A stretch of 64,000 nt of DNA from assembly GCA_949287835.1 (NCBI GenBank), contig CASEHV010000037.1, positions 1-64,000 on the forward strand. Direction: 5' to 3'. A model generated the notes under the pieces. The model was not told where the DNA came from and made no database searches. It saw only the letters and a program-made list of their open reading frames with translations. Positions 1 through 64,000 of this stretch are shown one piece after another. A program made the position numbers and the translations under genes. Position 1 is the first letter of the stretch. Each line of letters begins with the position of its first letter. This stretch comes from an uncultured Helicobacter sp. GTDB lineage: Bacteria; Campylobacterota; Campylobacteria; Campylobacterales; Helicobacteraceae.

Positions 1-622
1 TTATCAACACCTCCCCCTCATGTATATGAAAGTTGATTCTAGGAATTGATACGACTTCATTGATATTTCGTGGTAGATAGAAAGACTGAAATAATCTCTT
101 TGCGTCATAGATATGGTCGCAGTCTATTTTGATTAACCATTCATTCTTTGGAATGAAAGAAGCTACATAGTTATAGTATGAGTAAAGTTTATTTTCCTCT
201 GGTGTGGTTAGAGGATTCTCTTTTATGATTTTATGTGGATACTTCACAGGTATGAATGTCTTATATTTATCACAAAAATCAAGTATAAACTCCTCACTGC
301 CATCATCGCAGTCATTATATCCTATGACACCTCTTTGTATAGCTGGTAGTATGGATAATAATGAAGCCTCTATGGTAGCAATCTCATTTTTTACTCTTAT
401 ATATGCCCATGGATTGAGACTTGATTTAGTATCCTTTGCTCTCTCATCTAAATCAAAATATCCACCATGTGTTTTACTAGAATGCTTTAAAATACAGATA
501 TGCTTATCTTGTATATTTTCATAAGAGAAGTCTAGCTTATCTAGGTCTGCTTTACTTACTCTACTATTAATTGCTCTTTTAGTTCGCTTAAAGTGTCTTT
601 TGTATAATTCGAAAACTCTATA
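1..622 (-). pseudogene. Glycosyltransferase domain in a frame without a start codon (partial at window edge)
   Basis: An open frame of about 207 codons runs on the minus strand from 622 to the window edge without a stop. It encodes a domain containing [25 protein letters not shown] and [15 protein letters not shown]. This looks like the CgtA-type beta-1,4-N-acetylgalactosaminyltransferase family used for surface glycans in Campylobacter and Helicobacter; DCDH would be the metal- and sugar-nucleotide-binding acidic motif. The frame has no ATG, GTG or TTG near its beginning and opens just inside the (AAT)5 tract of the overlapping 85-codon ORF at 556-813, which carries a plausible N-terminus. 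The simplest reading is one gene broken by a one-base frameshift in 558-622. Programmed -1 frameshifting, phase variation or a sequencing error are alternatives. The family call is from memory of the motifs; the C-terminus is outside the window. Confidence 0.6.
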
Positions 623-813
623 TTATTATTATTATTAACCACTTCGCTTAATTGGTTTAATGTAGATTGCACTTTCTGCACCAACTCACTAACATTTGAT
701 AGATTCTCTCTATTTTGCAATATTGTGAAGATATTATTTCTAATCTGCTTTCTTAAGCTTTTATCGGGTATAAGTGAAGTAAAGATTCTAGTGAGAAATT
801 TTACATAACCCAT
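556..813 (-). CDS. N-terminal piece of the split glycosyltransferase locus (85 aa)
   Basis: This short ORF begins [20 protein letters not shown], a basic-hydrophobic N-terminus of the kind found in front of Campylobacterota surface-glycan transferases. It continues with a probable coiled coil (residues 40-60) and five Asn codons encoded by (AAT)5. It overlaps the downstream glycosyltransferase frame by about 65 bases and ends at TAA 556-558, with the two frames one base out of register. It is probably the first exon-like fragment of a single disrupted or frameshift-dependent gene and not an independent protein. Its Shine-Dalgarno AGGAG lies inside a perfect 9-bp hairpin (818-836), so initiation may be restrained by RNA structure. 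Confidence 0.5.
622..636 (-). repeat. (AAT)5 trinucleotide tract
   Basis: Five perfect AAT repeats on the minus strand encode Asn-Asn-Asn-Asn-Asn in the 85-aa ORF. The out-of-frame glycosyltransferase reading frame becomes open here, because the frame read as TAA ends with the tract. Copy-number change would not shift the frame but could change linker length. Confidence 0.8.
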
Positions 814-817
814 CTTA

Positions 818-836
818 CGCTCCTAGTCTAGGAGCG
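818..836 (-). promoter_or_regulatory. Perfect 9-bp hairpin enclosing a ribosome-binding site
   Basis: CGCTCCTAG and CTAGGAGCG flank a single central base. On the minus strand the second arm contains AGGAG, the likely Shine-Dalgarno of the ORF starting at 813. If folded in the mRNA, the site would be sequestered. It could instead be the end of an inserted element or a terminator, although no strong U-run follows. Confidence 0.5.
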
Positions 837-1175
837 TTTGAGATTTTACTTGAGGGTTGCCCCCCCACGTTGTTGTTTTCATTATGAGAATAGATGGGTT
901 TATATGAATATATGACATTTATTCTTCCTTTTGTGTGTTTATGTATTGTGGCCTACAAATGCGAAATAATATTAGAAATGACAGAAATATTTCATATAGC
1001 AAAATATCTTCACACCGATATTTATCACCTTTCCAAAATCTTGAATGAATTAATATATTTTAGTGCTATAAAAATTATGATAACATTAAAAGAGATTTAA
1101 AACCTTGTGGATTATCAAAAAATGGCACAAAATTTGAATGTGCGGCTCTTAGAATCTATTTAATCCAAACCTCAA
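837..1175. other. No supportable gene; contains a C7 tract
   Basis: About 340 AT-rich bases between divergent elements. A run of seven C (860-866; G7 on the minus strand) lies about 47 bases upstream of the 85-aa ORF start. A 68-codon plus-strand ORF at 894-1100 has no recognisable family and no convincing ribosome-binding site, so I do not call it. The 3' end of the aminotransferase gene begins at 1176. Confidence 0.6.
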
Positions 1176-2390
1176 TCACACATGCTTATAATTACCCAAA
1201 AACTCTTTTAGATTCCTAGCGGCTTGTCTTATGCGTTTCTCATTCTCTACTAGGGCTATTCTTACATATTCATCGCCTGCTTTGCCAAAGCCAGCACCAG
1301 GGCTTAGTGCAATCTTTGCCTGTGTTAAAAGCTGTTTGGCAAACTCAAGGCTACCTAGATTCTGACATTGTTTGGGAATCTTTGCCCATATAAACATGCT
1401 AGCACGTGGCTTTTGTATCTCCCAGCCTGCTTTGCTAAAGGAATCAAGTGCTGCCTGCATACGTGATTTATACATTTCCCTAACCTCCACCACGAAATCA
1501 TCGCATTGATTTAGTGCCACTGTGGCGGCTACTTGTAGTGGCGTGTAGATTCCATAATCAATCCAGCTTTTAATCTTCTGCAGTGCCTCTATCATCTTTT
1601 GATTCCCACACACAAAGCCGATGCGCCACCCCGCCATATTATAACTTTTGCTAAGTGTATAAGTCTCAACTGCTACTTCCTTTGCCCCCTCTATCTCAAA
1701 AATGCTCATGGTCTTAAAGTCATCAAAATAAATCTCAGCATAGGAAATATCGCTAATGATATAGAATCTCTCCTTACGTGCTAACTTTACTAGCCGCTCA
1801 TAAAAGCTTCTGTGTGCGACTACTGTGGTTGGATTATGAGGGAAATTCACAACTACAAACTTTGGCTTTGGAAAAGATTCATATAACGCTTTGTTTAGAG
1901 ATTCAAAAAAAGCGTCCTCATCTAGCTCGAATTTCTCATTATATTTAATGCCAAAGGTGCTGACATTGGCACCATTAATGATAAAAGCATGATAGTGTAT
2001 GGGATATGCTGGCTCTGGCACGATGGCACAATCACCCACATTTGTGATAGCCTGCACTAAATGCACATAGCCCTCTTTGCTACCCATGCCAACGCATACC
2101 TCAAGGTCTGGATGCAAATCCACATTGAAACGTCTTTTATAATAATCACATAGTGCTAATCTTAGCTTATAGATTCCCTTGCTAACAGAGTAGCCGTGAT
2201 TTTTTGGATTCCTAGCGCTCTCGCATAGCTTGTCTATGACAATCTTTGGCGGCATACCATTTGGATTCCCAATAGAGAAGTCTATGACATCTTCGTTATT
2301 CTGCCTTAGCTGCACTTTTATTTCATTAATGGCAGTAAAGAGATATTTTGGCAATCGATTTATCTTTCCAAATACTATTTCATCAAACAT
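1176..2390 (-). CDS. PLP-dependent class I/II aminotransferase (AlaC/DapL-like)
   Basis: A 404-residue fold-type I aminotransferase. The N-terminal substrate motif IDFSIGNPNGMPP, the NFPHNPTT segment with its conserved Asn, the D-x-x-Y motif ISDISYAEIYFDD and the PLP-lysine motif SKSYNMAGWRIGF are all present in the expected order. Length is normal for the family. Relatives in Campylobacterota are annotated as alanine/aspartate or LL-diaminopimelate aminotransferases; sequence alone does not fix the amino donor. It starts 32 bases after truD on the same strand, so the two are probably co-transcribed, with no obvious metabolic link. Confidence 0.85.
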   Translation of the reverse strand: MFDEIVFGKINRLPKYLFTAINEIKVQLRQNNEDVIDFSIGNPNGMPPKIVIDKLCESARNPKNHGYSVSKGIYKLRLALCDYYKRRFNVDLHPDLEVCVGMGSKEGYVHLVQAITNVGDCAIVPEPAYPIHYHAFIINGANVSTFGIKYNEKFELDEDAFFESLNKALYESFPKPKFVVVNFPHNPTTVVAHRSFYERLVKLARKERFYIISDISYAEIYFDDFKTMSIFEIEGAKEVAVETYTLSKSYNMAGWRIGFVCGNQKMIEALQKIKSWIDYGIYTPLQVAATVALNQCDDFVVEVREMYKSRMQAALDSFSKAGWEIQKPRASMFIWAKIPKQCQNLGSLEFAKQLLTQAKIALSPGAGFGKAGDEYVRIALVENEKRIRQAARNLKEFLGNYKHV

Positions 2391-2422
2391 GCTAAACCTG
2401 CCTAAAACTAAGATTCCCTATT

Positions 2423-3607
2423 TTAACAAGAATCCTGCCTTTCTTGCTGTAAAGAATCATTTTTTATATATTCTAGCAGACTTGTAGCATAGCAACCACT
2501 AGGAAGACTAAACTTCAATATCACATGTGCTTCACTCTCTATATACTCAATGCTAGTATCGCTAGGATATACCCATGCACTCCTACGAGAGCCAAATGCC
2601 TCTATCTCATGACAGAATTTAGATTCAATATCTAAGGCACTCTCCTTTGCTAGTAGGATATTTGCTTTCTGATTTGGTTTTGTGCAATTAATGCCGCTTA
2701 GAAGTCCTGTTATGCTAATTTGTGCTTCCTCTAGCCTTTTTATATCTGTTAGCATATCCTCTTTACTAAAAGAATATTCCTTGCTACCTCTTTGCGTGGC
2801 AAAATAGAATAATTTACCAAAGGGATTATGCCTACATAAATCGCCGGGCAGTGGTATAAAATCTAATTTGGAATCTTGCAGGATTTTTAATATATCTGGC
2901 TCTAGGGTTATGTTGTGCATTTTTAGCGCCTGCATTGCTTCGTTTGTGCCAAAACCTTTAATGCTAAGGCTAATTTTGATTCTCTCTTGTAGCCATAGAT
3001 TAAAATAGTAGCTTTGTAGGCTGGATATGATTAGCCTCTCATGCGCATTTTGCTGTTTTATACTTTTTTTAATATCCTTTGCCTTTGTGTAGTTATCTCC
3101 AAAAGTGCCAAATCTCTGGTATCCAAAGAAGTTTGGGAATCCATTCTTGCAGATTCTCTCAAACTCCTGCTTTAGCCGTGAAAAGCTAAATTCATTGACC
3201 TTTTTTAGACGAATGATAAATTTATTTCCCTTTAGATGTCCTATTTTTAGCTTATTGCTATGTAGGCTAGATTCTATGATGGCTATGTTTTTGATATTAT
3301 TAATGTTATCTTTATATTGTAGAAATGCTTTATCTGGCACGGAGACATACTGATATGTGAGTGCGTATTTATCCTTTAGTCCCGCATATCCTATGTCGGA
3401 ATCCCTAATTTTTAACGCATCTCTAATGGCATTTATTAGCGAAAAAGTGCTTAGGTTTTTTTTACGTATTTTTAAGATTCTATGTTCTCCAGAGTTTATA
3501 AAATCATATAATGGAATCTCCTCTACGATGAAATCCCTAGCATTATGGCAAAATAGAAAGTCTATGGGTGGGTGTAGTTTGCCAAAAAACTTTTTTTCTT
3601 TAAACAT
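2423..3607 (-). CDS. truD: tRNA pseudouridine(13) synthase TruD
   Basis: A 394-residue TruD. This family isomerises uridine 13 in tRNA. The signature GYAGLKDKYALTYQYVS (residues 73-89) places the catalytic Asp at 79, matching the Asp of the family's GxKD motif. Other conserved blocks are NFFGYQRFG near residue 165, and GDLCRHNPFGKLFYF, which sits where the TRUD insertion domain would be expected. The C-terminal SLPSGCYATSLLEYI is typical. It is the upstream gene of a two-gene minus-strand unit with the aminotransferase. Confidence 0.93.
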   Translation of the reverse strand: MFKEKKFFGKLHPPIDFLFCHNARDFIVEEIPLYDFINSGEHRILKIRKKNLSTFSLINAIRDALKIRDSDIGYAGLKDKYALTYQYVSVPDKAFLQYKDNINNIKNIAIIESSLHSNKLKIGHLKGNKFIIRLKKVNEFSFSRLKQEFERICKNGFPNFFGYQRFGTFGDNYTKAKDIKKSIKQQNAHERLIISSLQSYYFNLWLQERIKISLSIKGFGTNEAMQALKMHNITLEPDILKILQDSKLDFIPLPGDLCRHNPFGKLFYFATQRGSKEYSFSKEDMLTDIKRLEEAQISITGLLSGINCTKPNQKANILLAKESALDIESKFCHEIEAFGSRRSAWVYPSDTSIEYIESEAHVILKFSLPSGCYATSLLEYIKNDSLQQERQDSC

Positions 3608-3672
3608 TACGGCAAATCTCCTGAAATTTTAAGATTGATTATATAAGAGTTTTATAAAGTTTTTATAAAGCC

Positions 3673-3900
3673 CCTTGAGTGAAACTCAAGGAACTAATCT
3701 TAAATAAAACAAAGGAGTAAAATGAAAAAATTATCCCGTCGCAGTTAGCTCGGAATTAATTTATAAAAGGAGTGGAGAGTACAAAACCTTCACCTTAAGT
3801 GGGGTAGATGAAGACCTTGAAGCTATGGGATTGAGGAATTGGAGGGGGTAACCCCAACCCATAACTACGCCCCCTAAGGAACGCTATAGAAATATACACT
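3673..3900 (+). mobile_element. Degenerate IS200/IS605-type remnant (tentative)
   Basis: Two hairpins bracket a gene scrap. On the left, CCTTGAGT-GAA-ACTCAAGG (3673-3691). On the right, AGGGGG (3843-3848) pairs with CCCCCT (3870-3875). Between them the frame 3732-3851 encodes 39 residues beginning YPVAVSSELI and ending DLEAMGLRNWRG before a stop, which resembles the C-terminal tail of a TnpB/OrfB protein and does not start with Met. A strong AAAGGAG followed by an 8-codon ORF (MKKLSRRS) lies just after the left hairpin. Hairpin ends plus a TnpB tail suggest an internal-deletion derivative. The family assignment is inference and needs comparison with intact copies. Confidence 0.35.
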
Positions 3901-4252
3901 TCAAAATCTGCTATGTCAATTAAAAATTAGATATATTTGTTATTTTTACACAAATATTAAAGTTTCCTTATATGAAATGAATATTATGTTTGTTTAATGA
4001 CTTTAGATTCTCATTTTTGACTTCTTGTTTTGATACTTTTGTTTTTTGTAAAAATTTTCTTAGACTTCTTAGAATATTTATGATTCTCATGTAGATTAGA
4101 AATATAATATTTCTTATAAAAAATAATGCTTTTAATATTTTTATCCATAATATACTAAATGTAATGTCTTATAACTTGTCTTTTATATTACAATCAAACC
4201 ATATATTTATTTAGATTTTGTAGAATCCGCAAAATTTTTAAAGAGTGGTAAA
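3901..4252. other. AT-rich intergenic region without a gene
   Basis: About 350 bases dominated by A/T runs, with several AGATTCT-type words. No ORF, tRNA or strong hairpin was recognised. It presumably contains the dusB promoter; a run such as TATAATATTT near 4105 is compatible with a -10 element, but I cannot pick one with confidence. Confidence 0.5.
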
Positions 4253-5296
4253 ATGAAATATAATACACCATACCATAATGTAGATAGCCTAAAGGCATAT
4301 TTAGATAATTTTCAAAAAGAGACATTAACGCCCATATTAATGTTAGCCCCCCTTGCGGGTTTTACAGACCTGCCATTTCGCAAGGTAGTAAAAGACTTTG
4401 GCGTTGATATTACTGTAAGCGAGATGATAAGCTCCCATGCACTTGTGTATGAGAATGAAAAAACTATGAAAATGGCTATGAAAAATGACAATGAAACTCC
4501 CTTTGCCCTGCAGATTTCAGGCAGTAAAGAAGATGTGCTAAAAAAAGCAGTAGAGAAGATTAATAATATGCCATGGGTAGATATTATAGATTTTAACTGC
4601 GGCTGCCCAGCACCAAAGGTAGCAAATCATGGCAATGGTAGCGCACTGCTAAAGGACTTGGATAAATTCTGTAAGATTTTAAAGCTTATCCGAGAGAGTG
4701 GCAATAAAAAGCTATACAGCGTTAAGGTTCGACTAGGATTTGACAAAAAGATTCCACTAGAGTTAGCACATGCCATTAATGATAGCGGGGTGGATTATTG
4801 TGTCGTGCATGCTAGGACGCGTAGCGATGCCTATAAGAAAGATAGAATCGATTATGATAGTCTAGCGCTTATGAAAGAGATTCTAAACATTCCCATGATA
4901 GCAAATGGTGAGATAGATAGTTTGGCGGCTTTTCATAGAGTGCTTGAGATTACAAAGGCAGATGGGGCGATGATAGGACGTGCCGCACTTAGAGAGCCAT
5001 GGATTTTTGCCCAGATAAGAAATAATGACAGCACAATGCCACTTGCATTAAAGAAAGACCTTATATTGAGCCATTTAGATTCTATGTTTAATTTCTATGG
5101 TGAGCGAGGCGTGATTATGTTTAGAAAGAATCTACATGCCTATGCTAAGGGCGAGAAAGATTCTAATAAATACAAAGATTTTGTAAATAATGAAAAAGAT
5201 TATTTTAAGATAAGAGAATCTATCAAAGAATTTTTCGGACAAAAACGCGTTGATAGCACGGATATTTCACCGATTTTTAATAAGAGAAGTGTGTAA
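4253..5296 (+). CDS. dusB: tRNA-dihydrouridine synthase (DusB-type)
   Basis: A 347-residue flavoprotein of the Dus family, which reduces uridines in the tRNA D-loop using FMN and NAD(P)H. The FMN barrel starts LAPLAGFTDLPFR (residues 31-43). The catalytic-cysteine block is IDFNCGCPAPKV (residues 112-123, with Cys116 and Cys118), followed by HGNGSALLKD. VHARTR, IANGEI and GAMIGRAAL supply the phosphate-binding loops. The C-terminal helical domain is short but present. It is convergent with the chemoreceptor gene, and the two are separated by a dense repeat cluster. Confidence 0.92.
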   Translation: MKYNTPYHNVDSLKAYLDNFQKETLTPILMLAPLAGFTDLPFRKVVKDFGVDITVSEMISSHALVYENEKTMKMAMKNDNETPFALQISGSKEDVLKKAVEKINNMPWVDIIDFNCGCPAPKVANHGNGSALLKDLDKFCKILKLIRESGNKKLYSVKVRLGFDKKIPLELAHAINDSGVDYCVVHARTRSDAYKKDRIDYDSLALMKEILNIPMIANGEIDSLAAFHRVLEITKADGAMIGRAALREPWIFAQIRNNDSTMPLALKKDLILSHLDSMFNFYGERGVIMFRKNLHAYAKGEKDSNKYKDFVNNEKDYFKIRESIKEFFGQKRVDSTDISPIFNKRSV

Positions 5297-5316
5297 AAGA
5301 ATCTAGATTCCCTATA

Positions 5317-5640
5317 GTCATGTTGAGTGAAACGAAGAATCTTGACATATATCTAGATTCTTCATATTCATTCAGAATGACATAAGTCGTCATGTTGAGG
5401 GTGTAAGCCCGAAACATCTTTAGATTCTAAACAGAATCTAGATTCTTCGGCAAAGTCTCAGAATGACGTAAATGTCATGTTGAGGGCAATAACAAAAACA
5501 TCTTTTTGGAATCTAGATTCTATAAGTTTGTGTCATTCTGAACGAATGTGAAGAATCTAAAAGCACAGAATCTAAATATGTTTCACTTCGCTAACATGAT
5601 GTTCTCTGTCATTCTGAGATGAAATCGAAGAATCTAGATT
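5317..5640. repeat. Cluster of eight dispersed-repeat units (two families, both orientations)
   Basis: Family A reads approximately TCTAGATTCTTCGG-N-CTCAGAATGAC: 5351-5381 and 5435-5467 forward, 5532-5558 and 5608-5640 reverse. Family B reads approximately GTCATGTTGAG-N-CGAAACATCTT: 5317-5347, 5389-5421 and 5474-5505 forward, 5578-5600 reverse. The left half is forward and the right half reverse, so the whole cluster can fold back on itself. It fills the space between convergent dusB and the chemoreceptor gene, where it might terminate transcription from both sides. Copies of both families also lie inside the magIII coding sequence, and a family A copy in obgE. Confidence 0.85.
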
Positions 5641-5672
5641 CAGGCATAAAATACAAAACACCATACCACCCC

Positions 5673-7625
5673 CTAAAACTTCTTACTACTTGCATCATCT
5701 AGGATATGAATGGCAATCTTATTTACCTTATCTGTAATCTCATTAGTCGCACTTGCCACCTCGACATTATCCTGCGTTGCGCCCTCGATAGATGCTATTG
5801 CCTCATTGATTTGCGCTAGGCTCTCTGTCTGCTCCTGTATGCCATCTCCCATTTCATTCACAGAACTAACTAGCACATTTACGCTGCTTTCTATCTGCCC
5901 TAGACTACTCATTGTGCGTTCAGCTAGTTTTCTCACCTCATCGGCTACGACTGCAAAGCCTCTGCCATGCTCACCTGCCCTTGCAGCTTCTATTGCCGCA
6001 TTGAGTGCTAGTAAATTCGTCTGGTCGGCTATGTCTTTTATCACATTTACGATATTTTTTATATCTTCGGCTTGACCTGTGGCACTCACTGCCTTCTCGT
6101 TGATTCCATGCATGGATTGGCTAATCTGCTCTAGTGTGCTTGCGGATTGCTCAAGTGATGCGGCTTGCGATTTAGAACCATCATTTAGCTTTTGCATGGA
6201 TATTTTTAGATTCTCACATGATGAGACGAGGCTTTTGGCATGTTCTACAGACTGCTTTAGCATAGAGCTTATGGAATCTGCTAGGGAATTTACATCGATT
6301 TGCAGTCCTTGCGCATCTTTGATTCTATGTGTAAAGTCATTTTGCTTATACATCTCAAAGACCCTTGTTGTATCGATGAGATTGCAGCCTACTAGATGAC
6401 ATAGCACACGCGACATCTCATTTAGGGAATCTCGTAGCTTATTTGTCTGTGGATTCTCACTTGAGAGTGAGGCTAGTCTGCCAAATTCCCCATGTTTTAC
6501 GTGATTTACAATCTCCACGACTTCTTTGACGAGTTTAGAATCATTCCTAATATTTTCTTTGGTATGAGAAATATTCTCATTAATGCGTCTTGCCATATCT
6601 CCAAACTCATCTTTTGACTTTAGCTCTATGGCTGCGACATCATCACTTTTATGATTCAAAAAGTCGAAAAATCCGCTAAGTCCGCGTCTAATCAACTCCA
6701 GTGGTGCTAAGATTTTTTTCATAACTAAAACTAGAACTATTATTATAATAATCATAAAAATAAAAGACACAATCACCTGATGCACTACTAAAAGATGCAA
6801 AATATCTTCATAATCACTGATAGAGTTAGACGTGCAAAGTAGCCAACCAAAGTCCGTCCGCACACATACAGAGACACGCTCATCACCCTTTGCACTAAAG
6901 CGGATTAAATCTGTGGGTTTATCATCTTTAAGGATTTTTGAGAATCTTTTTACATTATCTAGCACCTCTGTGTCGCGCGTAAAGATAAAGCTAGGGTCTG
7001 TGTGCGAGACTATATCGTTATCCTTATCGGCTAGGAGTATCGCGGAAGTAGGCGAGACTTTTAACTCTTTGAACTCTGATTGCAAACTATCTAAAAAGAT
7101 TCCAGAGCCTACTATGCCTATTAGCTCTCCATTGACGATTACAGGAGCATAGCTTGTTACTTGTAGCTTATTTGTGCGGACATCATTGTAAGCCTGCGAT
7201 AGTCCTGGCGCCCTTTTTTGTTTGCCTTCTTTATACCAATCTCTTGTGCGGGAATCAAAGTTTTTCAGATTGTAGTAATGATTGTTTTCATCATCTATGG
7301 TAACAAGCAGTCCATCTTTCTCATACCCAAAAAATAGCGATGAGACCTTAGCATAGGGGAAAGAATGCTCTAAAATATGTCCTATACTCTCATTGCTTAA
7401 ATCGCTCTGCTCTATCTGCTTTGCTAGTGCCTCTACAAAATCTACTTTATTATCAAAGAATCCATCTACAAAACTCTTGACATTCATAACGCTTTCTTGC
7501 TTACTTACACCTATGGCTGTAAAAATATCCTTATTTGAGGAATGATAGTTTAGTGTGATGAAAATGCTAAAGCCTATGATGATAAATATTGACATATAAA
7601 GTGCAACTTTATTTGCAATTCTCAT
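5673..7625 (-). CDS. Methyl-accepting chemotaxis protein with periplasmic Cache sensor
   Basis: A 650-residue transmembrane chemoreceptor. TM1 is at about 8-26, followed by a periplasmic double-Cache-like sensor (about 30-275) with the family pattern [22 protein letters not shown]2 lies at about 280-302 (very Ile/Val-rich), then a HAMP-like linker. The cytoplasmic signalling hairpin is intact: [20 protein letters not shown] then [19 protein letters not shown], which contacts CheA and CheW. The domain order is that of Helicobacter TlpA/TlpC-type and Campylobacter group A receptors. The ligand cannot be told from sequence. It is transcribed alone, with fliK upstream on the same strand. Confidence 0.92.
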
Positions 7626-7755
7626 TTGTATCCTTTAATAGAATTAATAATGAGAAATAATATCATATTATTAATTAGATTCTCAAAAATCGCTTATTAT
7701 TTGCGGGAATATTATGGAAATTTTAATTTTTGCTTTACGATGCTAAAAAATATTT

Positions 7756-9510
7756 TTACGCATAATCTGGCAGTGTTATCTCAAGAGATTGTGGAATCTC
7801 TTCACTGCTTTGTGCTTCCTCTATGCTTTTTAGATTCTGATTATCTTTATTGCTTTCACTCGCATTTCCTCCGCCGCTATCTCCACCGCCGCTATCTCGT
7901 GATGAGAAATTCAAGTCAAGATTATTAAATCCTATCTGCATTAGATTCTGACGCAATTCTTGTGCATTTTGGACAAACATCGTCATGACATTGGCATTTG
8001 AGGTAATGCTAACTTTCAAATCATTACCTTTTTTAGAAATAGTCATTGAAACCTGCCCTAGACTTTCTGGATTTAGCTCTAAATTTAGCTTGGTTACAGG
8101 TGGCTTGTAATTTAAGACTTCATTTCTAAGCTGAGATGCAAAGTTTTTCATGGCTTCCCTTGCTAGTGCATTTTTCATGCTAACTTCCTGCTTTGCCTGC
8201 ACTGCTACTTCCTGCTTTCCCTCTACCTTTTCCTTTGGTTTGTCATCTTTTTTATCCTCTTTTGGCATGTCTATATCGCTTTTTTCTTTTGGCTTGTCAT
8301 TTTTTACAGTGCTTGATATAAGTTCATCAAATGGTTTTTGTGTATTCATTTCAAAATTACCAATCTGATTATCAAAAAGTTTTAGATTCCCTAAATCAAG
8401 GCTGTTCTGTCCTGCAGCAATGAGACTTTGATATGGTTTTGTATCCTTGCTCTCTGGCATTTTCATTAAATGTCTCATAATCTCAAGCTTAGTTTTATGC
8501 TCCAAAAGTGCATCATTTAAATCTTCATCGCCTGTGATTCCTTGTAACTGCTCTAAGAAATCTGTCTGCATCGCCTCATTTCTAAATTTTGAATTAATTA
8601 TATCTGCGGGCTGTTTTACTCCTCTATCGATAACCATAGCCTTATTGCCATTATCTACTTTAAATCGTAATTTCTCGGCATCATTTTCTGCCTTTCTCTT
8701 AGCATTTTCTGACGCATCATATTTATTTAATAACTCTGCTAGTAATTTATCTTTTTCATCATCTTGATTTGGCATAGCTTTTGATAGAGAGTTAGCCACA
8801 GAAGCACCCATATTTTGTAGGGAATTAGAGAGTCTTTCTTTATTTTCTACTACTAGATTCTTATCCATTAAATCCCGGGGGTTTATTTGATTTTTACCAC
8901 CTTTATCTATGACTTCTATTTTTTGCAGACCAAGATTCTTTTTATCTGCCTCATTTTTTATATCACTTAGCTTTTTTTGATTGGGAATCTCTTTTTTATC
9001 TTTTGCTTTTATATCTTCTGTATCTTCTATTATGGAATCATCACTTGTGCCAGATTCTGTAATAGAATTGACATTAGCCATATTTGGTATTTTGACGTCT
9101 TTATCTTTAGTGTCTTTGGCATTTTTGTCTTTAATATTTGGAGACTTATCACTTTCTGTTTCTGGATCTATATCTTCGCCATTTAGTGCTTTGCTTAGAG
9201 GAGATTTAGAGTCTTTCTCACTGGGCTTTTTTGTTAAAATACTCTGTGTGCTATCTGTGGCTATGTTAGAATCATCGCTCTCATCGATAGAATCCTCACT
9301 AGATTCCTGAGTGTTTTGAGGTTTGGGGGAATCTGTGCTAGGAACTTTATTGTCTTTTTTTTCTGTCTTATTTTTAGATTCTGCTTTTGATAGTGCCTCT
9401 GTGAAACTTTGCGTATCTGTATTTGTATCCACTTCATTATTATTATCACTAGGGGGGATACTTGTGCTTGTAACAGAACTAACAGGCATTGCGTTAATAT
9501 CGGATACCAT
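7756..9510 (-). CDS. fliK: Flagellar hook-length control protein FliK
   Basis: A 584-residue protein with a long, charged, low-complexity N-terminal ruler region rich in Lys, Asp, Glu and Ser (about residues 20-430). The C-terminal Flg_hook domain (about 440-540) contains KLNLELNPESLGQVSMTIS and a following Q/N-rich segment, ending in a Gly-Ser-Asn tail. FliK measures the hook rod and switches the export gate from hook to filament substrates. An RpoN-type promoter lies 33-50 bases upstream, which fits middle-class flagellar genes of Campylobacterota. It diverges from the MotE-like gene, another flagellar function. Confidence 0.88.
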   Translation of the reverse strand: MVSDINAMPVSSVTSTSIPPSDNNNEVDTNTDTQSFTEALSKAESKNKTEKKDNKVPSTDSPKPQNTQESSEDSIDESDDSNIATDSTQSILTKKPSEKDSKSPLSKALNGEDIDPETESDKSPNIKDKNAKDTKDKDVKIPNMANVNSITESGTSDDSIIEDTEDIKAKDKKEIPNQKKLSDIKNEADKKNLGLQKIEVIDKGGKNQINPRDLMDKNLVVENKERLSNSLQNMGASVANSLSKAMPNQDDEKDKLLAELLNKYDASENAKRKAENDAEKLRFKVDNGNKAMVIDRGVKQPADIINSKFRNEAMQTDFLEQLQGITGDEDLNDALLEHKTKLEIMRHLMKMPESKDTKPYQSLIAAGQNSLDLGNLKLFDNQIGNFEMNTQKPFDELISSTVKNDKPKEKSDIDMPKEDKKDDKPKEKVEGKQEVAVQAKQEVSMKNALAREAMKNFASQLRNEVLNYKPPVTKLNLELNPESLGQVSMTISKKGNDLKVSITSNANVMTMFVQNAQELRQNLMQIGFNNLDLNFSSRDSGGGDSGGGNASESNKDNQNLKSIEEAQSSEEIPQSLEITLPDYA

Positions 9511-9542
9511 GTGTAGATTCCTATGTTGAGATAACTTTAGTA

Positions 9543-9560
9543 AAGCAAAATATATTCCTT
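9543..9560 (-). promoter_or_regulatory. Sigma-54 (RpoN) promoter of fliK
   Basis: The minus strand reads AAGGAATATATTTTGCTT, with GG at 9558-9557 and GC at 9546-9545 separated by exactly 10 bases. This is the -24/-12 GG-N10-GC spacing with the flanking TTTGCTT typical of Helicobacter RpoN promoters. The predicted transcript start is about 9533, some 22 bases before the fliK ATG. Confidence 0.6.
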
Positions 9561-9620
9561 TATAATTTGTATTTTTGGGGTATAATTTGGAATCATCTTA
9601 AGGCACAGAGGGATAATATT

Positions 9621-10373
9621 ATGAGAGCGTTAATGAAATTTTTAGTTATCTCTAATGTTATGTTTGCAGCAGATTCTGTTGTTTCCAAAGCCGCTTTTGA
9701 CCCAAATGCAGCACAGGAGTTAGCAAGGCAGTGTGAGGCAATATTTGACGCTAGAAAGCAGGAAATTGCACTTAGTCTATCGCAGCTACAAAAAGAGCAG
9801 AGCAATTTACAAGTAATTAGCACTGAGAATACAAGACTTATGAAGCAGCGAGAGGAGCAAATAAAGCAAAAAGAGGAAGCGTTAAAAAAAATGTATGCAG
9901 ACATGAAAGCAGAGGAGGCTAAAAAGTCAAGTGAAAGTCAAGCAAGGCTAGATGAGGCAAAAAAGATTCTAGCCCAAAATGAGGAGCTACTAAAACAAAT
10001 CAATGGTGCAAAAACCTCAAAACTAGCAGACAGCTATGCGAAAATGAAAGATAGCAAAGCAGCACCAATACTATCTGCCATGCCAGAAGATGACGCAGTT
10101 GCGATACTTTTGAGTCTAAAGCCAACACAAATGGGTAGCATACTATCGCAAATGCAGCCAGACAAAGCCGCACAATTAACAAAGCTAATACAGAATTTCC
10201 CAAATAAAGCAGAGCAGAATGCAGGAGCGATTCCACAGGCAACACAACCACAACAGCCACAAAATGAGGGAATCACATCGCAAAATGCCACAAATGCAAA
10301 TATTCCAAACACAAAAAGCAATATGCCAATGCCAAGTGGTAGGGCTAATCCAAATGGGACTACCGTGTATTAG
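9621..10373 (+). CDS. MotE-like periplasmic motility protein with MgtE_N-type domain
   Basis: I take the start at 9621 (MRALMKFLVISNVMFA), giving 250 residues with a signal-peptide-like N-terminus. A long coiled coil follows (about residues 40-130, Lys/Glu/Gln heptads). Then comes the short MgtE-N-like helical module SAMPEDDAVAILLSLKPTQM and LSQMQPDKAAQLTKLI. The tail is Gln/Asn/Pro-rich and disordered. The signal peptide, coiled coil and MgtE_N combination is that of MotE-class stator-associated proteins. The position opposite fliK supports a flagellar role. A TATAAT at 9581-9586 could be its promoter. Confidence 0.7.
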   Translation: MRALMKFLVISNVMFAADSVVSKAAFDPNAAQELARQCEAIFDARKQEIALSLSQLQKEQSNLQVISTENTRLMKQREEQIKQKEEALKKMYADMKAEEAKKSSESQARLDEAKKILAQNEELLKQINGAKTSKLADSYAKMKDSKAAPILSAMPEDDAVAILLSLKPTQMGSILSQMQPDKAAQLTKLIQNFPNKAEQNAGAIPQATQPQQPQNEGITSQNATNANIPNTKSNMPMPSGRANPNGTTVY

Positions 10374-10441
10374 TGTTTTGCTATTAAATTTACAATTAAA
10401 AGCTATTATTATCCATAATTTCGTATAGGAGACAATTCGTA

Positions 10442-11275
10442 ATGGTGAGATTTTCTAAAATTGCAAGTATGTTTTTATGTCTTGGTTTATGCTATGGCTT
10501 GAATGCTAAGACGATTGTTACAGTAGATGGTGTAGCGGTATCAGATTCTGTATTTAATGGATTAAAACGTCAGAATCCAGAGTTTGATTATAACAAATTA
10601 CCAGAGGCACAAAAAAATCAAATGCTAGATGAGATTGTAAATAGTATTGTTGTAGCAAATGCGGCAAAAAAGGAGGGGCTAGATAAGTCAGATGAATTTA
10701 AATTCGCAAGTTTGCAGCTTTTATCACAGGCATGGGTAGGAAAGCAGCTAGAAAGTCTCTCTAAAACTGTAAGCGTTAGCTTGCAGGAAGCACAGAAATA
10801 CTATGATGATAATAAAAGATTATTTGAAGTTCAAGACGCAGATTTAAGGCATATACTTGTGGCAAAAGAAGACCAAGCAAAAAACATCATAGCAGAAATC
10901 GGAAAAGTGCCAAAGACAAAAACAGAGGAGAAGTTCGCAGAATTAGCCAAGAAATACTCCATTGACGAGGCAAGTAAGCAAAGCGGCGGTCTCATGGAAA
11001 ATTTTCCAATAAAAGGGAATCCACAGGTAGATGCCACATTCGCACAGGAAGTATCTAAAATGTCTAATGGCTCTTATAACAGAACTCCAATTAGAACGAG
11101 ATTTGGCTACCACATTGTGTATGTAAAAAGAATGGGCAAACCCAGTGTGCAAGCTTTTGATAAGATTAAAGACCAATTATTAGAGCTGTTAAAACAGCAA
11201 AAAATGCAGGCAATCATTACAGAGAAAATCAAAAAGCTAAGAGATACTTCTAAGATTACTTATGGTGGGAAATAA
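10442..11275 (+). CDS. peb4: Periplasmic peptidyl-prolyl isomerase/chaperone (PEB4/HP0175-like)
   Basis: A 277-residue secreted parvulin. The signal peptide (about 1-22) ends near GLNA. A SurA_N-type chaperone segment holds VTVDGVAVSDSVFNGLKRQN. The parvulin core (about 135-240) runs from DLRHILVAKEDQAKNI, through AELAKKYSIDEASKQSGG, to RTRFGYHIVYVKRM. Homologues in C. jejuni (PEB4/CBF2) and H. pylori (HP0175) fold outer-membrane proteins and are major antigens. The following lipoprotein thioredoxin suggests a periplasmic protein-quality unit. Confidence 0.92.
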   Translation: MVRFSKIASMFLCLGLCYGLNAKTIVTVDGVAVSDSVFNGLKRQNPEFDYNKLPEAQKNQMLDEIVNSIVVANAAKKEGLDKSDEFKFASLQLLSQAWVGKQLESLSKTVSVSLQEAQKYYDDNKRLFEVQDADLRHILVAKEDQAKNIIAEIGKVPKTKTEEKFAELAKKYSIDEASKQSGGLMENFPIKGNPQVDATFAQEVSKMSNGSYNRTPIRTRFGYHIVYVKRMGKPSVQAFDKIKDQLLELLKQQKMQAIITEKIKKLRDTSKITYGGK

Positions 11276-11370
11276 TATAGCAGTTTTGATTCTTAGAGAA
11301 TTGTGCTTTATGGTTTAAATTTAGTTACCATTGAGTTGTAGTAGTAAGAAAACTATTTTGGAGATTTGCT

Positions 11371-11967
11371 ATGCTTAGAATCTTTTTAGTATGTATGTTA
11401 GCTATGTTTTTTGCTGCATGCGATGATAAGAAAATTGCTATTAGTGATGGAGACAATGGTGATACCAAAGCGCTAGATTCTCTTGTAGAAAATATTGATT
11501 CAAAAAGCTATGAGGGGTTAGAAAATGTATTTTCTAGCACAAATGATATAAAAGCTAATGACAGACCGATGATGATAGTTTTTGGTAAAAATAACTGCCC
11601 ATATTGCGAAAAACTAAAAGAATACATAAAACAAAATAAGGAAGTAAGTGATGAATTGCATGATAAATTCACTTCATATTACATTAACACAAGTTATAGC
11701 AAAAATCATAATGTAGAGTATCTAAACAAGACAATAGCAACGGATACATTTGCTAGTATGTATGATTTATCTGGCACTCCTCTTATAGTTTTCCTTGAAC
11801 CAGATGGAACTGAGATTATTCGCACAACAGGATTTAGAGATGATATTTTTTCGGTTGCATTAAATTTTGTAAGCACAGGTAGATATAAAGATGCAGAGGA
11901 TAAGGAAAGTAGAGGAAAACTATTTTCACAAGACTTTCAAGATTATCTAAAAAAGAGTAAAAGCTAG
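11371..11967 (+). CDS. Thioredoxin-like lipoprotein (SoxW-type)
   Basis: A 198-residue protein with a lipoprotein signal peptide (lipobox FFAAC, Cys17). The thioredoxin-fold domain has the redox motif Cys76-Pro-Tyr-Cys79 in FGKNNCPYCEKL and the cis-proline loop SGTPLIVFL. It is anchored in the envelope facing the periplasm. The family includes SoxW and thioredoxin_2-type reductants of periplasmic disulfides. Its electron donor is not encoded nearby. The gene follows peb4 by about 95 bases in the same direction. Confidence 0.8.
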   Translation: MLRIFLVCMLAMFFAACDDKKIAISDGDNGDTKALDSLVENIDSKSYEGLENVFSSTNDIKANDRPMMIVFGKNNCPYCEKLKEYIKQNKEVSDELHDKFTSYYINTSYSKNHNVEYLNKTIATDTFASMYDLSGTPLIVFLEPDGTEIIRTTGFRDDIFSVALNFVSTGRYKDAEDKESRGKLFSQDFQDYLKKSKS

Positions 11968-11981
11968 AATCACTAAACACA

Positions 11982-13220
11982 TTATTTTTTTATAAACATA
12001 CTAGCCTCGCGACTTTGTATCATATCCTCCATCGTTTGTATAATATGCGCTCCTATGGGAATGCTAGAGGTAGCAGCTGGGCTTGGGGCATTACACACAA
12101 TGACGCAATGCTCGGTATTTACAAACAAAAAGTCCTCTATCATCTCGCCACTATTGCTTATAGCCTGTGCTCTCACGCCTGTAGGATAGCTTAGAAGGTC
12201 TTTTTTGGTTAGCATTGGGCAGTATTTCTGTACCTGTTTTACATAGCCCTCTTTGTAGAATGAGTTTTTAAACTCGCTTAGCCCCACTTTTAGATTCTTA
12301 GCAATTACTTTGCGGATTCCACCATGTCCTATCATCTCGCACATATCTTTTAGCGAAATATGATATTTCTTGTAGCCCTCGCGCTTTAGTGCTAAAACCG
12401 CATTTGGTCCAACTGTGATTCCACCATTAATACTTTTGGTTAGATGTACACCTAAAAATGGCACACCAGGCTCTGGCACGGGATATATGAGATGATTTAC
12501 GATGTTATTGCGATTCTCACTTAGCTTATAATACTCACCGCGAAAGGGGCATATTACGAAATCTGGCTCAATATCTAGCATTTTCACGATTTTATCAGAC
12601 ATAAGACCCGCACATGATATGAGATATTTACACTCAAATTTTTTCTTGACTTTATCGCTAAGTGTGCGGATAACCACGCCATTTGAATGTTCGATAATAT
12701 CAATAACCTCTGTATTCGGATACACCTCGCCACCATTTTCTTTAAATCTATCTACCATAGTAGCGGTAATTTTGGCATAGTCAGTAATGCCGCTAGAGGG
12801 GAAAAAGATTCCCCCAAGACCTGAGATATTTGGCTCTAACTCTCTTAGCTCCTTTGCATCTAGCCTACTTCTCTCTAATCCATTTTCACCGCTTTTATTC
12901 CATATCCCCTCCATTCGCTCTAGCTCGGCATTTGTGGTTGCCACGATGAGTTTGCCACACATCTCATAGTGCAATCCATTTTCATCACAAAATTCCCTAA
13001 TAGCCGCATTCCCCTGTGTGCAGAACTTAGCCTTTAGACTGCCCGGACTATAATATACCCCCGCATGTATCACGCCGCTATTATGCCCACTTTGATGCAT
13101 AGCCAAAGATTTTTCCTTCTCCATAATAGCGATTTTAGAATCTTTAAACTTCTTGCTAAGCTGCATAGCCACAGACGAGCCAATAATACCTCCGCCAATT
13201 ACGATAAAATCATATACCAT
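11982..13220 (-). CDS. lhgO: L-2-hydroxyglutarate oxidase/dehydrogenase
   Basis: A 412-residue FAD-dependent DAO-family oxidoreductase. The dinucleotide-binding motif VIGGGIIGSSVAMQL is at residues 6-20. The LhgO signature HQSGHNSGVIHAGVYYSPGS follows at about 43-62, and FRGEYYKL and the Gly-rich TVGPNAVLAL occur later. Known LhgO proteins oxidise L-2-hydroxyglutarate to 2-oxoglutarate at the membrane and pass electrons to quinone. It is convergent with the thioredoxin-like gene and transcribed away from the MFS gene on the same strand. Confidence 0.88.
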   Translation of the reverse strand: MVYDFIVIGGGIIGSSVAMQLSKKFKDSKIAIMEKEKSLAMHQSGHNSGVIHAGVYYSPGSLKAKFCTQGNAAIREFCDENGLHYEMCGKLIVATTNAELERMEGIWNKSGENGLERSRLDAKELRELEPNISGLGGIFFPSSGITDYAKITATMVDRFKENGGEVYPNTEVIDIIEHSNGVVIRTLSDKVKKKFECKYLISCAGLMSDKIVKMLDIEPDFVICPFRGEYYKLSENRNNIVNHLIYPVPEPGVPFLGVHLTKSINGGITVGPNAVLALKREGYKKYHISLKDMCEMIGHGGIRKVIAKNLKVGLSEFKNSFYKEGYVKQVQKYCPMLTKKDLLSYPTGVRAQAISNSGEMIEDFLFVNTEHCVIVCNAPSPAATSSIPIGAHIIQTMEDMIQSREASMFIKK

Positions 13221-13432
13221 ATATCACCTCACTCTAGGGTAGATTGCAATCCATTAGATAATTATGAAAAAAAATTAGAAATATGTGAAATTAATACTAT
13301 GTTAAATAAAGCAAAAATCAATGTAGTGTTACATAACTATACAAATATTACGATTTTTGATTATTAAAAGTTAGATTCTAATTTTATTTGTGGAATCTAA
13401 AATATATTTTACATAGAAAGTATTAGTGTATG

Positions 13433-14716
13433 CTAAGAATCCTGCTTACTCCCTCCATGGATAAACCCCACAACAATACTAAGCACTCCTAAAAACATCA
13501 TGTAATATCCAATAAGCATGATATTATCATTCTTCGCCCATGAGAAAAAGATAGGGGTCAATCCCCCAAATATCGCGTATGAGACATTATAGGCAAAGGA
13601 GATTCCGCTATATCGAATGGGTGCTTTGAAGCTCTGCACCATGATAATTGGCGTAAAAACTGTGATTCCAGCAAAAAATGACATGCAGTAATATATCGCT
13701 ATCACATTATTCAAGTCTAGCTTATGGGTAACACCTTGATAGAAAAAGTAGGCAAGAATCACAAGTGCCGCACTACACACAAAGCTAGAGAATCTAATGC
13801 CAAATCTATCGCTTAAAAATCCCGCAAAGACATTGCCAAGCGCTAGGAAAAATATCGCTAGAATCTGATATGTAACCTTTTGGACCTGCTCTAGCACAAA
13901 AACTTCGCTTAAGAGATTTGGCATGAAAAGTAGCACGATGACAATGCAGCCTGTTAGCACCCATGTGGTTAGAAATGACTTTATGATTCCAAATTTTGAG
14001 CTTTTAAAGACTTCTTTTATCGGGATATTTGCTGTCTGCTTTAGTGTGGCTATCTCTTTGAAAACAGGCGTCTCATGCAGGAATTTCCGCAAATAAAGCG
14101 AGATGATTCCAAATATCCCGCCTATTATGAATGGAATCCTCCACGCATATTCTACAATCTCTTGCTGTGTAAAGATGAGATTCACAATAAGCGTTACGAC
14201 ACTTCCTAGCAGGATTCCAGACACAACGGCACTTGTGAAGATGCCAAGTCTAAATCCTAGCGACTTTTTAGCGCCATGCTCACATACAAATACCCATGCC
14301 CCAGGTAGCTCTCCGCCGATTGCCACGCCTTGCAAAATTCTAATAAATAGCAGGGCAATGGGTGCAGCATATCCGATACTCTCAAAGGTCGGCATAAGCC
14401 CTAGTGCGAAAGTGGGAATCACCATTAGCAGAATGGATAGCATAAACATTCTTTTGCGACCACTTTTATCACCAAAATGTGCCATGATGATTCCCCCAAG
14501 CGGTCTTGCAAAATAACTTGCCGCAAACACGCCATAAGTATTTATATCCGCCCAAAATGAGCTTAGAGTGCTGGGGAAAAAAAGATTAGAAACAATATGT
14601 GTAAAAAATACGAATATGATGAAGTCATAGAACTCCAGCATTCCACCAAGAGAGCTTAGTCCTAATATCTTGATTTCTTGTTTGCTTAAAGTTTTTCCTT
14701 TGTTGTTTTGCTTCAT
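13433..14716 (-). CDS. MFS transporter, metabolite:H+ symporter type (ProP-like)
   Basis: A 427-residue, 12-helix major facilitator. The first helix carries SLGGMLEFYDFIIF, typical of the metabolite:H+ symporter subfamily. Motif A appears as HFGDKSGRKRMFML between TM2 and TM3, and RILQGVAIGGELPG marks TM4. Family members transport osmolytes (proline, betaine), dicarboxylates or alpha-ketoglutarate. Location upstream of lhgO makes an organic-acid substrate attractive but unproven. The gap to lhgO (about 210 bases) is AT-rich and may hold a separate lhgO promoter. Confidence 0.85.
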   Translation of the reverse strand: MKQNNKGKTLSKQEIKILGLSSLGGMLEFYDFIIFVFFTHIVSNLFFPSTLSSFWADINTYGVFAASYFARPLGGIIMAHFGDKSGRKRMFMLSILLMVIPTFALGLMPTFESIGYAAPIALLFIRILQGVAIGGELPGAWVFVCEHGAKKSLGFRLGIFTSAVVSGILLGSVVTLIVNLIFTQQEIVEYAWRIPFIIGGIFGIISLYLRKFLHETPVFKEIATLKQTANIPIKEVFKSSKFGIIKSFLTTWVLTGCIVIVLLFMPNLLSEVFVLEQVQKVTYQILAIFFLALGNVFAGFLSDRFGIRFSSFVCSAALVILAYFFYQGVTHKLDLNNVIAIYYCMSFFAGITVFTPIIMVQSFKAPIRYSGISFAYNVSYAIFGGLTPIFFSWAKNDNIMLIGYYMMFLGVLSIVVGFIHGGSKQDS

Positions 14717-14826
14717 TCATTAGTCCCTAATTGTAAAAACCTTAATTATACTATAAATAAATTATATATTTATGATAAATTTATTAGCAAAAAATACTAA
14801 AATTAATAACTAAACTTTCCATATCA

Positions 14827-15588
14827 TTACACCCTCACACTAACATTACTCTCTTTTAAATATTTCTTTAACTCCAAAATATCAATCTGCCCATAGTGAA
14901 ATACACTTGCGGCAAGTGCTGCATCTACACCTACATTAAATACTTCTAAGAAATGCTCCATCTCTCCTGCGCCGCCGCTTGCAATGAGTGGAATCTTTAA
15001 TATCTCCATAGCCGCCACTAGCTTGTCTATATCAAAGCCGCTTTTTGCCCCATCGCTATCCATGCTAGTTAATAGAATCTCTCCGGCACCTCTATCTTGT
15101 GCTTCCTCTATCCACTCACACATATCCCTGCCACTATCCCTCCTGCCACCATGTGTGAAAACGCCAATGCTTCCATCATCTCGTTTTTTTGCATCAATGG
15201 CTATGACTACACATTGAGAGCCAAATTTATTTGCCGCACTCTCTATAAAGCTAGGATTATTTAGTGCCGATGAGTTTAGACTGACCTTATCACAGCCACT
15301 ATCAAGTAGCCTTGATATATCATCTAGTGAGTTTATGCCACCCCCAACGGTTAGGGGAATGAATACCTCTTTTGCAATAGATTCTATGACATTAAGCATA
15401 ATGCCCCGCCCCTCATGCGTAGCGCTAATATCCAAAAATACAAGCTCATCAGCAAAGCTATCATTATATCTTTTGGCAATATCAATAGGATCTCCTGCAT
15501 CTCTTAACCCTACAAAATTTACGCCTTTTACTACTCTGCCATCTTTTAAGTCTAAACATGGAATGATTCTTTTGGCTAAATTTGTCAT
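14827..15588 (-). CDS. hisF: Imidazole glycerol phosphate synthase subunit HisF
   Basis: A 253-residue TIM barrel that uses ammonia from HisH to close the imidazole ring in histidine synthesis. The conserved N-terminus RIIPCLDLKDGRVVKGVNF supplies catalytic Asp11-equivalent, and VGGGINSLDDI, KVSLNSSAL and IASGGAGEMEHF are the phosphate loops. Length matches the family. No other his gene is adjacent, so the pathway is dispersed as in other Campylobacterota. It diverges from ksgA across 67 bases. Confidence 0.95.
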   Translation of the reverse strand: MTNLAKRIIPCLDLKDGRVVKGVNFVGLRDAGDPIDIAKRYNDSFADELVFLDISATHEGRGIMLNVIESIAKEVFIPLTVGGGINSLDDISRLLDSGCDKVSLNSSALNNPSFIESAANKFGSQCVVIAIDAKKRDDGSIGVFTHGGRRDSGRDMCEWIEEAQDRGAGEILLTSMDSDGAKSGFDIDKLVAAMEILKIPLIASGGAGEMEHFLEVFNVGVDAALAASVFHYGQIDILELKKYLKESNVSVRV

Positions 15589-15655
15589 ACTTTATCCTTT
15601 ACTTTAAATGTAAAAGTGGTTATAATCCACAGCATTATATGTAAAAGTATAGGGA

Positions 15656-16459
15656 ATGTATGCGAAGAAGAGTTTAGGACAGCACTTTCTAAAAGACATG
15701 TTTATCCTAGATAGGATTGTCCAATCCATTCCCCCCCATATATCTGACATGATAGATAGAGATGAGCTAAAGCTTATAGAAGTGGGGATTGGCTTGGGTG
15801 ATTTAACAAAAAGGCTCATTGACAACTATAAACAGACGCAGCTTTTGGTCTATGAGATTGATTCTAAATTAATACAAATGGCAAGGGCAAACTTTGCGGT
15901 TAGCATATCTAGCGGCGCTTTGCATATAGAGCAGAGAGATGTGGCAAACACTAGCAATGAATGCGGATATTTATATGATAGTGAGTATTTTTTGGTATCA
16001 AATTTACCTTATTATATTGCAACGAAGATTATTTTGCAATCGCTTAGAGATTCTAAGTGTTTAGGCTTCCTTGTCATGACGCAAAAGGAAGTCGCACAGA
16101 AGTTTTGTGCTAAGGTCTTTGATAGGCAGTTTTGCGCCTTGAGTGTCATCGCACAGAGCTATGGGGAGGTGGAGTATCTATTTGATGTAGCTCCTGAGTG
16201 TTTCTCTCCAAAGCCAAAGGTAGATTCTGCACTCTTTTGCTTTAATAGAGTAAATGATAGTGTGGATTGCAGACTTGAGATTCTGCTAAGACAGTCTTTT
16301 AGCAATCCACGAAAGACATTAGCATCAAATCTTGCTTTGCATGGTTGGCATAAGGATAGAATCTATAATATGCTTGAGTGCTTAGGGCTAAGTAGAAATG
16401 TTAGGTCGCATGAGATTTCTACTAAGGAGTATTGCAAAATTGCTTCGTTTCTGAACTGA
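15656..16459 (+). CDS. ksgA: 16S rRNA (adenine1518/1519-N6,N6)-dimethyltransferase
   Basis: A 267-residue KsgA/RsmA. The protein begins MYAKKSLGQHFLKD, the classical start motif. The SAM-binding motif I is LIEVGIGLGDLT, and the catalytic motif is NLPYYIATKII (N-L-P-Y). The C-terminal domain has FSPKPKVDSALF and NPRKTLASNL. It dimethylates two adjacent adenines in helix 45 of 16S rRNA. It ends 13 bases before rnj, the same order as in H. pylori as I recall it, so the two are likely co-transcribed. Confidence 0.95.
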   Translation: MYAKKSLGQHFLKDMFILDRIVQSIPPHISDMIDRDELKLIEVGIGLGDLTKRLIDNYKQTQLLVYEIDSKLIQMARANFAVSISSGALHIEQRDVANTSNECGYLYDSEYFLVSNLPYYIATKIILQSLRDSKCLGFLVMTQKEVAQKFCAKVFDRQFCALSVIAQSYGEVEYLFDVAPECFSPKPKVDSALFCFNRVNDSVDCRLEILLRQSFSNPRKTLASNLALHGWHKDRIYNMLECLGLSRNVRSHEISTKEYCKIASFLN

Positions 16460-16472
16460 TGAAAGGGATATT

Positions 16473-18608
16473 ATGGAACATTTTTCTAAAGAACAGGGCG
16501 AAAAAACAAACGCAGAAAGAGGCAATGGTGAGAAAGGACATGAGAGAGTTAATGCCGAGCGGGGCAGTAATGGCAATGGCGAGAAAAAGAGGGCAAAGAA
16601 TCTAGCACCAAAGCAGAGAGCAAAAGTGCCACGAGATTCTAAGGGTATTGATTCAAGAGGTGATGGCAAGAATGGCGAGAGAGTTAAGAAAAAATGGGTA
16701 GGGGAGAATAAGGTAGCAAAAAGGCGAAGCGATGAGGTAGCAAGGCATGAAGATGGCACACGAAAGCTAAGTGCAAATGAACGTGGGAATCTATCCTTGC
16801 ATAAAGATTTGCGAAAATGTGTAGAGGCAAATGAGAAGGCACATAGGCATTCGCTAAATCCGCATGTAAAGCTAAATCTAGGCTCAAACTCAAAAGTGCG
16901 TATCACGCCTCTTGGCGGACTAGGAGAAATCGGGGGGAATATGACGGTTATGGAGACTGAGAATCATGCCATTATCATTGATATAGGCATGAGTTTCCCT
17001 GATGATTCTATGCCGGGCGTGGATATTTTGATTCCAGACTTTTCCTACATTCATAGCATAAAGCATAAAGTCATAGCGGTATTAATTACACATGCACACG
17101 AGGACCACATAGGCGCCGTGCCGTATTTTTATAAGCAGTTCTCTTTTCCCATATATGGCACACCTTTGGCGCTAGGTCTTGTGGGTGCAAAGTTTGATGA
17201 ACATGGGTTAAAACATTGCAAAGAGCTATTCCATATCATAGAAAAGCGAAAGCCAGTTAGCATAGGAGACTTCGAGGTAGAGTGGATTCACATAACACAT
17301 AGCATCATTGATAGCTCCGCCCTTGCTATCCGCACTGAGATGGGCGTCATCATTCACACAGGGGATTTCAAAATCGACCATACTCCGATAGATAATCTTC
17401 CAACAGACATTCATCGTTTGGCACAATATGGCGAGGAAGGCGTGGTTTTATTGCTTAGTGATTCTACAAATTCACATAAAAGCGGCATTACAAATAGCGA
17501 GGCAGTCGTGGGACCTACTTTTGATTCCCTTTTTAAAGATGCCAAAGGCAGGGTAATCATGAGTACCTTTAGTTCTAATATCCATCGCGTCTATCAGGCA
17601 ATATCGTATGGAATCAAGCATGACAGAAAGATAGCCGTCATCGGCAGGTCTATGGAGAAAAACCTAGAGATTGCAAGGGAGCTAGGCTATATTGATTTGC
17701 CTAGCAATGTCTTTATAGATTCTCATGAGGTTAGCAAATATCCCGACCATGAGGTGCTAATCGTTACCACAGGCTCACAGGGCGAGACCATGAGTGCGTT
17801 ATATCGCATGGCAAGCGATGAGCACAGACATGTGCAAATTAAGCCTACAGACACTATCATACTATCATCAAAGGCAATTCCGGGCAATGAGGCTAGTGTA
17901 TCATCTGTGATTAATCTTATTATGAAAGCAGGAGCGAAGGTAGCCTATCAAGACTTTAGCGACATACATGTAAGCGGACATGCAGCACAAGAGGAGCAGA
18001 AGCTCATGCTAAGGCTTGTAAAGCCCAAGTTTTTCCTACCCGTGCATGGCGAGTATAATCATATAGCAAAGCACAAGCAGACAGCGATTTCATGCGGCGT
18101 TTTGGAGAAAAATATCTATCTCATGGAGGATGGCGACCAAGTGGAAGTGAATCCAAACTTCCTAAGGAAAGTCAAAAAAGTAAAAACAGGTAAAATCTAT
18201 GTGGATAATCAGGCAAACCGTATGATACAAGATGAGGTCATCAATGAGAGAAATCTCCTTGCAAATGATGGAATCTTTATTCTAACTCTTCGTATGCGGC
18301 AAAATGAGGCAAAGATTTTAGAGCATAGAATCAATGTCTTTGGCATCGTTGGCAGGAAAGAGGAAGTAGAGCTAAATAAGTTTGTCATGGAAAATCTCTA
18401 TATTCATCTCTCAAATATCAAGCCCTCCGTGCTAAAAGAGCCAAAATTGCTAGAGAGCGATTTATTCTCCATGCTACGAAAACTTCTCTTTAAACGATAT
18501 AAAAAATATCCAGCAATCCTAGTAAATGCCCTCTTTGAAAACTATCAAAAACCAAAAAATCCACAAAACACAAGGGCAATGCACAAGGAAGAGGAGAGTG
18601 AGGTGTGA
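16473..18608 (+). CDS. rnj: Ribonuclease J
   Basis: A 711-residue metallo-beta-lactamase/beta-CASP ribonuclease. The core begins at about residue 145 (RITPLGGLGEIGGNMTV) and carries the zinc motif THAHEDHIGAVPYF, HTGDFKIDHT and LSDSTNSHKSG. The C-terminal beta-CASP part includes TTGSQGETMSALYRMA and HVSGHAAQEEQKLML. RNase J is the main mRNA-decay nuclease in Campylobacterota. The first 140 residues are extremely Lys/Arg/Glu/Asn-rich with repeated NAERG words; an extension of this kind is known from H. pylori RNase J. Start ATG at 16473 has AAAGGGA upstream. Confidence 0.94.
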   Translation: MEHFSKEQGEKTNAERGNGEKGHERVNAERGSNGNGEKKRAKNLAPKQRAKVPRDSKGIDSRGDGKNGERVKKKWVGENKVAKRRSDEVARHEDGTRKLSANERGNLSLHKDLRKCVEANEKAHRHSLNPHVKLNLGSNSKVRITPLGGLGEIGGNMTVMETENHAIIIDIGMSFPDDSMPGVDILIPDFSYIHSIKHKVIAVLITHAHEDHIGAVPYFYKQFSFPIYGTPLALGLVGAKFDEHGLKHCKELFHIIEKRKPVSIGDFEVEWIHITHSIIDSSALAIRTEMGVIIHTGDFKIDHTPIDNLPTDIHRLAQYGEEGVVLLLSDSTNSHKSGITNSEAVVGPTFDSLFKDAKGRVIMSTFSSNIHRVYQAISYGIKHDRKIAVIGRSMEKNLEIARELGYIDLPSNVFIDSHEVSKYPDHEVLIVTTGSQGETMSALYRMASDEHRHVQIKPTDTIILSSKAIPGNEASVSSVINLIMKAGAKVAYQDFSDIHVSGHAAQEEQKLMLRLVKPKFFLPVHGEYNHIAKHKQTAISCGVLEKNIYLMEDGDQVEVNPNFLRKVKKVKTGKIYVDNQANRMIQDEVINERNLLANDGIFILTLRMRQNEAKILEHRINVFGIVGRKEEVELNKFVMENLYIHLSNIKPSVLKEPKLLESDLFSMLRKLLFKRYKKYPAILVNALFENYQKPKNPQNTRAMHKEEESEV

Positions 18609-18705
18609 GGGGTTACTATAATTTAAAAACATAAAACGCTATCTCTCTATGTGGGAGGATTCTATTTTTATTGCTACAATAATATAAAATATTTCGGAAA
18701 TATAT

Positions 18706-19737
18706 ATGCAGGAACAAAATCTTAGTAAAACATATAGGGGTAGAAAGGTATTTCTCTGTGCGTTTTATAGTGGGAATCTTTACCCTACTGCCATGAGATT
18801 CCATAGAGAATTTAGAGAACTACAAAAGGCTCTGCAAGATAAATTCGATATATATGTATATATATATAACCAATATAATCTCCCAGATGATGATAGATTT
18901 GATAAAAGTAGATTAGATGGCACTAGAGGCTATGGCTATTGGTCGTGGAAGCCATTCATTATTTCAAAGACATTAGAGAAAATAGATGAGGGTGATATAC
19001 TATTGTATATAGATATAGGCTGTGAGCTAAGAAGTGATGGGACGCAGAGATTTATAGAATATTTGGATTACACGATAGAGCATGGCATGGTGTGCGGGGA
19101 GATGAAAGGTCTATTTGAGGCACAATGGACAAAGGGAGATTTATTTGCATACTTTAATCTAAATCCAAATGACTTTGTTAATTTATCACAAAGAGCGGCT
19201 ACATTATTGTTTATGATAAATAATGAGAGGAGCAGAGAAATTATCAATAGGTGGCTTGGGGTATTTTATGAAGATTTTTCTCTAGTAGATGATAGCAATT
19301 CAAAGATTCCAAATCATAGCAGTTTTATAGAAAATAGACATGACCAAAGCGTATTTTCTCTACTCTCAAGGATATATGATATTAAGATTCTTGATTTTGG
19401 CTTTGAGTTTCATAATGAAAGCAATAAATATCCCATACTTGTAGCGAGAAATAAAGTCTCAGTTTTAAAACGTATGTTTAAAGACAATCTGAGAATCTAT
19501 ATTTTCTTTGGTCTGCTAAGGGCTACCATGCCGCTTAAGGATTTACAAAAGGAATTTAAAAAAATCTTTGATGATAATGTATATGAATATTTAATTAGTT
19601 TCATACAGCAAAAAGAATATAAGGCTAAAAAATCAAAACACTCAATCATAAATACCTACATTTCAATCATCATGCCACTATCAAAACATGCCATTAGGAA
19701 ATATGAGAAAGAATGTAGAGAGTTTCTAGGCATTTAA
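18706..19737 (+). CDS. Putative glycosyltransferase-like protein with GYWSWKP motif
   Basis: A 343-residue soluble protein not assignable to a characterised enzyme. Residues about 75-115 carry GTRGYGYWSWKPFIISKTL and GDILLYIDIGCEL, a pattern shared with uncharacterised proteins in polysaccharide loci that resemble GT-A glycosyltransferases; D-x-G could coordinate a metal. HDQSVFSLL further on also fits sugar transferases. The C-terminal 90 residues are basic. It stands alone between rnj and ndk. Function is inferred from the motif only. Confidence 0.5.
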   Translation: MQEQNLSKTYRGRKVFLCAFYSGNLYPTAMRFHREFRELQKALQDKFDIYVYIYNQYNLPDDDRFDKSRLDGTRGYGYWSWKPFIISKTLEKIDEGDILLYIDIGCELRSDGTQRFIEYLDYTIEHGMVCGEMKGLFEAQWTKGDLFAYFNLNPNDFVNLSQRAATLLFMINNERSREIINRWLGVFYEDFSLVDDSNSKIPNHSSFIENRHDQSVFSLLSRIYDIKILDFGFEFHNESNKYPILVARNKVSVLKRMFKDNLRIYIFFGLLRATMPLKDLQKEFKKIFDDNVYEYLISFIQQKEYKAKKSKHSIINTYISIIMPLSKHAIRKYEKECREFLGI

Positions 19738-19750
19738 TGCCTTTTATTTT
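19729..19750 (+). terminator. Short intrinsic-terminator-like hairpin
   Basis: GGCATTTAATGCC followed by TTTTATTTT overlaps the stop codon of the preceding 343-aa gene and faces convergent ndk. The stem is only five to six base pairs, so termination strength is doubtful. Confidence 0.35.
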
Positions 19751-19767
19751 GTCAGAAAATTACAAAA

Positions 19768-20181
19768 CTAACAAATCTCATTAGTGGAGAAGAAAAAGCT
19801 AACTTCTATTTTTGCATTCTCTAAGGAATCGCTACCATGCACTGCGTTAGCTTCTATGCTATCGGCAAAGTCTGCTCTTATTGTCCCAGGTTTTGCCTCT
19901 TTTGGATTCGTAGCACCCATTAATTCGCGATTTTTACTAACCGCATTATCTCCCTCTAGCACCATGACGACTACAGGACCACTTGTCATAAACTCCACTA
20001 AATCATTGAAAAAAGGTCTTTCTTTGTGTACAGCGTAAAAATCCTGCGCTTGTTTTTTACTTAAAAGTAGCTTTTTTGCCGCGGCAATTCTAAGTCCATT
20101 ATCCTCAAAACGCGAAACAATCTTGCCTATCACATTCTTTTTTACCGCATCTGGCTTTATAATTGATAATGTAAGCTCCAT
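19768..20181 (-). CDS. ndk: Nucleoside diphosphate kinase
   Basis: I place the start at 20181 ([16 protein letters not shown]), giving the usual 137 residues; an upstream in-frame ATG at 20193 is less likely. The phosphohistidine is His115 in [13 protein letters not shown]. Other family blocks are the N-terminal [23 protein letters not shown] and [14 protein letters not shown]. The enzyme transfers the gamma phosphate among nucleoside triphosphates through a His-phosphate. It is transcribed alone, diverging from the amino-acid permease gene. Confidence 0.96.
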
Positions 20182-20285
20182 AATATCCCTCATGTAAAAA
20201 ATTTTTAAATTTTATCTTAAAAATGATGAAAAATCAAGTTGTAATATAGCTATAATCTAAAAATACTTTAGCTACGGAGTTTTAA

Positions 20286-21560
20286 ATGAAATGGAATAGC
20301 TTTGATACTCGCTGGATGCTATCGCTTTTTGGCACGGCGGTTGGTGCTGGAATCCTCTATCTACCCATAAAGGCTGGGGTTGGCGGATTTTGGCCTGTGG
20401 TGGCTATGACGATTCTTACTTTTCCTATGGTTTGGCTCTCTCATAGGGCGCTTTCTCGCTTCTGCATTGAGCAAAATAGAGTCGATAATGACATTACACA
20501 TGCAGTCGAGGAGTATTGGGGACGCAAGGCAAGTTTTCTTATCACGATTTTATATTTCTTTGCGATATATCCTATTTGTTTGCTTTATGGTGTGGGAATC
20601 ACAAATACTTTCGTTACATTTTTTTACAATCAGGCGGGATTCCACTCTATGTTTATTGATGGCACAGATTCTATAAAGCCGCTTTTTAGGGCAATCATAG
20701 CCTTTGTGCTTGTGAGTGCAATGATGCTTGTTATGCTTTTTAAAGAGGAGGTTATCACACGTGCGTGTAATGCACTTGTGTATCCGCTATGTTTTGTGCT
20801 TTTTGCATTCTCTATTTATCTCATTCCACATTGGAAGATTGAGAGTATTAGCTATGTGCCAGAGTTTGGTGATTTTGTAAAAATCGTGTGGCTAACGCTT
20901 CCTGTGCTTGTCTTTTCATTCAATCACTCGCCAGCTATCTCGACATTTAGCCTAAGTGTGAAAAAATTATATGGGAATCATGCCCTGCAAAAGTCAAATC
21001 AGATTCTATTTAACACAAGCGTGATTTTGCTAATCTTTGTTATGTTCTTTGTGTTTTCATGTATTTTATGCTTAGATGCGGAGGATTTTAAGGCAGCAAG
21101 GGAGGCAAATATCCCTATACTATCTTATTTTGCAAATAAGCTAAATAATCCCATCATTTCTTATGGTGCACCGCTTGTGGCTTTCCTTGCCATTGTTACC
21201 TCATTTTTTGGACACTATTTTGGCGCCGCAGAGGGACTTTCTGGAATCATTCGTAAGGCTATAAAAATGTCTGGTAATGAGAATCCAAACCTAAAAGCAA
21301 TCAAGATTTTCGTTACCTCATTTATGTATGTAACAGTCGTCCTAGTGGCATATTTAAATCCTAGTGTGCTAGATTTTATAGAGAGCTTGGGAGGACCTAT
21401 TATTGCTATGATTCTATTTATCATGCCAATTATTGGAATCTGGGGGGTATCAAAATTGCAGAAGCATAAAAATGTAGCACTTGATGTATTTGTGTTTATC
21501 ACAGGCACTCTTACTATTACAAGCGTTATTTATAAACTTATCCCAGGAGCAGGAAATTAA
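20286..21560 (+). CDS. sdaC: Serine/threonine permease, HAAAP family (SdaC-like)
   Basis: A 424-residue, 11-helix amino-acid/proton symporter. The first helix has LSLFGTAVGAGILYLPIKAG, the classical HAAAP substrate loop, and other conserved blocks are ILYFFAIYPICLLYGVGITN and FSFNHSPAISTFSL. SdaC/DlsT relatives import L-serine, a preferred carbon source of Campylobacterota. No serine dehydratase gene is adjacent. Its TAA overlaps the ATG of the next gene (TAATG), which indicates translational coupling with the SLC13-type transporter. Confidence 0.85.
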   Translation: MKWNSFDTRWMLSLFGTAVGAGILYLPIKAGVGGFWPVVAMTILTFPMVWLSHRALSRFCIEQNRVDNDITHAVEEYWGRKASFLITILYFFAIYPICLLYGVGITNTFVTFFYNQAGFHSMFIDGTDSIKPLFRAIIAFVLVSAMMLVMLFKEEVITRACNALVYPLCFVLFAFSIYLIPHWKIESISYVPEFGDFVKIVWLTLPVLVFSFNHSPAISTFSLSVKKLYGNHALQKSNQILFNTSVILLIFVMFFVFSCILCLDAEDFKAAREANIPILSYFANKLNNPIISYGAPLVAFLAIVTSFFGHYFGAAEGLSGIIRKAIKMSGNENPNLKAIKIFVTSFMYVTVVLVAYLNPSVLDFIESLGGPIIAMILFIMPIIGIWGVSKLQKHKNVALDVFVFITGTLTITSVIYKLIPGAGN

Positions 21561-23146
21561 TGCAGAAATTTACATTACAGGATTTAGCAGATGAGCTAGG
21601 AGTTTCCCTGGATTTTGTAGCAGAGATGGCAAGTAGCCTAGAGCTAGGGCAGGAGGTGCTAAATCAAAGCGAGGCAGATTTATTGCGTCAGCATATTATG
21701 AAAAGCAAATCTAGCGAGACTAAGGAAAAAACGCAAGAAGAAATCAAGCAAGAAACTCAGAGTAATGAGATAAAGCAAGAGAGGACGTTTAAAATATTCT
21801 TAGGCATAGGAGTAGCGATACTGCTAGGACTTTTAGCTGGATTTATAATGCACTATTATTTCCTAGCCTCAGCTAAAATCTCTACGCTTGTTGGAATCAT
21901 GGCATTACTTGTTACGTTATGGACAAACAAAGCACTGCCTATGGGCGTGGTCTCACTTCTTCCTATCATACTCTTTCCTGCCTTTGGCATACTTGATACA
22001 AAGAGTGCAGCATCAAATTATGCAAATCCCATTATTTATCTCTTCCTAGGCGGCTTTATGATTGCCGCAGCCACAGAGAAGATAGGATTGCATAGAATCA
22101 TTGCTAGGTTTTTCATTTCCAGATTCCCTAAAAACCCTAAGGGCGTCATATCTGCACTTGGCGTGGCGGCAGTCATTCTAGGCTCTGCATTGTCAAATTC
22201 TACTGTGGCATTGCTACTTTTACCTGTGGCAATGTCTATTACAAATGACAAGGTATTGCAGACACGTTTTCTTTTAGCCGTAGCCTTTGGTGCAAGCATT
22301 AGCGGCATTACTACGCCAATTGGCAGTCCGCCAAACCTCATCTATCTAGGATTTTTGGAATCAAAGGGGCTAAGTGGCATAAGCTTTACGACATGGATTT
22401 TCATGATGCTACCGCTAACTATCATTATGCTACTTGCTATGATTAAGATTCTATCTTTAGGCACGAAGGATATGGAGCTAAATCTATCTGGCTTTGATTC
22501 CTTGCAGGTAAATTCTAAGCATAAAAGATTGCTATTTTTCATCTTTGCCCTGCTTGTGGTGCTACTTTTAAACTCACCCATTAAGCCTATCTATGACGGG
22601 CTAGGTTTTAATGAAAATGTGATTTTGCTAACCTTTGGTCTTTTGATGTTTTTGCCAAAGATTGGCTTTTTGGAATGGGACGATTCAAAGTCGATTCCTT
22701 ATGAGATAATCTTTTTATTTGGTGCTGGATTCTGTATTGCTATGGCATTCTCACAGGCACAATTAGGCGGCGCATTTAAGGAATTTTTTAAGCTTTTTGA
22801 TGGAATCCCACTTGTTGCAGTTATTTTTATTGCATGTATCCTTGCCATTGTGGCTACTAGCTTTTTATCCACGACTGCCCTCATTGCCATTGTCCTCCCA
22901 ATCATAGATGTGGCTATGGGTAGCTTTTTAGGAGATAGTAGTAGAATCTTAGTCATGCTTGTGGTTACCATTTGTGCTAGTTTTTCGTTTATGATTCCAA
23001 TAAGCACTCCGCCAAATGCCATAGTCTTTGCACAAGGTGGCATAAAGGCATGGGATATGTTTAGGTATGGATTCATGCTAAGTGTAGTAGGCATTGTATG
23101 CGTTACGTTATTTGCGTCATGGTATTGGTGGAGTTATATTGGATAA
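21560..23146 (+). CDS. SLC13/DASS-family anion symporter with an extra N-terminal helical domain
   Basis: A 528-residue polytopic transporter. The membrane part (from about residue 75) has the divalent anion:sodium symporter signatures: two Ser-Asn-Ser/Ser-Thr-Thr motifs in LGSALSNSTVALLLLP and ATSFLSTTALIA, and TTPIGSPPNLIYLG and PISTPPNAIVFA. Substrates in this family are di- and tricarboxylates or sulfate. Unusually, residues 1-50 (FTLQDLADELGVSLDFVAEM) resemble the IF2 N-terminal helical domain, followed by a Lys/Glu/Gln linker. The start overlaps the sdaC stop. Confidence 0.83.
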   Translation: MQKFTLQDLADELGVSLDFVAEMASSLELGQEVLNQSEADLLRQHIMKSKSSETKEKTQEEIKQETQSNEIKQERTFKIFLGIGVAILLGLLAGFIMHYYFLASAKISTLVGIMALLVTLWTNKALPMGVVSLLPIILFPAFGILDTKSAASNYANPIIYLFLGGFMIAAATEKIGLHRIIARFFISRFPKNPKGVISALGVAAVILGSALSNSTVALLLLPVAMSITNDKVLQTRFLLAVAFGASISGITTPIGSPPNLIYLGFLESKGLSGISFTTWIFMMLPLTIIMLLAMIKILSLGTKDMELNLSGFDSLQVNSKHKRLLFFIFALLVVLLLNSPIKPIYDGLGFNENVILLTFGLLMFLPKIGFLEWDDSKSIPYEIIFLFGAGFCIAMAFSQAQLGGAFKEFFKLFDGIPLVAVIFIACILAIVATSFLSTTALIAIVLPIIDVAMGSFLGDSSRILVMLVVTICASFSFMIPISTPPNAIVFAQGGIKAWDMFRYGFMLSVVGIVCVTLFASWYWWSYIG

Positions 23147-23158
23147 AAGGGTAATATT

Positions 23159-25516
23159 TTGAGAGAGAAAAAAAGGGCTATTGAGAATCAACATTTAGAG
23201 GCATTAGAAGGATTTTTGAATTTAGAATCTAAAAAACCTAGTGAGAGGGTTTATACATTTTTTAATCTTATCTATCTAAAAGAGCCGCTAGAAGTTGTTT
23301 TAGATGTAAATCCCATTGAGATTCTAAGCAAAACTGAAGATATTGATATATATCAGTGCTGTGCCATTATTTTATCTTGTAGCACACAAAATATTGAGAT
23401 ATTCTCAAAGCTTAATAGTTTTATTGGCATTTGTGAAATCTTTGGTAAATTTTCTAGCCTACCATCTAAGCACTCCTCTCTCTACATTCAGGTGCTACAA
23501 TCAAGCATACTGCATGTGATAGATTCAAAGGGCATTAAAGCTATCAATAAATGTATTAATGAATTACGAAAGAATGGAATCATAGGCTTTCATGACCAAA
23601 AATGTATAGAAGCCGCTATGTTATCTGGCATGGCTACAAAAAGCACAACGCAAACTACAAGCACAAAAACAAAGGTAAAAACCTCATTTGCATATATGAA
23701 TCCAGCTAAAACTCTGCTAAAAGGACAGCTAGATTCCATATCTAGGGCAAAGAAGATTTTTAAAGAATCTAACTGGGCTAGGGAAATAGCATTTTTGTGT
23801 GATACAGATTTTACGCGAAATATCTGCGTAGCAGGTATGCTTGATGCAGGGAAATATATGCTTATATCAACAATGCTATATGACTATGATAATGCAGAGA
23901 ATAATGAGATATTAGGTTCTTTTGCTCCTACTTCATATATCTATGGCAAGGACTGCGTAAATGTGGAATATATGAAAATCGATGATTTAAATGCCATAAA
24001 AGAATCTCCTATAAAATCTGTTTCCAGCAAAGTCTCAGAACTCATGGATAGATTCATAGATGATATAAAAAATCAAAAAGCGACACTAGACTATAAGGAA
24101 TTAAAAGAAAATCTATATGGTGATGATGAGAAAGTAAAAATTGTAGAATCATTGCAGATAAGTCGTAAATATAATATTCTAAAATATGTAAATATTATCA
24201 ACACACCCTCCCTCATTCCCATTACATTTAGGCATTTGCAAATATACAATGTAATCGTGAAAAGTGAGTTTGTGCTATATCTAAGTCGCATAGATTCTAT
24301 GCTATCAAATAGCCCACTCATAGATAGGGAGGCAGAGGCGTTAGCAAAGATTTTAGAGAGAACTCATATCAAAAAAATGTATATTATCTATACGCAGATG
24401 GATAAGGCGAATTTAACGCTAAAGCGAAAGCAAAATATCACTGCTAAGATAAAATCTCTCGTTGAAAATAAACTATCACAGCAGTCAAACAAGGCAAAGA
24501 TTCTAAAAAAACTGCAGTGCTATTTTGTTTCTGCATACGTGGCATACTGCTTTAGAGGCGATAAGGCATCAAACTCTGATAGTGGATTTGATATAAACTC
24601 TAGTGCTATTCCATCTTTAGAAAATGACTTGTTTAAAGATGCCTTCGAAACACCGCTTACACATTATGATGTAGAAATGATAAAGTGCTTTATGAGTCTT
24701 TTTTGCAATAATTATTTTCACTCGTCAAAAAGCACACATAAAGATACTATGAGAAATATTTCGCAATCACAATATGATGAAGTCTCACATAGCATTAATG
24801 CTTTGAGGATTCAATTTCAAGAGATTCACAAAAAGCTTCTAGCACAATACTCATCTTTTTACACATCTTTTAAGAATCTAAAGGACAATCTATATTCCCA
24901 GTTTATTCAATCTTTGAATTATGAAATGCGGCGGCGCACGGGCTTTAATGTGAAACGTCTAAAAGATTCCACAATACAGAGTTTGGTTGTTGGTCTTCGT
25001 GGGCTATCAGATATTTTTCATGGATATTCTATGGGGCTAGGGGAGGTGCAACATATTAATGCTTTATTGCAAAAAAGCAGACGTTCTATTTTCTCTACTC
25101 TTTGCATTACAAAGGAACATGATAGTATTTTATCGCTACTGCATAAGGAGTTTGCAGATATTACAGATGGAGATATATTTGATAATAGCAATGTAATCAT
25201 CGCTACACATCTTTATAATAGAATTGATTCCATACTGCCAAATAATATTAAAAGAAATGACATAAGGGAGGATAATATTATAAAACCCATAAAAGATAGC
25301 TTTGATTATTATTTTAATATATTGGAGCGAAATATTGATAGCTTGTTTAATACACGAATGCAGACCTTGAGAGATTTTGCAAAAAAGGTTGAGATGATTT
25401 TGGAATCTTGCTTTTTGCGTTATTATCAGCATACAGTTAGCCTTGATTCCATAGACTATGATATGCAGGAGTGCAAGGATATTTTAGCAATGCTTGAATG
25501 CGTAAATAAACAATAG
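23159..25516 (+). CDS. Dynamin-like protein 1 with degraded GTPase motifs
   Basis: A 785-residue protein starting at TTG 23159, with AAAGG upstream. The region around residue 220 reads ICVAGMLDAGKYMLISTML, which aligns with dynamin-family G1 (GxxxxGKS/T) except that the final Ser/Thr is Tyr. G2-like PTSYIY follows. The G3 position reads NIINTPSLIP where DTPGL is expected, and the G4 position reads IIYTQMDKAN where NKxD is expected. The rest is long helices with a basic segment (RRRTGFNVKRLKDST near 610), as in a stalk. Tandem dynamin-like pairs occur in C. jejuni (Cj0411/Cj0412) and bind membranes. GTP hydrolysis is unlikely from these motifs; that is inference. Confidence 0.65.
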   Translation: MREKKRAIENQHLEALEGFLNLESKKPSERVYTFFNLIYLKEPLEVVLDVNPIEILSKTEDIDIYQCCAIILSCSTQNIEIFSKLNSFIGICEIFGKFSSLPSKHSSLYIQVLQSSILHVIDSKGIKAINKCINELRKNGIIGFHDQKCIEAAMLSGMATKSTTQTTSTKTKVKTSFAYMNPAKTLLKGQLDSISRAKKIFKESNWAREIAFLCDTDFTRNICVAGMLDAGKYMLISTMLYDYDNAENNEILGSFAPTSYIYGKDCVNVEYMKIDDLNAIKESPIKSVSSKVSELMDRFIDDIKNQKATLDYKELKENLYGDDEKVKIVESLQISRKYNILKYVNIINTPSLIPITFRHLQIYNVIVKSEFVLYLSRIDSMLSNSPLIDREAEALAKILERTHIKKMYIIYTQMDKANLTLKRKQNITAKIKSLVENKLSQQSNKAKILKKLQCYFVSAYVAYCFRGDKASNSDSGFDINSSAIPSLENDLFKDAFETPLTHYDVEMIKCFMSLFCNNYFHSSKSTHKDTMRNISQSQYDEVSHSINALRIQFQEIHKKLLAQYSSFYTSFKNLKDNLYSQFIQSLNYEMRRRTGFNVKRLKDSTIQSLVVGLRGLSDIFHGYSMGLGEVQHINALLQKSRRSIFSTLCITKEHDSILSLLHKEFADITDGDIFDNSNVIIATHLYNRIDSILPNNIKRNDIREDNIIKPIKDSFDYYFNILERNIDSLFNTRMQTLRDFAKKVEMILESCFLRYYQHTVSLDSIDYDMQECKDILAMLECVNKQ

Positions 25517-25524
25517 GAAAATAC

Positions 25525-27546
25525 ATGAGTGCCAAAACTGAGAAAAAAAAGGATATTTCATTATTAGATACATTCATTAAAGAATTTAATGACTATTATT
25601 ACAGCAATTTATACAAGGATACTTCTAGTGATATTTTTAGCGAAATACGTCATGTAGAAAAAATCATGACAAATCCTAAATTCCACCCCACAAATGAGCT
25701 AAAAAATTACTATAAACAAATAAGGGAAAATTATGCCTCGCCATTTAGGGTTATGCTTGTGGGTGGCAATGATATGGCAAAGATTATTTTCATTAATGTT
25801 TTGCTAAAAGATTCCATTCTTCCACTCAATAATTTATTAGCACAAAAAAGGATTGTGGTTAAATACTCTACACATAAATTTGTTATTGCACATTGTAAAA
25901 ATTACTCCATGAGCATTAATCTACATACATTTGAATTTAGTGGGGCAAATTTAGAAGAGATAGATTATTTTGAGATTTTTATCAATGATGAGATATTAAA
26001 AAATATTGAAATAGTAAAGCCAAGTGATGGTTTTGATAAAAAATCTTTAGGGTCGTTAAAAGATATAGATTTGATACTTTGGATATTTGAGCTAAACTCA
26101 AAAATTAATAAAGATTCCCTAGCTAAGATTCTCAAAAAAAAGCAGGTTATAACATTACTAACGCATATTAATAAGGAGATAGAGGAAGGTGAGCTATTAG
26201 AGCAGATTTCTAATACTAAAAATTATATTGATGAAACATTTGGACTAAATGAAGTCTATGAAATAGATTTGTGGAATCTATTTTATGGATACAGGCTAGA
26301 TGAGAGGGCTATGCTACAAAAAAGCTTTGGTTTGCTTAGTAAGCAAATCACATCAAAAAATCGCAATCTTGATACTGTAGTATCCATGCTAGATGGGCTA
26401 AAGACAAATGTAGAATCCTTTTTTAACGAAAGGGAAGATTACACGCTAGATAAGATTCAGCAAGATAAATTAAATAAAATCTCAGAATCCATGCAAAAAA
26501 GTCTGCAAAATGCAAGGGTATCCAGGGGCATGTCTTTGCTAAAAGACGCGCTAGATAAAAATAGAGTGATAGATTCTCATTACAAAATGCTTTTTGCGCA
26601 TTATAAATTGCTAGATAATGAATATCACAAGGCTACCTTGATGCTTTGCTCACGGGCATTAAAACTACATGCAGAATACAATAAAGAAGCATTTATATCC
26701 ATATCAAAAAGCATTAAAAAATATTTAGATAGCATGGTGGATAGTATCCTAGATAGCATGGAGACAATAAAAATATCCACGCGTCCTAGCAATCCTAGCT
26801 TCCTTGATAACATTACAAATAAAAAAATTGTCTATGAAGGCTATCAAATCAATCAAGAGGAACTATTAAGGGAGCTAGATGATTCTCAAAGTCTATTAGC
26901 ACGTAAGCATAAGAATCTACTTACAAAAATTAGCCGTTTTGTATCCTATGTATCGCAGAATATAGACGATAGTTTGGAATCTTTTAATTATGTCCTAAAA
27001 GAATGGATAAGCAAGGGGCATCATCTAGTATTGCAGAAAAAGCCACCGTTTGTAAGCATGGATAGATATTTAAGCCTAGAGGAATTTAATCTAGGAATCT
27101 ATGATACTTTCACAAAGCAGCACAATGAAATTATGAGAGATTTTAACGACAAAGTAAAAACCTCTTTATCTGCGTTAAATGTATGGGTGCAGGCAACAAG
27201 AAAGGTATTACTAGAATGCGTTATTAGCAGACTTGAGAAAAAATTATTGCATGATAAACATTTGGCAAAAATAGGAAAGGCAGGAGAGATTAAGAAAATA
27301 GATAGAGATTTGATAGTAGATACTATATTAGAGCTTCTGCCAAGCGAGATTCATAGATTATTCTGCGAATTACCGGGTGCCAGAAATGAGTTTGAGAATA
27401 TCCCAATGCTACTTAGCTCTGTGTCAAAAGAAAATGAAAAATTGATACGATATAGAATCAGAGAAATCATGGATTTACGACAAAGTGCAAAGGTAGCTAC
27501 GAAAATACTTGATGCGGTATTATCTGCAAATGCAAAAAATGACTAA
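25525..27546 (+). CDS. Dynamin-like protein 2, probable pseudo-GTPase
   Basis: A 673-residue partner gene eight bases after the first. The segment FRVMLVGGNDMAKIIFINVL aligns with the bacterial dynamin G1 block (VVGxxxxGKSTFINAL), but the P-loop lacks both the Gly before Lys and the Ser/Thr after it. ILPLNNLLAQKRIVVKYS resembles the G2 strand. G3 and G4 are lost: KPSDG stands at the DTPG position and LLTHINKE at the NKxD position. The remaining 400 residues are predicted helices, including a C-terminal coiled region. The layout suggests a co-translated heteromeric complex with the upstream protein at the membrane. Confidence 0.6.
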   Translation: MSAKTEKKKDISLLDTFIKEFNDYYYSNLYKDTSSDIFSEIRHVEKIMTNPKFHPTNELKNYYKQIRENYASPFRVMLVGGNDMAKIIFINVLLKDSILPLNNLLAQKRIVVKYSTHKFVIAHCKNYSMSINLHTFEFSGANLEEIDYFEIFINDEILKNIEIVKPSDGFDKKSLGSLKDIDLILWIFELNSKINKDSLAKILKKKQVITLLTHINKEIEEGELLEQISNTKNYIDETFGLNEVYEIDLWNLFYGYRLDERAMLQKSFGLLSKQITSKNRNLDTVVSMLDGLKTNVESFFNEREDYTLDKIQQDKLNKISESMQKSLQNARVSRGMSLLKDALDKNRVIDSHYKMLFAHYKLLDNEYHKATLMLCSRALKLHAEYNKEAFISISKSIKKYLDSMVDSILDSMETIKISTRPSNPSFLDNITNKKIVYEGYQINQEELLRELDDSQSLLARKHKNLLTKISRFVSYVSQNIDDSLESFNYVLKEWISKGHHLVLQKKPPFVSMDRYLSLEEFNLGIYDTFTKQHNEIMRDFNDKVKTSLSALNVWVQATRKVLLECVISRLEKKLLHDKHLAKIGKAGEIKKIDRDLIVDTILELLPSEIHRLFCELPGARNEFENIPMLLSSVSKENEKLIRYRIREIMDLRQSAKVATKILDAVLSANAKND

Positions 27547-27605
27547 TTTTGCATTAATTTTTGTGTTGATTTTTGATAGAATGATTAACTTTTAAAGGAG
27601 TATTT

Positions 27606-28370
27606 ATGAGAAAGATTATTTTTGCTATGGCTATATTGTTTGGCTTAGTTCATGCAGATATAAAACATGAAATAAGAGCCGGTAGCGAGTCGGGATATAG
27701 ACCCTTTGCTTATGTTGATAAGAACGGAGTGCCTACAGGATTTGACAATGATGCACTAAGGCTTGTGGTAAGATATATTGATGCTAGAGCTACGGTAAAG
27801 ATTCAGCCTATGCCATGGAATGCGATTTTTTCTAGTCTTGATTCTGGTAAAGTCGATGTTATCGCAAGTCAAATAGCAAAAACAGAGGAGAGAGAGAAAA
27901 AATATATTTTCTCCAATGAGCCATATTTCTATGGCCTTAGTGCCTTGATAGTTAATAAAAACTCAGATGCAAATACACTGCAGGATTTAAAGGGTAAGAA
28001 AATAGGCGTTACTGTTGGTTCAAATCACGCTAGAAATCTTGAGCAGTTTTTAAAGGAACACCCAGATTTAAATATATCCATAGCGTATTATAAAAATACC
28101 CCGCCACTTTTTGCAGATTTAGCCAGAGGCGGAGTAGCTGCTATTATAAATGACCCCATAGCCGCTAATGATTTGATAAAATCGCAGAATATAGATATTA
28201 GGGTTACTGATTTTTATTTTGAAAAAGTCCCCATTTATTTTATTTTTACAAATGAGTTTTTGGCAGATAAGTTTAATACTGCCTTGCACAAGGCTATTAA
28301 AGATGGCAAAATAGATGAGCTTATAGAATCTTATTTTGGCAAAGAATATCTTGAGGCAATAAAGAGATGA
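27606..28370 (+). CDS. Amino-acid ABC transporter substrate-binding protein
   Basis: A 254-residue SBP_bac_3 protein with signal peptide (about 1-18, cleavage near VHA-D). Ligand-pocket blocks are SGYRPFAYVDKNGVPTGFD, PMPWNAIFSSLDSGKVDVIA and DLKGKKIGVTVGSN. Such proteins deliver polar or basic amino acids to an inner-membrane ABC importer, or to chemoreceptors. No permease or ATPase gene is adjacent, so it is an orphan here. AAAGGAG stands in front of the ATG. The upstream gap of 59 bases has a possible independent promoter. Confidence 0.9.
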   Translation: MRKIIFAMAILFGLVHADIKHEIRAGSESGYRPFAYVDKNGVPTGFDNDALRLVVRYIDARATVKIQPMPWNAIFSSLDSGKVDVIASQIAKTEEREKKYIFSNEPYFYGLSALIVNKNSDANTLQDLKGKKIGVTVGSNHARNLEQFLKEHPDLNISIAYYKNTPPLFADLARGGVAAIINDPIAANDLIKSQNIDIRVTDFYFEKVPIYFIFTNEFLADKFNTALHKAIKDGKIDELIESYFGKEYLEAIKR

Positions 28371-28381
28371 TTGGATAGCTA

Positions 28382-28756
28382 ATGACTTATATTGTTATTG
28401 CTATAGGAATTGTTTTATTTTGCATCGTCCCAGAGTTTGTTATAACTGTGGCAATTATTGCATTTATATTGTGGATTTTACGTTTTATTTGGTTGCCACT
28501 TCTTATTATATTTCTTATATTTCTCAGTATTGTTGGCTTTATTATTGCCATCAAGGTAATTTTTTATGTCTTTGAGTTTTTGTCTAGGATATTTTCTCCT
28601 ATATCTACTCATATAAGAAAATGGATTGATTCTAAAAAACAAATATTAATTATAAAGAGACAAAAAAAAGAGGAAGTGGTGATTCCAGAGGTTTTATACC
28701 AGCCTAGCAAAAAGAGAATTAGTAAAACAGAGTTTGATTATTACAAAAAACTTTGA
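28382..28756 (+). CDS. Small membrane protein, function unknown (124 aa)
   Basis: A 124-residue protein of three hydrophobic segments (about 1-20, 22-45 and 45-75), rich in Ile, Phe and Leu, followed by a basic cytoplasmic tail with KKQILIIKRQKKEE and YQPSKKRISKTEFDYYKKL. It starts 11 bases after the binding-protein stop and is followed by the 89-aa secreted protein after 13 bases. It matches no family I know. Confidence 0.6.
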   Translation: MTYIVIAIGIVLFCIVPEFVITVAIIAFILWILRFIWLPLLIIFLIFLSIVGFIIAIKVIFYVFEFLSRIFSPISTHIRKWIDSKKQILIIKRQKKEEVVIPEVLYQPSKKRISKTEFDYYKKL

Positions 28757-28769
28757 AAAGGATTGTGCC

Positions 28770-29039
28770 ATGAGATATGTGTTATTGATTTTTGCTTTTA
28801 GTCTTTTTGCATATAGTAAATGTAACTGCGAGTGTGTAAATGGTGAGGTGCAAACTATATGTGAAAACTCCTATGATTACAAGCCCGTATGTAGTCCTAG
28901 GGTATGTCCCGTTGTCCCCCCTAGTGTAGCCCCGATAGATTCTGGATATATAACACCGCCAGGATTTAGTCAATGCAGCCAAAAGCAAGTCTATAATGAT
29001 AACGCTAGAATCTACGAGTGGCGAGGAGTGTGTGAGTGA
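28770..29039 (+). CDS. Secreted cysteine-rich small protein (89 aa)
   Basis: I take the start at 28770 (MRYVLLIFAFSLFAYS), which gives a clean signal peptide with cleavage near Ser16-Lys17. The mature part of about 73 residues contains eight Cys (18, 20, 22, 31, 41, 46, 69, 88), beginning with C-N-C-E-C. An even number suggests four disulfides or a metal site in the periplasm or outside. A Pro/Val-rich linker (VVPPSVAP) separates two Cys clusters. No family was recognised; the GAAAAG upstream is an acceptable ribosome-binding site. Confidence 0.6.
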   Translation: MRYVLLIFAFSLFAYSKCNCECVNGEVQTICENSYDYKPVCSPRVCPVVPPSVAPIDSGYITPPGFSQCSQKQVYNDNARIYEWRGVCE

Positions 29040-29049
29040 TTTTAGAGTA

Positions 29050-29706
29050 TTACAAGCAGAATTTATATCCAACGCCCCAGACAGATTGTATATATTTTGG
29101 TGATTTAGCGGAATCCCCTAGCTTGTTTCGTATATTTCGTATATGTGTGTCTATGCTTCTAAGACCTGTTTCTTCATGAATGGCATTTATGGTTAATGCG
29201 ATTCTATCCCTGCTTATTGGCTGAAGTCGATTTTCTATTAAAAATAGTAAAATATCAAATTCAGTGTTGGTTAAATCAAGAGATTGGTCATGTAGCTTTG
29301 CCATTCGCCTTTTGGCATCGACATTTAGATTCCCAAAAATCATCTCTCTAGTATCCATTCGTCTTAGCAATGCTCTAACTCTAGCTACCAACTCTGCCAT
29401 GTGATAGGGCTTTGTCATATAATCATCAACGCCCACATCAAAGGCTCTGATTTTATGTGCGACATCATTTATATGGGAGGAAACTATAATCGGAACTTTT
29501 GTTTGCATTCTAATATCGCTACACAAAGAAATCGCATCAATCACACTTAGATGAAGGTCTATGATGATTGCATCTACATCATGCGGAATATTCTCTGCCA
29601 AATCTATAGGCGAGATTGGAAATTTCACTACGAAATTAGCTTCAGAGAGACTTTTTTTTAATAATTTCCTATTTTGCATATCTTCTTCGATTACAAGGAT
29701 TGACAT
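29050..29706 (-). CDS. OmpR-type response regulator (orphan)
   Basis: A 218-residue DNA-binding response regulator. The receiver domain (1-115) has acidic residues Glu7/Glu8/Asp9, a likely phosphoacceptor Asp50 in AIIIDLHLSVIDAI, and the switch Lys in DDYMTKPYH. The winged-helix effector domain (about 125-218) has LDLTNTEFDILLFLIENR and GLRSIDTHIRNIRNKLG, ending VWGVGYKFCL. No histidine kinase gene is next to it. It is convergent with the cysteine-rich protein gene. The regulon is unknown; it does not look like the degenerate-receiver HsrA/CosR group. Confidence 0.88.
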   Translation of the reverse strand: MSILVIEEDMQNRKLLKKSLSEANFVVKFPISPIDLAENIPHDVDAIIIDLHLSVIDAISLCSDIRMQTKVPIIVSSHINDVAHKIRAFDVGVDDYMTKPYHMAELVARVRALLRRMDTREMIFGNLNVDAKRRMAKLHDQSLDLTNTEFDILLFLIENRLQPISRDRIALTINAIHEETGLRSIDTHIRNIRNKLGDSAKSPKYIQSVWGVGYKFCL

Positions 29707-29737
29707 AATAATTTCCTCATAAGAACAAACTATTGCA

Positions 29738-29743
29738 ATTATA
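29738..29743 (-). promoter_or_regulatory. -10 element of the response-regulator gene
   Basis: A perfect TATAAT on the minus strand, 32 bases before the start codon, which predicts a leader of about 25 bases. Upstream sequence is strongly AT-rich, as is usual for Helicobacter sigma-70 promoters that lack a clear -35. Confidence 0.45.
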
Positions 29744-29897
29744 TGTTTTACATGCTTAAAAATACATAAATTTTAAGAAAAACTTGACATTTATATTATA
29801 GAATCCTTTGACGTTTGCCACTTATTGTTTTATTTTTATTTTTGGATAATTTTTGATTCTGTTATGTGATAGTTTTAATCCCTACTAAATTACAAAA

Positions 29898-30968
29898 TTA
29901 ATCAATCCCCACAATATTCCTAATTCTTTGAATCTCATGCTCTATAAAGTTTTTCATATTCCAATCTGTGCTAGACTTGCAAATATTAACTGCGAAGTTT
30001 TTTAAGAAAAGTCCGCCATATTGCGTATGCACAACTTCTGGGTGAAACTGCATTGCGTATATATTCTTAGTAAAATTTGCGATGACGCAGTAGCGAGTGT
30101 TATTTGACCTTGCTAATTCCACAAATCCCTCTGGAATCCTGCATACCTTATCAGCATGACTCATCCACACAATGCTATCTTGCCCCACATTCTCAAACAG
30201 ATTCCCATAAGATACTTCTAGCATCAAATCTATCATCTTGCCATGTTTTTCTCCCTTGCTAAATCCCAGTGCCAAAAATGCGTTAATACCGCTCTCATCG
30301 TGTATATCCCACTGTGTTTGGAATCTTTTTGCATTACCTGCTATCGCATAGAGAAAATCTCTTACTAAATCCTGCTGTGATATATCATGATTGATTTTAT
30401 AGCATTCAAAGTAGCATATATCATCTAGCATGTCATAGAATCCAAATGATGAAAAATCATCTGCTAAGAGTAGATTTTGACTTTCTTTCACTCTAAGATA
30501 CAATGTCTGTGCTATGTCATCTAGCATATTCTTTGACATAAAGCTATGAGATGAGAAGAATGCGTCCCTCCATGTTAGAAAGATTCTTTCTACATCACTG
30601 CTTTGCGAAAATTTTTTAGCAATGAAAGAGGGCAAAATTTCTAGCCTAGCCCTGCCAAATTCCTGCTCCTTTGCCCTTATCACTTCACCGCCAAAATGAT
30701 ATGCGATATACTGCATACCATAGCAGATTCCAAGCACAGGAATGCCTAGTGTAAAAATATTGCTATCTGGCTTATAGGAATCCTCTTCATACACAGACGC
30801 AGGTCCGCCGCTAAGAATAATGCCCTTTGGATTTTTAGCCTTTATAGAATCTAATTTTTCAAAATAAGGCACAATCTCGGTATATACTCCATATTCTCTT
30901 AGACGTCTTGCAATCAACTGCGTATATTGACTACCAAAATCAAGCACTAAGATTTGCACTTCATTCAT
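29898..30968 (-). CDS. GuaA-like glutamine amidotransferase lacking the GMP synthetase domain, with a large insertion
   Basis: A 356-residue class I amidotransferase closely resembling the N-terminal domain of GMP synthase. Present are LVLDFGSQYTQLIARRLRE, the nucleophile Cys82 in GICYGMQ, and His309-Pro-Glu311 in MQFHPEVVHT, so glutaminase activity looks possible. About 140 residues (113-255) are inserted between FGRARLE and VWMSHADKV, where normal GuaA has a short loop. The protein stops at NFIEHEIQRIRNIVG, exactly where the PP-loop ATPase domain usually starts, and no such domain follows downstream. It may be a two-subunit GuaA (partner elsewhere), a paralogue with another acceptor, or a truncated gene. 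Confidence 0.75.
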   Translation of the reverse strand: MNEVQILVLDFGSQYTQLIARRLREYGVYTEIVPYFEKLDSIKAKNPKGIILSGGPASVYEEDSYKPDSNIFTLGIPVLGICYGMQYIAYHFGGEVIRAKEQEFGRARLEILPSFIAKKFSQSSDVERIFLTWRDAFFSSHSFMSKNMLDDIAQTLYLRVKESQNLLLADDFSSFGFYDMLDDICYFECYKINHDISQQDLVRDFLYAIAGNAKRFQTQWDIHDESGINAFLALGFSKGEKHGKMIDLMLEVSYGNLFENVGQDSIVWMSHADKVCRIPEGFVELARSNNTRYCVIANFTKNIYAMQFHPEVVHTQYGGLFLKNFAVNICKSSTDWNMKNFIEHEIQRIRNIVGID

Positions 30969-31010
30969 AACATTCCTTAAGATAAATAATTGAGATTATA
31001 ATAGAAAATT

Positions 31011-32246
31011 TCAAAACACCCTATAACTTGCCACTTTTCTATTTAACATTCTAACTTCTATATCCCCATTTCCTATTTCTAGCAGTTTGTATTTATCCCC
31101 ATCATTTATGCCATAGAATCTAAGTCTTAATGCTAATTCTTTATTTGGAATCCTAATATTTGTTATTCCTCTATCTTGCAATGTTTTGGCAATATCCTTT
31201 GCTCCATAAAATGAGAAGGCAAAATTCCTATTTTTATCAAAAAGATAAGTTAGCTTATTACCATATAAGACAAGATTTCCAAACAACAATAAAGCAATGA
31301 TAACAGAGAATCTAAGATGATATTTGAATCTAAACTGCGGTAGCCTCGTGCGTATGTCAAATAAGATTCTGCGAAGCAGTATCGGCACACCCACGCTTAT
31401 AGGCGGCAGGAAGCTCTCAAGCAAAACCTGCTGTCGCACTGAAAGCAGCAAGGAAAAAATAATGCCTATAAAAGGAATGAGATTTAGCAAAATAACCCTA
31501 TCTCTAATCGTGCTAATATAAAGCGTGGCGGTGTAGTAGATAAAGAATGCAGGGGTAAAAATGATAGCCAAAAGTCCGATGGTATCGATGAAATAGGCAC
31601 GAGGCACGCCGTGTATGGGCGTGAAAATATACATATTTACCCCAAAGAAAATAATGGAGAATATAAGCGTTTTGTGATTCCTATGTATTAGTGTGTAGAA
31701 AAATAGGGCAAGGCATAGCACAGCCCCACCTGAATCAAGAATTGAGGCAAGGATTACATTCACATATAAGATTCTGTTATATCTCATCTGATAATAAATT
31801 AGCGATAAAGATAGGAAAATAATAATGCCAATATTAGATACGATGAGAGCGCCTACACTAATGCCTGGAATCAGCATAAAGATTCCAACGCAAAGGAGTG
31901 CGTCTTTTTTATGCGTAAAAAATCGCAAGGAGATAGCATACATTAATATGCAGTTTGCAATGTGTATAAGCACAAAAGGGATTCTAAGACCATAGTCATT
32001 TAATAGAGGATTGCCTGTTAGATACATGCAGAGCGACACACCTAGATTTGCGATTTTATAGGGGAAAGTAGCATTCTCAAAGAAGCCTCTAGCCTCCTTT
32101 ATATAAATGCTAGTATCGCTTATCATAAATAATAGCAGGACTACATTGATGATAAGCATTATGATAAATGGTATGTGAAATGGCACATTTCCTATCTCAA
32201 TGCTACTTTTTTTAATGCTAATATTTTTTAATAGCAAAGTTGCCAT
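31011..32246 (-). CDS. Polytopic membrane protein, GT-C glycosyltransferase-like
   Basis: A 411-residue protein with about ten hydrophobic segments from residue 20 to about 340 and a C-terminal soluble domain of about 70 residues (GITNIRIPNKELALRLRFY). The first periplasmic loop with FFENATFPYK, then YGLRIPFVLIHIANCILMY, resembles the PMT_2/ArnT topology of GT-C lipid-linked sugar transferases. The diagnostic acidic residues are not clear, so the enzyme class is an inference from overall pattern. It sits between the GuaA-like gene (same strand) and the carrier gene (divergent). Confidence 0.55.
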   Translation of the reverse strand: MATLLLKNISIKKSSIEIGNVPFHIPFIIMLIINVVLLLFMISDTSIYIKEARGFFENATFPYKIANLGVSLCMYLTGNPLLNDYGLRIPFVLIHIANCILMYAISLRFFTHKKDALLCVGIFMLIPGISVGALIVSNIGIIIFLSLSLIYYQMRYNRILYVNVILASILDSGGAVLCLALFFYTLIHRNHKTLIFSIIFFGVNMYIFTPIHGVPRAYFIDTIGLLAIIFTPAFFIYYTATLYISTIRDRVILLNLIPFIGIIFSLLLSVRQQVLLESFLPPISVGVPILLRRILFDIRTRLPQFRFKYHLRFSVIIALLLFGNLVLYGNKLTYLFDKNRNFAFSFYGAKDIAKTLQDRGITNIRIPNKELALRLRFYGINDGDKYKLLEIGNGDIEVRMLNRKVASYRVF

Positions 32247-32323
32247 ACCTAGAAAGTCCCTTGCATTTATAGAATCTAGGTAGCATAATAGCTAAAGTTT
32301 TGTTTGATTATTTAAGGATATTT

Positions 32324-33631
32324 ATGAAAATATTTTTTACAATCTTTAGTGTGAAAAAAGAGGAGATTCCACTACTTATATCCTCCGTGCTACTTTTATT
32401 TTTTGTCTTTGCAAGCTATGCTGTGATAAAACCCATAAGAGATGCACTAGGCATTGATAAAGGCACTGATGATTTAAAATGGCTATTTCTAGGCACATTC
32501 ATTGCCACTATTATAGCCTCCATCGCCGCTATGTATCTTAGCTCACGTGCAAAGAGAAAGAATTATTTAAACGGCGTGTATATATTCTTTATTACAAATC
32601 TTTTTGCATTTTTCATTGCCATACGATTGATAGAAAAGGATTCAGCGGAGTTTATATGGCTCTCACGCATATTTTTTGTATGGGTAAGTGTCTTTAGTCT
32701 GTTTGCCATCTCTAGTGCGTGGAGTTTATTAGCCGATGTTTTTACAAAGGATTCTAGTAAGCGATTGTTTGGAATCATCTCAGCAGGTGTTTCGCTAGGC
32801 TCTATTGCAGGCTCATTCCTTGTAGGTAGCAATGGCATAGGTTATTTTGCTAAAAGAGTGTTTAGCGTTGAGATAGATATTTCTGATTATATGTTTTTAT
32901 CCATGGCATTTTTGCTTATTGCCTTAGTGATAAAAGGCTTTGTGATTAAATCTGCTTTTATAATGCGAGATGACAAGGAATCTTTGAGAGAAACTTTTGA
33001 GAAGCCAATAGGCGCTAAGAATCCTTTCGTGGGATTCTCTATTGTCTTTAAGTCTAGGTATCTCTTGTCTGTGGCATGTTTTATCTTGCTTTTAACTAGC
33101 GTTAGCACATTTTTATATATAGAGCAGGGTAGAATCATTGATATTCTTTTTCACACAAGGGAGGAAAAAACCGCAGCATTTGCTGACATTGATTTTATTG
33201 TAAATACTTTTAGCTTTATCATACAGATATTTCTTACAAGCAAGATTGCAAAATACATAGGGCTAAAGTGGCTACTATCCTCGCTAGGCTTTGTGGTCGC
33301 CATAGGCTTTGTGATTCTAATCTTTACTCACCCTATGTTCCTACCTTTTGTGGTTGTCATGTGCATTCGTAGGGTTGGCGAATATGCACTCATTAAGCCT
33401 GGGCGCGAAATGCTTTTTGTGCCACTTGATTCAGATTCTAAGTATAAAGTGAAAAGCTTCCTTGATGTAGTCGTGTATCGTGGCGGGGATTCTATATCCT
33501 CACAGATTGAGGGCTTGTTATCTAAAAGCGGCATTAATATCGTGCTATTAGGAGGCGCTTTTGTCGCTTTGGCATGGTCTATTTTGGGATATTATCTTGG
33601 TAGGAGTTATGAAGAGAAGAGTAATGAGTAG
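32324..33631 (+). CDS. ATP/ADP-translocase-like (NTP/NDP exchange) transporter
   Basis: I choose ATG 32324, which has AAGGA six bases upstream, over a TTG at 32300; this gives 435 residues and about 12 helices. The first helix LLLFFVFASYAVIKPIRDAL with its K-P-I-R-D motif, and the charged loop YLSSRAKRKN, match the bacterial Tlc-like family related to MFS. True Tlc proteins of intracellular bacteria exchange ATP for ADP. Homologues in free-living proteobacteria have no established substrate, so transport of nucleotides here is only a possibility. The gene stands alone. Confidence 0.65.
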   Translation: MKIFFTIFSVKKEEIPLLISSVLLLFFVFASYAVIKPIRDALGIDKGTDDLKWLFLGTFIATIIASIAAMYLSSRAKRKNYLNGVYIFFITNLFAFFIAIRLIEKDSAEFIWLSRIFFVWVSVFSLFAISSAWSLLADVFTKDSSKRLFGIISAGVSLGSIAGSFLVGSNGIGYFAKRVFSVEIDISDYMFLSMAFLLIALVIKGFVIKSAFIMRDDKESLRETFEKPIGAKNPFVGFSIVFKSRYLLSVACFILLLTSVSTFLYIEQGRIIDILFHTREEKTAAFADIDFIVNTFSFIIQIFLTSKIAKYIGLKWLLSSLGFVVAIGFVILIFTHPMFLPFVVVMCIRRVGEYALIKPGREMLFVPLDSDSKYKVKSFLDVVVYRGGDSISSQIEGLLSKSGINIVLLGGAFVALAWSILGYYLGRSYEEKSNE

Positions 33632-33706
33632 ATATTTGCTAAAAAACTCCAAAATCATCATATTTTGTGGTATATATTAAAACTCATTTTGTCAAAGGAA
33701 GAAATA

Positions 33707-35419
33707 ATGAAAATGAATGGCTCAAGAATGCTAATAGAGGCTTTGCACCTAGAGGGTGTAGAAGTCGTATTTGGCTATCCGGGCGGTGCTGTATTAAATA
33801 TTTATGATGAGATTTATAAACAAAATTATTTTCGACACATCCTTACTCGCCATGAGCAAGGGGCGGTACACGCCGCAGATGGATATGCTAGGGCTAGTGG
33901 CAAGGTCGGCGTGGCAATCGTTACCTCAGGTCCGGGTTTTACCAATGCTGTAACGGGCATTGCTACCGCATTTACAGATTCTATACCGCTTGTTATTATT
34001 AGCGGACAGGTCCCCCTGCCACAAATTGGCACAGATTCGTTTCAAGAGATAGATGCGGTTGGAATCTCGCGCCCTTGCACAAAGCATAATTATCTTGTAA
34101 AAAGCATAGAGGAGTTACCGCGTATTCTAAAAGAGGCGTTTTATATAGCAAGGAGCGGTCGCCCAGGTCCTGTGCTGGTAGATATTCCAAAGGATATTAG
34201 TGCATTAAGCGGGGAGTTTGTGTATCCAAATAGCATTTCTTTGGCTAGTTATAAGCCTACTACAAAGGGCAATGCTAGACAGATAAAGAAACTTGCCCTT
34301 GCGATTTTGCAGTCTGCAAATCCACTTTTCTACATAGGTGGCGGGGCGGTGCTATCAAATAGCTATGATGAGATAAAAACACTGCTTGAGATAACTCAGA
34401 TTCCAAGTGTGGAGACACTAATGGCAAGGGGGGCATCACAGGGCAGTCCGAATTTCATAGGTATGCTAGGTATGCACGGCACTTATGCGGCAAATATGGC
34501 TACAAGCGAGTGCGATTTACTAATTAGCCTTGGAGCAAGATTTGATGATAGGGTTACAGGTAAGGTTAGCGAGTTTGCCAAATTTGCCAAAATCGCACAT
34601 ATAGACGTAGACCCCACTTCTATTGGCAAAATCATCGATGTTAGCTATCCTATTGTCGGGGATTTAAAGCTTGTATTGCAAGAGTTAATAAAAGAGCTAA
34701 AAGATAAAAAGATTAGCGAGGATATTGCCAAAGAAAGAGAGTTATGGCTATCTAAGCTAAAAAAATGGAGCGATGCACATCCGCTAAAATACAACGACAC
34801 TCAAGAGATTCTAAAACCGCAGTGGGTTATAGAGGAGATTGGCAGAATGCTAGGAGAGAGAGCAGTCATTACCACAGATGTAGGGCAGCATCAGATGTGG
34901 GTGGCGCAGTTCTATCCTCTATCGCACAAGCGGCAGTTTATCACAAGCGGCGGTCTTGGCACTATGGGCTATGGTATGCCTGCAAATATGGGCGTAGCAG
35001 TGGCACTAGAGGAGCAAAGAAGAAATGGCGGAGCGGAGAAAATTGCCCTTAGCATTAGTGGCGATGGCGGGATACTTATGAATATACAGGAGCTAATGAC
35101 TTGTGTGGAATCTGGTATTAAAAGCATTAATATTATCCTAAACAACGCATATCTTGGCATGGTAAAGCAGTGGCAGGATTTCTTTTATGAGAAACGTCTC
35201 TCTCATGTGAATTTGTCCCAGCCAAACTTTAAGCAGTTAGCAGAAAGTTTTGGGGCACTAGGCTTTGATGTGAGAAGCAAAGATGAGTTTAAAGAAGCAT
35301 TGCAAAGTGCGATTGATAGCCCGAAGGTTAGCCTTATCAATGTATGGGTAGATAGAGAAGAGATAGTGCTGCCCATGGTGCCAGGTGGCAATCCGCTATA
35401 TAAAATGATATTAGAATAG
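33707..35419 (+). CDS. ilvB: Acetolactate synthase large subunit
   Basis: A 570-residue ThDP/FAD enzyme of branched-chain amino-acid synthesis, condensing pyruvate with pyruvate or 2-oxobutyrate. I use ATG 33707 (MKMNGSRMLIEALHLEGVEV), with AAGGAAG upstream. The catalytic Glu motif is RHEQGAVHAADGYARA, the ThDP/Mg motif is SGDGGILMNIQEL through LNN, and VTSGPGFTNAVTGIATA is present. The small-subunit gene follows after 10 bases, so the two form an operon. No attenuator-like leader peptide was recognised upstream. Confidence 0.96.
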   Translation: MKMNGSRMLIEALHLEGVEVVFGYPGGAVLNIYDEIYKQNYFRHILTRHEQGAVHAADGYARASGKVGVAIVTSGPGFTNAVTGIATAFTDSIPLVIISGQVPLPQIGTDSFQEIDAVGISRPCTKHNYLVKSIEELPRILKEAFYIARSGRPGPVLVDIPKDISALSGEFVYPNSISLASYKPTTKGNARQIKKLALAILQSANPLFYIGGGAVLSNSYDEIKTLLEITQIPSVETLMARGASQGSPNFIGMLGMHGTYAANMATSECDLLISLGARFDDRVTGKVSEFAKFAKIAHIDVDPTSIGKIIDVSYPIVGDLKLVLQELIKELKDKKISEDIAKERELWLSKLKKWSDAHPLKYNDTQEILKPQWVIEEIGRMLGERAVITTDVGQHQMWVAQFYPLSHKRQFITSGGLGTMGYGMPANMGVAVALEEQRRNGGAEKIALSISGDGGILMNIQELMTCVESGIKSINIILNNAYLGMVKQWQDFFYEKRLSHVNLSQPNFKQLAESFGALGFDVRSKDEFKEALQSAIDSPKVSLINVWVDREEIVLPMVPGGNPLYKMILE

Positions 35420-35429
35420 GAGGCAGGAT

Positions 35430-35894
35430 ATGCAGAAACGAATTATTGGCATTACAGTAATAAATGAGCATAGTGTCCTTGCTAGAATCTCAGGTCTTTT
35501 CGCTAGTCGCGGATATGATATACATAGCCTCACGGTAGCACCCATGCCAGATAGTAATCTATCCTATATTACTATATCTACGCGTGGCGATGAGAGAGTG
35601 CTAGAGCAGATTATAAAGCAGTTGCATAAAATCGTGCCTGTGCTAAATGTCATTGAAAGTAGCGATGTAGTATCACAAGAGATGGTGCTTATAAAGTTTG
35701 AGAATAACGAAAAAATAGGTGCCGTTAGCTCACTAATCAATGCCTGTGGCGGCAAGATTGTAGGATTTAGTGAGAAAAATGTGATTTTTAGCGTTGGTGG
35801 CGATAGCCAAACAATAAGCAATCTTATATCCTCTATCAAAAACTTCATGCCAAAAGAGATTATTAGAAGTGGCGTAGTTGCCATGGAAAGGTAG
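35430..35894 (+). CDS. ilvH: Acetolactate synthase small (regulatory) subunit
   Basis: A 154-residue regulatory subunit. The N-terminal ACT domain reads GITVINEHSVLARISGLFAS, with RGYDIHSLTVAPM as the second conserved strand. ACT dimers bind valine and confer feedback inhibition on the large subunit. The C-terminal domain (about 80-154) is complete. Spacing of ten bases from ilvB supports co-transcription and stoichiometric production. Confidence 0.95.
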   Translation: MQKRIIGITVINEHSVLARISGLFASRGYDIHSLTVAPMPDSNLSYITISTRGDERVLEQIIKQLHKIVPVLNVIESSDVVSQEMVLIKFENNEKIGAVSSLINACGGKIVGFSEKNVIFSVGGDSQTISNLISSIKNFMPKEIIRSGVVAMER

Positions 35895-36044
35895 GATAGA
35901 GATAAGAGGGGATTGCTAAAGTTTTATAAATAAAAAATGATTTAAAAAATATCTTAATTAGCTATAAATGGGAATCTCTCATGTGAGGGTAATCTACCCA
36001 TTCTAGCCTTTGTCTGCAAGATTTTTTACTTTTTACAAGAAATT

Positions 36045-37022
36045 TTATGCCAGACTCTTCACCAATCTCTCATATTTTGCACTATAGACTTTCCTTGCCT
36101 CTAGTGCTTCGTCCATGCTGACTTTTTGGAATCTCACCTTGTGGTTTGGAGGTAGCTGCCCTAGCTTATCCATGTCGCTACTAATGACTGTGCAATACAT
36201 CGCAAAGCCGCCGCCACTTGGCGCATCTCTTAGCAATACGATAGGCTCATTTCCTCCCGGTGCCTGCATAGAACCGACAGGATAGCACGCATCTGGGATA
36301 TTGCTAGGATTACTTCCTGCGCCAAACGGCTGAGGTAGATTCTTATATTTAAATTTCGCACCATTTTTGAATCTATACCCGCTTCTATCTGCCTCACTTG
36401 ATACATTAAAAGTATCTTTAAATAACTGCTCTACACTTTCATCTGTTAGCTTATAATCCTGCAATCCCATCACAACCCTAATTGTCTCTGTATCTTCTAG
36501 TTTTATGCGAAACTCAGAATCTAAACTCCTGCCAACCTTTGGATTATGGCTAAAATTCCCCACAGGTAGCACATCTCCAGCCTCTAGCTTTCTACCCTTA
36601 TAGCCACCGATGCCACCTAGCGGATAGGTTGAGCGCGACCCCATTACCACAGGCACATCAATGCCACCGCTAACGCAGATATATGCCCTCGCACCGCCAC
36701 GCAAGAATCCAAATGTTAGTTTATCTCCTGCATTGATTTCTATCACGGTATAGCATTCCTTTTTTTCGCCATTTACAATCGGCTCTATCATTGCTCCAGT
36801 GATTGCCACATAGCATTTGGAATCAAACTCAAGCTCAGGTGCCATAAGAGAGATTTCAAGCGCAGCAGCATTTATGTCATTTCCTAAAAGTAGATTCCCC
36901 GCCTTATAAGACATCTGGTCTAAAGCTCCACCTGGTGGGATTCCCAAATGATAGTAGCCATATCGTCCAGAATCTTCTACATAGGTCGCAATGCCGGGTT
37001 TAATCACTTTGATACTAGCCAT
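36045..37022 (-). CDS. pxpC: 5-oxoprolinase subunit PxpC (KipA/AHS2 family)
   Basis: A 325-residue AHS2-type protein. The start SIKVIKPGIATYVEDSGRYG and LGIPPGGALDQMSY are family signatures, with SGGIDVPVVMGSRSTY and PVGSMQAPGGNEPIVLLRDA further on. In E. coli PxpABC cleaves 5-oxoproline to glutamate with ATP. AHS1 and AHS2 domains also make up the carboxyltransferase part of urea carboxylase. The gene overlaps the pxpB stop by eight bases and is last in a five-gene minus-strand operon. Confidence 0.92.
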   Translation of the reverse strand: MASIKVIKPGIATYVEDSGRYGYYHLGIPPGGALDQMSYKAGNLLLGNDINAAALEISLMAPELEFDSKCYVAITGAMIEPIVNGEKKECYTVIEINAGDKLTFGFLRGGARAYICVSGGIDVPVVMGSRSTYPLGGIGGYKGRKLEAGDVLPVGNFSHNPKVGRSLDSEFRIKLEDTETIRVVMGLQDYKLTDESVEQLFKDTFNVSSEADRSGYRFKNGAKFKYKNLPQPFGAGSNPSNIPDACYPVGSMQAPGGNEPIVLLRDAPSGGGFAMYCTVISSDMDKLGQLPPNHKVRFQKVSMDEALEARKVYSAKYERLVKSLA

Positions 37023-37911
37023 TTAGCACCTCCAAAAGTTTTTTATTATATGAGAGTGGATTTTCCTGCCACTCTTTTAGTGAGAATTTTGCCTTTTTAA
37101 TCTTTAATGTAAAGCTTCCGTCCTCTACCTGCTTTAATGCCTTGTTGTATTCATTTTCACTAATGGGCTTATATTTGATAATATCGCCCGGATTTAGAAA
37201 TACCATCTCCCCCTTGAAGTAATCAAGTCTAGCCTCAGGGTCCCACACAGGTGCAGGGGTAATTCCTAGCATTTGATAGCCGCCGCCCCCACGTACCGCA
37301 TAGACGCACCCAAAGCAGCCGCCATGTCCTATGGTTAGCTTTGGTGTATCTGTGCGGGCGATGAGATATTTTGGCATTTCTATTTGCTTTTTTCTCTCCA
37401 CTAGCTGATATAGCCAAGGAAGACCTGCAACAAAGCCTATCATACTTACAAACCATGGATTCTCATGATGTGCTTTTATAAACTCATCTACACTAGCATA
37501 GCCATTAATCTCTGCGCCATACTCTAGGTCTGTCATATTTGCATCAAAGGTAGAACCCTCGCCTCTTACCTGATGATTATTCCTAAATCTCATCAAAGTC
37601 TCATGCGTATATGGGTCTTGATAGAAGACTGGCATTTCTATGATTCTAGTCTCAAGCTCTGGATTCCCACTACTAGCCTCGCCCTCTAGCTCTTTTAGGA
37701 TATTTAGCGCGTCATTGTAGTGTATGACATCGGGATTGAAGCGAATCATATAACTAGCATTTGCAGGGCAAATCTCTGTAATGCCTTTTACATTTCTCTC
37801 TTTTAGCTTAGAGCAGATTGCCATTGCCTTAAAGAAAGCCTCAAGGCTCATGCCCTCTTCGCTAACCTCCACATACAAAAACTCATCGCCACCAAAAGTA
37901 TATTTAAACAT
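37015..37911 (-). CDS. pxpB: 5-oxoprolinase subunit PxpB (KipI/AHS1 family)
   Basis: A 298-residue AHS1-type protein. Conserved blocks include MIGFVAGLPWLYQL (FxPGF-like region) and IGHGGCFGCVYAVRGGGGYQMLG, then the typical ends PVWDPEARLDYF and FLNPGDIIKYKPI. It is longer than B. subtilis KipI and has C-terminal residues EWQENPLSYNKKLLEVLNG. It forms a complex with PxpC, and the coupled stop/start suggests equimolar synthesis. It lies downstream of biotin carboxylase by 19 bases. Confidence 0.9.
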   Translation of the reverse strand: MFKYTFGGDEFLYVEVSEEGMSLEAFFKAMAICSKLKERNVKGITEICPANASYMIRFNPDVIHYNDALNILKELEGEASSGNPELETRIIEMPVFYQDPYTHETLMRFRNNHQVRGEGSTFDANMTDLEYGAEINGYASVDEFIKAHHENPWFVSMIGFVAGLPWLYQLVERKKQIEMPKYLIARTDTPKLTIGHGGCFGCVYAVRGGGGYQMLGITPAPVWDPEARLDYFKGEMVFLNPGDIIKYKPISENEYNKALKQVEDGSFTLKIKKAKFSLKEWQENPLSYNKKLLEVLNG

Positions 37912-37930
37912 AACTTCTCCTTATTTGCAA

Positions 37931-39289
37931 TTACTTACTTAGCCATGATTCTAAGTAATTAATATCATAATCACCTGCGCATACCCTAGCATCTGTGAAT
38001 AAATCCTTGAAAAGCGGGATAGTCGTCTTAATGCCATCTATGCGAATCTGCCTTAAAGCCCTATTCATACGCGAGATTGCCATATCCCTATTCTCATCAT
38101 AGACAATCATTTTTGCTACCATAGAATCATAAAAAGGTGGAATCACCCTGCCATTAAATAGCATTGTGTCTATGCGGATTCCAGCTCCTGTGGGGTAGAA
38201 GACATCATTGATTTTACCAGGGCTTGGGAAGAAATTATTGCTTGGGTCCTCAGCATTGATTCTAATCTCAATGGAAGCGCCGCGAATATTTATATCACTT
38301 TGGCTAAATCGCAAAGGCACTCCATCGGCTATCATTAGCATTTCACGCACGATGTCAATGCCTGTAATCATCTCTGTAATGGCATGCTCGACTTGGATTC
38401 TAGTATTCATCTCCAAAAAGTAGAATTTCTTTTTATCCATGTCATAGAGGAACTCAAGTGTCCCAGCACCCTTGTATTTTACAAGCTTTGCTAATTTTAA
38501 GGCGCTTTGACAAAGAGATTCTCGAATCTCGCTATCAATGCTAGGGCTAGGTGCCTCCTCTACGACTTTCTGCCTTCGCCTTTGCAGTGAGCATTCTCTG
38601 TCATACAAATGCACGACATTTTCACCATCGCCTAGCACCTGCACCTCGATATGTTTTGCCCTTGGCAGATATGTCTCAAAATACACGCCGCCATTGCCAA
38701 ATGCCGCCTTTGCCTCTGTGGTGGCTATCTCAAATTGTGAGAGTAAATCTTCTTTTTTCTCTACAATCCTTATGCCCTTTCCGCCCCCGCCTGCGATTGC
38801 CTTTATCACTAGAGGGTAGCCGATTTTCTCTGCTTCGCTTAGTGCGACACTTTTATCGCTTAAAACTTCTGTGCCAGGGATTGTAGGCACTCCTGCTTCC
38901 TTTGCCTTTAGTATAGCCTGTGCTTTGTCGCCCATTGTTTTGATAATATCGCTACTAGGACCTACAAAGATTAATCCGCTATCTACTACCTGCTTTGCAA
39001 AGTCAGCATTCTCACTTAGGAATCCATACCCCGGATGAATGGCATCTGCCCCAGCCTTTAGTGCTGCCTCTATGACTTTTTCTTTGTTAAGATAGCTTTT
39101 ATGTGCTAGAGATTCTCCTATATGGATAGCCTCATCGGCTAACTGCGAGGCTAGATTCCCTTTGTCTGCATCGGTGTAGATTGCCACGGCTTCCATGTTT
39201 AGCTCATGGCAGGCTTGGATAATCCGCACGGCTATTTCGCCACGATTAGCGATTAGAACTTTTTTTATTTTCTTTGGTTTATAACTCAT
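37931..39289 (-). CDS. accC: Biotin carboxylase (AccC-like)
   Basis: A 452-residue ATP-grasp enzyme. The N-terminus KKVLIANRGEIAVRIIQA, the ATP-grasp glycine loop KAIAGGGGKGIRIV, HIEVQVLGDGENVVHLYDRE and the catalytic EMNTRIQVEHAITE are all intact. It carboxylates biotin on a carrier protein using ATP and bicarbonate. Gene context (PxpA, biotin carrier, PxpB, PxpC) argues that this copy serves the 5-oxoproline-type enzyme and not only fatty-acid synthesis. Any housekeeping accC copy would lie outside the window. Confidence 0.92.
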   Translation of the reverse strand: MSYKPKKIKKVLIANRGEIAVRIIQACHELNMEAVAIYTDADKGNLASQLADEAIHIGESLAHKSYLNKEKVIEAALKAGADAIHPGYGFLSENADFAKQVVDSGLIFVGPSSDIIKTMGDKAQAILKAKEAGVPTIPGTEVLSDKSVALSEAEKIGYPLVIKAIAGGGGKGIRIVEKKEDLLSQFEIATTEAKAAFGNGGVYFETYLPRAKHIEVQVLGDGENVVHLYDRECSLQRRRQKVVEEAPSPSIDSEIRESLCQSALKLAKLVKYKGAGTLEFLYDMDKKKFYFLEMNTRIQVEHAITEMITGIDIVREMLMIADGVPLRFSQSDINIRGASIEIRINAEDPSNNFFPSPGKINDVFYPTGAGIRIDTMLFNGRVIPPFYDSMVAKMIVYDENRDMAISRMNRALRQIRIDGIKTTIPLFKDLFTDARVCAGDYDINYLESWLSK

Positions 39290-39418
39290 AACAATCCTTT
39301 ATACATTCCTAAGCTTATAAAAACAAAAATTACCTAATAATATTAGAATCCAGACATGAGATTCCCCAAAGTCAAAAAATCTCTCTAGGGAAAGGTATGA
39401 ATCTAATAGTTGCTATGA

Positions 39419-39652
39419 CTACTCTATGGTAAATAAGACATCGCCCGGATTTACAAAGGCTTCATTCTCTGCATGAATCTTTGTAATCTTGCCTTTTGCC
39501 CCAGCCTTTATCTCATTAAAAGTTTTCATAACCTCTACCAAGCACACGGTGGTGTCCTCATTAACCTCACTGCCTACCTCGACAAATGGTGCCGCATCTG
39601 GATTTGGTTTCCTATAAAATGTTCCTGGAATCGGACTTACTACTTCTGCCAT
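39419..39652 (-). CDS. Short biotin carboxyl carrier protein
   Basis: A 77-residue biotinyl-lipoyl domain with no N-terminal Pro/Ala linker, so it is only the carrier module. Biotin would be attached to Lys43 in LVEVMKTFNEI; the usual EAMKM is here EVMKT, a variant seen in carriers linked to PxpABC genes. SPIPGTFYRKPNPDAAPFV is a clear BCCP start. It precedes accC by 129 bases and follows pxpA by 21 bases on the same strand. Confidence 0.88.
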   Translation of the reverse strand: MAEVVSPIPGTFYRKPNPDAAPFVEVGSEVNEDTTVCLVEVMKTFNEIKAGAKGKITKIHAENEAFVNPGDVLFTIE

Positions 39653-39673
39653 AATTTCTCCTTACAAATAAAA

Positions 39674-40447
39674 TTAACCTCTATGTATGATAGGTTTCTC
39701 TATCTTTATACCACTTTTTAGTAACAAATCTCGCGTTGCACTAATAAGACTTAATGCCCCAGCAGTATCACTATGGATACAGACAGAATCAAAATCAATC
39801 TCTATCATCTTGCCTGTAACGCTCTGCACCACGCCTTCCTTACATGCTAGTAGGACTTTCTGTGCTACCTCATCTGGCGTATATGCCCTAGCACGTCTTA
39901 CCATGACAAGCTGCCCATCATCTCCATAATCCCTATCGCCGTAAAATTCCCTAACATAAGGGTGCTTTAGCTCTCGTGCGACTTTGATTGTCTCTGTATT
40001 CTCCATTGTATAAATGGGTAGATTAGAATCAATCTTTTGCAAAGTAGAGATAATAGCCTCAGAAAATTCTCTATTTTTTGTCGCATGAATATATAGTGAG
40101 CCGTGTGGCTTAAAATGATGAAGTTTTAAGCCATTTAGACTAACAAACTCACGCAATGCCCCAAGCTGATAGAGGCAGTCATTGACTAGCTCGCTAGCAC
40201 TTGCTACGATATGCCTCCTACCAAAGCCAACTAAATCTCTAAAGCCCGGATGCACACCTACCTCTACGCCATGCTTTTTTGCCTGCTCGACAGAGTGTCG
40301 CATGATATTTGGGTCGCTAGCATGAAATCCAGCCGCAATATTACAACTGCTAATAAGAGGCATAATCTCATCATCAACGCCATCACCTATAATCCATGGA
40401 CCAAAACATTCACCCATGTCGCTGTTTAAGTCAATCCTATCTTTCAT
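39674..40447 (-). CDS. pxpA: 5-oxoprolinase subunit PxpA (LamB/YcsF family)
   Basis: A 257-residue LamB/YcsF protein. Conserved blocks are IDLNSDMGECFGPW, SSCNIAAGFHASDPNIMRH, GVHPGFRDLVGFGRR, KPHGSLY and REFYGDRDYGDDGQLVMVRR. In E. coli it forms the hydrolytic partner of PxpB/PxpC in opening the pyroglutamate ring. It is the first gene of the five-gene operon, with a good GGAG ribosome-binding site. The 240 AT-rich bases upstream presumably contain the operon promoter. Confidence 0.93.
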   Translation of the reverse strand: MKDRIDLNSDMGECFGPWIIGDGVDDEIMPLISSCNIAAGFHASDPNIMRHSVEQAKKHGVEVGVHPGFRDLVGFGRRHIVASASELVNDCLYQLGALREFVSLNGLKLHHFKPHGSLYIHATKNREFSEAIISTLQKIDSNLPIYTMENTETIKVARELKHPYVREFYGDRDYGDDGQLVMVRRARAYTPDEVAQKVLLACKEGVVQSVTGKMIEIDFDSVCIHSDTAGALSLISATRDLLLKSGIKIEKPIIHRG

Positions 40448-40687
40448 ATTCCATCTCCAAAAGCTTGAATTGCTATTAACTATAATAATAACTTATAAAA
40501 ATAGCAAAATTTTTCATAAGATTCTGATGATAAAACGTTGTAAAATGGTAGAAAAGTAACATTTTTAGCATTTTATTTTTATAAAATAGAATCTAAAAAT
40601 AAAAATGTATGTAATATAAGCATTAATGCAAATATATATTGTAGTTTATACACATTTTTATTATGAAATTATTATATTTGGCATTTT

Positions 40688-41905
40688 TTACAAGCTAGGT
40701 AGATTCTCACTTGTATTTTCTATCAAATCATAAATATATTTTTCGTTTAGAAAAATGATATTAATGCTTTTATCAGAATCTTTAATATAGGCTATGTATG
40801 CGTATGAGCCATACGAGGTAATGGCAATATTTGAAATATGATTATCCTTATCCATTATGACTAGAGGTTCAAAATCGCTTCCATTCCATATAGCAAGATT
40901 TAGAGTTTTCCCCTTATCATCTGTGTAGATGAGTGCGGGGTAGAATCCAATATTTGCTAAGCGAAAAGATTCTATATTTCCTATGCCACTTTGTGAAATG
41001 TCATTAAAGCTTAAAATTGCATTGCCACTTTGGCAGGTTTGTATATTTAGGATATTTGCAGACTGATAGGCAGATATACATGAATATGAAATGTTATTTT
41101 TATCGTCATTTGTAATATTTATTTTGTAATTATCTGGGAGTGCTATGATTGAGGCTTGATTTGAGTTACTTAAATCATTTGGACGTATAATGTCTTTTAG
41201 ATTAAATCTATTGTCAAAGATTCCAAATGTAACTCTTTTCTGTCCTATTGTAGAATCAAATGGGATAATGAAATATCCATTCATATTTCCATTAGGAGAA
41301 TTCTCTATGCCATAATCGCTATGAGATTCCAAAAATGCACTTCTAAAGACATATCCCAGACCTGCATTAAAATCGATTGATGGCTTTTTATAGAATCTAA
41401 AATCTAAATTATTTGATTTAAAGATATATGCTCTGTTTAGCTTTTTTGCGACATTTACATTTGCTATCATGTATAGATTATCGCCACTATTTTGTAGCAT
41501 AAAGCTAGTTATTCTTTTTTTATCACTCCATAATCCAATCTCTTTTAGCAATGTCTCCTGCTCTAATAGCATAAAAGGCTCTCCCCACATTTTATCTGCC
41601 ACTATCGCATTGCTCCACTTGCCATTTGAATCTTTCATAGAATATCTGCTAGGGAAAAACGGGATAGCATAGATATTAGAATCTGCCATATATGAAATGA
41701 GATATTCATTGTCCTTTAAACGATTGATATTTAATGATGAAATCTTTTTATCATTAGCTATAAAGACATGTTCAAAGATTGGGTAGGATTCTAAGTTTAT
41801 GGTATTGTTATGAAAAGATAAATCGCTTTTACGCATATTAACAAACATTGTAAATATTACGACAGCACATAGAAATATATAAAAAGCTATGTCATAAATA
41901 CGCAT
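40688..41905 (-). CDS. Membrane-anchored protein of unknown function (405 aa)
   Basis: A single N-terminal membrane segment (about 5-22) anchors a large extracytoplasmic domain. The domain is beta-rich with spaced aromatic/Gly-Asn motifs such as SYMADSNIYAIPFFPSRYS, WSDKKRITSFML and GFYPALIYTDDKGKTLNLA, loosely resembling Asp-box/BNR beta-propellers of sialidases. No catalytic signature can be claimed. It starts eight bases after pyrC on the same strand and is probably co-transcribed. Confidence 0.5.
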   Translation of the reverse strand: MRIYDIAFYIFLCAVVIFTMFVNMRKSDLSFHNNTINLESYPIFEHVFIANDKKISSLNINRLKDNEYLISYMADSNIYAIPFFPSRYSMKDSNGKWSNAIVADKMWGEPFMLLEQETLLKEIGLWSDKKRITSFMLQNSGDNLYMIANVNVAKKLNRAYIFKSNNLDFRFYKKPSIDFNAGLGYVFRSAFLESHSDYGIENSPNGNMNGYFIIPFDSTIGQKRVTFGIFDNRFNLKDIIRPNDLSNSNQASIIALPDNYKINITNDDKNNISYSCISAYQSANILNIQTCQSGNAILSFNDISQSGIGNIESFRLANIGFYPALIYTDDKGKTLNLAIWNGSDFEPLVIMDKDNHISNIAITSYGSYAYIAYIKDSDKSINIIFLNEKYIYDLIENTSENLPSL

Positions 41906-41913
41906 TTTTTAAC

Positions 41914-43071
41914 CTAAAGCATGATTTTTAACTCACGTATTTTATATGCGAAATATTCATCTCCCATGAATACACCTATATCTCCGACATCAGATTTTAT
42001 ACTCCTCTTGAATGAAAACGGTGTTTTTACAAGCTTGATTTTCTTTCTCACATTTAGCTTTATGTTATAAATATCCATCGCATTATCGCTAACAAAGGCT
42101 TGAAGATTTGATAATTTATCATGCCTTGAAAATACATTACAAAGACCCTGCAATGCTATGGGGGCACTAAAGATTCCTGCTGCCCCCTGATATTTTGCCT
42201 CTATTGTGTGTGGGGCACTATCAGAGCCAAAGCAGACTTTCTTGTAGCCACTAAGTGCAGCTTCTAATATTGCATCTCTATCCTTTGGCGTTTTTACAAT
42301 GGGCTTACAAAATGCAAAGCAATTAAGCTTTCCACCTAGTAAATCATCTAGTGTAAGTAGCATGTGATGCAATGTTATCGTGCCGTAGAGATTATCATAT
42401 CTCGCTATGGAATCTAGTGAATATCTATCACTAATATGCTCTATGATAATTTTTAGATTCGGAAAACTCCTTGCTAGATAGTGAAAAACCTCTAAAAATT
42501 CCCTCTCTCTATCCATGCTAAAGCCAGCACTCTCGCCATGAACGCTTAGAATCATACCAAGCTTACTTGCCTCCTCTAGCAACTCAAATAAATTATCGCT
42601 TAGCACATTTTTCATACCATTTTCAGAATTTGTAGTGGCGCCTTTTGGATATAGTTTTAGGATTCTTATGCCATTATCATACGCCCTTTTTATCTCATGT
42701 GTGTTTAATTTATCATGCACATATAACGTCATAAATGGCGTAAAATGCTCCTCTATATCAGATGGCTTTATCATACTATCTCTGTCATAAAGGAAGCCTC
42801 CATCCTCTTTCCTTTTGCGTTTCATATCTATTTTTACTACACTATAATCTATATCATCGCAGTCTAGCTCTAATACCTCGCTAGATAGCTTTATGATATT
42901 ATCTCTGTAACGCAGAGCGGAATCTGCGGTCATAATCGGAGGTTCTAAATTCGGCATAACTACCGCGCCGCTAAAATATAGCGATGTATAGGGTATCACT
43001 GCCTGCAGTATTGAATCCTGTCTTAGATGCACATGCATGTCTAATGGATTTTCTATTATTATGTTTTTCAT
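41914..43071 (-). CDS. pyrC: Dihydroorotase (PyrC) with an internal insertion
   Basis: A 385-residue class II dihydroorotase, against about 340 in H. pylori. Metal ligands are DMHVHLR (residues 11-17), the carboxylated Lys in ILKLYPKGATTNS, SVHGESAGF, IIIEHISDR and FGSDSAPH. About 40 extra residues (around 62-105), rich in Asp, Lys and Arg, lie between YRDNIIKL and FMTLYVHD. The insertion is not obviously repeat-derived. The reaction closes carbamoyl aspartate to dihydroorotate in pyrimidine synthesis. Confidence 0.92.
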   Translation of the reverse strand: MKNIIIENPLDMHVHLRQDSILQAVIPYTSLYFSGAVVMPNLEPPIMTADSALRYRDNIIKLSSEVLELDCDDIDYSVVKIDMKRKRKEDGGFLYDRDSMIKPSDIEEHFTPFMTLYVHDKLNTHEIKRAYDNGIRILKLYPKGATTNSENGMKNVLSDNLFELLEEASKLGMILSVHGESAGFSMDREREFLEVFHYLARSFPNLKIIIEHISDRYSLDSIARYDNLYGTITLHHMLLTLDDLLGGKLNCFAFCKPIVKTPKDRDAILEAALSGYKKVCFGSDSAPHTIEAKYQGAAGIFSAPIALQGLCNVFSRHDKLSNLQAFVSDNAMDIYNIKLNVRKKIKLVKTPFSFKRSIKSDVGDIGVFMGDEYFAYKIRELKIML

Positions 43072-43182
43072 AATGTAATCCTAGTTTTTGTATAAAAACA
43101 CTGCGGAATTATACATATTAAATTATTGACTTGATTAAAAACACTAGCTTAGGTAGAATCTATTTTTATTTGGGAGCATAAT

Positions 43183-44064
43183 ATGGATATTCATAAAATC
43201 ATACAGGAGCTACAAAAGGGCGCAACTCAAGTGTCAAATCTACTTCAAAAACGTGATGTGGAATACACAAAAAATTCAAATTCAAGTGGCGATACGCAGT
43301 TAAAGGTCGATGTTTTAGCTGATAAACTTTTTGGTGCAATATTAAGTGAGATTGGCATAAAAGGCTTTGCTAGTGAGGAGAGGGAACAGGCTGTCATGCT
43401 AAAAAAGGGCAGACAAAGTAATCAGGATAATGATGAAAATATCTTAGGAAAGCTTTTAGTGGCATTTGACCCGCTAGATGGCTCCTCTCTTGTGGATAGT
43501 AATCTTACCATTGGTAGCATTTTTGGAATCTACAAAGATGAGTTTAAATCACAAAATCTCATAGCTTCTTTATATTTTCTCTATGGACCAAGGCTTGAGA
43601 TGGTAGTGGCAAATGAGGGTAAAAGCTCTCATTATATTTATAATTACATTACGCATTCATGGGAGTTTATACAGGATTTTTCGCTAAAACAAAGCGGGAA
43701 TCTAAATGCACCAGGTGGCACACAGAAAGATTGGAGTAAAAATCACAAAGAACTCATAGAGGGATTTTTTGCAAAAGGTTATAGACTTAGATATAGCGGT
43801 GGCATGGTCGCAGATTTACATCAAATTCTCTGTAAAGGTGGTGGAATCTTTAGTTATCCTGCCACGAAATCCTCGCCAAATGGAAAGCTCCGTAAACTTT
43901 TTGAGGTATTGCCATTTGCACTTATTTTTGAGAATGCAGGTGGATTTGCCATTGATTCCAAAGATAGGCTTTTGGAAATCCCTGTAGATTCAATACATGA
44001 AAGCACACCTTGCTTTTTTGGTAGTAAAGAAGAGATTGACCTCGTGCTAGAAGCATATAAATAA
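43183..44064 (+). CDS. fbp: Fructose-1,6-bisphosphatase class I
   Basis: A 293-residue FBPase. The metal-binding DPLDGSSLVDSNLTIGSIFGIY is the diagnostic block, with FASEEREQAV as the upstream acidic site and SGGMVADLHQIL and KLRKLFEVLPFALIFENAGG later on. It hydrolyses FBP to fructose-6-phosphate in gluconeogenesis, essential in organisms without glycolytic sugar use. It is followed after one base by magIII, which therefore shares its transcript. Confidence 0.95.
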   Translation: MDIHKIIQELQKGATQVSNLLQKRDVEYTKNSNSSGDTQLKVDVLADKLFGAILSEIGIKGFASEEREQAVMLKKGRQSNQDNDENILGKLLVAFDPLDGSSLVDSNLTIGSIFGIYKDEFKSQNLIASLYFLYGPRLEMVVANEGKSSHYIYNYITHSWEFIQDFSLKQSGNLNAPGGTQKDWSKNHKELIEGFFAKGYRLRYSGGMVADLHQILCKGGGIFSYPATKSSPNGKLRKLFEVLPFALIFENAGGFAIDSKDRLLEIPVDSIHESTPCFFGSKEEIDLVLEAYK

Positions 44065-44065
44065 C

Positions 44066-45385
44066 ATGTTAAAAGATGAATTATTGCATGAGGGCATTAG
44101 CGATGGCTTTACTCTGCTTTGCTTTTTAAAAAGGCATTTTCATCTAGGAGATGCTAATAGCTGGTGGTGGCCTAGCTTTCTTTCTAAAGAAGTGAGAAAT
44201 GGTGTGGAGATAGAGGGTAGTACTCATGAGGTAAGTGGCTTGTATTTCGTGATAGCCTCCATTTTGGGACAGAATACAAAATATGAAAATAGTTTTCATG
44301 CTATTAAAAGTTTGTATGAGTTTTTGTATGTAAGGCTTGAGGGTGATTTGGATTCTAAAAGAGATTTTTCGCCTTTGACTTGGAATGACAAGTGTGAAAA
44401 CATAATGTGGAATCTAGATTCTTCGGCTACGCCTCAGAATGACAATAATGACGTCATATTGAAGTTTGCTAAAACATCTTTAGATTCCAAAATAGAATCT
44501 ACTATTAAAGATTCCAATAGCACTCCCCCCGACCCCCTCCCGCAAGGTGAGGGGGAGACTTTTCCAACAAGTAAATGGGAATCTAAAAACAAACTACGTC
44601 ATGTTGAGCGTAAGCGAAACATTTCTTCTGTCATGTTGAGTGAATGCGAAACATCTATCAAATGCAAAACTTTTTTAAAAAAGGATTCTCAAACAATACA
44701 GAATCTAGATTCCAAAAAAGATTCTTCGGCAGAGCCTCAGAATGACGGTAATGTTGTTATTCAAGATGACAACAAACGTCATGTTGAGCGTAAGCGAAAC
44801 ATCTTAAAGTTGGATTCAGAAAAAAACATGGAATCTAATAAAAGTCAGAATCTAGATTCTCAAAAAATCTCACTTGATGAAGTAAAAAATCTTGCGTATC
44901 CAAAACTTGCATTGATTTCTACAACGAGATTTCAAAATAAAATATTAGAAATTCTTAGCAATGAAAATCTACATTTGATTTCAGAAATTATTGGAAAAGC
45001 TGGATTCCATAATCAAAAAGCTTTGCGAATACAAATGATATGTAGAAATATCCTAAAAGATTTTGGTAATTTTGAAACATTTTATGATGAGGTAAGTAAA
45101 GAATGGTTGCTTTCTCAAAAAGGTATAGGAAATGAGAGTGCCTCTAGCATATTAAATTATGCTCTAAGGCGCGAGGAGATGGTCGTAGATAGCTATACGC
45201 ACAGGCTTTTGTGCTACATCGGCTATGAGTTTGAAAACTATGAAGATATGCAGACTTTTTTATGTAATAATTTAGAGAGGGCAGCAGATTTGTATGACTT
45301 TGAGATTCCATTGTCGCAAATCATGGCAAGACTGCATGGCAAAATCGTGGAATTTAGCAAAATCGCAAAGCTAAAAAGGCTATGA
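44066..45385 (+). CDS. magIII: MagIII-type 3-methyladenine DNA glycosylase with a repeat-derived insertion
   Basis: A 439-residue HhH-GPD glycosylase, about twice the length of H. pylori MagIII (about 218). The N-terminal part is NSWWWPSFLS and FVIASILGQNTKYEN. The helix-hairpin-helix is LLSQKGIGNESASSIL and the catalytic-Asp loop is MVVDSYTHRLLCYIG. The two halves are separated by a hydrophilic block of about 175 residues (95-269). That block contains two copies of repeat family A (DSSATPQND, DSSAEPQND), three of family B (RHVERKRN twice and VMLSECET in another frame) and a PLPQGEGE unit. The flanking enzyme looks intact, so the block is probably an extruded loop. The enzyme removes 3-methyladenine. 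Confidence 0.85.
   Translation: MLKDELLHEGISDGFTLLCFLKRHFHLGDANSWWWPSFLSKEVRNGVEIEGSTHEVSGLYFVIASILGQNTKYENSFHAIKSLYEFLYVRLEGDLDSKRDFSPLTWNDKCENIMWNLDSSATPQNDNNDVILKFAKTSLDSKIESTIKDSNSTPPDPLPQGEGETFPTSKWESKNKLRHVERKRNISSVMLSECETSIKCKTFLKKDSQTIQNLDSKKDSSAEPQNDGNVVIQDDNKRHVERKRNILKLDSEKNMESNKSQNLDSQKISLDEVKNLAYPKLALISTTRFQNKILEILSNENLHLISEIIGKAGFHNQKALRIQMICRNILKDFGNFETFYDEVSKEWLLSQKGIGNESASSILNYALRREEMVVDSYTHRLLCYIGYEFENYEDMQTFLCNNLERAADLYDFEIPLSQIMARLHGKIVEFSKIAKLKRL
44411..44800 (+). repeat. In-frame dispersed-repeat copies inside magIII
   Basis: Family A copies lie at 44411-44443 and 44702-44746, and family B copies at 44597-44620, 44630-44655 and 44777-44800. A C/G-rich unit reading CCCCCTCCCGCAAGGTGAGG lies within 44519-44562. 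The A and B copies are near-identical to intergenic units at 5317-5640 but are read here as protein. One B copy is in a different frame from the other two, which shows that the repeats arrived as DNA and were not selected as peptides. Confidence 0.85.
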
Positions 45386-45386
45386 A

Positions 45387-46922
45387 ATGGTAGATTTGTT
45401 AAAAGTTGAGAATCTAAATGCCTCTTTTGGTAACAATTTTAGCCTTGAGAATATCAATATCACGATAGAGAAAAATCAGCGGCTAGGGCTAGTCGGACAG
45501 AGTGGAAGCGGGAAAAGTCTTATATCGCGCATTATTATGGGCTTGGAATCTCGTGCGGATATTTCCTCTGGCAGAATATATTTTGAGGATAAGCTACTTT
45601 TAGATAAAAAAATATTTAAATCTCATAATCTCATTGGCAGGGAAATCTCCTATATCCCGCAAGATGTGCTAGGCTGTCTTAATCCGCTACACAAGGTCTA
45701 TAAGCAGATTAAGGAGGTGCTAGATATTCATGGTTTAGATTCTCATAAAGATTATATTTATGAGACTTGTAGACAGTTAGGCATCGATGTGGAGCTACTA
45801 AATCGCTACCCACATCAGCTAAGTGGCGGACAGAGACAGAGGATTGTGATAGCCATAGCTATTATTGCAAAGCCAAAATTGATAATATGTGATGAGCCAA
45901 CGAGCGCACTGGATATGCAGTTGAGTCTAAGCATTGTTAAGCTTTTAAAAGATATTAGTGAGACTATGGGAATCGCATTATTGTTTATAACGCATGATTT
46001 AAGTCTGCTTAGAATCCTCTGTGATTCCTATATCGTCATGCGGGAGGGTAGGATTGTAGAGAGGCTAGATTCTGGCTCTATGCCAAAGGAGAGTTATACA
46101 AAGGATTTATTTTACGCAGGTATGCTTGAGCGGCGAGAAGTTAGGGAGGGAGGAGAGATTCTTATGAGTCTTAGTGATTTTAGCATTGGGGTGCATAAGA
46201 GTAGATTTCTTAAAAAGATTTTCATTCCTATTACTAAAGATGTGAATCTAAGTATAAAAGAGGGTAGAACATTAGGGATTATGGGGCAGAGTGGAAGCGG
46301 GAAAAGCACATTAGCACAGGGAATCCTGCATTTGATGCCAACGCAAGGAAAACAATTTTATATGAAAAAAATTATAAGTCAAGATAAAAAAATGTTACGA
46401 GAGCTAAGGGGGCAGGTGCAAATTCTCTTTCAGGACTGCGGCGGTAGTCTTAATCCCAGATTTAAAATTATTGACTTGATAATGGAGGCGATGAGATTCC
46501 ATAAAATAGAGAATATGAATGAAAAAATTAAGGAGATTTTTGACTTTTTAGAGCTAGATATGCATATAGCACAACGTTATCCAAGTGAGCTAAGTGGCGG
46601 GCAGCGCCAGAGGGTGGCACTAGCTAGGGTGATGACATTAAGTCCTAAGATTCTCATTCTTGATGAGCCAACGAGCGCGCTTGATAAATTTGTGCAGAAA
46701 GCAACGCTAAAACTACTTAGCGATATGCAGGATAGATTCTCACTTAGCTATGTGTTGATTACCCATGATTTAGATGTTTTGGCACATTTAAGCGATGAAA
46801 TATGTGTAATGCTAGATGGCAAAATCATAGAGCATAACAGAGCGGATTTGCTGCTAGATAATCCGCAATGTGAATTTAGCAAGGGGCTTATTGGGGAGTA
46901 TAGAGCATTTAAAAATTATTAA
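45387..46922 (+). CDS. Oligopeptide-type ABC transporter, fused double ATPase
   Basis: A 511-residue protein with two ABC ATPase domains, as in YejF. The first has Walker A GQSGSGKSLISRII and signature LSGGQRQRIVIA, followed by CDEPTSALD. The second has GQSGSGKSTLAQGIL, signature LSGGQRQRVALARVM and LDEPTSALD. Such proteins power OppDF/YejABEF importers of peptides or nickel chelates. No permease or binding protein lies next to it. It begins one base after the magIII stop. Confidence 0.9.
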   Translation: MVDLLKVENLNASFGNNFSLENINITIEKNQRLGLVGQSGSGKSLISRIIMGLESRADISSGRIYFEDKLLLDKKIFKSHNLIGREISYIPQDVLGCLNPLHKVYKQIKEVLDIHGLDSHKDYIYETCRQLGIDVELLNRYPHQLSGGQRQRIVIAIAIIAKPKLIICDEPTSALDMQLSLSIVKLLKDISETMGIALLFITHDLSLLRILCDSYIVMREGRIVERLDSGSMPKESYTKDLFYAGMLERREVREGGEILMSLSDFSIGVHKSRFLKKIFIPITKDVNLSIKEGRTLGIMGQSGSGKSTLAQGILHLMPTQGKQFYMKKIISQDKKMLRELRGQVQILFQDCGGSLNPRFKIIDLIMEAMRFHKIENMNEKIKEIFDFLELDMHIAQRYPSELSGGQRQRVALARVMTLSPKILILDEPTSALDKFVQKATLKLLSDMQDRFSLSYVLITHDLDVLAHLSDEICVMLDGKIIEHNRADLLLDNPQCEFSKGLIGEYRAFKNY

Positions 46923-47350
46923 TTTTTATAGAAAAATAATCTTTCTTTAATGGCACCATAATAGAATTTTATAGAATCTATCTTAGAGTGATTCTCATAA
47001 ACCTCTAGCCACCCGTGCAATACGCCCTTTTTAAATCTAGCCTTTAAATATCTTCCGTCCTCTTGTCTGTATTGTATAAACTTTCCATCTAGCACTCCGT
47101 CCTTGTATCTTCCCTCAAAATGCAGACCACCATTTGGATAGTATCTTTTAAATTTACCATGCAATTTATTGTATTTAAAATTTACTTCCCATGCTGGCAT
47201 TCCACTATCATAATATCCCACGAATTTTCCATGTTTTAATATACCCTTACAATTACCATTTACTACGATATTGTCTATAACTGCAGAACATGAATTAGAA
47301 TATGCAAAAGAAAAAAGAATAAAAGAAGAACAGACAATAAACCTAAACAT
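46919..47350 (-). CDS. Secreted MORN-repeat protein
   Basis: A 143-residue protein with signal peptide (about 1-21) and four to five MORN_2-like repeats: GKFVGYYDSGMPAWEVNF, GKFKRYYPNGGLHFEGRYK, GKFIQYRQEDGRYLKARF and GWLEVYENH. MORN proteins of the YwqK type act in toxin-antitoxin or surface contexts, but the repeats alone do not fix a function. The gene overlaps the end of the ABC gene by four bases, in convergent orientation. Confidence 0.7.
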   Translation of the reverse strand: MFRFIVCSSFILFSFAYSNSCSAVIDNIVVNGNCKGILKHGKFVGYYDSGMPAWEVNFKYNKLHGKFKRYYPNGGLHFEGRYKDGVLDGKFIQYRQEDGRYLKARFKKGVLHGWLEVYENHSKIDSIKFYYGAIKERLFFYKN

Positions 47351-47401
47351 TAAAACTCATCTAAAAGCGGCTATGTAAGCCACCTATAAATATCTAATGG
47401 A

Positions 47402-47845
47402 TTATCTTCCGCTTAGGACATTATTAATTTGCTTGAGTTTTTCCTCTTCTAGGATATATCGCAAGTTTTTCTCATCTTGCTTACTTTTTCGTATTTCCTC
47501 TTGCTTATTTGCGATTCTTGATAGAATCTCCATCTTTTTAGATGTTCCATAATTATTTTCCACTGCCTCTTGATAGTCTAGCTTTAGACTTGCAATGTCA
47601 AACATAACGCTTGTTCTGTATTCTCTAAACTTCTTTGTTTGATTTTCTATTTTCTTATTTGAATCAAACTCAATCTGCAATACCTGTCTTTTCTTTGCTA
47701 CACTAGCTAGATTATATAGCTCTGGCACAACGCCTTTTGGTGCCTTTGTGAAATCTTGTTTCATAGCATCATTTGGCATTGGATGTGCTAACATCACACC
47801 GGCACAAATAGCAGAAGCAAAAAACAATCTATTTAAAATACTCAT
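47402..47845 (-). CDS. Small exported coiled-coil protein (147 aa)
   Basis: I place the start at 47845 (MSILNRLFFASAICAGVML), where GGAG lies upstream; the longer 156-aa reading adds only MFLATKESF. The signal peptide ends near LAHP. The mature protein is mostly alpha-helical and Lys/Glu-rich, with a probable coiled coil at about 60-140 (QEEIRKSKQDEKNLRYILEEE). It resembles small periplasmic proteins of unknown role; no family is claimed. It sits next to the MORN-repeat gene on the same strand. Confidence 0.55.
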   Translation of the reverse strand: MSILNRLFFASAICAGVMLAHPMPNDAMKQDFTKAPKGVVPELYNLASVAKKRQVLQIEFDSNKKIENQTKKFREYRTSVMFDIASLKLDYQEAVENNYGTSKKMEILSRIANKQEEIRKSKQDEKNLRYILEEEKLKQINNVLSGR

Positions 47846-47914
47846 AAAGCTCTCCTTGGTTGCTAAAAACAATTCTCACATTATAACAAAAAAAACTAGA
47901 TTTTAAATCTAATT

Positions 47915-49315
47915 TCACAACACCCTAAATTCCTCTGGATTATCTAGCGCGTAGCGGAATTTCTCCATATCCACCCGCTTATCCCAAATGCTTACAATCA
48001 CGCATGCAACTGCATTTCCACAGAGATTCCCAACGCTTCTCATTTCGCTTAGGAATTTATCAATACCAAGAATGGCTGCTACCGTTACTGCTGGAATCAA
48101 ATGTCCTCCATCAGCTGTCGTAAGTGCTGAGAGTGTCCCTGCTAAAACGATAAAGCCGCTACCTGTAACGCCTACCGCCCCTTTTGATGAGACCATCAAA
48201 ATCACGATTAATGTGATAGTCTGCTCAATGGTTAGCGGAATATCAAATGCCTGTCCTAGAAAAATAACCGCAAGACTTAGATAAATATTTGTCGCATCAA
48301 GGTTAAAGCTGTATCCAGTGGGAATCACAAGTCCCACACTAGCCTTCTGTATCCCTGCCTTTTCTAGCTTTCGCATAAGCGGGGCTAGGGCAGTCTCGCT
48401 ACTTGAAGTCGCAAAGACCACTAGCACCTCTCGGTAGATAAAACGCATGAATTTAAAAATATTTACTTTAGCTATGGCAGCGATTACTCCTAGCACTACA
48501 AAGATAAATACAAGACATGCAAGTGCCATTGTGATTAAAAGCATAGCCATGCCGCCAATGGAGCTAAAGCCAAATTTTGCAATCAAAAATGCCATAGCAC
48601 CAAATGTCGCAAGGGGGCTATACCATATTAGAATCGTCAAAACCTTAAAGAAAGTCTCCTGCATACTCTCAAAATATTTAAGCGCACCCTCTTTTATGGC
48701 AGGTTTGCAAAATGACAGCACAATAGCAAGAAAAACTGCCATGACTAGCACCTGCAGAGTTTTACCCTCCACAAATGGGCTAATAGGGTCATGAGGAATG
48801 GCGCCTAGCAGGATATGTATTAGCTCATCGCCAGCAGTTTGAGGCTGACTTGCCCCCTTTTCTATATAGCTACTAACGCTTTTTGCATCAAGGCTTGCTA
48901 TATCAAGGTGCATACCATGACCTGGCTTTATGATTTCTCCAAAAAGCACGCCTATAATTAAAGCAAAAGTGCTAACGATTTCAAAATATAGCACCGTCTT
49001 TACTCCAAGGCTACCTAGCGTTTTTAAGTCCTCTAGCCGCACGATGCCTGTTAGAATCGTTAGGAAAATAATAGGTCCCATTAATAGCTTTAGTCCCTTG
49101 ATGAAAGGGTCTATGGTGTATGCCTTTGAGCCAACTGATAGATTGTAGAAAAAGTCTATAAAACTATTTGGCATATTTGCGTCATGGAAATTCCCAATCG
49201 CCCCGCAGATAATGCCTAAAAATAGCCCGACAAATACCCAGAAAACTAGGCTTTTCCCCACGCCTCTGCTTATTTGCTGCTTTTGCCTGTATCCATTCTC
49301 ACTGCTTGTTATCAT
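47915..49315 (-). CDS. Dicarboxylate/amino acid:cation symporter (DAACS family)
   Basis: A 466-residue transporter of the GltP/DctA fold. Signatures are the serine-rich loop VVFATSSSETALAPLMRKL, then GYSFNLDATNIYLSLAVIFL, and the C-terminal VSSKGAVGVTGSGFIVLAGT hairpin that binds the substrate carboxyl. The upstream GEIIKPGHGMHLD segment favours the DctA (fumarate/succinate) branch over glutamate, though not strongly. C4-dicarboxylate uptake supplies fumarate respiration in this group. The gene is transcribed alone. Confidence 0.85.
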   Translation of the reverse strand: MITSSENGYRQKQQISRGVGKSLVFWVFVGLFLGIICGAIGNFHDANMPNSFIDFFYNLSVGSKAYTIDPFIKGLKLLMGPIIFLTILTGIVRLEDLKTLGSLGVKTVLYFEIVSTFALIIGVLFGEIIKPGHGMHLDIASLDAKSVSSYIEKGASQPQTAGDELIHILLGAIPHDPISPFVEGKTLQVLVMAVFLAIVLSFCKPAIKEGALKYFESMQETFFKVLTILIWYSPLATFGAMAFLIAKFGFSSIGGMAMLLITMALACLVFIFVVLGVIAAIAKVNIFKFMRFIYREVLVVFATSSSETALAPLMRKLEKAGIQKASVGLVIPTGYSFNLDATNIYLSLAVIFLGQAFDIPLTIEQTITLIVILMVSSKGAVGVTGSGFIVLAGTLSALTTADGGHLIPAVTVAAILGIDKFLSEMRSVGNLCGNAVACVIVSIWDKRVDMEKFRYALDNPEEFRVL

Positions 49316-49425
49316 TACTCTACCTTAAAGTGTGCATAGATTGATTATATAAAAAAATGTAGATAAAGATAGGAAAAATTATGAAATATGTGATTTATAC
49401 GATAAAAGTTACGAAAATAAACATA

Positions 49426-50724
49426 TTAGGAATCAATGAGTTTCAAGCTCCTGTGTAATAGTATTTTTAATGCCTCTAAGTTTAAATGTGTAGCCGATGA
49501 TATTGGGCATATAAAAAGCGGGGAGTGTTGAATTGTCTGAGATTCTGTGTTTTTTTTGGAATCTTTATTTTGCATGGATTCTAAAGATATTTCACTCTGA
49601 GGCTCTGCTAAAGAATCTTTACTTTTGGAATCTTTAGATTCTTGATTCTCACTTTTTCCATAGTCTAAATATATTTCATTTTCGCTTAACACGACATTTT
49701 CTTTAGAATCTAGATTCTGTAAAAATCTATTATCATTTGCTATAAAATCATTCCCCACACAAAGCTCTTTACACACATAGACTTTTGTATCAAAGGAATC
49801 CTCATGATAATCAAATTTATATCTCCCAAAACTATCCAGCTCTAACACATCGCTTTTACTTAGCACGATTGCATATGGGCGCTCTGATAATATCTTTGAG
49901 TATTGCTCTAGCTCATGTCTTAGAATCTCAAACTGCTTATTAATGTCATCTTGATTATAAAGATTCCTTGATACATCTAGCAGGAATAATAATAGTTTCG
50001 TTCTCTCTATGTGTTGGAGGAATTTTAATCCAAGTCCCTTTCCACTACTAGCACCCTCTATTAGCCCGGGAATATCTGCTAGAACAAATGAATGAAAGTC
50101 ATCTATATCCACGACCCCAAGATTTGGTATTAATGTGGTAAATTCATAATTAGCAATCTTTGGCTTTGAGTTTGTAATGGTAGATATAAGGCTAGATTTT
50201 CCCACATTTGGGAATCCTACAAGTGCCACATCTGCTATTAGCTTTAGCTCTAGTAATATATTTAGGCTACTTCCAGCTATGCCTTTTTGTGCATAAGTTG
50301 GTCTTTGATTAATGGAGTTTTTAAACTTTGCATTGCCAAGACCTCCTTTTCCTCCCTCTAGTAATTTTATCTTTTTATTATCTAGCACTATGTCGCATAG
50401 AATCTCTTTGCTTTGGGAATCTATAATCTGCGTTCCGGGAGGCACTTTTATATAAATATCTTTACCCTTTTTCCCATTGCAGTTTGATGGCATACCGCTT
50501 GCCCCATTTTGTGCTACATATTTTCTCTTCCCCCTAAAGTTAGCAAGTGTAGAGGTATTTTTATCTCCTATGAAATATACATCACCCCCTTTTCCACCAT
50601 CGCCACCATCAGGACCGCCTTGCAGGACAAATTTCTCACGTCTAAAACTAACGCAACCAGCACCGCCATTTCCAGAGGCAACATATATTTCTACACTATC
50701 TACAAACATTTTTTTCCCATTCAC
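49426..50724 (-). CDS. obgE: GTPase ObgE with an insertion between G4 and G5
   Basis: A 432-residue Obg GTPase for 50S ribosome assembly and stress control, longer than H. pylori ObgE (about 360). The Gly-rich Obg fold ([20 protein letters not shown]) is followed by G1 [13 protein letters not shown]3 [12 protein letters not shown] and G4 [10 protein letters not shown]5 [12 protein letters not shown] is at the very C-terminus. Between them lie about 105 hydrophilic residues (296-401), including NLDSKENVV and [11 protein letters not shown], the protein-coded form of repeat family A. GTP-binding motifs are otherwise normal. Confidence 0.92.
49591..49620 (-). repeat. Family A repeat copy inside obgE
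   Basis: The minus strand reads AAAGATTCTTTAGCAGAGCC then TCAGAGTGAA, matching family A (GATTCTTCGGCAGAGCCTCA, then GAATGAC), and encodes [10 protein letters not shown]. It sits in the long loop between G4 and G5 of the GTPase domain. The neighbouring sequence is DS/KDS-rich and may be further decayed copies. Confidence 0.65.
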
Positions 50725-50988
50725 ATTTTTAATTTTGTGGATTCTACAATATCTAATATAGCCTCTGTAAATGATTCTTTAAAACGATTTTTAAACATGG
50801 TAGAAATTATTTATATAATGAAAAATATTATTAACACTCTCTTAATATCTAAAAATCCTAATTTTTCTTAGAATCTTGATTTTTAGCAAACTTTAATATT
50901 AATTTTACAAAAGTTTAAGGCAGGTTTTGATAGCATTTCGTATTTCAATCTTGAATGCTTACTTAGGACTCTTTTACAAGGATTTATT

Positions 50989-53900
50989 ATGAGCGATTTA
51001 TCTACCTATCATAAATTAGAGAATCACAATATTCCTTTTACACATTTGCATCTCCACACAGAGTATTCCCTGCTAGATGGGGCAAATAAAATTGACGTCC
51101 TTGCTAATACCATTAAGAATCTAGGCATGAAAAGTGTCGCCATGACAGACCATGGAAATATGTTTGGCGCCATTGAGTTCTATAAAGCCATGAAATCTCA
51201 AGGCATAAAGCCAATCATAGGCATAGAGGCATATATCCACAATAAAGACGAGCTAGATGATAGAGACCCGAACTCGCCGAAATTCCATGTGTGCCTGTAT
51301 GCAAAGGATATAGAGGGATATAAGAATCTCATGTATCTATCTAGTCAGAGTTTTATCAAAGGTTTTTATCGCACATCGCGTATTAATAAAAAGATTCTAA
51401 AGCAATACTCAAAGGGCATTGTTTGCTCTTCGGCATGTTTAAATGGCGAGGTAGCATGGCATTTAAACATTAATCCTTTAATGGACCCAAAGAAGCGAGA
51501 TAGGAAAATAGCACTTGGGGCAAAAGGCTTTGAGGGTGCTAGAAATGCGATTTATGAGTATCAAGATATTTTTGGCGAGGATTTCTACATAGAGATTATG
51601 CGTCATGGCGTGGGCGACCAGCTATATATCGATAATGCCCTAATAGAGCTTAGTCTGCTAACAAAGGCAAAACTCATAGCGACAAATGATTCCCACTACA
51701 ATAGCAAAGCAGATTCTGCCATGCAGGAAGTAGCCATGATGATTGCTATGGGAACAGATGTAAATGACCCAAAAAGGCTAAAACACACTGTATCGGAATT
51801 TTATGTAAAAAGTCCTAGACAAATGCTAGATTTATTTGCCGACATTCCAGAGGCAGTTTTTAATACCCAAGAGATTGTAGATAAATGCAACCTTACCATA
51901 GATTTAAAAAGTGATTCCAACCCCCCTACGCCCCCTAGCTTTATTTTCGCAAAAGAGTATGCTAGTAAAGAGGGGCTAGACATAGATGATGAGGATAGCT
52001 ACTTTATTCATAAATGCAAGGCGGGATTGCAAAAGCGGCTAGAGCAAGTCGATGAGGCATTGCATGATAAATATAAAGAAAGATTAGATAAGGAAATAGA
52101 AGTTATTGTTAGCATGAAATTCTCGGGCTACATGCTAGTTGTTTGGGATTTTATACGACATGCTAAGGAAAATAAAATTCCTGTAGGTCCGGGTCGTGGA
52201 AGTGCAGCAGGTAGCCTTGTGGCATATTGTCTTGAGATTACAGATTTAGACCCGATTAGATATGACTTACTTTTTGAGAGATTCCTAAACCCTCAGAGAA
52301 TCTCCATGCCCGATATTGATACAGATTTCTGTCAGAGACGACGGGGTGAGATGTTTGACTACATGCGGGAGAAATATGGCGAGTATCATGTCGCACAGGT
52401 TATTACCTTTGGTAAGATGTTAGCTAGGGGCGTCATTCGAGATGTGGCTAGGGTCTTTGGTATGCCAATTAAAGATGCCGATACATTTGCAAAGCTAATT
52501 CCCTCAAAGCTAGGCATAACACTAAAAGGCTATGTGGATAAAAGAGGTGATTTAGTCCCTGGTGCATTCGAGCTAGAGCCAAAGATAAAATCTTATATAG
52601 ATTCCAATCCTCTAGCCATGCGTGTGTGGAATATGGCACTGCAAATGGAGAAGCTAAACCGCAATGCAGGAAAGCATGCTGCCGCCCTTGTAGTCGATCC
52701 GCAAAAAGAGCTATGGGATAAAGTCCCTTTGTATGTTAGTGAGAGAACAAAGGGCGTTATGGTAACGCAGTATTCTATGAAATACTTAGAGCCTGTGGAT
52801 TTGATAAAATTTGACTTCCTAGGATTAAAAACTTTAACTGTGATTCAAGACACCCTAAATATCATCAAGGATACAAGCGGCATAGATATAAATCTCTCTA
52901 CCCTAGATGTCAATGATGAGCGGGTGTATCGCACACTTAGAAGTGGAAACACTCTTGGAATCTTCCAGCTAGAATCTAGCGGTATGCAGGAGATTAATAG
53001 GCGATTGCAGCCAAGTGGCATAGACGATGCCATAGCGCTTTTAGCACTTTTCCGCCCAGGTCCTATGGATAGTGGCATGACAGATGACTACATAGAGAGG
53101 AAGCACGGCAGAGCGGAGGTTACCTATCTTTTCGATGAGCTAGAGCCTATATTGAAAAATACTTATGGCGTGATAGTCTATCAAGAGCAGGTCATGCAGA
53201 TAGTGCAGGTCATAGCGGGATTCTCACTTGGCGAGGCAGATTTGATTCGCAGGGCAATGGGTAAAAAAGATGCACAAATCATGGCAGAAAATCGTGAGAA
53301 ATTCGCATCTGGCGCAGAGAAAAATGGGCATGATAGAGCTAAGGCAATAGAGCTATTTGATTTAATCGCAAAGTTTGCTGAGTATGGATTCAATAAATCA
53401 CATTCAGCTGCGTATGGAATCTTGACTTTTCAAACCGCATATCTAAAGACATATTACGAGCATGAGTTCATGGCAGCAATGCTATCTAGTGAGAGTCATA
53501 AAGTAGAATCTGTAGCTAGATACATAGATGAGGTCATGAGTATGGGCATAGAGTTTCTGCCCCCGCATGTGAATGTCTCTCAGAGCGATTTCTCTGTCAT
53601 TAGCGTTAATGGCACAAAGAAAATCGTTTTTGGTTTAAGTGCTATAAAGGGCGCAGGTGAGGGACCACTGCAAAATATTATTGATAATAGAATCTCAGAT
53701 GGGGAGTTTAAAAGTCTTGAGGACTTTGTATCACGCGTGGATTTTAGTCGTATTTCAAAAAAGATTCTAGAGCCACTTGTAAAAAGCGGTAGCCTAGATG
53801 GACTAGGATATACGCGTGCTAGTATTCTTGAGAATCTCGACCATATATGCGATACGGGCAGGGCTATTTCTAAGAAAAAGGTAGATTATAGCGGGGGACT

Positions 53901-54741
53901 TTTTGGCAAGGAGACATTTAATGCCACGTTAAAAATTGAGCCAAAAGAGGAGCTACCTATAAAAAGACGTCTTGAGTATGAGTATGAGAGTCTTGGAATC
54001 TATCTTAGCGGACATCCGCTAGATGACTTTAAAGAGAGTATTAATAGTATTAAAAATGTCGTGAAAATCGCAGATTTAGCCTCTTTGGCAGATAACTCAG
54101 ATATTCTTATCATAGGTAAAGTCGATGATTTACAGCGAAAGATGAGTAAGAATAATAAGCAATATGGCACGATGAAAATCATGGATTTTAGCGGAAAGCA
54201 GAGCGTTACTATTTTTGAGAATCAGCTAAAAAAGCTAGAGGTCTTTGACTTAGGACAGCCCGTTGGCATCGTAGGCAAGATTGAGAAAGAAGATATAGTA
54301 ACAGAGGCAGAAGATGGCAGTGAGATTACTAGCTTTAAGATTAATATTAAAGTCTTTGATGTGCTTGATTTAGAGGGGTGCAAAAGTGCGAATGTAAGAA
54401 TTAGACACGAGAAGGGTGGCAAGAAAAGAGAAAAGAAAAGCAAAGAAATAGAGCCAGAGCATGATGATATTAATGGCATAGAGCCGCTAGATTTACGTGC
54501 GGATATGAATGATAGATTCTCATGTATGTGCGTCATACTAGATAGCCTTATTAGCAGAGAGCAGATTAGTCAAATCGCTACACTTGCTAGGGCAAATACG
54601 GGTAATACTAAACTTGCTTTGGGATTTAAAGATTCCAAAAGCGGCGAGGCATTTATTATGGAATCTCATTTTTCTATAAATAGTGCCATAAAGGACAAAA
54701 TAGAATCTCTACTGCCTAATGCAGTCGTGAAATTCTTGTAA
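50989..54741 (+). CDS. dnaE: DNA polymerase III alpha subunit
   Basis: A 1250-residue DnaE. The PHP domain starts FTHLHLHTEYSLLDGANK. The palm carries MPDIDTDFCQRRRGEMF, with catalytic Asp442 and Asp444, and the third acidic residue is in IKFDFLGLKTL. The helix-hairpin-helix region runs through DGLGYTRASIL, and the OB-fold through IIGKVDDLQRKMSKNNKQ. The C-terminal tau-binding domain is complete. It is the replicative polymerase. A 33-codon membrane-peptide gene begins five bases after its stop. Confidence 0.96.
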   Translation: MSDLSTYHKLENHNIPFTHLHLHTEYSLLDGANKIDVLANTIKNLGMKSVAMTDHGNMFGAIEFYKAMKSQGIKPIIGIEAYIHNKDELDDRDPNSPKFHVCLYAKDIEGYKNLMYLSSQSFIKGFYRTSRINKKILKQYSKGIVCSSACLNGEVAWHLNINPLMDPKKRDRKIALGAKGFEGARNAIYEYQDIFGEDFYIEIMRHGVGDQLYIDNALIELSLLTKAKLIATNDSHYNSKADSAMQEVAMMIAMGTDVNDPKRLKHTVSEFYVKSPRQMLDLFADIPEAVFNTQEIVDKCNLTIDLKSDSNPPTPPSFIFAKEYASKEGLDIDDEDSYFIHKCKAGLQKRLEQVDEALHDKYKERLDKEIEVIVSMKFSGYMLVVWDFIRHAKENKIPVGPGRGSAAGSLVAYCLEITDLDPIRYDLLFERFLNPQRISMPDIDTDFCQRRRGEMFDYMREKYGEYHVAQVITFGKMLARGVIRDVARVFGMPIKDADTFAKLIPSKLGITLKGYVDKRGDLVPGAFELEPKIKSYIDSNPLAMRVWNMALQMEKLNRNAGKHAAALVVDPQKELWDKVPLYVSERTKGVMVTQYSMKYLEPVDLIKFDFLGLKTLTVIQDTLNIIKDTSGIDINLSTLDVNDERVYRTLRSGNTLGIFQLESSGMQEINRRLQPSGIDDAIALLALFRPGPMDSGMTDDYIERKHGRAEVTYLFDELEPILKNTYGVIVYQEQVMQIVQVIAGFSLGEADLIRRAMGKKDAQIMAENREKFASGAEKNGHDRAKAIELFDLIAKFAEYGFNKSHSAAYGILTFQTAYLKTYYEHEFMAAMLSSESHKVESVARYIDEVMSMGIEFLPPHVNVSQSDFSVISVNGTKKIVFGLSAIKGAGEGPLQNIIDNRISDGEFKSLEDFVSRVDFSRISKKILEPLVKSGSLDGLGYTRASILENLDHICDTGRAISKKKVDYSGGLFGKETFNATLKIEPKEELPIKRRLEYEYESLGIYLSGHPLDDFKESINSIKNVVKIADLASLADNSDILIIGKVDDLQRKMSKNNKQYGTMKIMDFSGKQSVTIFENQLKKLEVFDLGQPVGIVGKIEKEDIVTEAEDGSEITSFKINIKVFDVLDLEGCKSANVRIRHEKGGKKREKKSKEIEPEHDDINGIEPLDLRADMNDRFSCMCVILDSLISREQISQIATLARANTGNTKLALGFKDSKSGEAFIMESHFSINSAIKDKIESLLPNAVVKFL

Positions 54742-54745
54742 AGCT

Positions 54746-54847
54746 ATGAATATGGGTTTGCTTGATTTATCATTGCTAATTTTCTTGATACTTGTCGTTG
54801 TGCTAGGAATTGGCGGATATTTATTTTTTGTATATAAAAAAGATTAA
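54746..54847 (+). CDS. 33-residue single-helix membrane peptide
   Basis: ATG 54746 to TAA 54845-54847 encodes 33 residues: MNMGLLDLSL, a hydrophobic helix (LLIFLILVVVLGIGGYLFF, residues 10-28) and a VYKKD tail whose positive residues suggest a cytoplasmic C-terminus. It starts within the dnaE-queH spacer and ends on AAGGAG, which is the queH ribosome-binding site, so translational coupling is plausible. No strong Shine-Dalgarno precedes it, so expression is uncertain. Confidence 0.5.
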   Translation: MNMGLLDLSLLIFLILVVVLGIGGYLFFVYKKD

Positions 54848-54856
54848 GGAGAATAT

Positions 54857-56080
54857 ATGCTTGTGCATATTTGTTGTAGCGTAGATAGTCATTATTTTTT
54901 AGAGGAATTAAAAAAAGAATATCCAGATGAGAATCTAGTAGGCTTTTTTTATAATCCAAACATTCACCCAAAAAGTGAGCATGATTTGCGATTAAGCGAT
55001 GTGGCAAGGACTTGCAAGATGCTAGGCATAGAGCTAATCGTGGGGGAATATAGCATTGCCTCATGGCTAAGTGATACAAAGGGCTATGAGGAGGAGCCAG
55101 AGAAGGGTGCTAGATGTAATATCTGCTTTGATAGTCGCCTTTTAGAGAGTGCGAAAGTGGCAAAGCAGAGGGGAATCTCCACTTTTACCACGACACTTTT
55201 AAGTAGCCCTATGAAAGAGCAATTAAAGCTATATGCCCAAGGCGATGAGATAGCTAAGAATCATGACTTAGAATTTATCAAAATCAATGTGCGTAAAAAT
55301 GGCGGCGTGGATAAGCAAAATGCCATCGCTAAAGAGAATAATCTTTATAGACAGAATTATTGCGGTTGTAAATTCGCCCTTGATAAGCAAAGGGAAAAGC
55401 AGGGCAAACTTTCGCTAGAAATGATGAGCAATATTACAGGGCAGATTATGCCGGGTAGTATAGAATCTCGGCTAGATGAATTTGCCAAGCGAGATATGAT
55501 AGAGCGAGATGGTGGTGGCTATGTGCTAACGCAGCAAGGCAATCTTGTATGGAGACTGCTAGGGGCTAGAATCTATCATCAAAAGGAAGTCATAAAATCC
55601 TACATCATCGCTAGGTCATCTGCAAAACATCGTGCAAAAAGCGGTCTAGTCGTCTGGACAAAACCAAAACTTGAGAATTTCTATCATATTTTCGAAGGGC
55701 ATTTACGCGGATTGGGAATCATCAATGCCTTTAAATTCCTACATAAAAAAGAGCAGGAATATATGAGCAATCCAAACATTCTCATAGGCTATTCTAAACG
55801 AGATGATAGCATTTTCCTAGATATAGAATCTCTTAATTTCTTTCTTTGCAGGGATTATAAAAATGTAGATTCTATGCTAAGAAATCCGCCTAGCTATCAA
55901 GATGAACTAGCCCTTAGATACTGCCTTAGCGGACTTGAGAGCCTAAATCCAATCGTGATTTTAGATGAGAAGATATGCCATGACATGGTGCTGGAGATAG
56001 ATAGCATTTTGCAAGATGAGAAGATATATGTATGCAAAGAGGAGATTCCACATAGAGAAGAGATGAGAGATGCGTTGTAG
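54857..56080 (+). CDS. queH: Epoxyqueuosine reductase QueH with C-terminal extension
   Basis: A 407-residue QueH (DUF208). It performs the last step of queuosine tRNA modification in bacteria lacking QueG. Cysteines for the iron-sulfur centre are HICCSVDS (Cys6, Cys7), Cys87 and Cys90 in RCNICFDSRL, and NYCGC. TTLLSSPMKEQ is another family block. The core family is about 200 residues; the remaining 190, including MIERDGGGYVLTQQGNLVWR and a WTKPKLE motif, form an extra domain seen in Campylobacterota homologues. AAGGAG precedes the ATG. Confidence 0.87.
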   Translation: MLVHICCSVDSHYFLEELKKEYPDENLVGFFYNPNIHPKSEHDLRLSDVARTCKMLGIELIVGEYSIASWLSDTKGYEEEPEKGARCNICFDSRLLESAKVAKQRGISTFTTTLLSSPMKEQLKLYAQGDEIAKNHDLEFIKINVRKNGGVDKQNAIAKENNLYRQNYCGCKFALDKQREKQGKLSLEMMSNITGQIMPGSIESRLDEFAKRDMIERDGGGYVLTQQGNLVWRLLGARIYHQKEVIKSYIIARSSAKHRAKSGLVVWTKPKLENFYHIFEGHLRGLGIINAFKFLHKKEQEYMSNPNILIGYSKRDDSIFLDIESLNFFLCRDYKNVDSMLRNPPSYQDELALRYCLSGLESLNPIVILDEKICHDMVLEIDSILQDEKIYVCKEEIPHREEMRDAL

Positions 56081-56184
56081 GACATTTCACCAAATACGTT
56101 TATAAAATTAAAATGTAACTTTTTTACACATAATTATGAAATTTCTAGCAATTTTATATAAAATAAATGTCTTTATAGTCTTTA

Positions 56185-56196
56185 TATTGATAGAAT
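56185..56196 (+). promoter_or_regulatory. Extended -10 promoter of the outer-membrane protein gene
   Basis: The sequence ATTGATAGAAT gives TGnTAGAAT, an extended -10 (56188-56196), preceded by an AT-rich region with TTTATA repeats. The predicted start is about 56203, some 27 bases before the ATG at 56230, with AAGGAAG as ribosome-binding site. Confidence 0.45.
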
Positions 56197-56229
56197 GAGA
56201 ACAATCAAATTTTATTTAAGGAAGCATGT

Positions 56230-56781
56230 ATGAAAAAACTCATATCAGGCGTTTTGGCTTTAGGTTTGTTAGGTGCGGTCGCTAATGCTGAGAGTGGAAT
56301 ATTCGCAGGTATTAATGTTGGTCTACCAATCGTTTCTACTAGCGTTGCAAATGTTGAAGGCGGTTTTGGTTGGACAGTAGGTGTTGATGTTGGTTATAAG
56401 TTCATGTTTAACGATATGTTTGGTCTAAGAGGATATGTTGATTACTATTTTGCACAAGCTTATGGTAAAAACAATTTAACTTTAACTCAAAACCTCGTTG
56501 CAGCTAACGTAGATTTCATCTATGCACCAATAGAGTTAATTGACATTTACGTAGGTATCGGTGCTGGTTATGCTGACTATAGCTCAACTATGCCAACTGC
56601 GGCAACTGCAGTTGTAAGCACTGATCAAAGTGGCTTTAATCTACCTATTAACGTAGGTGTGAATTTCAACTTCGGTGCATCAACTGTATCTGTTGGTGGA
56701 AAACTTCCAATTCTTAGCGTTGCTAATACTTTTAGGTCATGGATTGTTAAGGCTGAATACATCTACACATTCTCGTTTTAA
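56230..56781 (+). CDS. Small outer-membrane beta-barrel protein (183 aa)
   Basis: The signal peptide ends ALGLLGAVANA-E (residue 20). The mature part alternates Gly/aromatic strands such as GVDVGYKFMFNDMFGLRGYV, DYYFAQAYG and YVGIGAGYADYS. The last residues are KAEYIYTFSF, ending in Phe, the usual BAM signal. Eight strands are likely. Codon use is richer in GGT, GTT and GCT than in neighbours, which suggests high expression. It resembles the small Helicobacter OMP family; no ligand is known. No lipoprotein signal is present. Confidence 0.8.
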   Translation: MKKLISGVLALGLLGAVANAESGIFAGINVGLPIVSTSVANVEGGFGWTVGVDVGYKFMFNDMFGLRGYVDYYFAQAYGKNNLTLTQNLVAANVDFIYAPIELIDIYVGIGAGYADYSSTMPTAATAVVSTDQSGFNLPINVGVNFNFGASTVSVGGKLPILSVANTFRSWIVKAEYIYTFSF

Positions 56782-57193
56782 TGTATAGAGTTTATGCTAT
56801 ACCAATAGTATCCCTTGCTTTTTAGGCATGTGGAACTATTTACTTTGCTGGTTTTCTTTTAAAAATCCAATGAAGTCTCTTATCTTTAGATGAGAGATGG
56901 ATTACTTGTTTTATTCTCACATTTTTTATTTTTCTCTATTTATTTTTAAGTGTTGATTTTATTAATTATATGCAAGGAAACTTTTTTTTATTACAGTGCT
57001 TATCGCTTTTTTGTTGTAAAAACAATATTTTACGCTTAATCTAGCATTCGTTTGCAATTATTAGGCTACAAAAGTTTTTGAAGTTAGCTAACATTAGTTA
57101 GCTTTAGTTATAAATCTTTTATCTCTTTAAACATGGATAATTCACAAGGGCTTTAGTGTTGATTTATTTTATTTGTAATTATTTTTTATCTTT
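56782..57193. other. Gene-free convergent intergenic region with a hairpin
   Basis: About 410 AT-rich bases between convergent omp and hom. TCTCTTATC-TTTA-GATGAGAGA at 56876-56897 is a nine-pair stem with one wobble, a possible terminator or mRNA 3' stabiliser for the outer-membrane protein gene, without an immediate U-run. Later sequence contains partially repeated TTAGCTAAC-type words. No ORF is convincing. Confidence 0.45.
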
Positions 57194-58477
57194 CTAAACC
57201 TCCTCAATCCTTATCATAAATGGTTTTTTAATTACCTCTTTTAATGTGCTTAAGTCCATTATTGCCTCCTGCATTTGCACCTCTGTGCTTGTGTGCGTTG
57301 AGAGCTGTAGTGTGGCGGTATTAGTTTTTGTATTTTTCTGCACTAAAGATTCTATTGAGATTCTATGTTTTGCCAAAGTATTTGCTATGACAGATAGCAC
57401 ACCTTCTTTGTCTAGCACTTCTAGCCGCAAGTAGTATTTGCTAAGGATTCTATCTTTTGACACAAGCTTTATATTCCGTTTAGAATCCTCCACATATCCT
57501 AGCATAGGGGAGGTTTTGCTCCTTGCTATATCCATAATGTCGCTTATAACAGAGCTAGCCGTCTGCCTCCCGCCTGCCCCTGCACCATAATACATACTCT
57601 CGCCCACACTATCGCCTATGACACTAATGGCATTCATAGCACCATCTACCTTTGCTAACATACTATCTTTTGGAATCATATAAAGACCCACACGTAATAA
57701 TAGTTCTTCAGAATCTAGCAAACTCGCAATGCCAAGTAGCTTTATCACATAGTCATTTTCCCTTGCAAATACCATATCTGCTACCTCTAAGCCCTCAAGT
57801 CCCTCTATGGCAATATCCTCCATATCTACGTGGATTCCATACGCCAGAGAGGCTAGGATTAAAAGCTTGTGTGCACTATCGCTGCCATTTATATCAAGGC
57901 TGGGGTCTGCCTCCGCATAGCCTAGCATTTGTGCATCTTTTAGTGCGACTTCAAAGCTATCTCCATTACTCATTTTGCTTAAAATATAATTACTCGTGCC
58001 ATTCATGATTCCACGAATGCTTAGAATCTTATTAGCACACAGACCATCTCGAAGTATGCGGATAATGGGAATCCCCCCGCACACACTTGCCTCAAAGCCT
58101 ATGGGAATATCACCTCTTTTTTTCTCTAACTCATGCCTGTGATATGCTAGCATTGCCTTGTTTGCCGTTACTAGCGATTTGTTATTTTCCAATGCCTTGA
58201 GTGCTACTTTATATGCCATATCCACGCCGCCCATTAGCTCTACTACCATGTCTATGTCTGGATTTAGCAGGGCATCATCAATGTCTGTGCTAAGGGGGAT
58301 ATTTATATCCTTATTATCAATGCGTCTTGCTATGCCTAGCTTTGCTTTGATTCTAACGCCTGTCCTAGCTAGGATTATCTCTTCGTTTTGCTGGAGTATC
58401 TCTATGACGCTTCTGCCTACCGTGCCTACGCCTATGATGGCTACATTTATGGTTTTTATGGAATCTTGCCTATCCAC
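57194..58477 (-). CDS. hom: Homoserine dehydrogenase
   Basis: A 427-residue enzyme. The NAD(P) motif is VAIIGVGTVGRSVIEIL (residues 12-28). The catalytic core has TANKAMLAYH, EASVCGGIPIIRILR and IMNGTSNYILSKM, then the Lys/Glu block GYAEADPSLDINGSDSAHK. A C-terminal ACT domain (about 350-427) begins YYLRLEVLDKEGVLSVIA and probably binds threonine for feedback control. It reduces aspartate semialdehyde to homoserine. It diverges from ilvE, separated by 140 bases. Confidence 0.95.
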   Translation of the reverse strand: MDRQDSIKTINVAIIGVGTVGRSVIEILQQNEEIILARTGVRIKAKLGIARRIDNKDINIPLSTDIDDALLNPDIDMVVELMGGVDMAYKVALKALENNKSLVTANKAMLAYHRHELEKKRGDIPIGFEASVCGGIPIIRILRDGLCANKILSIRGIMNGTSNYILSKMSNGDSFEVALKDAQMLGYAEADPSLDINGSDSAHKLLILASLAYGIHVDMEDIAIEGLEGLEVADMVFARENDYVIKLLGIASLLDSEELLLRVGLYMIPKDSMLAKVDGAMNAISVIGDSVGESMYYGAGAGGRQTASSVISDIMDIARSKTSPMLGYVEDSKRNIKLVSKDRILSKYYLRLEVLDKEGVLSVIANTLAKHRISIESLVQKNTKTNTATLQLSTHTSTEVQMQEAIMDLSTLKEVIKKPFMIRIEEV

Positions 58478-58575
58478 TTCTTTCCTCTTTGTAAAAACTT
58501 AACCGATACGCAATTATAACACTTTCTTTAGGTCTAGTTATTTATAAGTTTATGATAGAATCAACACTTTACATT

Positions 58576-58613
58576 CAGTAATGCAGTAATGAGGCAGTAA
58601 TGCAGTAATGAGG
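58576..58613 (+). repeat. Two perfect 19-bp tandem repeats upstream of ilvE
   Basis: CAGTAATGCAGTAATGAGG occurs twice back to back (58576-58594 and 58595-58613), ending five bases before the ilvE ATG. Each unit ends in the GAGG that acts as Shine-Dalgarno, so the mRNA carries a duplicated site and internal CAGTAATG half repeats. Slippage could change spacing or copy number. Confidence 0.9.
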
Positions 58614-58618
58614 ACATC

Positions 58619-59542
58619 ATGAAAGAGTCAAAATATATATGGAAAAATGGAAAATTAATTGATTGGAAAGACGCCACAACGCACATTTTAAGCCACACAC
58701 TTCACTATGGTAACGGCGTGTTTGAAGGCACTAGGGCATATATGACTAAGAAGGGTTTAGCGATATTTAGGCTAGAGGAGCATACAAGGAGGCTTTTAAA
58801 TAGTGCTAAGATTCTATTAATCAACTGCCCTTATTCAAAAGAGGAGCTAAAACAAGCACAGATAGATTTACTAAAAGCAAATAAAGATGACTACTCCAGC
58901 AATGTATATTTGCGACCCATTATTTATCTTGGCTATGGTGCTATGGGTGTTTATCATTTAAATTCGCCCGTTGAGGTAGCCATCGCAGCGTGGGAGTGGG
59001 GTGCGTATTTGGGCGATGAGGCTTTGGAGAAGGGCATTCGTGTAAAGATTAGCTCTTTTGTGAGAAATGGCATTAAATCTAACATGGGCAAGGCAAAGGC
59101 AGTAGCCAATTATCTAAACTCACAGATGGCAAAGCATGAGGCAGTCGCTAGTGGCTTTGAGGAGGCATTGCTACTAGATGATAATGGCTTTGTCGCGGAG
59201 GGTAGCGGCGAGTGCTTTTTCATCGTTAGAGATGGAGTTTTGATTACCCCTCCTTATGATAATACATTGGAATCTATTACGCAAGATACAGTGATACAAA
59301 TCGCAAAAGATTTAGGCATAGAGGTGGTGCAAAGACGAATTACTAGAGATGAGATTTATATCGCAGATGAGGCTTTTTTCACAGGCACAGCAGCCGAGAT
59401 TACGCCCATTTGTGAGGTGGATTTTAGAAGTATCGGTCGTGGCTCTTGTGGAGAGATTACGAAGCGATTACAGGAGAGATTCTTTAAGATTGTAATGGGT
59501 GAGGATAGCAAATATCAACATTTCTTAACATACATAAACTAA
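58619..59542 (+). CDS. ilvE: Branched-chain amino-acid aminotransferase
   Basis: A 307-residue fold-type IV aminotransferase. The start IWKNGKLIDWKDATTHILSHTLHYGNGVFEGTRAY carries the usual family N-terminus. KSNMGKAKAVANYLNSQMAK contains a PLP-site-like Lys segment, and EGSGECFFIV and TGTAAEITPI are the cofactor loops. It makes Leu, Ile and Val with glutamate as donor, so it pairs functionally with ilvB-ilvH elsewhere in the window. It is followed 10 bases later by the SPFH gene. Confidence 0.95.
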   Translation: MKESKYIWKNGKLIDWKDATTHILSHTLHYGNGVFEGTRAYMTKKGLAIFRLEEHTRRLLNSAKILLINCPYSKEELKQAQIDLLKANKDDYSSNVYLRPIIYLGYGAMGVYHLNSPVEVAIAAWEWGAYLGDEALEKGIRVKISSFVRNGIKSNMGKAKAVANYLNSQMAKHEAVASGFEEALLLDDNGFVAEGSGECFFIVRDGVLITPPYDNTLESITQDTVIQIAKDLGIEVVQRRITRDEIYIADEAFFTGTAAEITPICEVDFRSIGRGSCGEITKRLQERFFKIVMGEDSKYQHFLTYIN

Positions 59543-59552
59543 AAGGAGTAGT

Positions 59553-60623
59553 ATGCCAATAGACTTAAATGAACACAGGAAAAAGCAACATTCAAATCAG
59601 AATCAAAACAACAATCCGCCACCCCCTCCGCCAAATAACAATAAAAATAATAAAGGCGGTGGTGGTTTTAATATGAATTCAGTGCCGATGCCGAGTATGC
59701 CTGGCGGGAAGTCGATATTTTTTATCGTTTTAATTGTTGTTATAGTTTTGTTGTTTTTCCTTGCGAGGCCGTTTATCGTGATTAATTCCGGTGAAGTTGG
59801 AATCAAGGTAAATTTGGGACGCTATGAGCCTACGCCATTGCAACCCGGTCTCCATTTCTTTATGCCTATTGTGCAAAATATTCTAATCGTAGATACAAGG
59901 GTTAAGACTCTAAATTTCGTGGGAGCAGATGAGGTAAATCGCGTTACAAATGCTAGCACGAAATATAAGATTCCCATTCAGGTTAGAGATAAGCTGGGCT
60001 TAGATGTGTTTATAGAGCTTACATTGAAGTATCGATTAAAAGAGGAAAAAGCGTCAGATACGATTAGAGACTATACGACACTATGGGACGAAAGCATTGT
60101 GGTGCCATATATACTAGAGGCAGTGGGTAGCACGGTGGGTAATTTTAATGCAGAGGAATTGCCTAGTAAAAGAGATGAGGTAGCAAAGCTTATTACAACT
60201 AATTTTCAAAATAAAATTAATGCTATTAAAGACCAGCCAATTACCTTTGAATCCATAGAGCTAAGAAAAATCATTCTACCCGAAGAGGTAAAAATGAAAA
60301 TCGAGCAGGTGCAGGTAGCAAAACAGGAGGCAGAGAGGGCAAAGCAGGAGGCAAATGCACTAAGAGAGAGGGCGCAGGGTAAGGCAGATGCAGTTCGCAT
60401 TGAGGCACAGGGTAATGCGGAGGCAAATAGATTATTGAGTGAGAGTTTGTCTCCTCGTCTTTTGGAGCTAAGGCAGATAGAGATGCAGGGTAAATTTAAT
60501 GACGCACTACGTGATAATCATAACGCACAAATATTTTTAACTCCTGGTGGCTCTACACCAAATATTTGGGTTGATTCTAAATCAAGGCAAAACTCAACTG
60601 CAATCGGGCAAAGACAAAATTAA
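59553..60623 (+). CDS. SPFH/band-7 membrane protein (HflK-like)
   Basis: A 356-residue stomatin/prohibitin-type protein. Residues 1-55 are Asn/Pro/Gly-rich (six consecutive Pro, four consecutive Gly). A membrane helix (about 54-75) is followed by the SPFH domain (about 78-245), with VGIKVNLGRYEPTPLQPGLH. The coiled-coil tail (about 245-300) is rich in Ala, Glu and Lys. Such proteins form rings around FtsH or organise lipid domains. The low-complexity N-terminus resembles HflK more than HflC, and no hflC neighbour exists. Confidence 0.82.
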   Translation: MPIDLNEHRKKQHSNQNQNNNPPPPPPNNNKNNKGGGGFNMNSVPMPSMPGGKSIFFIVLIVVIVLLFFLARPFIVINSGEVGIKVNLGRYEPTPLQPGLHFFMPIVQNILIVDTRVKTLNFVGADEVNRVTNASTKYKIPIQVRDKLGLDVFIELTLKYRLKEEKASDTIRDYTTLWDESIVVPYILEAVGSTVGNFNAEELPSKRDEVAKLITTNFQNKINAIKDQPITFESIELRKIILPEEVKMKIEQVQVAKQEAERAKQEANALRERAQGKADAVRIEAQGNAEANRLLSESLSPRLLELRQIEMQGKFNDALRDNHNAQIFLTPGGSTPNIWVDSKSRQNSTAIGQRQN

Positions 60624-60641
60624 TTTTTATTTATAAAATTA

Positions 60642-60650
60642 TGATATAAT
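60642..60650 (+). promoter_or_regulatory. Extended -10 promoter of the tmRNA gene
   Basis: TGATATAAT matches the extended -10 TGnTATAAT perfectly and ends 18 bases before the tmRNA 5' end. AT-rich DNA lies upstream, between the SPFH stop and the element. A start about seven bases downstream leaves a short precursor trimmed to the mature 5' end. Confidence 0.6.
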
Positions 60651-60668
60651 GCCCTTTCCGAAACGAAA

Positions 60669-61043
60669 GGGGTTGTTTTGGCTTTCGACGGGAGTTCTAT
60701 TGCAGTTTAAGCATACCAGCTGATACCTGTAACTATCACGTTTAATAAACGCAAACAATTCTAATTATGCTCCAGCTTACGCAAGAGTAGCGTAAGTTTA
60801 TCCTAATTAATACAGGAGCCAGAATCTCTAAGCTATTGTTGGGCGGCTTGTTATTCTGTAATCTTTACCAACTGCTTAAGTATCGAGTGCCTATCGGTAT
60901 TTAAAAAGACTTTTGGCTTTGGCATTGCGTTGGCTTTGAGGGTTTTGCCTGTGATTGCTAAGATTTTAAAACTCTATAAGTATGTAGAAATCTCTGTTGG
61001 GTAGGGCTTTCGGACTGGGGTTCAATTCCCCACAACTCCACCA
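60669..61043 (+). ncRNA. ssrA: tmRNA (ssrA)
   Basis: The 5' end GGGGTTG pairs with CAACTCC next to the 3' ACCA at 61040-61043, forming the alanine-type acceptor stem. The conserved tRNA-like sequences GGCTTTCGACGGG near the start and GGGGTTCAATTCCCC near the end are intact. The tag ORF (60751-60795) encodes ANNSNYAPAYARVA and then TAA, close to the H. pylori tag. tmRNA with SmpB rescues stalled ribosomes and tags proteins for Lon- and Clp-type proteolysis; lon lies nearby. Confidence 0.95.
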
Positions 61044-61072
61044 TTTTCCCTAATTAATGATTATTAAGATTC

Positions 61073-61477
61073 TTATTGTTGCGTATTACTATCCTGCGGA
61101 TAATAATTTAAAATCGGTTCTGCTAGGCTGTAATGCGGATATTTAATACTATCAAGGACAATTTGTGCCATGCAGAGATTGTCGAAATTAAAGACAAGTG
61201 GGGCTAGGAAATTAATCGTAGAACGTTCAATTGGATTCTGCATAACCATAATATTAGCTGTCAAAATATTCTTACTATTCTCCAAATCTAAGAGGAGTTT
61301 TAGAGCCATTGGCACTTCAAACTCGTATTCCCTCAAAGCAAACGGATTTACCAGAGTAAAAATTGGCGTAGAATCATTAGCATTAGTCAATCGTAAGAAG
61401 ATGTCATCTAGCTTTTCTAGCTTCATTTTATCTACATGCTCAAATCCTAAAATGGGCGATTTCACCTCAAAAATCAT
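61073..61477 (-). CDS. fliW: Flagellar assembly factor FliW
   Basis: A 134-residue FliW, which binds the translation regulator CsrA and flagellin to couple flagellin synthesis to export. I choose ATG 61477 ([19 protein letters not shown]), with GGAG upstream, over 61489. Conserved blocks are [14 protein letters not shown] and [15 protein letters not shown] near residues 45-60, and [16 protein letters not shown] further on. The organism therefore controls flagellin by the FliW/CsrA circuit, consistent with fliK in this window. Confidence 0.9.
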
Positions 61478-61637
61478 ATTAATCTCCAAAGAAATACAAG
61501 CTAAAACTAAGCCAAGAATATAACTTAAAAAACTGACATTTTACCAAAAACTTTATAAACATGCAAAATATAAACACGAATTTTTTATATAATTACGACT
61601 ATGTGATTCACAATATTTATTTTCGGAGTTTTTCTAA

Positions 61638-62288
61638 GTGTATATACATAACATATATATAAGAATCTTATTATTTTTCCCGCTACTTTTTCTCATCGCA
61701 TGTAGCGAAAAGGAAGTGGTCTATAATCAATCCGCATATTTCTGGTATCAAGGAATCTACAAAAATATACGACTAGGCAATCTTGAAACTGCCGATAGCT
61801 ATTTCTCCTCTTTGCAAAGTGAGCATATAAATTCTCCCTTTCTCCCAGAGGCTATGTTGGCACTAGGGCAGGCACATTTAAATAATGATGAGTATATACT
61901 CTCTGAGTTTTATTTTAAGGAATATTTAAAGCGATATGGCAATGCTAGTAATGCCGATTATATTAGCTTTTTACAGATAAAGTCGCGTTTGTATGCCTTT
62001 AAGAATATTAGCAAAGACCAGCAGTTCATGTCTGATACTGCCTCGCTTATACAGGAGTTTATCGATAAATATCCAGATAGCAAATACCTACCTTTTGTCA
62101 AGCACATAGAGGTAAAATTCGTGCTAGGACAAAATGAGCTAAATAAGGCAATCGCAATGGTGTATGAGAAAAATGATAAAAAAGATGCAGAAAAGATTTA
62201 TTTGGATAGAATAGATTCTGAGTTGCAAAAGGAAACAAATCCAAAAAAATCCAAAATTCCATGGTATATGGTGCTATTAAATTGGTAG
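61638..62288 (+). CDS. bamD: Outer-membrane assembly lipoprotein BamD
   Basis: A 216-residue lipoprotein starting at GTG 61638, with CGGAG upstream. Signal peptide and lipobox are LLFFPLLFLIAC (Cys22 lipidated). TPR-like repeats follow: YFSSLQSEHINSPFLPEAM, EFYFKEYLKRYGNASNADY and IQEFIDKYPDSKYLPFVKHI. BamD works with BamA in outer-membrane protein insertion, matching the outer-membrane barrel at 56230 and peb4. It lies 31 bases before lon. Confidence 0.9.
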   Translation: MYIHNIYIRILLFFPLLFLIACSEKEVVYNQSAYFWYQGIYKNIRLGNLETADSYFSSLQSEHINSPFLPEAMLALGQAHLNNDEYILSEFYFKEYLKRYGNASNADYISFLQIKSRLYAFKNISKDQQFMSDTASLIQEFIDKYPDSKYLPFVKHIEVKFVLGQNELNKAIAMVYEKNDKKDAEKIYLDRIDSELQKETNPKKSKIPWYMVLLNW

Positions 62289-62318
62289 CTAAACTCTAAA
62301 AATGTAAGGAATCTTAGA

Positions 62319-64000
62319 ATGAATAAAGAACAGCAAATAACCCTACCTGTCATTGTAGAAGATGAGATGTTTGTATTCCCATTCATCATCACGCCAATTT
62401 TTATCTCTGATAAGCAAAATATCGCCGCCGCACAGAAGGCACAAGATAGCGATGAAAATATCTTCGTGGTATGTGCCAAGAATGATAAAAATACAGAATC
62501 CCCTTTCTATGATGTAGGCGTTGTAGGAAAGATTATGAGGCGCGTTAGCCTCCCTGATGGGCGCGTTAAGATTCTCTTTCAAGGAATCTCAAAGGGTAAG
62601 ATTAAAAAGATTATTAATATAGACCCCCTTGAGGCAGAGGTATCTATCATTACCTATAAGAATTATAATCCAAACACCGTGCAGGCATTATTAGCTGTCT
62701 TCATGGAGAAAGTAAGCGCATTAGCACATATTAGTCAAAATATTTCGCCAGATTTATTACACAATATCGAGAATACAGATGACCCAAATAAGGCAGTGGA
62801 TTTAATCACGCCTATGCTAAGGCTAAAAAAGGAGCAAAGCTATACTCTTTTCTCAAGCGATGATACAGAGGAGAGGCTAATGTTAGCCACTCAAATGGTG
62901 CTAGAGGAGACTGAGACACAGAAACTGCAAAAAGACATTCGCTCTAAAGTGCATACGAAAATGGACCAAATCAATCGGGAATTTTTCCTAAAAGAGCAGT
63001 TAAAGCAGATTCAAAAAGAGCTAGGCATAGACAAGCAGCGAGACGAGGAGATAGAGCAGTATTATGAAAAGCTAGATGCACTAGCGGAGGGCATGAGTGA
63101 AGATGCCTACAAAGAGATTAAAAAACAAATCGATAGGCTAAGTCGTAGCCACCCAGATAGCTCTGATGCAAATATGGTGCAAAATTATGTGGAATGGATG
63201 CTTGAGATTCCATTCACTTCTGTTAGCAAGAAAAAGCTTAGTATAAAAAATGTGGATAAGCAGCTAAATAAAGACCACTATTCCCTAACAGAGCCAAAGG
63301 AGAGAATTGTAGAATATTTTGCCATAAGGCAACTTATACATCAACGCTATGAGGAATTGACAGAGAAAGTCAGAATGGACTATCTCAAAGAATATGGCAA
63401 AGAGATTCTAAAAGATGGCCACATAGTGCATCATGATGGCACGATGGTTAAAGTAACGCTAAAAGATAAAGAAGATAAACATAAAGGCACGATATTATGT
63501 TTCTATGGACCTCCTGGAGTTGGTAAAACTAGCCTTGCAAACTCCATAGCACAGGCGCTTGGCAGACCGCTTGTCCGCATAGCACTAGGTGGACTAGAGG
63601 ACGTAAATGAGCTAAGGGGGCATAGACGCACATATCTGGGTTCAATGCCGGGTAGAATCGTGCAGGGATTAATAGATTCTAAGCAAATGGACCCTGTCAT
63701 GGTGCTAGATGAGATTGATAAGATTGTAAGGGGGGTGAGAGGAGACCCTACGAGTGTTTTGCTTGAGATTTTAGACCCTGAGCAAAATGTGAGCTTTAGG
63801 GATTATTATGCCAATTTCAATCTTGATTTATCCCAAGTGATATTTATCGCTACTGCTAATGATATTTCTATGATTCCAGCCCCGCTTAGAGATAGAATGG
63901 AGTTTATAGAGATTAGTAGTTATACGCCGCAGGAGAAATATGAAATCGCTAAAAAATATCTCATACCACAAGAGATAAAAAATCACGGCTTAGAAAGCGG
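62319..64000 (+). CDS. lon: ATP-dependent protease Lon (partial, 3' end outside window)
   Basis: The first 560 codons of Lon. The N-terminal substrate domain starts TLPVIVEDEMFVFPF. The AAA+ module has Walker A GPPGVGKTS (about 63511-63537) and Walker B MVLDEIDK, then TANDISMIPAPLRDRME. The catalytic Ser-Lys domain is beyond the edge. About 40 extra residues (LTEKVRMDYLKEYGKEILKD and onward) precede the Walker A block, an insertion relative to E. coli Lon. ATG 62319 has TAAGGA upstream. Confidence 0.95.
   Translation, partial: MNKEQQITLPVIVEDEMFVFPFIITPIFISDKQNIAAAQKAQDSDENIFVVCAKNDKNTESPFYDVGVVGKIMRRVSLPDGRVKILFQGISKGKIKKIINIDPLEAEVSIITYKNYNPNTVQALLAVFMEKVSALAHISQNISPDLLHNIENTDDPNKAVDLITPMLRLKKEQSYTLFSSDDTEERLMLATQMVLEETETQKLQKDIRSKVHTKMDQINREFFLKEQLKQIQKELGIDKQRDEEIEQYYEKLDALAEGMSEDAYKEIKKQIDRLSRSHPDSSDANMVQNYVEWMLEIPFTSVSKKKLSIKNVDKQLNKDHYSLTEPKERIVEYFAIRQLIHQRYEELTEKVRMDYLKEYGKEILKDGHIVHHDGTMVKVTLKDKEDKHKGTILCFYGPPGVGKTSLANSIAQALGRPLVRIALGGLEDVNELRGHRRTYLGSMPGRIVQGLIDSKQMDPVMVLDEIDKIVRGVRGDPTSVLLEILDPEQNVSFRDYYANFNLDLSQVIFIATANDISMIPAPLRDRMEFIEISSYTPQEKYEIAKKYLIPQEIKNHGLES

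Follow-up and report, generated by a model that had tools for sequence, protein, structure and literature searches.

How does a gene for a predicted DNA repair enzyme come to carry 175 extra codons, built in large part from repeats, in the middle of its reading frame? This question is raised by the magIII gene of a Helicobacter species with a 1.72-Mb draft genome in 37 contigs, with H. aurati, H. bilis and H. trogontum among the other members of its genus. The gene lies in the window, i.e. the whole 64,000-nucleotide stretch of DNA analysed here, which is part of contig G000:C37. A preliminary description of the window had proposed that two families of repeats, otherwise located between genes, were inserted into magIII in frame and tolerated without selection for the peptide.

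The magIII gene and its inserted block

The gene can be divided as follows.

44066-45385, forward strand: magIII, putative 3-methyladenine DNA glycosylase, 439 aa including the block (Pfam HhH-GPD; phmmer to 1pu6/1pu7/1pu8, E=1e-35; Foldseek to 1pu7, E=2.6e-11)
44066-44347, forward strand: MagIII N-terminal half, aa 1-94, WWWP motif retained (alignment with 18 relatives, pLDDT)
44348-44872, forward strand: in-frame repeat block, aa 95-269, missing from same-genus relatives with full-length magIII (comparison, pLDDT, RNA fold)
44873-45385, forward strand: MagIII C-terminal half with HhH (KGIGNES) and Asp375/Lys426, equivalent to 150/205 of 1pu6 (alignment, chain alignment, pLDDT)

Positions 44066-45385 form one uninterrupted ORF of 439 aa, in which residues 95-269 are exactly 44348-44872. 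An alignment with 18 relatives places the 175 extra residues in the linker between ...LYEFLY and YPKLALIS.... All 13 other genomes of the genus contain a MagIII match without the block. In 12 of these the match is full length, with about 270-297 aa from stop to stop and a linker of about 25 residues at the block site; the remaining genome (G011, 87% completeness) yielded the C-terminal half only. The MagIII matches and the alignment revealed no block in more distant Campylobacterota either. The occurrence in distant Campylobacterota that would have refuted the preliminary description was not observed, and these comparisons bear out the view that the block is absent from normal MagIII and that repeat DNA was inserted in frame. 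Two relatives from the H. bilis group also have what look like the remains of a second magIII copy, namely short pieces of its C-terminal part that contain stops (G003:C20:39639-39782 and G006:C1:1408651-1408776).

Identity to the 12 full-length relatives is about 47-59% in the N-terminal half and about 51-61% in the C-terminal half, and the flanking halves retain their key motifs, as had been proposed: WWWP, KGIGNES, D375 and K426. The last two align with residues 150 and 205 of H. pylori MagIII (phmmer alignment to chain 1pu6), the catalytic Asp and the active-site Lys, and both are invariant or nearly so in the alignment of relatives. With an HhH motif, Asp and Lys at the MagIII positions and a predicted fold that matches 1pu7, the protein has the features of an HhH-GPD glycosylase and is a putative MagIII enzyme. 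It shares the fold of H. pylori MagIII (PDB 1PU6/1PU7/1PU8), which has 218 aa.

The predicted structure separates the block from its host. In the AlphaFold model (12 sequences) the halves mostly exceed a pLDDT of 85, whereas residues 99-265 mostly score 30-50. Per ten-residue block, the N-terminal half scores 81-96 up to residue 90 and 65 for residues 91-100, and the C-terminal half 86-98 from residue 271, with 68 in the last block. The helices drawn inside the block are without confidence. Modelling is therefore consistent with the extruded loop suggested before: the block, about 175 residues long and hydrophilic, is probably a disordered loop that protrudes between two glycosylase halves that are still predicted to fold.

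The following repeat units and spacers were located in the block, together with one noncoding array of the window for comparison.

44362-44389, reverse strand: decayed A-type unit (RDFSPLTWND); AB HMM E=2e-4 within the block
44409-44421, no strand: tail spacer palindrome GAATCTAGATTC, read NLDS, a conserved spacer between A and B tails
44416-44443, reverse strand: A-type CGTC-REP unit (LDSSATPQND); HMM E=5.5e-7 (298 kb searched); fold of 5 bp, a 2x2 internal step and 3 bp
44452-44478, forward strand: very decayed B-type unit (DVILKFAKTSLDS); AB HMM E=0.09, weak
44523-44556, forward strand: C-type hairpin unit CCCCCTCCCGCAAGGTGAGGGGG (TPPDPLPQGEGE); HMM E=6e-9, 9 copies in 298 kb; hairpin of -18.3 kcal/mol
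44597-44622, forward strand: B-type unit B1, frame RHVERKRNI; iterated HMM, fold
44630-44656, forward strand: B-type unit B2, frame VMLSECETS(I); iterated HMM, fold
44700-44712, no strand: tail spacer palindrome GAATCTAGATTC
44719-44747, reverse strand: A-type unit (KDSSAEPQND); iterated HMM, fold
44777-44804, forward strand: B-type unit B3, frame RHVERKRNI; iterated HMM, fold
44847-44859, no strand: tail spacer palindrome GAATCTAGATTC
5317-5635, no strand: five A/B units between convergent genes, noncoding comparison within the window; HMM

Much of the insert consists of repeat units and spacers, and the NLDS motif of the protein is the translated tail spacer. All five copies named in the preliminary description were recovered by the iterated HMM, with E-values of 3e-5 to 6e-8 in the 298 kb searched. 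The block is not a product of chance, because it has 93 further partial matches in its own genome at E <= 0.001, folds as RNA with z=-5.8 (none of 100 shuffles was equally good) and, at the stop density of the intergenic copies, 175 codons would remain open with p ~2e-5.

Structure of the repeat units and their known relatives

That the block is built of repeats has therefore held up, in both its units and its spacers; the division into two families has not, and is replaced by one covarying hairpin family, accompanied by the third hairpin C and the two decayed units. Judging from sequence, A and B represent a single hairpin, GTCAT-NN-TGA-stem-loop-stem-GAA-N'N'-ATCT, in two variants of opposite orientation, since the reverse complement of family A aligns with family B, the units share a parse, their stems covary and further stem alleles occur in relatives.

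An HMM built from the five named copies, when iterated, collected 204 units in 298 kb of the own genome, a sample that was chosen for similarity to the block and from which only near-consensus copies were collected. The pattern TCAT-NN-T-GA-inner-GA-A-N'N'-AT parses 199 of the 204. In 86-89% of copies NN pairs with N'N' (TC/GA in A, GT/AC in B), the GA/GA step is present in 181 of the 199 units and the inner 2-4 bp vary with compensation. Across 55 distinct 28-nt units we counted 46 double-change cells against a shuffled mean of 15.3 (0 of 500 shuffles), and cells are paired in 92% of cases compared with 28-49% for slid partners. Related genomes carry the outer stem alleles AC/GT, TT/AA, AT/AT and CC/GG beside TC/GA and GT/AC. 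Inverted A/B heterodimers make up 91 of 126 neighbouring pairs (within 200 nt), and the spacer of tail-to-tail A/B pairs is often a 20-nt sequence such as TTAGAATCTAGATTCTGCAA.

The closest known system is the superfamily of CGTC-tagged REPs, which the A/B units fit. The tag of these REPs is CGTC or TGTC, their stem has 8-9 bp and begins with AT, and their loop measures 4-5 nt; they form opposite-orientation dimers, often heterodimers, include intragenic units and have no dedicated transposase; most, not all, have a CCA 3' tail, and the larger clusters code for 43-82 aa, with truB as a recurrent host (Di Nocera et al. 2013, PMC3733652). The Helicobacter units share the tag (consensus (C/T)GTCAT in the 199 units that parse, among near-consensus copies only), the AT-first stem, the short loop, the inverted heterodimers, the intragenic location, the truB host and the lack of a dedicated transposase, as far as the Y1 family (PF01797) is concerned. 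They deviate in that a tandem G.A step interrupts the stem, leaving 5 bp starting with AT and a further 2-4 bp (7-9 standard pairs). Their loops are mostly GTA, AAA, GAA, GGTA, GTAA and GTTAA (3-5 nt), of which the 3-nt loops deviate slightly, and their tail is CT(T) rather than CCA, which is a deviation at the level of the family and not an exclusion. Furthermore, grouped arrays are common in Helicobacter rather than rare, 70% of units in our census are inside ORFs, and blocks reach about 255 aa in contrast to the reported 43-82 aa.

The preliminary description had seen the Rickettsia palindromic elements (RPEs) as a parallel to the block but not as the same thing. This distinction is not supported, as R. 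conorii RPE-4 and RPE-6, like dRS3 of Neisseria, belong to the CGTC-tagged REPs (PMC3733652) and our units have most features of that superfamily. The mode of insertion is also alike, with palindromic repeats in frame in unrelated, otherwise intact genes, truB included. RPEs are described as single elements of about 150 bp (PMC10969869); compared with the RPE-1 type, by description only, the Helicobacter repeats are units of about 28 nt, form mosaics of several families and give inserts of up to about 255 aa.

Two further systems are worth comparing. The REP/BIME and REPIN/RAYT elements of E. coli also have two hairpin variants alternating in opposite orientation, conserved spacers and a mosaic of the BIME type. 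That said, the Helicobacter tag is CGTC and not GTAG, the units are mostly intragenic, and a search of the source genome with PF01797 (Y1_Tnp) gave no match, so neither the tag nor the RAYT gene of this class is present and mobilisation by a RAYT was rejected. The sole Y1 transposase match in the genus (G010:C21:11342-11671) has an internal stop. The coding palindromes of Nematomorpha mitochondrial genes are described as long perfect inverted repeats, of up to 284 bp, and pose a similar conflict between DNA structure and protein in coding sequence (PMC6649704); the Helicobacter repeats are dispersed REP mosaics instead. The kind of element is thus known, both as CGTC-type REPs and as in-frame coding palindromes; its scale in Helicobacter is unusual. 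PMC3733652 does not mention Helicobacter in its text, and our literature search found no report of REP-like intragenic repeats in this genus, which is not proof of novelty.

Host genes, reading frame and orientation

A search of the own and related genomes with a strict pattern found 242 exact units in the source genome, and the reversed control pattern found none; with diverged units the total may, by extrapolation, be about 350. By exact units the source genome ranks first both in the family (121 genomes) and in the phylum sample (397 genomes). The distribution is patchy, with such units in 42 of the 121 family genomes. The repeats are not otherwise intergenic, as had been supposed: of the 100 exact units counted on contigs C1-C14, 70 lie within ORFs, in 26 genes, as a raw count. 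This census read all 100 listed units of these contigs, up to 5 kb before the end of C14, with an ORF threshold of >=150 aa; membership was decided by length, and by named family for about 38 hosts.

These hosts, named by NCBIfam across all fetched loci, show that the same type of block recurs in dozens of core genes. They include cysS, murJ, waaA, ispDF, recG, priA, recJ, carB, ppc, pgi, truB, nadD and cysN, as well as two nuoG, dnaX (C-terminal part), nusB (C-terminal tail), hypF, pseF and copA; some fall under the curated NCBIfam cut-off, as expected for interrupted proteins. The clearest case is the tRNA synthetase CysS, which has a single locus in the source genome and 734 aa, against open frames of 485-558 aa in relatives. 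The relatives' CysS align only to residues 1-347 and 592-734, which leaves about 245-255 extra residues. The CysS sequence preserves its KMSKS and HIGH-type (HLGH) motifs. In several relatives the second CysS match includes one stop, which we read as the gene's own end because the match reaches the last residues.

The pattern extends to H. bilis (G002), where 32 of 53 units of the same kind are inside ORFs. In this H. bilis group genome DNA polymerase I (L110:683-3988) has 1102 aa against a profile of 889 positions, with an in-frame repeat block of about 200 residues; DNA polymerase I is also among the known REP-decorated proteins (PMC3733652). The idea that intergenic clusters are broken genes was rejected, as no obvious split gene was found at nine clusters inspected with their neighbouring ORFs.

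Some loci have further peculiarities. A carboxynorspermidine synthase-like ORF of 884 aa (L118:2694-5345; G000:C2, about 90-93 kb) has a GNAT acetyltransferase segment mid-protein. It also carries, at about aa 205-310 and 700-810, a pair of nearly identical repeat blocks, whose peptides (RHSERSEES, KDVS..QHD) are in the style of the reverse orientation. At L054:4619-6820, L072:9885-12770 and G000:C37:108191-108682 there is a longer repeat, also dispersed, with the reading GLQ..RGEH.TPPISEKSGGFFGVRGSG.GEQPFFAPKEEN; it is common to the cysS block and a NuoF/GltD-like protein, and is another mobile segment within the mosaics. At L057:4616-7102 PseG and PseH are apparently fused in an 829-aa ORF with repeat blocks at several places.

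Is the peptide itself under selection? The intergenic arrays hold 6.07 stops per 100 nt over three frames, equal in either orientation, and at this density 255 codons would stay open with a probability of 1e-7. The intergenic copies are stop-rich and the genic copies open, which implies a translational filter. Of the 66 genic B units among the sequences retrieved, 61 are read in a single tail frame; stops in the standard spacer could explain much of this preference. As first described, one B copy of magIII is read in a different frame from the others: B1 and B3 have the rare frame (RHVERKRNI) and B2 reads VMLSECETSI.

In the C1-C14 census 20 genes have one orientation and 4 the other, with two mixed (55 to 15 units). 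This excess has p = 0.0015 against one half and about 0.013 against an expectation of 0.6. A much stronger bias, of 121 to 2 units, was discarded since that sample was seeded with the magIII block; the census shows a moderate bias only. Stop codons were also rejected as the sole cause, given that forward and reverse stop densities are equal in the intergenic arrays, and are not a full explanation. The orientation excess, being somewhat above the stop-codon effect, hints at an extra constraint outside the selfish model.

The loop-encoded residues vary (VMLSGSETS, VMLSDSETS, VMLSVSETS; DSSPLAQND, DSSLNAQND, DSSAEPQND), and hairpin integrity is equal within and outside genes. For these reasons selection would appear to act, at least partly, on the nucleic acid rather than the peptide: hairpins are kept and peptides drift, and the frames nevertheless stay open. 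The proposed absence of selection for the peptide survives in this part; the single tail frame of most genic B units and the shared orientation of 20 of the 24 single-orientation genes count against it.

Origin of the block and alternative explanations

We consider it probable that transposase-less REP mosaics spread as selfish DNA in this genome and survive in genes only where they are read through as extruded loops. The magIII block would be an island of REP-type palindromic DNA, composed of A/B inverted heterodimers, a C-type hairpin and palindromic spacers, that entered the gene after the source Helicobacter lineage had separated from the sequenced relatives and then expanded within it as a mosaic. 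The elements are probably non-autonomous; ectopic recombination or another enzyme has to be assumed as the mover, because no IS200/RAYT-type transposase is present. Insertions would hit genes and spacers alike, and those in genes would persist only if their length preserves the frame, the strand and frame are free of stops and the site tolerates an exposed loop. Translation would then run through the block, in frame with MagIII, and expose it as a disordered loop. The twin blocks of the 884-aa ORF and the long repeat common to the cysS block and the NuoF/GltD-like protein show copying of blocks, or of their parts, between sites; recombination is a possible route.

Could the insert be harmless because it never reaches the mature protein? 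Removal by RNA splicing, by translational bypassing (known from phage T4 gene 60 and from the byps of yeast mitochondria) or by protein splicing would spare even essential single-copy genes such as cysS the effects of hairpin-rich inserts. A skipped insert, however, could contain stops and be of any length. Dozens of blocks nevertheless keep the host frame open, where intergenic copies of the same repeats are full of stops, and we regard removal as quite improbable. Decay of magIII, i.e. a dispensable repair gene inactivated by the insertion with stops still to come, would agree with the decayed units of the block, and MagIII is not known as an essential protein. It is nonetheless an unlikely explanation, as both halves match intact relatives in conservation and retain the invariant residues, and the same type of block is found in the generally essential genes cysS, carB, murJ and nadD.

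It is also unlikely that the inserts are functional, with disordered, hydrophilic repeat peptides or mRNA hairpins that regulate or localise their hosts and are kept by selection. The predominance of one orientation and of one tail frame speaks for such a role; against it, the loop-encoded residues vary whereas the DNA hairpin covaries, the hosts are functionally unrelated, the magIII and cysS genes of relatives have no block, and the hairpins are as intact outside genes as within. An artefact of assembly or annotation might be suspected in a draft of 37 contigs, where repeats are prone to mis-assembly, but the magIII block lies in the interior of a 150-kb contig and similar blocks are found in more than 30 genes and in independently assembled H. 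bilis records, which makes an artefact extremely improbable.

The spread of selfish mosaics thus remains our preferred reading, and it could be extended. Transposase-less REP mosaics in a Helicobacter clade may be a standing mechanism of protein expansion, in which genes are entered about as readily as spacers and long disordered translated loops are present in a few percent of proteins, essential enzymes included, with a gene-relative orientation preference and by way of some mobilising process. We offer this extension tentatively and hold it to be possible, if rather doubtful.

By definition REPs lie outside genes, and coding palindromes that stay in frame are best known from Rickettsia, at a small scale. 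One practical consequence concerns annotation: DSSPLAQND, RHVERSETS and similar common segments come from repeats read in frame and are not a sign of homology. Dozens of core genes with up to about 255 REP-encoded residues are natural replicates, with known sites and clean homologues, that can be used to study the tolerance of proteins for selfish insertions, the neutrality of disordered loops and the movers of transposase-less REPs.
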